This document shows positions 1-34,061 of a stretch of DNA of 34,061 bases, in pieces. The number at the start of each line of letters is the position of its first letter. The stretch's first letter is position 1. The notes beneath the pieces are model-generated. The model saw nothing but the letters and a program-made list of their open reading frames with translations, was not told where the DNA came from and made no database searches. Position numbers and translations under genes: made by a program. The DNA comes from Synechococcus sp. SP2 MAG. Lineage in GTDB: Bacteria; Cyanobacteriota; Cyanobacteriia; PCC-6307; Cyanobiaceae. The stretch lies in the NCBI GenBank assembly GCA_030756895.1, contig JAVBIX010000055.1, positions 1-34,061 of the forward strand, given 5' to 3'.

Positions 1-94
1 AACGCTTTAGCGCGCACATACATCTGGCTTGATGTGGATCCAGCTTCTTCCATGGTTTGGCGACGATGTCCCAGTTGAGAATTTCGGTAGACAT
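1..94 (-). CDS. partial unknown protein (N-terminus only, runs off left edge)
   Basis: An ATG at 94-92 on the minus strand opens a frame that stays open to the window edge, giving 31 residues that start MSTEILNWDIVAKPW and include two Cys near the truncated end. I do not recognise the family. The residues are mixed and soluble-looking, with two Trp. There is no clear Shine-Dalgarno sequence. The frame is too short to exclude chance, so this is only a plausible gene start. Confidence 0.35.
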   Translation of the reverse strand, partial: MSTEILNWDIVAKPWKKLDPHQARCMCALKR

Positions 95-593
95 TTCAAA
101 TCAAGTATTAACTCTTAGATGATCGCTAGACCATTGATCCAAGTGTGGCAGTGAAACCAGCCCACCAGCCGAACACGCAGAACACGCAAAACACGCAAAA
201 CAAGAAAATAATCGATATGCGTCGTTCAAATCAAGCCAAATAGCAGGCATCACTACTAAGAAGAATTCACATCGCTACAGGCATTATTATTACCACAAAA
301 TTTGTTTTGAGATGCTATGGATCAAGCCGAATCAACCATTGCACATAGGTTGCTAAAAGTGTAGAGTCTGCGATACATACCGAAAGTAGGGCTTATCTTC
401 GAGCTCATGCCATTGTCCACGACAAACCTACACAATGGATCGATACAATTAGGATAAGGCATTAATCACAATTAGCTTATATTAGTTGCAGTCCCTGTAA
501 AAAGACAGCCCCTATCGCTAGACCAAGAGCATGAAATAGATCCATCCCACAATGAGATCGATGCATAGATTATCAGAAGTGAGACGAAATATT
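95..593. other. AT-rich stretch with no convincing gene
   Basis: I see no open frame with credible start and composition on either strand here. The only structure is a short 9-bp tandem repeat at 171-197. A 12-base word (atcgctagacca) occurs near 122 and again near 515, which may be chance. No tRNA, terminator hairpin or known small RNA motif was recognised. Confidence 0.5.
171..197. repeat. 9-bp tandem repeat, about three copies
   Basis: The unit gaacacgca occurs twice in a row and is followed by aaacacgca and then a decaying aaacaag. It lies in non-coding AT-rich sequence. It is too short for a CRISPR and has no spacers; replication slippage is the simplest explanation. Confidence 0.6.
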
Positions 594-983
594 TTAGTTT
601 TTTCCTGCCGGTGGTTGAGCTCTATAGTCATCAGCCACTACGTCCAGCAATCCCAGCACATATTTGTCAGAAGCTTTTATGCTTAGCTGCAGATTCAGTA
701 TTGTAGACCTTATTACCTCTATAGCATGATTTATTTCTCCTTCTAGTTCATCTTTTGATGGAGTCCACTCAGCAATATCAAGATTTAGATCGCTAGAAAT
801 TTTATCGAAAATACTAATTGAGTTAACAGCCGTGCCTTGAGAGTGGTTAAGTCTTTTAATTGGTTTCATTGGAGGATAAAAGCTAACTAATCTTGCTCCG
901 GTCTTGGATTCCAAGTAATGCAAAAAACATATAAACGCGTAACGGGTGTCACAAGTCCATGTCAAAAAAGGAAGCCCGCTCAA
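594..983 (-). CDS. hypothetical protein, uncertain
   Basis: Open minus-strand frame of 129 residues from a TTG; the first ATG is at 869, which would give 91 residues. The frame is also open upstream to about 1064 without an ATG, so it could be the 3' part of a decayed gene. The visible protein has an aromatic, Cys-containing N-terminal part and then a soluble, probably helical part rich in Asp, Glu, Leu and Ile. No family is recognised and no ribosome binding site stands out. It sits among non-coding AT-rich DNA, so either an orphan gene or a chance frame is possible. Confidence 0.3.
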   Translation of the reverse strand: MSGLPFLTWTCDTRYAFICFLHYLESKTGARLVSFYPPMKPIKRLNHSQGTAVNSISIFDKISSDLNLDIAEWTPSKDELEGEINHAIEVIRSTILNLQLSIKASDKYVLGLLDVVADDYRAQPPAGKN

Positions 984-1064
984 AGGTAGGGGTTCTTGGC
1001 TTCTTAGTTCAGACGATGACCTAGAGAAGATTCCTGCTGCCTTTGAGAAGCTCAGGATGAGCCT

Positions 1065-2301
1065 TCAAAGCAATGAAGGAGAGAGGTCTCGCTTTTTTCA
1101 TCGCCAAAGCTCATTGGTCACAGCTACTACGAGCTTTTCTCACTATGCAAGTGCGCTGTAGACAAAGAATGGATAGGTGACTCTTTGGACGGGGTCAACA
1201 GTCCCACAACAATCAACTTTTCGCGATTTAGAAGCCCGCGAGAGGTTGAGGGACAGTGGCAAATTTAATACAACAACTCGGGATGCTAAACATTGATTGT
1301 CCAGAATCACCATCCTGATCCAGGATTGCCCCTACAAGAGGAGCTATTGAAGTAGTCCTGGCAAACAATTCCCCAGCAGACCACACTGGCAACTTTCGCC
1401 TTTATTATTCAACCTTGCAAAACCAAGCAACTCTTGTGATTTGCGAACAAGGAACACACCATTGATCAAGAAGCCTGAATGAAATGGCAAAACCTGAGAA
1501 ATATAGAAATCATCAGGGTTCGATTAAAAATGTACTGCTGAAAGACAGCGTTATCAAAAAGCTGAATAGGTCATCCATAAGCCATAAGAGAAGCCAGAGC
1601 CCAGTCATCCTAAGAAGAATTCCAGAAATGTTGCCTGACAAGACCAGCTCTACTTAAGGCCAGAAGCCTGCAGCGGCCCGTTGATTTCTTCAGGACAAAC
1701 CTTTCTATGAGCAACTTCCGAGGAACTCAAAACGCGTCTATTGCACCTCGAGAAACCAATAGCTCAATGTTATATTTATGAAAGTAATATACTGCACAAG
1801 AAACGCAAGCCTTCCTTGTCAAACCAGACAAAATGGGTAGCTAATTCTCAAGTGTAAACAATTAGATTTGCAGCAACTTGTCTTACCAACAAGGATCTTA
1901 AACTCGAACCATGCGTTAGATGCTTAAGCCATAGGAAATTAATCCGACAGATTCCAGTTATACTTATTAAGGCTAAATGCTCAGCAGGGGAGTTCAAGAT
2001 TGGTAATCCCAGGAAAGTGATGGTCACTGCTAAGAAAGAGCAGCGCGCACAGAAAATCGAATTAGTTCCCCTTAGGGATTAACTTAAAATGGTTGCATCA
2101 AGTTCCCCCCGCAAAACATCGACCGATTACAAGCGCTATTTGTGATAAACACCGGAAAGGACTCATGACATGCGGAGCGAGAGCACGATCTATTAGCAAA
2201 CAAACTTTGAACTGAGCTCTCGCGGAAACTTCGATCCCGCCAACAACCGAAGCAGGAGGCGCAATGATCTGTTACAATTTCTTCAACTTTCTTAACCTTA
2301 A
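1065..2301. other. long gene-poor stretch
   Basis: Over 1.2 kb with many stops in all frames. The only longer open frame with protein-like content is 1858-2082 on the plus strand, which has no usual start codon near its 5' end. A 24-codon ATG frame near 1707 has no recognisable product. No tRNA, rRNA or strong terminator hairpin is visible. The last 30 bases (2271-2301) probably belong to the hli promoter and leader. The stretch may be eroded genes or may carry an unrecognised RNA. Confidence 0.5.
2271..2278 (+). promoter_or_regulatory. GTTACAAT motif, possible half of an RpaB HLR1 box
   Basis: The sequence GTTACAAT ends 23 bases before the hli start. HLR1 boxes, bound by the response regulator RpaB at high-light genes of cyanobacteria, are paired (G/T)TTACA(A/T)(A/T) repeats. 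Here only the first half matches fully; the following 8-mer (after two bases) matches only about half. This is motif inference only. Confidence 0.25.
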
Positions 2302-2439
2302 ATGAGCAAGTCAAATTTCGGGTTCTCATCCTTTGCAGAGCAATGGAACGGGCGACTTGCCATGCTGGGCTTTGTAATTGGCCTAGGCACAGAGCTTTTA
2401 ACTGGACAGGGAATTCTTTCCCAGGTTGGACTTAATTGA
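2302..2439 (+). CDS. hli: high-light-inducible protein (Hli/HLIP, Scp family)
   Basis: 45-residue protein of the one-helix light-harvesting-like family. Residues 12-23 carry the chlorophyll-binding signature (AEQWNGRLAMLGF), where Glu and Asn-Arg are the expected chlorophyll ligand and salt-bridge residues. The hydrophobic helix continues through VIGLGTELLTG, and the C-terminus is short, as in other small Hli proteins. Family members sit in thylakoid membranes, bind chlorophyll and carotenoid, and protect photosystems or chlorophyll synthesis during high light and other stress. The ATG is the only sensible start. The stop codon overlaps the TTG of the next gene, so the two are probably co-translated. 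Known: family role. Inferred: stress induction of this copy. Confidence 0.9.
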   Translation: MSKSNFGFSSFAEQWNGRLAMLGFVIGLGTELLTGQGILSQVGLN

Positions 2440-2597
2440 AACCCGCTGTAGAACCCGACGTCTGGACGCCCAATAGCAGAGTTGGACACTTCCAGCTGTT
2501 TTATTTTGCTGCATTCATCTCCGTTGTTGGAGTAGGAGGGAATATCGCGATTCGCCATTTATGGGCATCACTCAATAATGCTTTCAATTTCTTCTAA
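2436..2597 (+). CDS. 53-aa membrane protein coupled to hli
   Basis: A frame opens at TTG 2436-2438 inside the hli stop region (TTGA, with the TTG and TGA sharing two bases) and encodes 53 residues. It has a Pro-rich soluble start (KPAVEPDVWTPNSRVG), a hydrophobic segment at about residues 20-41 (LFYFAAFISVVGVGGNIAI) and a short aromatic tail ending NFF. The frame has no ATG, and an in-frame stop lies directly upstream of the TTG, so TTG is the only standard start. A weak AGG lies about 10 bases upstream. I do not recognise a named family. Position and topology suggest a thylakoid-membrane partner of the Hli protein (inference). Confidence 0.65.
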   Translation: MKPAVEPDVWTPNSRVGHFQLFYFAAFISVVGVGGNIAIRHLWASLNNAFNFF

Positions 2598-2805
2598 AGG
2601 AGACATCATTTGTTGAAAATTTGAGTATATTTTTTTACAAGAGAGGCACAACGAAGCCGCAAAGTCATCGAGAAAAAATATTGACGGAACTCATGTAAAT
2701 CCATTAATACCAGTACAAAACCCCTAGCGGCGAACATTTAAAAATACCGCCAAAACAAGCAGATGACATGCAGCCATGTATCATGGATATTATTTTTGCA
2801 AAATA

Positions 2806-2813
2806 GTTACACT
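2806..2813 (+). promoter_or_regulatory. GTTACACT motif upstream of the two-gene membrane protein pair
   Basis: A GTTACA word ends 27 bases before the ATG at 2841, close to the spacing of the GTTACAAT word before hli. An AT-rich possible -10 (taaaatattt) follows. A second HLR1 half-site is not evident. It may reflect shared light-stress control or chance. Confidence 0.2.
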
Positions 2814-2840
2814 AAAATATTTAGACAAAGAAATCAATGA

Positions 2841-3068
2841 ATGGAAGAGCTCACAAATGCTTTCAGGACGAAAACTGCAGTATTTATGGCTTCACCTTTT
2901 CGCTCAAGAATAATCCTCAATGCACTATTCATGACGTTCTTTGCTTTCGTTGTCTTTCCACTGATCACGAATGGGAGCGAACCACAGAGCGCTATGCTCG
3001 CAATCATTCCATCCGCAATAGCAGCGTTGATTGTTTGGTTTACACTCATCAACAAATACGTAAATTAA
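2841..3068 (+). CDS. small two-helix membrane protein (75 aa)
   Basis: 75 residues starting MEELTNAFRTKTAVF. Two hydrophobic segments are visible, about residues 25-43 (ILNALFMTFFAFVVFPLI) and 51-70 (AMLAIIPSAIAALIVWFTLI), with a positively charged N-terminal part that would favour a cytoplasmic N-terminus. No domain is recognised. The stop is 3 bases before the ATG of the next membrane protein, so the two form a tight pair. A second frame from 2837 overlaps it but lacks membrane-protein composition and is treated as a shadow. Function is unknown; it lies between hli and isiA. Confidence 0.65.
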   Translation: MEELTNAFRTKTAVFMASPFRSRIILNALFMTFFAFVVFPLITNGSEPQSAMLAIIPSAIAALIVWFTLINKYVN

Positions 3069-3071
3069 ACC

Positions 3072-3293
3072 ATGCAAATTACATCAAATTATCCTTATGG
3101 ATTCGTCAACTTTAGGAAAATAGGCTTCGTACTATTTCTCTATGGAGCTTATTACCATTGTATCGACTTTCTTGGCTCTGAAAATACAAACCTATGGGGA
3201 ATGGGTCTAACATTTCTAGCACTTATGCTTATAAGCATTGGATATTGGTTTCGGTACGCCTTAAAAAGAAAATTCTGGAGATTCTTCATCTAA
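3072..3293 (+). CDS. small two-helix membrane protein (73 aa)
   Basis: 73 residues, rich in aromatics. Hydrophobic segments lie at about residues 17-34 (IGFVLFLYGAYYHCIDFL) and 42-60 (WGMGLTFLALMLISIGYWF), followed by a basic tail (RYALKRKFWRFF), which suggests both ends on the cytoplasmic side. It begins 3 bases after the preceding 75-aa membrane protein gene, so it is very likely co-transcribed with it. No known family is recognised. No clear terminator follows. The pair could form a small membrane complex (inference). Confidence 0.65.
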   Translation: MQITSNYPYGFVNFRKIGFVLFLYGAYYHCIDFLGSENTNLWGMGLTFLALMLISIGYWFRYALKRKFWRFFI

Positions 3294-3329
3294 CAATAAT
3301 TAATAAGCGTCTACCAAGAGACAAAATAA

Positions 3330-3416
3330 ATGCATAAGCATAATGCATTAAAAGCCTACAGGCTGAGAAGCATTCAAGGCGCACGATCAGCTCTCGAAAA
3401 CTACCTTAAGGCATAG
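3330..3416 (+). CDS. possible 28-aa basic peptide
   Basis: ATG at 3330, stop TAG at 3414-3416. The peptide MHKHNALKAYRLRSIQGARS plus eight further residues is Arg/Lys/Ala/Leu-rich and would form an amphipathic helix. An AAGAG word lies about 10 bases upstream as a possible ribosome binding site. It is short enough to arise by chance and no homologue is recognised. Confidence 0.25.
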   Translation: MHKHNALKAYRLRSIQGARSALENYLKA

Positions 3417-3545
3417 ATTTTAGTAAAACATTGAATTCTATTCTTTCAAATAATGGGGTTGAAGATAGTGGCTCGTAATACTTATATATTAGAAATTTAA
3501 GGCTGAATTAAGCTGGCCCTAGAAAAAACCAATCCTAGAATCCTC

Positions 3546-3857
3546 TTAGTCCTTCTTTCCTTGTTCAGCTTTAATTGACTTGATCTGATCCGATGTAGCA
3601 ACAGGCGCTTGATCTGAGCTTTTCTTAACCACAACAGAAGCCTTTGGCTTAGCTGTTGCTTTGTTACTTGATGAAGACTTAACTGCAATTTCGCCTTTTT
3701 CTTTCGCAGCAGCAGCCTTTGGAGCAGGCGAAGATTTAACTGGCTTTCTTAAATAATTCCTAGATCCATATGTTTTTTCAATTAAGAAGAAAACACCAGC
3801 TACTACTGGGATAGAGGTTAAACCACCAACAATGATCTCAAATTCGGATAATGCCAT
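3546..3857 (-). CDS. membrane-anchored protein with Lys/Ala/Ser-rich tail
   Basis: 103 residues. The N-terminal 30 residues hold one hydrophobic segment (about 8-26, IIVGGLTSIPVVAGVFFLI). From about residue 36 the rest is low-complexity Lys/Ala/Ser/Pro sequence resembling a histone H1-like or linker tail (for example SSPAPKAAAAKEKG), with no predicted fold. It is transcribed away from isiA and is a lone gene. I do not recognise a family. A single-pass anchor with a basic disordered cytoplasmic tail fits the sequence; what the tail binds is unknown. Confidence 0.6.
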   Translation of the reverse strand: MALSEFEIIVGGLTSIPVVAGVFFLIEKTYGSRNYLRKPVKSSPAPKAAAAKEKGEIAVKSSSSNKATAKPKASVVVKKSSDQAPVATSDQIKSIKAEQGKKD

Positions 3858-4136
3858 TGCAAAACATTAATTGCTAATAGTACGCGGGCATGAATCCTGC
3901 TGCCGTTCTAAATATCACTTAAAAAAGCAGCTTTTGATAAGGCAAGTTGAACATTGGCGACTACCAGCATGCGTCATATTGACACGACAAGGCAAGATAC
4001 TAATCAGGGAGAGACAACAATTGAACAAGAGTGCAGATCATATTTACGCTCATAATGTTCAATCAAAATATGTTAAAGATTAGAAGATATTGGCCACTCA
4101 TCCATCTAATTTGAGATCGCCCAAGCCACTCAACAA

Positions 4137-5171
4137 ATGCAATCTTATGGGAAGCCATCAGTCAGTTATGACTGGTGGGCAGGCAATTCAGGCGTCGCCA
4201 GTCGCTCTGGTTCTTTCATTGCTGCTCATGCGGCACATGCAGGCCTAATTATGTTTTGGGCTGGAGCGTTCACTCTGTTTGAGTTAGCTCGTTATGACAC
4301 GTTGCTTCCAATGGGCGAACAGGGATTGATCCTGCTTCCTCATATGGCTTCCTTGGGCTTAGGCCTTGGTGCAGAAGCAACTATCATCAATACAGAGCCT
4401 TACATTGCTATAGCTGCATTTCACTTGGTCTCCTCTGCTGTATTAGGAGCTGCTGGCATTTGGCACACTCTCAGAGCTCCAAAGGATTTATCCAAGGCGG
4501 AAGGACGTGCGGAGAAATTTCATTTCGAATGGGATGATCCCAAGAAACTCACTTTTATTCTTGGACACCATCTCATTTTTCTAGGGCTAGGTGCAATTGC
4601 CTTTGTTGAATGGGCACAGCACCACGGAATCTATGACACTGCCATTGGCGCTGTTCGGAAGGTTGAGCCCAACATTGACCTGGGAATGGTATGGGGCTAT
4701 CAGACTAATTTTCTTTCCATCAGCAGTTTAGAAGATGTGATGGGGGGCCATGCTGTATTAGCATTTATACTAACTATTGGTGGGGTTTGGCATATTATTA
4801 CGAGCCCATTTGGACCCTTCAAGAAAGTACTTATTTACTCTGGAGAAGCAATCCTTTCCTATTCACTTGCAGGAATCGCACTAATGGGTTTTGTTACAAG
4901 TGTATGGTGTGCACAGAATACTATGATTTATCCAGTTGAATTCTACGGAGAGGCTCTAAAACTCAATTTTGCTTTCTCCCCCTATTTTAGTGACACAGTA
5001 GCTGTCTTAAACAATGGGCATACTGCAAGAGCCTGGCTTGCGAACACACACTTTTACTTGGCCTTTTTCTTCCTGCAGGGCCACTTCTGGCATGCATTGA
5101 GGAGTATGGGTTTTGATTTCAAGAGTGTCTCAAAAGCTTTGGACTCAATGGATACAATGAAGGTAAATTAA
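4137..5171 (+). CDS. isiA: IsiA/Pcb-type chlorophyll-binding antenna protein
   Basis: 344 residues, full length for the IsiA/Pcb family, which is related to PsbC (CP43) but lacks its large lumenal loop. The N-terminus MQSYGKPSVSYDWWAGNSG is typical of IsiA. Six membrane spans are evident, with His residues placed as chlorophyll ligands (HAAHAG near 30, ILGHHLIFLG near 143, GGHAVLAF near 204, GVWHI near 217, FFLQGHFWHALRSMGF near 313-327). Family members form rings around photosystem I or serve as antenna and chlorophyll store, classically under iron limitation. It stands alone; no flavodoxin gene follows. An independent terminator closes it. I saw no convincing Fur box upstream. IsiA versus Pcb cannot be settled without a tree. 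Confidence 0.9.
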   Translation: MQSYGKPSVSYDWWAGNSGVASRSGSFIAAHAAHAGLIMFWAGAFTLFELARYDTLLPMGEQGLILLPHMASLGLGLGAEATIINTEPYIAIAAFHLVSSAVLGAAGIWHTLRAPKDLSKAEGRAEKFHFEWDDPKKLTFILGHHLIFLGLGAIAFVEWAQHHGIYDTAIGAVRKVEPNIDLGMVWGYQTNFLSISSLEDVMGGHAVLAFILTIGGVWHIITSPFGPFKKVLIYSGEAILSYSLAGIALMGFVTSVWCAQNTMIYPVEFYGEALKLNFAFSPYFSDTVAVLNNGHTARAWLANTHFYLAFFFLQGHFWHALRSMGFDFKSVSKALDSMDTMKVN

Positions 5172-5193
5172 TAAGCAACTACTAATTATCTGG

Positions 5194-5230
5194 AATGACC
5201 TCTTTGGCTTTATCAAGAGGTCATTTTTTA
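5194..5230 (+). terminator. rho-independent terminator of isiA
   Basis: Perfect 10-bp inverted repeat (aatgacctct and agaggtcatt) with a 12-base loop, followed by a run of T. It begins 22 bases after the isiA stop. On the other strand the stem is not followed by a T run, so it acts in the plus direction. Confidence 0.85.
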
Positions 5231-5427
5231 TGAATTCAAGCTGGAGAAAGGTGAATAGTTCGTTCAAGAGAAAGGGATTTCCTTTTCACTTCAACAACCT
5301 CTACAAGAGTTCACGACTACTTCTGATCAGCCCTTCTGTTGCATAAGCCAGAGGGAAGCAAGTCAAGGAGTAAATGCAGAAAGTTAAGAATACAGAACTC
5401 ACCCTCAGCAATCACGAATCCTGACCC

Positions 5428-5865
5428 CTACATAGGCTTGATATACAACCAGTTCTCCCTCAGATCCCTATCTCTCCGTTGGAAGAGCGACGTTTCAGTC
5501 ATCACATTGCGTTGGCCACCTGCCCCAAATGTTGCCTCAAACGTCACCGTGCCTTCAAGATCACCTACTCCGCCAGCCGCCACGGCAATGATCTTCAGTC
5601 CCAACCAACGCGCCTCGCGACAATTCTTACGCAACTCTTTGCGGCGTTGCAGCAAAGGTGTCGAGGAATCCGGATGAGTTGCGATTAAGTAATTAACTTC
5701 AGCAAACACAAAGGCGGAATATCGCGAACGCATCAACTGCTCAGCGGTAGCCGCCCTTTGCTTCTCGCGATGCAGAGGCTCGCAACAGCTTTCGTAGCTC
5801 ATTCCGCTCGAGCAAGGGCATGGTTCACCGCTTTTTGATGATCCGAAACCAGCAGCCCTTGCCAT
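5428..5865 (-). CDS. YchJ-family SEC-C motif protein
   Basis: 145 residues when started at the ATG 5865-5863, which overlaps the stop of the DUF3326 gene by one base (TAATG); a longer frame exists upstream but is overlapping sequence. Residues 13-28 form a SEC-C zinc-binding motif (GEPCPCSSGMSYESCC; Cys16, 18, 27, 28). The UPF0225/YchJ core follows (AEQLMRSRYSAFV, then a beta-rich domain ending ENWLYIKPM). E. coli YchJ has a second SEC-C motif at its C-terminus, which is absent here. The fold is NTF2-like; the function is not established. It is the last gene of the five-gene operon. Confidence 0.85.
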   Translation of the reverse strand: MARAAGFGSSKSGEPCPCSSGMSYESCCEPLHREKQRAATAEQLMRSRYSAFVFAEVNYLIATHPDSSTPLLQRRKELRKNCREARWLGLKIIAVAAGGVGDLEGTVTFEATFGAGGQRNVMTETSLFQRRDRDLRENWLYIKPM

Positions 5866-6935
5866 TACTCCAGCTCCTTCAAAGCAGATAAGGGGCGCAT
5901 CAATGCAGACAAAGCAACACCTTCGCGTAAGGCCAGCACCCATCCAGCCGCCTCGGCATAAGAGCCTGCTTTCAACACCTCAGATCCCATGCCAAGGACT
6001 GTTGACGTGACCTGCAACACGGACGGATTGGCCACACTGATCACAGGAACCCTGCGCTCCAGGCAAGCAAGCACCGCTTCTCCACCCAGAGCACCCTCTG
6101 GGACAACCAACACTCCCAAATCATCAGCCACAAGATCACTTGGATTGGCAGCTGAACTCTGGACCAACGCTGGTGCCTGACTTAAGCCCACCAACACGCA
6201 CGCCAAAAAGGTGTAACCCAACTCTTCCCCTGCCGCACGAGGATCCAGTTGCGGATCCAGCGGCAACGCCGATAAGGCCGGTGCATGGGCGCAGGGAATC
6301 TGCAAGTGGCGCACTAGTAAATGGCTGATCACGGCTTCGGCGCCCGCCAAGGCATCCACACCGCTGCCATGGCGGTAAGCCTCCAAAGCCTCACTTCCCT
6401 GATCGTCGGGGAAGCGAGCAACCACCGCAATCGCTGTTGCACCATTGGCTTTTAAACGTTCACCTGCCCTCAGCAAGGCATCGGGGCGCTCAAGGGTGCC
6501 CCAACTCGCACCGCTTTGGCCCAATCCCAAGTGAACCCCTAAGGGCACATCGCTACACACCACCGGACCGATTTCAATGCCCAGCGTTGCCCTGCAACCA
6601 TCGGCCACCTGCAGATGGCGTTGACGCAGCTCCGGTTCGATACCGGCATCCAAAAGCAAACCAATCCGCTGCTGACGCACAGATCGCAGCGCCCAATCGC
6701 CGGCAGCAAAGCGGTCGAGAGCGTACCCCTCCACGTAGCGAATGCGATGGTCTTTCCAATACAAGGAAGCCCCATTCATCACGTTGGGATGGGTGATCAA
6801 ACACCCGGAGGCCGCAGCCAAAAGCCTTGCACTCGGGAGCGCATCGCCGGCATACCCGCCGATCGCACAACCAATCCCCGTTGGGACCACCATCAACGTG
6901 GGCAGGGGAGATCCCAAAGCCAGCCCCTCCCTCAC
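5865..6935 (-). CDS. DUF3326 family protein
   Basis: 356 residues, starting at GTG 6935 whose GTGA overlaps the stop of the 62-aa gene; an internal ATG at residue 15 (MVVPTGIGCAIGGYAGD) is an alternative. The sequence is glycine- and alanine-rich, with repeated hydrophobic beta-strand/turn patterns (VVPTGIG, LVVPEGALGGEAVLACLERR) and a conserved-looking THPNVMNGA segment near 50. It matches my memory of DUF3326, found in cyanobacteria and plant plastids and of unknown function. It is translationally coupled to genes on both sides, so the product probably acts with the ferredoxin, the 62-aa protein or YchJ. Confidence 0.75.
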   Translation of the reverse strand: MREGLALGSPLPTLMVVPTGIGCAIGGYAGDALPSARLLAAASGCLITHPNVMNGASLYWKDHRIRYVEGYALDRFAAGDWALRSVRQQRIGLLLDAGIEPELRQRHLQVADGCRATLGIEIGPVVCSDVPLGVHLGLGQSGASWGTLERPDALLRAGERLKANGATAIAVVARFPDDQGSEALEAYRHGSGVDALAGAEAVISHLLVRHLQIPCAHAPALSALPLDPQLDPRAAGEELGYTFLACVLVGLSQAPALVQSSAANPSDLVADDLGVLVVPEGALGGEAVLACLERRVPVISVANPSVLQVTSTVLGMGSEVLKAGSYAEAAGWVLALREGVALSALMRPLSALKELE

Positions 6936-7120
6936 TCGATCAACACCGCTTCAATCTGCAAGACAGCACCACAATCCTGCGCTGAATCATTGACAGCGGT
7001 AATGGCCCAGCGCAGGGGGTCACCATGAATGCTCAATTGATCTTTCACCCAACTACGCAAATCAGACGCCTTTAGATCTTTCGGCCAAGGCAATGTCAAC
7101 GTTTTCGACGTCAACCTCAT
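6932..7120 (-). CDS. 62-aa conserved-type small protein
   Basis: 62 residues, MRLTSKTLTLPWPKDLKASD onward, soluble and predicted alpha/beta, ending IEAVLIE. The ATG overlaps the ferredoxin stop (ATGA) and its stop overlaps the DUF3326 start (GTGA); this coupling on both sides fixes the start despite a longer open frame upstream. No family is recognised. One Cys (DCGAVLQ) is near the C-terminus. It may be a small partner or chaperone of the neighbouring ferredoxin or DUF3326 protein (inference). Confidence 0.7.
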   Translation of the reverse strand: MRLTSKTLTLPWPKDLKASDLRSWVKDQLSIHGDPLRWAITAVNDSAQDCGAVLQIEAVLIE

Positions 7121-7485
7121 TTCTGGTACTGACCAAACTGAGCCTCGTAGAGCGCATCCTCTTGGCCCGCTAGAAGCCGAAGATCGGAACAAGGAAGCGC
7201 AACGCACAGCAAGGTAAAACCATCAGCGCGTAGGTCTTCTCTTACCCCCATCGCATCAGATTGCTCTACCGATCCAGTTTTAAGACGGGCTGCACAGGTG
7301 GTACAAACCCCAGAGCAACAAGAACTGGGAAGCATCACCCCTGCCGCTTCTGCAGCAGCCAAAACGGTTTGATCAGAACGACAGGGAAAGCTGTGTTCAA
7401 CAGCATCCACTTCGATGCTGACGTTGTATGTGACAGCAGCACTGGCGAGATCGCTCATCCTGAAAGAGATGCCTTGGTCATTCAT
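7117..7485 (-). CDS. plant-type [2Fe-2S] ferredoxin with C-terminal extension
   Basis: 122 residues (113 if started at the internal ATG 7458). Using the shorter numbering, Cys47, Cys52, Cys55 and Cys85 give the C-x4-C-x2-C...x29-C ligand pattern of plant-type ferredoxins, in PSSCCSGVCTTCAARLKTG and LLCVALP. An extra Cys48 sits beside the first ligand. After the last ligand the protein continues about 28 residues, ending EAQFGQYQK, longer than photosynthetic PetF and reminiscent of the FdC-type ferredoxins with extended C-termini. It probably donates electrons to a specific partner rather than serving as the main PSI acceptor (inference). Its stop overlaps the next start. Confidence 0.88.
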   Translation of the reverse strand: MNDQGISFRMSDLASAAVTYNVSIEVDAVEHSFPCRSDQTVLAAAEAAGVMLPSSCCSGVCTTCAARLKTGSVEQSDAMGVREDLRADGFTLLCVALPCSDLRLLAGQEDALYEAQFGQYQK

Positions 7486-7504
7486 CTTCTCAGGGCAACA
7501 GGCC

Positions 7505-8215
7505 TTATGACGACAGATCTGAGCAGGGAGTCCATTGCGAGGGATGGGGCGCCAGGTATTCCGGTGGGTTGCCCTGCTCAGGAGCCGTGATCACAAAATC
7601 GAAACTGATCGAGCAGCGGAGCGATTCAGGATCACCATTCGCCAACACGCTGTGATCAAGCCTGGAAGGAAACAGCACAAGCAAGCCAACCTCAGGAGCC
7701 AGATCCCAACTTTCAGAATTAAAGGGGTGATCAGAAGCGATTGGCCCGCCATGACCTGCGACGAGTCCTGGCACGAGCTCATTGCTTTGATGAGGGGCAT
7801 GCACACGAAGCACACCCTCCTCCCCTGAACCATCTCCGGTGAGATAGAGCACCGCACTGAGGTGGGCATTGGGATGGTGATGGCGGCCAACGAGCTGATC
7901 CCAATCGCTCAGCACAGGCCAGCAGCGCTGGAGATGCAAAGCCACTTGGCTGCGATCAAAGCCAACGGCCTCCAGGTAACCCGTGGCCTGCTCTGACACC
8001 TTGTTCACCAAGGCAGCAAATTCCGCTTGGTGATGCAACTGCCAAACACCGTTGATATCACCAGTCCAAGCGCATCCCTCACTGGGGTTGCTAACAGCCT
8101 CACCCCTAAGAGCCAGCAGCGTCTGTAGATGCCCAGCAAGATCAAGCGGATCGATGACCAGCTTGGTTGTCGCCACAACCGTTGGGAAAAGCTGGAGAAG
8201 AGTAAAAGTCATCAC
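7505..8215 (-). CDS. putative 2OG-Fe(II) oxygenase (TIGR02466-like)
   Basis: 236 residues. The core shows the putative 2OG-Fe(II) oxygenase pattern: a His-rich iron site at 112-118 (HHHPNAH) followed by LSAVLYL, a strand LLVLFPSRLDHSV with His188 as the distal iron ligand, and Arg200 in LRCSISFDF as the likely 2-oxoglutarate-binding residue. The family is a small cupin-like dioxygenase; the substrate is unknown. The start could be either of two adjacent ATG codons. It lies just after the atp-operon terminator and 19 bases before the ferredoxin gene, so it is likely the first gene of the ferredoxin/DUF3326 operon. Confidence 0.75.
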   Translation of the reverse strand: MMTFTLLQLFPTVVATTKLVIDPLDLAGHLQTLLALRGEAVSNPSEGCAWTGDINGVWQLHHQAEFAALVNKVSEQATGYLEAVGFDRSQVALHLQRCWPVLSDWDQLVGRHHHPNAHLSAVLYLTGDGSGEEGVLRVHAPHQSNELVPGLVAGHGGPIASDHPFNSESWDLAPEVGLLVLFPSRLDHSVLANGDPESLRCSISFDFVITAPEQGNPPEYLAPHPSQWTPCSDLSS

Positions 8216-8221
8216 TCCATT

Positions 8222-8252
8222 AAAAAAGCCGGCCCTCAGGACCGGCTTTTTT
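8222..8252 (-). terminator. terminator of the ATP synthase operon
   Basis: 11-bp inverted repeat (aaaaaagccgg and ccggctttttt) with a 9-base loop, 17 bases beyond the gamma-subunit stop. Because it is flanked by A and T runs it can work on either strand, but only the minus-strand atp operon reads into it here. Confidence 0.85.
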
Positions 8253-8268
8253 AATGATCAGCAGGGAG

Positions 8269-9222
8269 CTAGCCCCCTGCAGCCGCCGAGCCACCAACAA
8301 CTTCCAGAATTTCCTGGGTAATTGCTGCCTGACGCGCCTTGTTGTAATCAAGAGTGAGTGTTTTTGCCAATTCCTTGGCATTATCACTGGCATTATTCAT
8401 CGCAGTCATACGACTTGCCAGCTCAGATGCTGCAGATTCCTGCAATGAACGCAAAAGTTGATTCTGTAAATACAGAGGCAACAATGCATTCAGAAGCTGA
8501 TCAGGACTTTGCTCAAAGACAATGTCTGAGGGCAGAGCAGGTTGAGAATTAGCAGGAGCATCTCCTGTTTCAACAGTGAGACGACCTTCCTTGGTCGTGA
8601 GACGGAAGATCTCATCCTCTGCCTCAGCAATACCTTGGGGATCAAGGGGCAGAAGGGTCTGAACTACAGGCTTACAGCTCACCAAATTAATAAACTTGGT
8701 GTAAACGATCTCAACACGATCTGATGTTTCAGAAAGAAACTCAGCAAAGATTTCGCTAGCGATTGAACCAGCTTCATCAGCAGTAGGTACTTGCTCCAAG
8801 CCGGTGAAAGTGGCTTGGATGGGATAACTACGATTGGTGAAATAGCTAATCGCTTTGCGTCCAATCAATACAAGAGTGACTTTGTAACCCTGGCGTTGAA
8901 GCTCAGCGAAACGTTTCTCGGTGCGTCTGATGATATTGGAGTTGTAGCCACCACAAAGACCACGATCGCCAGTAACGGCCATCAAGGTGATGGTTTCAAC
9001 AGGACGCTGCTCTAGCAAAGGAGCATCAGCATCTTCAAAGCGCATTCGCGATTGAAGATTCTCTAGTAGACGCGCGAGTCGGTCAGCAAACGGACGACTT
9101 CGCAAGACTTGTTCTTGGGCTCGACGAACTTTGGCCGCAGCCACGAGACGCATGGCCTCTGTGATCTTGCGGGTGTTCTTGACCGATTTAATCCGGTCAC
9201 GGATCGCTTTGAGATTTGCCAT
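8269..9222 (-). CDS. atpG: ATP synthase gamma subunit
   Basis: 317 residues, the central rotor stalk of F1. The N-terminal helix [20 protein letters not shown] and the C-terminal helix ([18 protein letters not shown]) form the coiled-coil shaft. [10 protein letters not shown] near 86 is the usual conserved stretch. Compared with non-photosynthetic bacteria it has the roughly 30-40 residue cyanobacterial insertion (about 195-235), without the two closely spaced Cys that make the plant enzyme thiol-regulated. Last gene of the operon, 11 bases after atpA. Also called atpC in cyanobacterial naming. Confidence 0.96.
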
Positions 9223-9233
9223 GGCTTAAGCCC

Positions 9234-10808
<1,575 letters not shown>

Positions 10809-10813
10809 TTAGC

Positions 10814-11362
10814 TCAGCTCGCCTTGGCGAGGGCAAGACCTAGGCGTCGAACCTGACCAGAAAGGCTGGCATCGATCACCTGAGAACCAAGATTGACGAC
10901 GAAACCACCAATTAACGAAGGATCGACCTCTAGATCGATTTCGACGTCATTGGTTCCAGCCATTGACTGGACTTTGGTGGTTAATGCGGCCTGCTGCTCA
11001 TCGGATAGTGGTTGAGCAGAGCGAACATGCGCCAAAGCAATATTCCGGGACTCTCGATAAAGCTCGAGATAGCGAAGGAGCACTGCTTCGAGAGCCGGAA
11101 GGCGCTGGCGATCAGCCAGAACCTTGAGCAAATTCATCAACGAAGGCGTGATTTGCTCAGCAAGAAGGCTTGTTAAAGCTTTTTTCTTTGCATCAGGCTC
11201 CAGAACAGGAGAGGTCATCGCGTCGCGAAGCGGTTCAGAACTCTCCCAAGCGATAAGAAGCGTTTTGCACTGAGCTGCGACTTCATCCGACTCTTTGCGA
11301 GCGTCGGTGACCTGAAGTAAGGCGTCTGCGTAAGGGGTGGCTAGAGAATTAAGAAGAGGCAT
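10814..11362 (-). CDS. atpH: ATP synthase delta subunit (OSCP)
   Basis: 182 residues, matching the delta/OSCP family in length. The N-terminal helical domain begins MPLLNSLATPYADALLQV; the conserved C-terminal part reads EVDPSLIGGFVVNLGSQVIDASLSGQ. It links the top of F1 to the b/b' stator. The ATG is next to the atpF stop, sharing one base (position 11362). Also called atpD in cyanobacteria. Confidence 0.96.
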   Translation of the reverse strand: MPLLNSLATPYADALLQVTDARKESDEVAAQCKTLLIAWESSEPLRDAMTSPVLEPDAKKKALTSLLAEQITPSLMNLLKVLADRQRLPALEAVLLRYLELYRESRNIALAHVRSAQPLSDEQQAALTTKVQSMAGTNDVEIDLEVDPSLIGGFVVNLGSQVIDASLSGQVRRLGLALAKAS

Positions 11363-11883
11363 CAGGAATCCCCAAGATTTTGAATGGAGGAATCAATGAG
11401 CCTGCCTTGCGCCTTGCTGTCAAGACGATTCGGCAATTCAGTCATCGCCTGATTGATTGCAGCTAACGCCGCTTGTCGTCGTAGCTGTTCTGTCAGACGA
11501 GCACCTTCGGCATTGAGATCAGCCAAGGCGTCTTGCTTCAGAGCAGCCATGGCCTTAATCGTGCGCTTCTCGCCATCTAAGCGAATGGCTTGTGCACGAG
11601 CAGTGCCGTCAACTCGAATCTTGTCAGCTTTTTGCTGAGCGACTGAAAGCTCTTGTTGGGCTTCAGCCAGTTCAGAAGTGGCGGACTTGAGCCGGCTCTC
11701 GGCATCTTCGAGATCACGAAGAATGGTCTCGCGTCGGCGCTGAAGCATGCCGCCAAGAAATCCTTTTAGGAACCAATACAGAACCCCGATCACAATGACC
11801 AGGTTGATCAGATTGGTTTCAAGCAGATTGAGGTTGATTCCAAAACCACCCTCAGAAGCCATCAAGGGGAAGAAAACAGTCAT
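11362..11883 (-). CDS. atpF: ATP synthase b subunit
   Basis: 173 residues: one N-terminal membrane span (about residues 26-44, LVIVIGVLYWFLKGFLGG), then a long charged, Ala/Glu/Gln-rich coiled coil (for example ELAEAQQELSVAQQKADKI). It forms the peripheral stalk with b'. It overlaps its neighbours by one base at each end (11362 and 11883), which supports coupled translation. Confidence 0.95.
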   Translation of the reverse strand: MTVFFPLMASEGGFGINLNLLETNLINLVIVIGVLYWFLKGFLGGMLQRRRETILRDLEDAESRLKSATSELAEAQQELSVAQQKADKIRVDGTARAQAIRLDGEKRTIKAMAALKQDALADLNAEGARLTEQLRRQAALAAINQAMTELPNRLDSKAQGRLIDSSIQNLGDS

Positions 11884-12347
11884 CAGGCAGCCATCAATCG
11901 TTGGATGATCTGGGAGCTGAGCTGATCGACCTGACTCATCAAGCTGGCTTGAGCAGCATCACGCTGAGATTCGATCTCTCTGCGGGCTTGCTCGCGAGTG
12001 CGATTGGCCTCAGCTTCCGCTTCAGCTAATGCCTCGCGGTAGAGAGCATCAACTTCCGATTCAGCTTCAACAATCGCTGACTGTGCAGCTTGTCGGGCGC
12101 CACGGAGTTGATCTTGAAGGTCAGCTTCGAGTCGCTTAATTTGCTCAAGCTTTTGCTTGGCATCAGCACGACTCGTAGAGATGTAACCCTCACGATCTTC
12201 TACGACCTTGCCAACTGGCCGGAAGAACAGAGAATTAAGCAGGAAGGTAAGGAGAACCACCTGGACCGCCATAAGCGGAAGGGTGGCATCGAGGTCAAAA
12301 AGACCTCCCTCCGGAACAGCTGCTTCAGCGAGCAGAAGCCAGGTCAT
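11883..12347 (-). CDS. atpF2: ATP synthase b' subunit
   Basis: 154 residues: a membrane span at about 23-43 ([20 protein letters not shown]), the conserved [14 protein letters not shown] right after it, and a long Ala/Glu/Arg coiled coil. Two different b-type subunits are typical of photosynthetic organisms, and b' pairs with b as a heterodimer. Called atpG in much cyanobacterial literature. The ORF starts 91 bases after the c-subunit stop. Confidence 0.95.
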
Positions 12348-12438
12348 GAAAGGGTGCGCTGGGGTAAATCAAATCGATCGGAATACGACTCACAGCGAAG
12401 CCTCCAAATAGGAGACTTCGCTGCAGCCGCAATGTCAA

Positions 12439-12840
<402 letters not shown>

Positions 12841-13569
12841 CTAATGGGCCTCTTCGTGCACTGCTTCACCGATGTAATTAGCGGCGAGAGTTGCAAAAAT
12901 CAGGGCCTGAATGGCACTGGTAAAAAGACCAAGGAACATTGCTGGAAGCGGAACAAGTACTGGGACCAGGAAGGCCAGCACTGCCACAACCAATTCATCG
13001 GCCAAGATATTTCCGAACAAACGGAAAGAAAGTGAGAGGGGCTTCGTGAAGTCCTCAATGATCTTGAACGGGAGCATGATCGGGGTTGGCTCCACGTAGT
13101 ACTCGAAGTAGCGCAACCCCTTTCGGCTCAATCCTGCATAGAAGTAGGAAAGAGACACCAGCAAGGCCATAGCCACCGTGGTGTTGATGTCTGCGGTTGG
13201 AGCACCCAACTCACCATTGGGAAGTTCGATTAAGCGCCAAGGGATTAGCGCTCCACCCCAATTGCAGACGAAGATGAAAAGGAACAGAGTCCCAATGAAT
13301 GGGAGCCAGTCACGATAGGCCTTCTCACCAATTTGTTCCCGAGCGAGATCACGTAAATAATCCCAAAGGAATTCCAGAAAGTTCTGGACACCGCTCGGAT
13401 CACGCTCCATCTTGCGGGTACCAATCACGATCAGAGCAAGCAATGCTCCAATCACAACCCAAGAGCTGAGAAAAACTTGACCGTGAAGGTTGATGTTGCC
13501 GATCTGCCAATACAGATGTTGACCGACCTCAAGTTCGGCGAACGGCAGATTGAGGGGAGTCAGAACCAT
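12841..13569 (-). CDS. atpB: ATP synthase a subunit
   Basis: 242 residues, polytopic. The essential Arg183 lies in [15 protein letters not shown], facing Glu61 of the c-ring in the proton path; the last helix ends [14 protein letters not shown]. The region [20 protein letters not shown] matches the cyanobacterial/chloroplast a subunit. Called atpI in cyanobacterial naming. It follows atp1 after 23 bases. Confidence 0.97.
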
Positions 13570-13592
13570 GGCAGAAGCGAAGTTGCTCGAGG

Positions 13593-14018
13593 TCAGCCGT
13601 CAATGACGGTCTGAAGAATCAAGGCTGGCTTGTAAAGCAGAAATCCAAGAAAAGCTGGAAGCAATTCCAACTGTGGAAGTTTTGCCGCTGCTACTACGAG
13701 AAGCACCGGCACCACAATTTGGAATCGACCAACCTGACGAGAACCGCCACCGAGCCGAGCCACGCTGCGGGCTAGAAGGCGCAGGTAAAGAAGACCGGCG
13801 CAGGATCCAACAAGCAGGCTGCGGGCTACCAATAAGTCAAATCTGAGATATGCGAACAAAGCCGCACACAATGAAATAACAAGGGTGACCAGCATCAGGC
13901 GTCGCTGAAGTCGGGCATAGCCCTCCATGCCGGAGTCGGTCGGGGCAGTTGCCCCGTCCAAGTCAGTGGAGGTCGGTGCCTGCAAGCAGCGCCTGAGAAA
14001 GCGCGCGGAATCTATCAC
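13593..14018 (-). CDS. atp1: ATP synthase operon protein Atp1 (AtpI-like assembly factor)
   Basis: 141 residues starting at GTG 14018, whose GTGA overlaps the methyltransferase stop; an internal ATG at residue 29 ([12 protein letters not shown]) is an alternative. Four hydrophobic segments follow, for example [18 protein letters not shown] and [14 protein letters not shown], the topology of the small membrane protein that begins many atp operons and is linked to c-ring assembly or ion uptake. Confidence 0.88.
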
Positions 14019-15235
14019 GCGTTTCGGGCAGAGCCCCCATGACCGACCTCCAGCAAAAGCAATCTTTTGCTCATGAGACCTCTCACCAGAGAGGCTGTTT
14101 TCTCGGTCCCACTAAGGATTCCGAGTGGAACTTCAGGGTTTTCATCAACCAAACGGAGCAGGTTCAATTCCTCGTCTGAAATGGAGATGGGTTCAAAATC
14201 TGGCCCCAACATGCTCTTGGAAGGCCACCCCCAAAGACATGGCTGGCGGCGACCACTCGCTTGGAGCATCGTTTCGTCGTTGTCCCAAAGCAAAGGCTGA
14301 ATCGGTTGAGCGCTCACAAAAAACTCAAAGTGACTGATATCGGGGTCGAGCTGCTCTACAAGTGCCCATTGGTCAGAAAGCGGTAAAGCTTGTGCTCGGG
14401 ATAGCAATTCACCTTTGAGCAATCGAGCAGGGTCCCAGACAGATGGGTTTGAGAAGCCAGCGAAGCAAAGCCCTGATGACTTGATTAGTGCCATCAACCT
14501 CTCGAGGTCATAACTGGTTTCCTGAGGATGCAAATACATGTCGGCAAAGTTGGCGTCAGCGTGGGTATCGAGCGCCCAACGCTGTTCGTGGGTGCGACGC
14601 AACCGATTGGTCTCAGGCAAGTCTGAAAACAACTCACGACCCAACTTCAAGCCGTTCCCGCCTGTTCCCGCTTCCAAAAACTCCAGGGCTCGCTGAGTGC
14701 GATGAATCTCCCAACGGCCAGCATCGGCATACAGAAAAAGATGCAAAAGGCCCTGAGGGGCTAGTTGCTGTCCAAGAGCTTTCAATCCAGCCAGCGGGTC
14801 GCGCAGATGATGCAAAACCCCTACCGAGTTGATGTAATCAAAACGGCCTTCCTCTTGAAGATCCAACAGGCTGCGTTGCTCTTGACGAAGAGATCCGACT
14901 TGGTCAGCGCCTCCAGAACGGCGCAACCGCTCCCGCGCCACATCGAGAGCTCCCGCACTGATGTCTACGGCCAAGATCTCTGCCCCTGCATTGAGGTGGC
15001 AGAGATAGTCCGTGCTGACGCCTGTGCCACACCCCGCATCAAGGATGCGAATCGAACCCGAATTTGAATCCTGGGCTTTGAGCCCTCCTCTCACCGCAGC
15101 GAGCACGCTGTTGTGGCACCAGCGCCAGTTATATCCAGGAGGAGGGCCGTCTTGAAGGGGATCTGCTGGATAGGGAAAACGGTCATAAAAGTCGCTCACC
15201 ACAGGGGTAGCCACATCCGAGGGTGGGGTGTTCAT
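14015..15235 (-). CDS. class I SAM-dependent methyltransferase leading the atp operon
   Basis: 406 residues. Motif I ILDAGCGTG (about 64-72) is followed by the acidic AVDIS of motif II and the VLHHLRDP segment near 139, all of a class I (Methyltransf_11/12-like) fold. An N-terminal YDRFPYP at 17-23 resembles a group of methyltransferases that act on large substrates. The C-terminal half has a further roughly 200-residue domain that I do not recognise. The stop overlaps atp1 by four bases (GTGA), so it appears to be the first gene of the atp operon. Substrate unknown; methylation of an ATP synthase subunit is possible but only inferred from position. Confidence 0.82.
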   Translation of the reverse strand: MNTPPSDVATPVVSDFYDRFPYPADPLQDGPPPGYNWRWCHNSVLAAVRGGLKAQDSNSGSIRILDAGCGTGVSTDYLCHLNAGAEILAVDISAGALDVARERLRRSGGADQVGSLRQEQRSLLDLQEEGRFDYINSVGVLHHLRDPLAGLKALGQQLAPQGLLHLFLYADAGRWEIHRTQRALEFLEAGTGGNGLKLGRELFSDLPETNRLRRTHEQRWALDTHADANFADMYLHPQETSYDLERLMALIKSSGLCFAGFSNPSVWDPARLLKGELLSRAQALPLSDQWALVEQLDPDISHFEFFVSAQPIQPLLWDNDETMLQASGRRQPCLWGWPSKSMLGPDFEPISISDEELNLLRLVDENPEVPLGILSGTEKTASLVRGLMSKRLLLLEVGHGGSARNA

Positions 15236-15330
15236 AAGGCCGCCGATTCTGGGAGTAGACGCTCAAAGGAGCATTTCACGGGAGATCGTCGTTGCACCCC
15301 AAAGCTCATCAGAGCTGCAAACATTTGTTC

Positions 15331-15392
15331 ATGGCTGCCCAGAAGCCTGAGTGATGGGCCGTAACCTGACGCGATCCGGCTTGCTCTCGTAG
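15331..15392 (+). promoter_or_regulatory. two tandem minicistrons abutting apcE
   Basis: A 7-codon frame (ATG 15331, TGA 15352-15354) overlaps by one base (TGATG) a 12-codon frame (ATG 15354, TAG 15390-15392), whose stop directly abuts the apcE ATG (TAGATG). Such a chain could pass ribosomes into apcE. No clear Shine-Dalgarno sequence is seen and chance is possible. Confidence 0.3.
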
Positions 15393-18302
15393 ATGACAGT
15401 GACCGCCAGTAGCGGCAGCCCAAGGGTTTCCCCTCAGCTGTACGACACCCTGCCGCTCTCCAGTGTCCGTCGGGCTGAGCAACAAGACCGCTTCCCAGAC
15501 GGCGGTGAACTTGACACCCTGATCACTTTTTTCCGAAGTGGAAATGATCGGCTTGATGCAGCTCGCGTCCTGGCTAGCAATGCGGAATCAATCGTTGCCC
15601 GTGCCGCCAATCGAATTTTTGTAGGTGGCACCCCTCTCTCGTTTTTAGAGGAACCTCTCAGCACCGGGGAAGTTGCAGCCACCAACGCCACTCCATTGGC
15701 CGCTGATCAGGTTGCATTTCAAGACTCGGTGCGTACCTTTACGGGCTCTGAATCTGGAAATACCAAAGGCAATTTCATCAGCAGACTGCTCCAAGTCAGC
15801 GACGACGGCGATGTACGCGTCGTTTTACCCACAGGCTTTACCGCCATCAGTGTGGCGAAATATGGCCCAGGGAATATGCGCAAATCCGTGCGCGACCTGG
15901 GATGGTTCCTGCGATATGTGGGGTATGCCTTAGTTGCCGGAGACCCAAGCATTCTTGCGGTGAACACTCGGGGATTACGAGACGTTCTTGAAAAGGGCTG
16001 CTCCCTCTTCGCAACGAACGTGGCACTGCAGGAAATGCGAGCAGCTGCTGCTGCCCTCTTAAAAGAGCAGCCTGAAGCACGCCGACTGGCGATTGAATGC
16101 TTTGACGTTCTGCTTAAAGAGCTTGCTGTCCCAACACCTTCAACCCGCCAGAAGCTAGGAAGCTCTGTTCGCCAAGGACTTCAGCTCCCTGCCATCTATG
16201 CGTTAGCAGCTGAAACAGCTCAGCGCTTTGAAATGCGTCCGGGACTATCCGGCGCTGAGAAAGCAGAGGTTGTTCGCGCCGCCTATCGGCAGGTGTTCGA
16301 ACGCGACATTGCCAAGGGCTACTCACAAACACCCAGTGGAGTGGAAGCCAGCCAGCTCATCCAAGGGAAATTGTCCATGCGCGAATTTATTCGCGCGCTG
16401 GGGAAAAGCAAGGAGTACAGAACCCAGTTCTATGAACCCTTCGTCAACAGCCGTGTCGTCGAGCTTGCTTACAGACATTTCCTAGGCCGTGGGATCAGTT
16501 CTCTCGAAGAATTCCGAAAGGCGTTCTCAATCGTCAGCAACCAAGGGCTCAGCGGTCTTGTTGATGTGCTGATTAATGGTGCTGAGTACGCCCAAACCTT
16601 TGGGGAAGAAACCGTTCCTTACCTGCGCGATCTGGGTGAAGAGGCCCAAGAAAGTGCTGGCTGGGGGTCCAATCGCCGCTTGTTCCGGTTCAGCGCTCCC
16701 TTCGAATCTGCACCTCAATACGTCACTCTTTACGCGTCCTACCGCCAGCCCTTAGGGGACCAGCACGTCTACGGCGGCGGGAATGATCCGATCGGCAATC
16801 AATACGGCGCCATTTTCCCGTCTTCCACTGCATCCGTTTCCACACGCCCAGCGCCGTTTGGCTACGACACCCGTCGTCTGCTTGTGAGCAATGGCCTGGC
16901 TCAGCCTGGGCAAATGGGCAGTCCCCAGTTCCGCAGCAGCCGGCCGCGCAAGCTTGGGCCCACGGTTTTACGTCTGCAACAGATCGCCACTGGGGGGAAT
17001 TCGCTTCCAAGCCGAGGCGGACAACCCAGCATCCGTGGCACAGAATCCAGCACCCAGGCTGTGATCAAAGCCGTCTACGTGCAGGTGCTCGGAAACACCG
17101 GTTATTCCGGAGAAAGGGTTGAGAGCGCTGAAAATAGACTCGAGAATGGCGATATCAACTTGCGTGAGTTCATTCGCCAAGTTGCTTGTTCCAACCCCTT
17201 CCGGCGTCGCTACTGGGAAGGCCTCTACATCACGAAGTCCATCGAAGTGATGCATCGCCGGTTACTCGGCCGACCCACCTTTGGGCGCTGGGAAATTGAT
17301 GCTCTGTTCGACACTGCAGCTCGCAAAGGCTTCTACGGCGTTGTTGATGCCCTGATCAGCAGCAAAGAGTTTTCCGACTGCTTTGGTGATGACACGGTTC
17401 CCTATGAACGCTTTATCACCCCTAACGACCTAACCGTTAGGCGCGCTCCGGGGCTTCGCCGAGACGTGCAGGTTGAGCGCATAGCCGATACGACCCTGCG
17501 CCAGCGCCCCGACCCCACTCGAAGCGACAAGTTTCTGGGTTCTAGCGATGTCACGACAAGAAATCTGAGTTCAGGTAGAGACGTGAGCGACATGTGGGCA
17601 ATTGGCTTAAAGAGTGCCTCCCCTGCCACGCAATGGAAGATCTTGATGCGCACTCGGGGAAGGCAAGCAACCTCACCCAGCACATCTCCATTCGTTCCGA
17701 TCAGTAGCAAAAAGGCTGACAGCACCAAGTCCAATACAGCCGATGCTCAGTTACGTGCAGCCCTTCCCATTGGCAAGGCCGAGGGCTACCGGCTCCGTAG
17801 CGGTCTCCCAACAACCCCAACGCTACGAAGACCTTTTGATGAAAGCGATTTGCGCCAAGTCGTCGACGCTACTTATCAACAACTGCTAAACAAAGTTCCG
17901 CTCGAACAACAAAGAATGGTTGTGGCTGAGTCCAAACTTCGCGATGGGCAGATTGATCTGGCTGGATTCGTTGAAGCCGTAGCACTGGGAGATGACTTCC
18001 AAGAACGGTTGTTCTGTATGGCACCTCTTCGAGCCGCCACCGCAGCATCATTGGCTTTACTGGGAAGAGCCTCAACACCGTCAGAGACCAGTCGCTTCCT
18101 GAGAATCAGATTTGAATCAGGTCAGCCAGCAGCCGTCAGTGATTTCTTAGCCCAAAGGAATACAACCACAGAATCGTCAAGCGCTCCCGGGCTCGATGGG
18201 ATGAACACCCAGCAGGGGGTTCCTCAGGAAACGATCACTCGCACCGCATCTCTCTATCGAGGTCCAGCGGGTATGACACCGCCACCACAAAAAGCTCTTT
18301 GA
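15393..18302 (+). CDS. apcE: phycobilisome core-membrane linker ApcE (LCM)
   Basis: 969 residues. The N-terminal phycobilin-binding domain (about 1-235) carries the chromophore Cys203 in LEKGCSLFAT and the LCM-specific insertion near 77-145. Three linker repeats (REP) follow, at about 289-415, 553-675 and 816-925, each with a pattern like REFIRALGKS, YRHFLGRG and FGEETVPY, separated by long Pro/Ser/Arg-rich arms. Three REP domains usually go with a tricylindrical core. ApcE anchors the phycobilisome to the thylakoid and is a terminal energy emitter. REP3 is the most divergent. The gene has its own terminator before apcA. Confidence 0.97.
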   Translation: MTVTASSGSPRVSPQLYDTLPLSSVRRAEQQDRFPDGGELDTLITFFRSGNDRLDAARVLASNAESIVARAANRIFVGGTPLSFLEEPLSTGEVAATNATPLAADQVAFQDSVRTFTGSESGNTKGNFISRLLQVSDDGDVRVVLPTGFTAISVAKYGPGNMRKSVRDLGWFLRYVGYALVAGDPSILAVNTRGLRDVLEKGCSLFATNVALQEMRAAAAALLKEQPEARRLAIECFDVLLKELAVPTPSTRQKLGSSVRQGLQLPAIYALAAETAQRFEMRPGLSGAEKAEVVRAAYRQVFERDIAKGYSQTPSGVEASQLIQGKLSMREFIRALGKSKEYRTQFYEPFVNSRVVELAYRHFLGRGISSLEEFRKAFSIVSNQGLSGLVDVLINGAEYAQTFGEETVPYLRDLGEEAQESAGWGSNRRLFRFSAPFESAPQYVTLYASYRQPLGDQHVYGGGNDPIGNQYGAIFPSSTASVSTRPAPFGYDTRRLLVSNGLAQPGQMGSPQFRSSRPRKLGPTVLRLQQIATGGNSLPSRGGQPSIRGTESSTQAVIKAVYVQVLGNTGYSGERVESAENRLENGDINLREFIRQVACSNPFRRRYWEGLYITKSIEVMHRRLLGRPTFGRWEIDALFDTAARKGFYGVVDALISSKEFSDCFGDDTVPYERFITPNDLTVRRAPGLRRDVQVERIADTTLRQRPDPTRSDKFLGSSDVTTRNLSSGRDVSDMWAIGLKSASPATQWKILMRTRGRQATSPSTSPFVPISSKKADSTKSNTADAQLRAALPIGKAEGYRLRSGLPTTPTLRRPFDESDLRQVVDATYQQLLNKVPLEQQRMVVAESKLRDGQIDLAGFVEAVALGDDFQERLFCMAPLRAATAASLALLGRASTPSETSRFLRIRFESGQPAAVSDFLAQRNTTTESSSAPGLDGMNTQQGVPQETITRTASLYRGPAGMTPPPQKAL

Positions 18303-18337
18303 TATTATTTACTTCCTAAAATATTACTAGAAACGCT

Positions 18338-18370
18338 AAAAAGGCCGGGATTAAATCTCCGGCTTTTTTG
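18338..18370 (+). terminator. terminator or attenuator after apcE
   Basis: GCCGG/CCGGC stem extended by an A5/T6 pairing with one bulged base, a loop of about ten bases and a T run, 36 bases after the apcE stop. It would lower read-through from apcE into apcABC, matching the far higher need for allophycocyanin subunits than for ApcE. Confidence 0.8.
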
Positions 18371-18440
18371 TTGCCTTGTTATCATAAATGCCAAGCCAAA
18401 GCCCTTTGACTGCATCAGATTTTCGCTTTCTGGGCAAGCA

Positions 18441-18596
18441 ATGAAGATCTGTTACCGATGTCAATTCAGATGGGCAGATTGCACGAAAATATCCATGGAA
18501 GAGGCACCGGTTCAACTTCATCAAGTCGACCCAGCCCCGACCCTCGAAACGTCAACAGATACAACATCTGCGGACTTTTCGGCTCGGATCTTCTGA
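18441..18596 (+). CDS. possible 51-aa ORF in the apcA leader
   Basis: ATG to TGA frame of 51 codons starting MKICYRCQFRWADC, with three Cys in the first 14 residues, then a Thr/Asp/Ala-rich acidic tail. No ribosome binding site is evident and no family is recognised. Its place inside the apcA upstream region makes a chance frame quite possible. Confidence 0.2.
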   Translation: MKICYRCQFRWADCTKISMEEAPVQLHQVDPAPTLETSTDTTSADFSARIF

Positions 18597-18716
18597 TCCA
18601 CCCCCCTTGCGGCCCTTAAGCTGCTCGACGATCTCTTCGGAGATCCACCAACCACACCCATCACTCACCGGATATCGGTCTCCTACGGGCGGCCGCTTGT
18701 TTCGAGGTAGAACTGC

Positions 18717-19202
18717 ATGAGCATCGTCTCCAACTCGATCATCAACGCGGACGCCGAAGCCCGCTACTTAAGCCCTGGCGAACTGGACCAAATCAAGTCC
18801 TTCGTCACCGGCGGCCAGCGGCGTCTTCGTGTAGCCCAGGTTCTCAGCGAGAGCCGGGAGCGCATCGTCAAAACAGCAGGCGGCCAGCTGTTCCAGAAGC
18901 GTCCTGATGTCATCTCTCCAGGAGGCAATGCCTACGGCGAAGAGATGACCGCAACCTGTTTGCGGGACATGGATTACTACCTTCGTCTGGTCACCTACGG
19001 CGTAGTGGCAGGCGATGTCACTCCGATCGAAGAGATTGGCGTCATTGGTGCCCGTGAGCTATATCGCTCCCTTGGCACACCACTCGAAGCCATGGCTGAG
19101 TCTGTACGCGAAATGAAGTCAGTCGCCATGGGCATCCTCACCGGCTCAGACGCCGAAGAGGCTGGTTTTTACTTCGATTACGTGATTGGCTCCCTCGCCT
19201 AA
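18717..19202 (+). CDS. apcA: allophycocyanin alpha subunit
   Basis: 161 residues, full length. Cys81 in [18 protein letters not shown] carries the phycocyanobilin. The N-terminus [19 protein letters not shown] and the C-terminus [10 protein letters not shown] are typical of ApcA. With ApcB it forms the trimers and hexamers of the phycobilisome core. First gene of apcABC; apcB follows after 41 bases. Confidence 0.98.
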
Positions 19203-19243
19203 ATCAACGGAACCATCTCCTCTCCACGTCACTTCTCTGATCC

Positions 19244-19732
19244 ATGCAAGACGCGATCACCAACGTCATCAACAAGTCGGACGTTCAGGGCCTGTATTTG
19301 GACACCACGTCCATGACCAGCCTCGAGTCGTATTTCGCCAGTGGCGAACTGCGCGTCAAGGCTGCAACAACGATTAGCACCAACGCATCTTTGATCATCA
19401 AAGATGCTGTTGCCAAAGCCTTGCTGTACTCGGACATCACCCGTCCAGGCGGCAACATGTACACCACGCGTCGTTATGCAGCTTGCATCCGCGACCTGGA
19501 TTACTACTTGCGCTACTCCACCTACGCGATGCTCGCCGGTGACACCTCCATCCTTGACGAGCGTGTTCTGAACGGACTTAAGGAGACCTACAACTCCTTG
19601 GGCGTACCGATCGGCGCAACAGTCCAGGCCATCCAAGCCATGAAGGAAGTCACTGCTTCCCTGGTTGGTCCTGATGCCGGCAAAGAGATGGGTGTCTACT
19701 TCGACTACATCTGTTCTGGTCTTGGTAACTGA
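19244..19732 (+). CDS. apcB: allophycocyanin beta subunit
   Basis: 162 residues. Cys81 in [17 protein letters not shown] is the bilin attachment site, and Asn71 in RPGGNMY is the residue methylated in beta phycobiliproteins. It begins [15 protein letters not shown]. Its stop overlaps the apcC start by one base (TGATG). Confidence 0.98.
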
Positions 19733-19932
19733 TGCGTCTCTTCAAGGTCACAGCCTGCATCCCCTCACCTGAAAAGGTTCGTTCGCAGCGTGAGTTGCAG
19801 AACACTTTTTTCACCAAGTGGGTTCCCTATGAGAGCTGGTTCGCTGAACAACAGCGCATCCAGAAGCAAGGTGGCCGCATCATCAAAGTTGAACTTTGTA
19901 CCGGTGGCCAACAGGTCAACGTTGGTAATTAA
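19732..19932 (+). CDS. apcC: phycobilisome small core linker ApcC (LC)
   Basis: 66 residues, the CpcD-like core linker of about 7.8 kDa that caps allophycocyanin trimers. It begins [20 protein letters not shown] and ends with the conserved GGRIIKVELCTGGQQ. It is translationally coupled to apcB through TGATG and followed by the operon terminator. Confidence 0.97.
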   Translation: MRLFKVTACIPSPEKVRSQRELQNTFFTKWVPYESWFAEQQRIQKQGGRIIKVELCTGGQQVNVGN

Positions 19933-19960
19933 TTGCTAACGCGTTCCATTGCATCACTCC

Positions 19961-19985
19961 AACCCGGCCTAGGTCGGGTTTTTTG
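19961..19985 (+). terminator. terminator of apcABC
   Basis: Near-palindrome aacccggcctaggtcgggtt followed by T5, 28 bases beyond the apcC stop. It gives a strong GC-rich hairpin and T run on the plus strand. Confidence 0.85.
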
Positions 19986-20053
19986 TTGTGTTGGCTTGGC
20001 AAAACGTTCAGAGGGCGGCTCAATAGGAGCCGGACTCTTCATCTCTTCATCTC

Positions 20054-21298
20054 TTGAGCGACACCAGCGTGACCTCCAGAAGGAGCCGATCCACGCGGAA
20101 GGGGGCTTTGAAAAGCCCTAAGGACTCAGCGTCCAATCCGCGTGGATTCTGGCAACGTTTGTTACCTCTCGATTGGTCGCTTTGGCCAACAGAGGCGAGG
20201 CTCCTCCTGAGTCTCACAGCCATCTGGTGCATTGCTGGATTGTTGGTGTTGGCATCCGCAAGCTGGTGGGTTGCCGCTCGCGAACAGGGAGAAGGGGCTT
20301 ACTACCTCAAACGCCAACTGGTCTGGATGGTGGCTAGCTGGAGCCTGATGGCGTTCGTTGCTTCCACAACGCTTAGACGTTGGCTCAAAGTCGCCGGCCC
20401 TGGCCTTTGGATCGGCTGCCTGATGGTGGCAGCAACCTTGGTGATGGGTACCACGGTGAATGGAGCCAGTCGCTGGCTAGTGATCGGGCCCATCCAGATC
20501 CAACCATCAGAGTTGGTGAAACCATTTGTCGTTCTTCAAGCTGCCAATCTCTTCGCCCATTGGAAGCGGAACGCACTCGATCAAAAACTGCTCTGGCTAG
20601 CAAGCTTCGCGATCCTCGTTCTGCTGATCCTCAAACAGCCAAATTTGAGTACCGCGGCCCTGATCGGTCTCTTGATCTGGTTGATGGCATTTTCAGCAGG
20701 GCTTCCCTTGCTTCAACTGTTTGGGACCGCACTGGCAGGAGGCATGCTCGGGATCAGCAGCATCCTGATTAATGAATATCAGCGCATCAGGGTGATCTCG
20801 TTTCTGAATCCTTGGAACGATCCCCAGGGTGATGGTTATCAACTCATTCAAAGCTTGCTGGCGATTGGATCAGGGGGGATTTTTGGCCAGGGATTTGGCC
20901 TATCAACCCAGAAGCTGCAATACCTACCTATCCAAAGCACAGATTTCATCTTCGCTGTCTACGCCGAAGAGTTTGGGTTCGTGGGCTCTGTGATGTTGCT
21001 GGTATTTCTGATGCTGATGGGCTTCTTGGGGCTACGTGTTGCCTTGCGCTGCAGAAGCAACCAGGCAAGGCTTACAGCCATTGGCTGTTCAAGCCTTCTG
21101 GTTGGACAGTCACTGATGAATATTGCAGTGGCCTCAGGGGCCATGCCCACAACAGGCCTCCCGCTCCCACTGGTCAGCTACGGAGGAAATTCATTGCTCT
21201 CCAGCATGGTGATTATTGGCTTATTGATTCGATGCTCACTCGAGTCCACTGGCTTAATCGGTGGTCGCAGCCTCCGCGAGCAACAGCGTCGTGGATAA
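20054..21298 (+). CDS. ftsW: FtsW/RodA-family lipid II polymerase, probably FtsW
   Basis: 414 residues with about ten membrane spans, a SEDS-family peptidoglycan glycosyltransferase of the divisome. Family marks include GASRWLVIGPIQIQPSELVK (about 134-153), QLIQSLLAIGSGGIFGQGFG and, near the C-terminus, MPTTGLPLPLVSYGGNSLLS. The start is uncertain: the first in-frame Met is inside the first membrane region, so a TTG (20054) or GTG slightly downstream must be used; neither has a clear Shine-Dalgarno sequence. The N-terminal 35 residues are Ser/Arg/Lys-rich and cytoplasmic. It begins a run with ccdA and ccs1. Confidence 0.9.
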   Translation: MSDTSVTSRRSRSTRKGALKSPKDSASNPRGFWQRLLPLDWSLWPTEARLLLSLTAIWCIAGLLVLASASWWVAAREQGEGAYYLKRQLVWMVASWSLMAFVASTTLRRWLKVAGPGLWIGCLMVAATLVMGTTVNGASRWLVIGPIQIQPSELVKPFVVLQAANLFAHWKRNALDQKLLWLASFAILVLLILKQPNLSTAALIGLLIWLMAFSAGLPLLQLFGTALAGGMLGISSILINEYQRIRVISFLNPWNDPQGDGYQLIQSLLAIGSGGIFGQGFGLSTQKLQYLPIQSTDFIFAVYAEEFGFVGSVMLLVFLMLMGFLGLRVALRCRSNQARLTAIGCSSLLVGQSLMNIAVASGAMPTTGLPLPLVSYGGNSLLSSMVIIGLLIRCSLESTGLIGGRSLREQQRRG

Positions 21299-21426
21299 GG
21301 TGATCTTGTATTGATCCCGGCCTCACCGGTACAACCATTTCCTCATTCGAGCTGGCACTGTCCGACCTTGCACGCAGCAGCGAGCAACTGCTCAACCATG
21401 CGCTGCAGCAGCCTGGTCCAATCACT

Positions 21427-22056
21427 GTGGCTCTTGTTTTTGCAGGAGGAGCTTTAACCAGCCTGGGCCCCTGTTCCCTCTCCTTGCTGCCGATCACGCT
21501 CGCTTACCTAGCCGGATTCGATAGCAAGCAGAAGCCATGGCAACGCAGCCTGTCGTTTTGCGCTGGCATTGTTGGCGCCCTGGTTGTGCTGGGAAGCCTG
21601 AGTGGTTTGCTGGGCCGCATCTACGGTCAAGTTCCTGGATTGGTCCCAACCGTTGTTGCGGTCTTAGCAGTGGTGATGGGACTCAATCTGCTCGGCGTGG
21701 TTCGAATCCCCCTTCCCGCCGGGCCAGACCCGCTGCGATGGACTAGCAAGGTGCCCGCTCCGCTAGCCCCGGTAGCTGCTGGGCTGGCATTTGGGCTCGC
21801 TGCTTCTCCCTGCACAACACCCGTACTGGCCGTTCTATTGGGCTGGATTGCAAGCACAGGACGCCCGCTCCTCGGCGTGCTGATGCTTACAAGCTTTGGG
21901 ATAGGTCAAGTGCTTCCCCTGCTGCTCGCAGGCAACTTGGCAGCCTCTCTGCCGCGGTTGCTGGCGTTGCGGCCCATCGGCCGGTGGGTTCCGCCGATCA
22001 GTGGTGTGATCCTGCTGACCACAGGCACTCTCACTTTATTAGCGAGACTGACCTGA
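21427..22056 (+). CDS. ccdA: cytochrome c biogenesis protein CcdA
   Basis: 209 residues from GTG 21427; the frame is open back to 21304 (41 more codons) with no ATG/GTG/TTG. Six membrane spans; the redox Cys pair lies in TSLGPCSLS (Cys16) and AASPCTTP (Cys129). CcdA carries reducing power across the thylakoid membrane to keep apocytochrome haem-binding Cys reduced. Cyanobacterial CcdA proteins usually have an N-terminal segment before the first span that resembles the upstream in-frame sequence (FELALSDLARSSEQ), so the true start may be a rare codon such as ATT 21337. It is followed by ccs1 after 4 bases, a fitting partner. Confidence 0.88.
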
Positions 22057-22060
22057 TCTG

Positions 22061-23368
22061 ATGCCTGCACTACGCCGACTCTTCGCCCTGCTCTCGGATC
22101 TTCGTTTGGCGATCCTGCTTCTGCTGCTGATTGCAGGAGCCAGCGCCCTTGGGACCATTCTTCCGCAGAACGAAGCGCCTGATTTGTATCTCGAGCGTTT
22201 CAATGCGGACCCATGGCTCGGATTGATCGATGGCAAACAGATGTTGCAACTGCAGCTGGACAGCATCTATTCCAGCGTGTGGTTTTTAAGCCTTTTGGCT
22301 TGGCTGGGATTGGCCTTGATCTTGTGCAGCTGGCGTCGTCAATGGCCAGCACTGATCGCCACCACGCGCTGGATTGACTACCGCCAACCCAGGCAACTGA
22401 GCAAGTTGGCATTGGCCGAATCGATTCGCTGTTCCGACGGTGAGTCGGCCTTAGACATGCTGAGCTCACAGCTCCAGAAGCAAGGCTGGCAGGTCCAGAG
22501 GCATGAGGATCGCCTGGCAGCTCGGCGCGGCGTAATTGGCAAAGTTGGACCCTTATTGGTTCACACCGGCTTGGTACTGCTGCTGATTGGGGCCGCATGG
22601 GGGGCACTGTCAGGAAACCGTCTGGAACGCTTCCTTGCGCCCGGCCGAGCCCTTGATCTGCTTGACCCCTCTGGCAACAACCGGCTTTCGCTCACCCTCG
22701 AGAGCTTCGCCATTGAGCGTGATCCAGCAGGACGCACCGAACAATTCCGATCAACGCTGAGGCTCGATCCCCCAGGTGGCCCCTCAGAGCAGCGCATGAT
22801 CAGCGTGAATCATCCACTCCGCTATCGAGGGATGACTGTTTATCAAGCGGATTGGTCGTTGGCTGCGATCACCGTGCAGATCGGCAAGAGTCCGCAATTG
22901 CAATTACCCCTCCGTAGTTTTCCCGAACTCGGCGAACAAATTTGGGGTCTTGTGCTTCCCACTCGGCCGGATGGATCCGAACCAGTGCTGATGAGCACGA
23001 GCAGTGAGCAAGGCCCTGTTCAGGTGTTCGATGCAGACGGATCGCTGCTTGGCAACCTGCGACCCGGTGGAGCATCCACTGAAATCAAAGGACTGCCTCT
23101 GCGGGTGGCCGAGATCATGCCTGCTAGCGGACTGCTCCTTAAGCGTGACCCTGGCGTCCCACTCGTTTATGCAGGATTCGCGATCACATTGCTTGGCGGA
23201 GGCCTCAGTTTGATTGCAACTCGCCAACTTTGGGCCGTGCTCGACCCACCACCGTTTCAGCCATCCAACAGGAAGCTTCACATCGGCGGGCTTTGCAATC
23301 GAAATCTCGCTGGCTTCGCTGCTGAATTGCCAATCCTGATCAGCAGGGTTGACGGATCCCATGGCTGA
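22061..23368 (+). CDS. ccs1: system II cytochrome c biogenesis protein Ccs1/ResB
   Basis: 435 residues. Three membrane spans near the N-terminus ([20 protein letters not shown] at about 15-34, [17 protein letters not shown] at about 73-89, [19 protein letters not shown] at about 167-185), a large lumenal domain, and a last span near 373-388. TILPQ near 32 and the [11 protein letters not shown] segment with its His are typical of ResB/Ccs1. It works with CcsA in haem delivery to apocytochromes such as cytochrome f. The 3' end overlaps queF, which is on the other strand, by 29 bases. Confidence 0.93.
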
Positions 23369-23750
23369 CTCTTACGACCGTATGAACGTTTCCACGAGGG
23401 TTGAAATCAGCTTCTAGTTGCATCCAAACAGGAGCACAGGCCGTCACTAAATCATCCAGAATTTTATTTGCCACCTCTTCATGGGAGATCGAAGTGTTGC
23501 GAAAGTGATTGATGTACAACTTGATCGCTTTCAACTCGACCACTCGAGGTCCTGGCTGATAAATCAAGCGCATCACTGCGAAATCCGGATAACCCGAGAA
23601 CGGACAGAGGCAAGTAAATTCCGGCAATTCGATCGACACCTCATAGGGGCGCCCGACCCTTGGGTTGTCGAAACAGATCAACTCCGCATCTGCAATAGCC
23701 CTTTCGCCGTACAGCGGAGTTTTGGTGAGCTCAGTGCCGGGGTTGCTCAT
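23340..23750 (-). CDS. queF: NADPH-dependent 7-cyano-7-deazaguanine reductase QueF
   Basis: 136 residues from the ATG at 23750; the longer open frame adds 14 unlikely residues. The QueF motif ELKAIKLYI is present, and [14 protein letters not shown] holds the catalytic Cys49 and Asp56 of the unimodular (B. subtilis-type) enzyme. It reduces preQ0 to preQ1, in the pathway to queuosine in tRNA. It converges with ccs1, overlapping 29 bases at the 3' end. Confidence 0.96.
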
Positions 23751-23900
23751 AGAACGAGTAAAGAAAAATCCAGCGCACGACCCTAAAGCCACCCCTCCAC
23801 AAACGTTGAGCGGATCTGAGCGCTGCTTGATTTGGTATCAAGACGTACAACTCACTGGCCGGAATGCAGGCCTAATAGAGAAGCAGTGGGCTTGCTTGCA

Positions 23901-24128
23901 ATGGATCTGAGTCTGATTATCGAAGGACAGGCTTTCCGACTGCAGCCTGAGAGCGTTCACGGCATGCTGTGGCTTCAGACTCATTTCGAGATGTCCCATT
24001 GGGAACTTCTCGCTGAGGGCCTTGCCACGGTGAGTCAATGCAATGCCGATGAGCTCATTGAGGATGCCTCAAACGCCGGATTGAACCTCTCTCCTCTCCC
24101 GGCGCTGTCATCTCAGCGCAATTCCTGA
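23901..24128 (+). CDS. 75-aa conserved-type protein upstream of glnB
   Basis: 75 residues from ATG 23901; a longer frame starts at 23832 but its first 23 residues look non-coding. The sequence is acidic and soluble (RLQPESVHGMLWLQTHFEM, then HWELLAEGLATV), likely helical. I recall no named family. It ends 30 bases before glnB on the same strand, so the two may share a transcript. Confidence 0.7.
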   Translation: MDLSLIIEGQAFRLQPESVHGMLWLQTHFEMSHWELLAEGLATVSQCNADELIEDASNAGLNLSPLPALSSQRNS

Positions 24129-25304
<1,176 letters not shown>

Positions 25305-25402
25305 TTCGACATAAAAGCACCGTGAAACCGAAACAAATACCGGAGTTACACCCGGAGTTCCGCAGACCTCCCTGAAGATCATCCGAAGCCGCACGCGAGT
25401 CC

Positions 25403-25666
25403 GTGTCAGCCAACAACGTTTTCAATATCAAAAGCGGACGCCGCCCATCCCTTCGCGCCAAATTTTGTCGCAAATCCAGCGAAGCGTCGAACCGCGTACT
25501 CGAACTGCTCGCTCCAGGCTCATTTGTCACCCTCGACAACCACCCCACAGATCTCCCTCCCTTTCAAGTGATCGAATGTCGTGGAGGCCTGTGCTGGGTG
25601 CGTCAGCAAGCCTGGGGACAGAACGTTCAGTGGGAAGTTGAGCATCGCCTTCTCACCTCCGCTTAA
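25403..25666 (+). CDS. 87-aa conserved-type protein
   Basis: 87 residues from GTG 25403, with no in-frame ATG near the 5' end. A basic N-terminal part (SGRRPSLRAKFCRKSSEASN) leads to a beta-rich C-terminal part (PFQVIECRGGLCWVRQQAWG) that ends WEVEHRLLTSA. It reads like a small SH3- or KOW-like barrel, but I cannot name a family. It diverges from tlyA across 98 bases and precedes purB by 65 bases. Confidence 0.6.
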   Translation: MSANNVFNIKSGRRPSLRAKFCRKSSEASNRVLELLAPGSFVTLDNHPTDLPPFQVIECRGGLCWVRQQAWGQNVQWEVEHRLLTSA

Positions 25667-25731
25667 CGCCTCGCGCAATGTCCAAGCCTTCAGAGCCATA
25701 CATTGGTTGAGTTGTCGCCACGCGCTGGCCC

Positions 25732-27027
25732 TTGATCGAGAGATACACCCTGCCCGAGATGGGCGAGATCTGGACAGACCGGGCCAAATACCAAAGTTGG
25801 CTGGATGTTGAGGTTGCGGCTTGTGAGGCCAACTGCAGGCTTGGTCGTGTCCCTAAGGACGCGATGCAAACGATTCGCGAACAGTCGGCGTTTGAACCAG
25901 AGCGGATCCTTGAGATCGAGGCCGAGGTCCGCCACGACGTGATCGCCTTTTTGACCAATGTGAACGAGCACGTTGGTGATGCCGGGCGTTACATCCACGT
26001 CGGCATGACGAGTAGCGATGTCCTTGATACGGGCCTGGCGCTGCAGTTGAAAGCCTCCGTCGCGCTCCTGCGCCATGAGTTGGCAGGATTGGATTCCGCG
26101 ATTGCCAAGCTGGCGGCGGAACACAAGACCACCGTGATGATCGGCCGTTCTCACGCGATCCATGGTGAACCGATCACCTTTGGATTCAAGCTGGCTGGCT
26201 GGTTGGCTGAAACCCGCCGCAATCGTGAGCGTCTAGCTCGCTTAGAGGAAGATGTCGCCATCGGCCAGGTGAGCGGAGCGATGGGTACCTACGCCAATAC
26301 GGATCCAGAGGTGGAAAAACTCACCTGCGAGATCCTCGGCCTCACTCCCGACACGGCGAGCACCCAGGTGATCTCCCGCGATCGCCATGCCGACTACGTG
26401 CAGATTCTCGCCCTGGTTGGGGCCTCACTCGATCGCTTCGCCACCGAGATTCGCAACCTGCAGCGCACCGATGTTTTGGAGGTCGAAGAAAGCTTCGCCA
26501 AAGGACAGAAAGGAAGCTCGGCCATGCCCCATAAACGCAACCCAATTCGCAGCGAACGGATCAGCGGTCTAGCGCGAGTGCTGCGCAGCTACGTTGTGGC
26601 GGCCCTTGAAAACGTGGCTCTCTGGCACGAACGTGACATCAGTCACAGCTCAACGGAACGGATGATGCTGCCGGACTGCTCTGTGACCCTGCACTTCATG
26701 CTGCGTGAGATGACCGCCGTCATCTCTGGTCTCGGGGTTTACCCAGAAAACATGATCCGCAACATGAATGTCTATGGAGGCGTGGTCTTCAGCCAACGGG
26801 TCCTGCTCGCCCTCGTGGATGGTGGGATGAGCCGAGAGGATGCTTACGAAGTTGTACAGCGCAACGCCCACAGCGCTTGGAACACCAATGGTGGTGACTT
26901 TCGCGCCAACCTGCAAAGCGATCCCGAGGTGAGCAAGAAGCTCAATGCAGACCAACTCTCGGAGTGTTTCAGCACCCAGCTTCATCAAGCCAACCTGGGG
27001 GTGGTCTGGGACCGACTGGGCCTCTGA
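25732..27027 (+). CDS. purB: adenylosuccinate lyase
   Basis: 431 residues, starting at TTG 25732 (MIERYTLPEMGEIWTD). The fumarase/aspartase-superfamily signature GSSAMPHKRNP is at 261-271; GMTSSDVLDTG near 91-101 and GRSHAIHGEPITFG near 139 carry other active-site residues. It catalyses two steps of purine synthesis: SAICAR to AICAR, and adenylosuccinate to AMP. No ATG occurs at the expected N-terminus, so TTG is the likely start. Confidence 0.97.
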   Translation: MIERYTLPEMGEIWTDRAKYQSWLDVEVAACEANCRLGRVPKDAMQTIREQSAFEPERILEIEAEVRHDVIAFLTNVNEHVGDAGRYIHVGMTSSDVLDTGLALQLKASVALLRHELAGLDSAIAKLAAEHKTTVMIGRSHAIHGEPITFGFKLAGWLAETRRNRERLARLEEDVAIGQVSGAMGTYANTDPEVEKLTCEILGLTPDTASTQVISRDRHADYVQILALVGASLDRFATEIRNLQRTDVLEVEESFAKGQKGSSAMPHKRNPIRSERISGLARVLRSYVVAALENVALWHERDISHSSTERMMLPDCSVTLHFMLREMTAVISGLGVYPENMIRNMNVYGGVVFSQRVLLALVDGGMSREDAYEVVQRNAHSAWNTNGGDFRANLQSDPEVSKKLNADQLSECFSTQLHQANLGVVWDRLGL

Positions 27028-27031
27028 GTGA

Positions 27032-27133
27032 ATGTTCTGGACTCCCTATGCAGACTGGATTTATGTGGTGGTGAGCGTGAGCGGGATGCTGCTCATCATC
27101 GTGCTGGTGCTTCGCCCTGACGCAAAGTCATGA
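27032..27133 (+). CDS. 33-aa single-pass membrane peptide between purB and fumC
   Basis: ATG 27032 to TGA 27131-27133, 33 residues: [18 protein letters not shown], then a hydrophobic run MLLIIVLVL, ending RPDAKS. The span covers about residues 9-27. It starts 4 bases after the purB stop, and its stop overlaps the fumC start as ATGA, so it is placed like a real translated cistron. No family is recognised. Function unknown. Confidence 0.6.
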
Positions 27134-28521
27134 CCCAAACAACTAGGACCGAACACGACAGCATGGGGCCAGTTGAGGTGCCGACTGAGGCCCTCTGGGG
27201 GGCACAAACTCAGCGATCTCTCCAGAACTTCGCGATCAGCGATGACCGCATACCTGTTGATCTGATCCATGCCTTAGCGCAAATCAAACAGGCGGCAGCG
27301 ATCGTGAACGCTCGGCTGGGGGTGTTGGATGACCACCGACGCGACCTGATCGTGAAGGTGGCGGCTGACATTGCCGAGGGGCGTCACGACGATCAATTCC
27401 CCCTGAGGGTTTGGCAAACCGGTAGCGGCACCCAAACGAACATGAACGTCAATGAGGTGATCAGCAACCTGATATCGCGGAGCGAGGGGGAGCCATTGGG
27501 CAGCCATCAGCCTGTACACCCAAACGATCACGTCAACCGCTCTCAGTCGACAAACGACGCCTTCCCGGCAGCGATCCACATCGCTGCCGCCGCTGGCATT
27601 GAACACCGACTGTTGCCGGCAGTCCAACGTCTAAGCGATGCTTTTGCCGCCAAGAGTGAGGCCTGGCAAGACATCGTGAAGATCGGCCGCACACACCTGC
27701 AGGATGCGGTGCCGCTCACCCTTGGCCAAGAAGCATCAGCCTGGCGCGATCAACTCAGCAGTGCCAGGAACCGGATCGAACTATCACTGCAGGAGCTGTA
27801 CCCGCTCCCGCTCGGCGGCACCGCCGTTGGAACGGGTCTGAATGCCCCAGAAGGATTTGCCGACCAGGCAGCGACTGAACTGGCACGCCTGAGCGGCTTG
27901 CCCTTGGTCTCGGCTCCGAACAAATTTGCTGTGATGGCGAGCCATGACGGACTGGTCAACGCAATGGGGCAGCTGCGGCTACTCGCGGTGAGTTTGCTGA
28001 AGATCGCCAACGACCTCCGTCTCCTCGCCTGCGGCCCACGTGCCGGCTTAGCGGAGCTGCACTTACCTGAGAACGAACCAGGCAGTTCGATCATGCCTGG
28101 AAAGGTCAACCCAACCCAGTGCGAGGCGATGGCCATGGTTTGCACCCAAGTGATCGGCCTCGATGCAGCCGTTGCGATGGCCGGGGCAGGCGGCCACTTG
28201 CAGATGAATGTCTACAAACCTCTGATCGGCTTCAACCTGCTGCAGACGATCAAGCTGCTCACCGATGCCTGCCATTCCTTCAGGGTGGCCATGGTGGAAG
28301 GCATCGAACCCAACCGGAGTCGCATCCAACGCGACGTGGAGCAATCCCTGATGCTTGTTACTCCCCTTACCCCTGTGATCGGTTACGACAAGGCCAGTGC
28401 GATCGCTAAGTATGCCCACGAGCAGGGATCAAGCCTGCGCGATGCGGCCCTAGAGCTGGGATATGTGAGTGCGACGGAGTTCGATCGAATTATTGATCCC
28501 GCAGCCATGACGAACCCTTGA
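27130..28521 (+). CDS. fumC: class II fumarate hydratase
   Basis: 463 residues. The superfamily signature [13 protein letters not shown] begins at residue 318; [13 protein letters not shown] near 98 and [12 protein letters not shown] near 138 are class II fumarase marks. It converts fumarate to malate; in cyanobacteria it also recycles fumarate released by adenylosuccinate lyase, whose gene lies just upstream. The start is coupled to the 33-aa gene through ATGA. Its stop is 5 bases from the convergent helicase stop. Confidence 0.97.
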
Positions 28522-28526
28522 TCCGC

Positions 28527-31262
28527 TCAGGCGGCCCGTTCAGTCGCCGCATTGAGGCCACTGGATTCGGCAGCCGCGGCCTTGAGCACTTGTTCAGCCT
28601 CCGCAACCGGGAAACGATTAATCGCGGTTAAGGCCGCACGGGCGTTCTTGCGCAGCTGCTCACTAATTGCCTCGCAGTAGGGCACCTGAGCCAGTAGGTC
28701 CACCGTGCGACGCATGATCCGCACCACATCACCTTCGTCCAAAGAGGTGTTAGCGATCAGATCATTCCAGGTTGTCCCCTTGGCCCAAGCCTCTACCAAT
28801 CCCATCAATTCAGGCTCCCACCAAGCTGGGACCACCACCTTGAAGCTCTCTTGAGCCCGCAGGAGCTCCCGACGGATACCTGACAAGTCATGCAGGGCCT
28901 CTTCCGCAAGAGGAGGCACTGGAAATGCACTCCAAAGATCTGGGCGATTCACTTCCGTGCTGATCGCTTCAAACACAGCGGCCAATTCTGCTGGAGGCAA
29001 CTCATCAAGATGACCGCTCATCAGTGCCAGGCCTAGCCAGAGCTCGTTGTCGCCACGAAGAGCGGCAACGGTGCGACCAATCTCCGTTGGTTCCAAGTCA
29101 TCCAGGCAGCCAAAATGCCGCAGGATCTCAATGAGAGCCAAAAATGTCTCCCAATGCCGGTTGGAACGGTGATGGAGCAATTGCTGGCGCTCATGAATTT
29201 CATGCTCGAGATCTTCCATGCGTCGCCGGTGCTTTTTGAGTTGCTTGCGATCGCCCCAGCGATGAGCCGGATGCCCCTCCAGCTGATCTTCCAACTCCTG
29301 GACCAGGCGCACTTGATCCAACACTTCGCCAGCCAAGTCGTACTGAGCGGTGGTCATGTCATGACGACGTGCCATATGTGCAACCGCCAAAGCCAAACGA
29401 CCACTCTCCTGATCGCCGTGACGGAGCTCACCAGCACGGCTGAAATCAGGAGACATCACGCCATCAACTTGCAAACAGCTCAATTCCGCATGCAAACTCA
29501 CGACCCCCTGACACGGCAACAGGATCCAAACGTTGTCGTGCGTTAAACAAAGCAGCAATGGGAACTGCCCAGGGCCATCGCATTTCTCCACGATCACGGC
29601 CGGCGTTACCCCTCCACGTAGCCGAAGGGATTTAAGGCTTACCAACGATCCAACGCTTGCGAACTGGAGGGCAATCGTCAGTTCATGGGCCAGAGTTTCT
29701 TCAGCCTGCTGCTGAAGAATCCTGAGCAGACGTCTCTCCTCGCGGAGACGACCGCGATGTTTCTCGTATTCCTCAAAGTCTTCCCACGGCACATCACCGG
29801 CCGTGCCTTGCAGTTGAGCCAGCTGCATCCGCAACTCACCCAGATGCTCTTCTTCATCCACCAGATCCAAACTGGCGAGGTAGCGGCCAAAGCTGCGCTC
29901 CACCAGCTCTCTTGCCTTGGCTAAGTCATGACGCTGCAACAGGTTGAGCACCATGCCGTAGCTGGGGGTGAATTGACTCACCAACGGATCAGAAGGGCTC
30001 GTCGCCAACTGAGCCGCCTCACGCACCCCCTCAAATCGACTCTGAACAGTCACCACATAGCCCTGCGTGTCTAAGCCGCGACGGCCTGCGCGACCAGCCA
30101 TTTGCAAAAACTCGCTGGCCATTAAGGGGCGATGCCCCCGTTCCGTGCGCTTGGAGAGCGATGCGATCACAGTGCTGCGCGCCGGCATATTGATACCCGC
30201 GGCCAATGTTTCGGTGGCAAACACCACCTTCACCAACCCCTGCTGAAACAACTCCTCGATCAGTTCTTTCCAAGCGGGCAGCACTCCGGCGTGATGGGAA
30301 GCAATCCCGCGTAGCAACGCATCTGCATGCAAGCCATCGCGCACAGCCTCAGGATTTGCGGCTGTATAGGCCTCAAGCCGATCGCGAATGATGGTTTGCT
30401 CGGCCTCCGTGACCAAACACTGCACCCCAAGGTCGCGAACGGCCTTGTCACAACCACGGCGACTGAAAATGAAATAGATGGCGGGGAGCATCTCCCGTTG
30501 CCCCATTTGCGCCACCACAAAGCTGATCGGTGGTGCTTCTGGCTGAGGCGGCCTTGGCGAACGACCTTTGCGCTTGTGCCCTTTTGGCGCACGCCAAACC
30601 TTGCAATTGGGATGGATTCCTGTCCCCTGATCATTCAAAAGTGGATGGAGACCCTTGGCACTACAAAAACTGAACTGCAGGGGAACCGGACGATAATCAC
30701 TGAGCACCAAACGCGTCGGACCGTGCACCTTCTCGATCCAATCGGTGAGTTGCCCCGCATTGGCGACGGTGGCGGATAACGCCACCAATTGGACTGAAGG
30801 TGGACAGTGGATGATCGATTCTTCCCAGACGGTGCCTCGCTGGGAATCATTCATGTAGTGGCACTCATCGAGCACGACCGACTCCACATCGGCAAGCGGA
30901 TCGTCATGCTCATCCACTTCGGCATAGAGCATGTTGCGGAAGATCTCGGTGGTCATCACCACCACTCGAGCCTCACGGTTAACGCTCAGGTCACCCGTCA
31001 TCAAGCCAACATTTTCGACTCCAAACTGTTCGCGAAAATCGCGCAACTTTTGATTGGATAAAGCCTTGAGGGGTGTTGTGTAGAAAACTTTTTGGCCATG
31101 GGCAATCGCCCGATGAATCGCGTACTCGCCTACCAGCGTCTTACCAGATCCCGTTGGCGCACTTACTACAACGGAATGCCCTTGATTCAAGGCATCAATC
31201 GATTCCATCTGAAAACCATCCAAAGGGAATGGAAACAGCTGGGAAACATCCGGTGACACCAT
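28527..31262 (-). CDS. Ski2/Mtr4-like DExH RNA helicase
   Basis: 911 residues. Walker A APTGSGKT at 35-42, DECH at 132-135, SAT motif in LVALSATVAN near 158, and the helicase C domain with MAGRAGRRGLD near 385. A long C-terminal part (about 480-911) ends in a DSHCT-like domain with coiled regions (HLGELRMQLAQLQG; KQLKKHRRRMEDLEHEIHER). Ski2-like enzymes unwind RNA in decay or processing; cyanobacteria and plant plastids share a relative of this type. It diverges from bioF over 48 bases and converges with fumC. Confidence 0.9.
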   Translation of the reverse strand: MVSPDVSQLFPFPLDGFQMESIDALNQGHSVVVSAPTGSGKTLVGEYAIHRAIAHGQKVFYTTPLKALSNQKLRDFREQFGVENVGLMTGDLSVNREARVVVMTTEIFRNMLYAEVDEHDDPLADVESVVLDECHYMNDSQRGTVWEESIIHCPPSVQLVALSATVANAGQLTDWIEKVHGPTRLVLSDYRPVPLQFSFCSAKGLHPLLNDQGTGIHPNCKVWRAPKGHKRKGRSPRPPQPEAPPISFVVAQMGQREMLPAIYFIFSRRGCDKAVRDLGVQCLVTEAEQTIIRDRLEAYTAANPEAVRDGLHADALLRGIASHHAGVLPAWKELIEELFQQGLVKVVFATETLAAGINMPARSTVIASLSKRTERGHRPLMASEFLQMAGRAGRRGLDTQGYVVTVQSRFEGVREAAQLATSPSDPLVSQFTPSYGMVLNLLQRHDLAKARELVERSFGRYLASLDLVDEEEHLGELRMQLAQLQGTAGDVPWEDFEEYEKHRGRLREERRLLRILQQQAEETLAHELTIALQFASVGSLVSLKSLRLRGGVTPAVIVEKCDGPGQFPLLLCLTHDNVWILLPCQGVVSLHAELSCLQVDGVMSPDFSRAGELRHGDQESGRLALAVAHMARRHDMTTAQYDLAGEVLDQVRLVQELEDQLEGHPAHRWGDRKQLKKHRRRMEDLEHEIHERQQLLHHRSNRHWETFLALIEILRHFGCLDDLEPTEIGRTVAALRGDNELWLGLALMSGHLDELPPAELAAVFEAISTEVNRPDLWSAFPVPPLAEEALHDLSGIRRELLRAQESFKVVVPAWWEPELMGLVEAWAKGTTWNDLIANTSLDEGDVVRIMRRTVDLLAQVPYCEAISEQLRKNARAALTAINRFPVAEAEQVLKAAAAESSGLNAATERAA

Positions 31263-31310
31263 CGTTGGATCCTAGGGATTGCGCGACCAGGGAGCAGCAA
31301 ACTGAGCAAC

Positions 31311-32471
31311 ATGAGCAGCCCGTCTCAAGCACGCCGCCGTCAACTCCGCACATGGAGGCCCAATCCAGATGGATCAGGGCTGCTTCCGGTCCATGCCACC
31401 GATCAAGGCGATGAGGAGCCGCGTTGTCTTGTGGATTTAGCCAGCAACGATTACCTCAATTTGGCTCAGCACCCAGAGCTCATCTCGGCAGCAACAGAAG
31501 AAATCAAAAAAAGCGGGGTAGGAGCCGGTGGATCCCGGCTAGTGAGCGGCAGCCGCCCGGTGCATGACCAACTCGAACAGCAACTAGCGCAGTGGTTAAA
31601 CCGAGATCGCGTTCTGCTCTATCCGAGCGGATTTCAAGCCAACCTTGCCGCCGTTCTTGCACTCGCCGACCGCCACACGCCAGTGCTGGCGGACCGGCTC
31701 TGTCATCACTCCTTACTCATAGGAGTGCAAGCCAGTGGTGCGCGGCTTCAGCGCTTTGCCCACAACGACCTCATCGATCTCAACCGAAAGCTGGAGCGCT
31801 GCCGGGATCGGCATCCAGGACACCAACCTCTTGTGATCACGGAAAGCCTATTCAGCATGGAGGGCACCAGTCCCAACCTGAGCGCCATGGCAGAGCTCTG
31901 CTCCAGCCACGCTGCCCGACTCCTGGTGGATGAAGCCCATGCCCTGGGCGTTCTGGGAGATGGTGGGCGTGGTCTTAGCCATGCCCTCCCTCACAAGGCT
32001 GTAACCATGCTTAGTGGCACCTTCGGAAAGGCCTTTGGAAGCGGTGGAGCGTTTCTGGCCTGCGATGCAGACCTCGGCGAAACACTGCTCCAAACCAGTG
32101 GCGCCTTTCGCTACACCACGGCGTTAGCTCCATCCCTTGCCGCAGCGGCTCTCGCAGCATTAACGCTGATGCAACGCCATCCCCATTGGTCGGAAGAGCT
32201 CATGGCAACCAGCCACCAGTGGCGCTCTGCCCTCGCTGCCGCTGGATGGCCCCGTCCAGGCGGGGCAGGTCCGATTCTCCCCCTGGTGATCGGTTCAGAC
32301 CAAGCAGCTCTCGATCGCCAACAGACCCTCGAAGCCGCAGGGCTGTTGAGCATTGCGATCCGCCCCCCCACCGTTCCCGAAGGAACGGCCCGATTACGCC
32401 TGGTCGTGCGTCGGCTTTTGCCCGATGGGACATTGGACGCGCTGCTTCAAGCCCTCTCTCTGAGCCGATAG
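31311..32471 (+). CDS. bioF: 8-amino-7-oxononanoate synthase
   Basis: 386 residues, a PLP-dependent alpha-oxoamine synthase. The PLP lysine is Lys240 in MLSGTFGKAFGSGGAF; LVDEAHALGVLGDGGRG near 203-219 holds the PLP-binding Asp and His, and GAGGSRLVSGS near 74 is a family mark. It joins pimeloyl-ACP and alanine, the first ring-building step of biotin synthesis. First gene of the biotin cluster, 6 bases before the hydrolase. Confidence 0.95.
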   Translation: MSSPSQARRRQLRTWRPNPDGSGLLPVHATDQGDEEPRCLVDLASNDYLNLAQHPELISAATEEIKKSGVGAGGSRLVSGSRPVHDQLEQQLAQWLNRDRVLLYPSGFQANLAAVLALADRHTPVLADRLCHHSLLIGVQASGARLQRFAHNDLIDLNRKLERCRDRHPGHQPLVITESLFSMEGTSPNLSAMAELCSSHAARLLVDEAHALGVLGDGGRGLSHALPHKAVTMLSGTFGKAFGSGGAFLACDADLGETLLQTSGAFRYTTALAPSLAAAALAALTLMQRHPHWSEELMATSHQWRSALAAAGWPRPGGAGPILPLVIGSDQAALDRQQTLEAAGLLSIAIRPPTVPEGTARLRLVVRRLLPDGTLDALLQALSLSR

Positions 32472-32477
32472 GTCCCG

Positions 32478-33203
32478 ATGAAACAGGTCATCGCTATGCA
32501 CGGCTGGAGCGGAGACAGCCATTCATGGGGGCCCTGGATCCGGCATTTCAAGCATCACAATTGGTCTTGGCAAAGCGCTGAACGTGGTTATGGCAAGCGA
32601 CAGGAGCACATGCCCTTTTGGCAAGACGATCAAGATCCAATAAAGCTGCAGCGGCGCGTGGTGATTGCCCACTCCCTAGGGCCGCATCTGCTCCCAGATG
32701 CCGTGTTTACCCACGCCACCGATGTGGTGTTTCTGGCAAGTTTTTCCAGATTTGTGCCGGAAGGACCCAAAGGTCGCGCTCTTAATACCGGCTTGAAGAG
32801 CATGCGCCGCTGCCTTGGTAGCGAGGATGAAGCCACGATGCTGACGACCTTTTTGACGCGGGCGGCAGCGCCATCGCCACCAGACGGCCTCCCACACGGC
32901 CCCATCCATGAAGGTCTCTCGCGCCAAGGGCGTCAACGCCTAACCGACGACTTAGATCGGCTGATCGCAAGCGCAGAGTTACCGCCAGGGCTGCAAGCAA
33001 CAACCAAAGTGCTGGTGGTGGAGGCAGAACAAGACGCAATCGTGGTGCCAGTCGCCAGACAAGAGCTGCGCGATGCAGTGGAGACCCGACTGCAACATCC
33101 AGCAGAGCACTGGTTCATTCCCGATAGCGGGCATGCATTGTTAGTGCCAGATCTACTGATGCGCGTCCAGCGATGGCTTGATCAGATCCCTGGAGAGCGA
33201 TGA
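32478..33203 (+). CDS. bioK: alpha/beta hydrolase, probable pimeloyl-ACP methyl ester esterase (BioK-like)
   Basis: 241 residues. An oxyanion-hole type HGWSGDSHSWG at 8-18, the nucleophile Ser66 in VIAHSLGPH (Ala in place of the usual first Gly of G-x-S-x-G), Asp186 in EAEQDA and His219 in DSGHALLVP make a plausible triad. Placed between bioF and bioC it should release pimeloyl-ACP from its methyl ester, the job of BioH in E. coli; in Synechococcus and Prochlorococcus this role is reported for BioK. The gene name is from context and memory. Its stop overlaps bioC as ATGA. Confidence 0.75.
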   Translation: MKQVIAMHGWSGDSHSWGPWIRHFKHHNWSWQSAERGYGKRQEHMPFWQDDQDPIKLQRRVVIAHSLGPHLLPDAVFTHATDVVFLASFSRFVPEGPKGRALNTGLKSMRRCLGSEDEATMLTTFLTRAAAPSPPDGLPHGPIHEGLSRQGRQRLTDDLDRLIASAELPPGLQATTKVLVVEAEQDAIVVPVARQELRDAVETRLQHPAEHWFIPDSGHALLVPDLLMRVQRWLDQIPGER

Positions 33204-33955
33204 GCAACACCTGGGGGGCAATGGTTCTACGACGCTTCGATGGCGCAGCAACCCAATACAACCAGGCAGCCCGTCTGCAAGCGGCCATGGCCTGGCGACT
33301 AGCCGGGCACTGCAAGCGACTCCCAATTCCATCAGGTCGATGGCTGGATCTCGGAAGTGGAACAGGATTGCTTGCTGATGCCATCGAACAACGGAACCCC
33401 GGCAGGGTGGTGGAACGCATCGATGGAAGCCCATCCATGCTCGCCCGCAGCTCCCGTCCAGACCACACTCAGCTGAGGGATTTGAATCAGCCCCTCCAAG
33501 CCTGGGACGACGCTCCAACGCTGATCGCCTCCAGCTTCTGCCTCCACTGGTTGTCTGATCCCGGCACGAGACTGCAGAACTGGTTCGAATGTCTGGCCCC
33601 AGGTGGCTGGTTAATCGTGGCGCTGCCGGTTGAAGGCTGCTTCCCGCAGTGGCAGGCAGCGGCCCGCCAAGCGGCAGTCCCCTGCTCGGCCTTGTCCTTC
33701 CCAACGACTCAAGCGTTGCTGGCCTCGATACCCAAACAACAGGTCAGGCACCAACAACAGCTTTGCTTCAGCGAACAAGCCAGCCACATCACGGCTCTCT
33801 TGAGGCCCATGCAAACCATTGGCGCCGGCACCAGCACCCGCTCAGCTCTCAGCGTGAGGCAATGGCGTCAGCTCAACGCCCACTGGCCTGAGCGATCTGC
33901 TGAAGGGCAAGTCAGATTGACCTGGTTGATCCAACTCCTGATGATCGAGCGATGA
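33200..33955 (+). CDS. bioC: malonyl-ACP O-methyltransferase
   Basis: 251 residues. N-terminal RRFDGAATQYNQAARLQ (11-27) is the BioC opening motif; SAM motif I is LDLGSGTG (49-56), and ASSFCLHWLSDP near 112-123 matches the BioC post-motif. It caps malonyl-ACP with a methyl group so fatty acid synthesis can extend it to pimeloyl-ACP methyl ester. It overlaps both neighbours by ATGA. Confidence 0.92.
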   Translation: MSNTWGAMVLRRFDGAATQYNQAARLQAAMAWRLAGHCKRLPIPSGRWLDLGSGTGLLADAIEQRNPGRVVERIDGSPSMLARSSRPDHTQLRDLNQPLQAWDDAPTLIASSFCLHWLSDPGTRLQNWFECLAPGGWLIVALPVEGCFPQWQAAARQAAVPCSALSFPTTQALLASIPKQQVRHQQQLCFSEQASHITALLRPMQTIGAGTSTRSALSVRQWRQLNAHWPERSAEGQVRLTWLIQLLMIER

Positions 33956-34061
33956 ACACGCCTCCCCTTCGATTGGTGATTTGCGGAACAGACACCGATG
34001 TCGGAAAGACCGTCGTTAGCGCCCTCTTTGTTCAAGGCTTAGAAGCCACTTATTGGAAGCC
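33952..34061 (+). CDS. bioD: dethiobiotin synthetase, 5' part (runs off right edge)
   Basis: 36 residues visible. The P-loop VICGTDTDVGKTVVSALF is characteristic of BioD, including the GTDTxVGKT pattern. The ATG overlaps the bioC stop as ATGA. The rest lies outside the window. Confidence 0.9.
   Translation, partial: MNTPPLRLVICGTDTDVGKTVVSALFVQGLEATYWK

Follow-up and report, generated by a model that had tools for sequence, protein, structure and literature searches.

A DUF3326 and 62-residue protein pair with a putative accessory ferredoxin: a proposed two-part enzyme of Cyanobacteriota

Gene layout and neighbourhood

The window (the whole stretch of DNA analysed, 34,061 nucleotides of a contig from the Synechococcus sp. 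SP2 MAG) contains five open reading frames on the minus strand, bounded by a terminator-like hairpin (Table 1). Their layout is as described in the initial annotation. The ferredoxin and 62-residue genes overlap by 4 nt (ATGA), the 62-residue and DUF3326 genes by 4 nt (GTGA), and the DUF3326 and YchJ genes by 1 nt (TAATG); 19 nt separate the end of the oxygenase gene from the start of the ferredoxin gene. The hairpin separates atpG from the oxygenase gene and folds at -28.8 kcal/mol (z -6.15; fold of 8212-8262, minus strand). A pattern scan for promoters and terminators returned nothing above shuffles, and the same scan missed this hairpin.

Table 1. Features of the gene group in the window, in order of transcription after the boundary hairpin.
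Feature	Coordinates	Strand	Evidence and remarks
Terminator-like hairpin, boundary between the atp operon and the oxygenase gene group	8214..8257	-	RNA fold
Putative 2OG-Fe(II) oxygenase	7505..8212	-	PF13759 2OG-FeII_Oxy_5, 63.8 bits (cut-off 27); TIGR02466; local member
Plant-type [2Fe-2S] ferredoxin, accessory part	7117..7485	-	PF00111 Fer2; Fed3-type by gene context
62-residue protein, proposed small subunit, core part	6932..7120	-	beta-alpha-beta-beta; unannotated family
DUF3326 protein, proposed catalytic subunit, core part	5865..6935	-	PF11805; 356 residues; GTG start
YchJ-like protein (SEC-C and NTF2-like domain)	5428..5865	-	PF17775 YchJ_M-like, 85.3 bits (cut-off 22.7); local member

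Gene order was surveyed in 20 picocyanobacterial loci and in a wider set of 80 named loci kept from a contig profile search for DUF3326, among the matches listed, all of which carry cyanobacterial titles. The ferredoxin, the 62-residue gene and DUF3326 occur together and in the same order in 67 of these 80 (among the matches listed). The genes flanking the three are not the same in picocyanobacteria as in the rest, so the order recurs beyond what chance would give. That is, the genes are not scattered in most cyanobacteria, the outcome that the initial annotation had named as counting against it. Its inclusion of YchJ and the oxygenase in the unit is weakened. Each is found in 13 of the 20 picocyanobacterial loci, compared with one (YchJ) and two (oxygenase) of the 80 wider loci (among the matches listed), and both are read here as passengers local to the picocyanobacterial operon. 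In loci outside picocyanobacteria, the gene that follows downstream encodes an Rce1-like membrane protease; clustering places it in 42 of 45, and Pfam was run on one.

Around DUF3326 in non-photosynthetic loci, no common pathway emerged among the 53 neighbours scanned, with no family occurring more than twice; the scan covered 53 of 68 listed neighbours, leaving out 15, and passed over three of 20 loci (L132, L142 and L147) whose DUF3326 was missed by the gene caller or the motif. A connection to NAD was considered post hoc, from an NAD(P)HX repair enzyme at L134 and NadE/NadD-like neighbours seen by eye in Prochlorococcus, and was set aside as resting on too few independent cases.

The three proteins

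The ferredoxin matches PF00111 (Fer2) at 57.6 bits against a cut-off of 21, and its cluster cysteines C56, C61, C64 and C94 are invariant in nine aligned rows. Against the TIGR02008 subfamily it scores 74.7 bits, below the NCBIfam cut-off of 81.15. It had been called extended, which is barely so: residues 19-113 of its 122 align with solved plant-type ferredoxins of about 97 residues, its relatives have 105-107 residues from their likely starts, and an alternative in-frame ATG at 7458 would give a protein of 113. In a genome-wide survey of 25 DUF3326-bearing genomes (limit E 1e-12), a Fed3-type ferredoxin was found in none of the 11 non-photosynthetic genomes and was missing from five of the 14 photosynthetic-class genomes (G264, G141, G165, G223 and G147). 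In four of those five, G264, G141, G165 and G147 (L020), the 62-residue gene and DUF3326 are still adjacent. The Fed3-type ferredoxin can thus be lost without loss of the core.

The 62-residue protein has no Pfam match at E <= 1 and no NCBIfam match at E <= 0.1. Its AF2 model is a beta-alpha-beta-beta arrangement (pLDDT 91.9) for which fold searches give generic matches only, and the family has no sequence relative among solved structures (best E 1.3, a splicing factor). A homologue is present in 20/20 picocyanobacterial loci and 75/80 wider loci, the other five having no detectable 62-residue gene (among the matches listed). In non-photosynthetic loci, a model built from photosynthetic members found just four matches at E <= 10 in 4,937 six-frame segments from 20 loci, and all four lie directly upstream of DUF3326. 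Once these four were added to the model, the next best of 6,782 segments were the N-termini of DUF3326 proteins themselves, at L142 (E 0.011) and L154 (E 0.019). A profile was made from four such fused N-termini, of which L147 and L150 were selected by eye and three were trimmed by hand. In hhalign it aligned with the 62-residue family at 94.8% probability and E 5.5e-8, a level reached by 0/100 column shuffles. An N-terminal extension at L145/L149 was also tried as a divergent copy of the domain and rejected, since 41/100 shuffles scored as high. Altogether, one non-photosynthetic class has the domain at eight of its 15 examined loci, two of them recognized by eye or profile only, and it was found at 0/11 loci from other non-photosynthetic families; given this patchiness, DUF3326 may act alone there.

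DUF3326 itself matches PF11805 at 494.5 bits (cut-off 25) over profile positions 2-336 of 337, and its AF2 model is an alpha/beta protein (pLDDT 87.4, pTM 0.87). Residues N51, Y67, E200, H217 and E237 are invariant in 103 aligned rows (80 photosynthetic, 17 non-photosynthetic and 6 paralogue; L039, L048 and L051 left out). The non-photosynthetic and paralogue rows were picked via the motif PTG...GG[YF]AGD, which favours T19 and D31; D31 is invariant in the same 103 rows, with that caveat, and also in another alignment of 19 rows. One protein dropped by the motif, that of L043, has Ala at T19. No cysteine is conserved across all groups in the 103 rows. C215 is present in 97% of the 80 photosynthetic rows, 41% of the 17 non-photosynthetic and 0/6 paralogue rows, a distribution compatible with a redox role in photosynthetic lineages; for C246 the figures are 39%, 82% and 33%. 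In agreement with the initial annotation, no function of DUF3326 was found in the literature searched.

Rare paralogues of DUF3326 precede a decarboxylase-like PLP enzyme. For the type-B paralogue, this enzyme is the next same-strand reading frame in 5/5 fetched loci (Pfam on one, the others by eye), and one paralogue cluster carries a Rieske oxygenase; methyltransferases also accompany the paralogue and the PLP enzyme. These gene groups are probably biosynthetic clusters. A 62-residue domain fused to the paralogues is weakly supported (probabilities of 13% and 19%, E 0.0022 and 0.0013, 0/100 shuffles as high) and gave no significant HMM match.

Distribution and the weighing of explanations

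DUF3326 is present in 381 of 386 Cyanobacteriota genomes, that is, nearly phylum-wide. The five genomes with no match belong to other classes, so the photosynthetic class is complete among those sampled, and among the non-photosynthetic classes, too, most of the genomes sampled carry the gene. The photosynthetic orthologues form a single clade (support 100/100). A search for relatives listed genomes all within the phylum, 14 control genomes gave a match in Synechococcus elongatus only, and at E 1e-5 neither DUF3326 nor its paralogue was matched on plasmids. Beyond bacteria, a gene list from potato names a DUF3326 gene. This plant gene, together with the presence of DUF3326 in every sampled photosynthetic-class genome, might point to a function in photosynthesis or the plastid proper. 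However, PsaA/PsaB were detected in 5/5 photosynthetic controls and in 0/22 DUF3326 carriers picked from other classes; DUF3326 is therefore not a photosynthesis gene, and this reading, largely refuted by the distribution, is extremely improbable.

The initial annotation suggested a conserved redox or metal-dependent pathway. The association of ferredoxin and DUF3326 on which this was built stands, both in the 67 of 80 loci (among the matches listed) and in print (PMC4284462), while a pathway centred on the ferredoxin is weakened by the survey of Fed3-type genes. In its strict form, this view makes the ferredoxin, the 62-residue protein and DUF3326 partners in a single obligate redox pathway, and DUF3326 an enzyme that depends on ferredoxin. 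In favour of this are the kept order and its published counterpart, the confinement of the Fed3-type gene to the photosynthetic class in the 25 genomes searched, the prevalence of C215 in photosynthetic rows, and the growth of a deletion of slr1828 (the Fed3 gene of Synechocystis PCC 6803), which under photomixotrophic conditions was like that of a pfor mutant (PMC8887894; elsewhere the gene is called essential, PMC4284462). Yet DUF3326 is kept where no Fed3-type ferredoxin was found, in 5/14 photosynthetic-class and 11/11 non-photosynthetic genomes (limit E 1e-12), and no ferredoxin was recognized by eye beside the paralogues, even though one cluster has the Rieske oxygenase. We regard an obligate pathway as rather unlikely. 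A stable operon with no direct functional connection, held together by translational coupling and shared regulation only, seems less likely still: YchJ and the oxygenase do illustrate how other genes join locally, and elsewhere the Rce1-like protease is the neighbour downstream, but shared regulation leaves unexplained why the 62-residue/DUF3326 pair reappears in a second class and also becomes fused.

It is also very doubtful that the 62-residue protein is a dodecin-like flavin binder in a flavin-dependent enzyme with the ferredoxin as reductant. The idea comes from the model, which shares with dodecin (PF07311) its size, its beta-alpha-beta-beta order and a Trp on strand 2, invariant in the 62-residue family, and dodecins are among the weak Foldseek matches (TMq ~0.54). 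In hhalign, the two profiles score 15.5-16.1, the upper value exceeding all 37 decoy windows (maximum 13.1) and 59 of 60 column shuffles; the probability is, however, 2-3%, the best shuffle reaches 17.7 (the second 15.4) and the alignment puts the Trp out of register. Other beta-alpha-beta-beta folds rank above dodecins, the matches listed for 21 members of the 62-residue family do not include PF07311, and PF07311 matched nothing in 117 Cyanobacteriota genomes.

On balance, and with modest confidence, we favour a conserved unit that is a two-part enzyme of DUF3326 and the 62-residue protein, with the ferredoxin an accessory added in oxygenic lineages. This division follows from two observations: the 62-residue domain lies beside DUF3326 or is fused to it in a non-photosynthetic class, and the Fed3-type ferredoxin is lost where the core is kept. 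The adjacency of the two parts is found in two classes and their natural fusion in one family, and invariant Asp, Glu, His, Asn and Tyr residues mark DUF3326. In such an enzyme, DUF3326 would be a two-lobed alpha/beta protein, with a small, polar metabolite bound in the interlobe cleft through residues such as D31, E69, E200, H205, H217 and E237. The beta-alpha-beta-beta subunit would dock at its N-terminal side, where fusion occurs elsewhere. Less firmly, the Fed3-type ferredoxin might bring electrons from photosystem I to the enzyme or to an adjoining step in photosynthetic cells, and another ferredoxin might stand in for it. The Orn/Lys/Arg-decarboxylase-like PLP enzyme next to the paralogues suggests that the substrate may be amino-acid-derived. 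More tentatively, the pair could be a new enzyme class older than oxygenic photosynthesis in Cyanobacteriota, later wired to photosystem I via a dedicated, replaceable ferredoxin and passed to plants, with an ancient paralogue recruited beside the decarboxylase-like enzyme for amino-acid-derived natural products; we consider this full account possible rather than probable.

A gene found in almost every sampled member of the phylum, photosynthetic or not, and named in at least one plant, but with no function on record in the literature searched, points to a missing core reaction. The split into core and accessory directs attention to chemistry common to the non-photosynthetic Cyanobacteriota, rather than to a purely photosynthetic phenotype. 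In addition, the paralogue clusters offer a second route to the reaction, by way of a possible natural product.

Relation to known systems

DUF3326 has no sequence relative among solved structures (best E 0.94), and fold searches return weak, generic matches only. Residues ~59-260 weakly resemble Asp/Glu racemase-like folds, lumazine synthase and LacI-type Rossmann lobes (Z up to 9.7), within the range of common arrangements; allantoin racemase and arylmalonate decarboxylase tie with unrelated folds, their Z of 8.4-8.7 covering 102-114 residues, and Asp_Glu_race gave a sub-threshold match in one of 19 members (14.7 bits, cut-off 31). The Asp/Glu racemase superfamily uses a pair of catalytic cysteines, whereas DUF3326 lacks any cysteine conserved in all groups.

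Among the closest known systems is that of Fed3. The product of slr1828 is likewise a plant-type [2Fe-2S] ferredoxin, and its orthology to the window's ferredoxin is suggested by the shared DUF3326 context. Reports on this gene conflict: it is described as essential in PMC4284462 and as fully deletable in PMC8887894. The association of ferredoxin with DUF3326 is not new, as the order fed3 - 'DUF650' - DUF3326 is in print as "cluster d" (PMC4284462), marked in the table there in 26 of 69 strains, by our count, plus one d', including marine Synechococcus and Prochlorococcus as well as Synechococcus elongatus PCC 7942. The middle gene is called DUF650 in that source; at E <= 5, the matches listed for 21 members of the 62-residue family do not include DUF650, and another gene may have been meant by the label. 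The section of the paper on cluster d covers neither non-photosynthetic genomes nor the fusion. Cluster d and the window share the same order of ferredoxin, middle gene and DUF3326; in the window, the oxygenase and YchJ join these three.

Conservation of the gene group

The initial annotation described the five minus-strand genes and their overlaps correctly, and Pfam matches back the four named families. The 62-aa protein of the window has no match in Pfam or NCBIfam, and for 21 members of its family the Pfam matches are scattered and all below threshold (best E 0.023). The ferredoxin, called 'extended', is only slightly longer than ordinary plant-type ferredoxins. A strong terminator-like hairpin separates the gene group from the atp operon, which contains an Rfam ATPC RNA motif. 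The CP43-like antenna gene, convergent with the DUF3326 operon, is probably isiA (gene identity by eye), since an Rfam IsrR antisense RNA lies within it on the opposite strand. Phages also encode relatives of the window's oxygenase: 18 phage records do so, each of them named for Synechococcus or Prochlorococcus or as a cyanophage.

Features in the window and in two non-photosynthetic loci (L137, L140)
Feature	Location	Strand	Rfam score (gathering), bits
CP43-like antenna gene, probably isiA	window 4137-5171	+	
IsrR antisense RNA	window 4530-4701	-	67.6 (52)
YchJ	window 5428-5865	-	
DUF3326	window 5865-6935	-	
62-aa protein	window 6932-7120	-	
Ferredoxin	window 7117-7485	-	
2OG-Fe(II) oxygenase	window 7505-8212	-	
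ATPC RNA motif	window 12736-12826	-	73.3
Phosphoribosyltransferase-domain protein, probably hpt	L137:7438-7980	same as DUF3326	
Phosphoribosyltransferase-domain protein, probably hpt	L140:9089-9697	same as DUF3326	

A neighbourhood survey, as the initial annotation had proposed, covered 80 named loci among the matches listed, including one (L094) of a non-photosynthetic relative, and counted ferredoxin and 62-aa genes that lay upstream of DUF3326 on its strand, no more than 3 kb away. The suggested grouping of ferredoxin, 62-aa gene and DUF3326 holds up: ferredoxin and the 62-aa gene are both present in 67 of the 80, the 62-aa gene without ferredoxin in 4, ferredoxin without the 62-aa gene in 3, and 6 loci have neither. 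With a broader 62-aa model this gene turns up in 75/80. The oxygenase occurs in 2/80 and YchJ in 1/80. In an earlier set of 30 photosynthetic-class loci (the window's own class; 1.5-kb flanks), 21 had the ferredoxin and 25 the 62-aa gene. Every one of 20 picocyanobacterial loci has the 62-aa gene and DUF3326; ferredoxin occurs in 17 of them, the oxygenase and YchJ in 13 each and atpG in 19. Outside picocyanobacteria, the gene that follows DUF3326 in the same orientation encodes an Rce1-like membrane protease in 42 of 45 loci (among named loci L052-L131; counted by clustering, with Pfam run on one locus).

The 62-aa protein and DUF3326 as a candidate enzyme

By a modest lean, we favour the reading that the 62-aa and DUF3326 proteins are a two-part enzyme, with a co-encoded Fed3-type ferredoxin as accessory in oxygenic lineages. 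The two proteins would jointly form the enzyme, whose substrate would be a small metabolite, probably related to amino acids. The ferredoxin would be replaceable and in oxygenic lineages would probably donate electrons to this reaction or to one next to it.

The first 62-aa model, built from photosynthetic-class sequences, was run on 20 non-photosynthetic loci (4,937 six-frame segments) and gave four matches at E <= 10; all four (E 0.0007 to 0.045) lie directly upstream of DUF3326. With these added, the next best of 6,782 segments were N-terminal ends of DUF3326 itself, in L142 (E 0.011) and L154 (E 0.019), followed by L147, but only at E 7.5. When a profile of fused N-termini (L142 and L154, plus L147 and L150 by eye; three of the four trimmed by hand) was aligned with that of the 62-aa family, the probability was 94.8% (E 5.5e-8), and 100 column shuffles all scored lower. 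Such a pattern, natural fusion in one lineage with separate neighbouring genes elsewhere, classically marks two proteins that act together. What counts against universality is that only 8 of the 15 loci examined in the class with adjacency/fusion have the domain, and that it was found in none of 11 loci of other non-photosynthetic families. Outside that class, an N-terminal extension in two non-photosynthetic loci is unsupported as a homologue (41 of 100 shuffles as high). The 62-aa protein is modelled as a confident beta-alpha-beta-beta unit, and G33, R37 and W38 are invariant among 21 aligned members; a relation to dodecin was tested and not established.

The predicted DUF3326 structure (pLDDT 87.4, pTM 0.87) alternates strands and helices. 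Foldseek returned no match to this model at E <= 0.001, and a second aligner gave generic Rossmann-type matches (Z <= 9.7 over about 107 residues). Secondary-structure order and these fold matches suggest a two-lobed protein with its conserved residues in the cleft. Five residues (N51, Y67, E200, H217 and E237) never vary across 103 rows (80 photosynthetic, 17 non-photosynthetic, 6 paralogue), and four more (E69, H205, N303 and Y326) hardly do. T19 and D31 do not vary there either, but the non-photosynthetic and paralogue rows were picked by a motif containing both; in a 19-row alignment D31 is invariant and T19 is not.

Distribution and paralogues of DUF3326

DUF3326 occurs in 381 of 386 sampled Cyanobacteriota genomes, and the five without a match all belong to classes other than the window's. 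It is not a photosynthesis gene; PsaA/PsaB were found in 0/22 carriers picked from other classes and in 5/5 photosynthetic controls. One non-photosynthetic class, which we infer to be Sericytochromatia, carries it in 17 of the 18 genomes of the collection, and most other non-photosynthetic carriers would be relatives from gut and environment (Gastranaerophilales, like the named locus L094). In a 39-sequence tree, the 16 photosynthetic orthologues form one fully supported clade. Three genomes of a non-photosynthetic genus (G052, G084 and G132 of g109) have no DUF3326 and a fourth (G309) has it; further gene losses in the three could reveal the pathway. In two non-photosynthetic genomes (table), the gene directly upstream of DUF3326 encodes a phosphoribosyltransferase-domain protein.

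Six cyanobacteria, re-examined for having more than one match, carry a second, divergent DUF3326; other two-match genomes that looked like split genes were left out. In the same tree these paralogues make up a clade (support 96/91) that is separate from the housekeeping orthologues, and a stricter scan finds the B type in 3/388 genomes. At each of the five B-type loci examined (L258, L259, L270, L271, L273) the ORF that follows on the same strand encodes a PLP enzyme; one matches the Orn/Lys/Arg decarboxylase major domain in Pfam (E 3.3e-22) and four were identified by eye. Methyltransferases, a cupin, a Rieske oxygenase and a B12-binding radical-SAM protein lie near one or another paralogue, so the surroundings look like specialised metabolism, and the loci are probably biosynthetic clusters. 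Three positions that never vary in the other groups differ in the paralogues (N54 to T in 4/6, D96 to E in 5/6, D194 to N in 6/6), which would fit altered substrate use. Against the 62-aa profile, B-type N-termini reach 13% probability (E 0.0022) and A-type 19% (E 0.0013), each above 100/100 shuffles, and a single-profile 62-aa HMM gave no significant match to either; a 62-aa-like domain there is suggestive.

Ferredoxin and the known gene cluster

The initial annotation suggested a conserved redox or metal-dependent pathway here; read as one obligate redox pathway of ferredoxin, 62-aa protein and DUF3326, this is in our view rather unlikely. Weighing for it over a two-part enzyme are the loci with no detectable 62-aa domain and C215 of DUF3326, which is present in 97% of photosynthetic rows and would favour a redox role there; no cysteine is conserved across the photosynthetic, non-photosynthetic and paralogue groups. 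The ferredoxin itself speaks against an obligate pathway. A model of DUF3326-linked ferredoxins scored at least 166 bits in 9 of 14 photosynthetic-class genomes, picked partly for ferredoxin unseen beside DUF3326. The other five (G264, G141, G165, G223, G147) keep DUF3326 and score at most 107 bits, within the range of other ferredoxin types. Four of them still have the 62-aa gene beside DUF3326 (L199, L203, L208, L020); from G223, only DUF3326 of the core is known. None of 11 non-photosynthetic genomes has such a ferredoxin at E 1e-12. The table in PMC4284462 likewise marks fed3 absent in both Gloeobacter and 7 of 12 Prochlorococcus. The ferredoxin can thus be lost or replaced with the core retained.

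In the literature searched, DUF3326 is named in two papers, the 2014 review PMC4284462 and a potato gene list, and no paper mentions PF11805, IPR021763 or pfam11805. As to fed3 (slr1828), it is reported essential in PMC4284462 and fully deleted in PMC8887894, the mutant growing like a pfor mutant under photomixotrophic conditions; the two are in conflict on essentiality. The former defines fed3, a 'DUF650' gene and DUF3326 as cluster d; by our own count, its table marks this cluster in 26 of the 69 strains and a variant of it in one more. The ferredoxin-DUF3326 association is thus already known.
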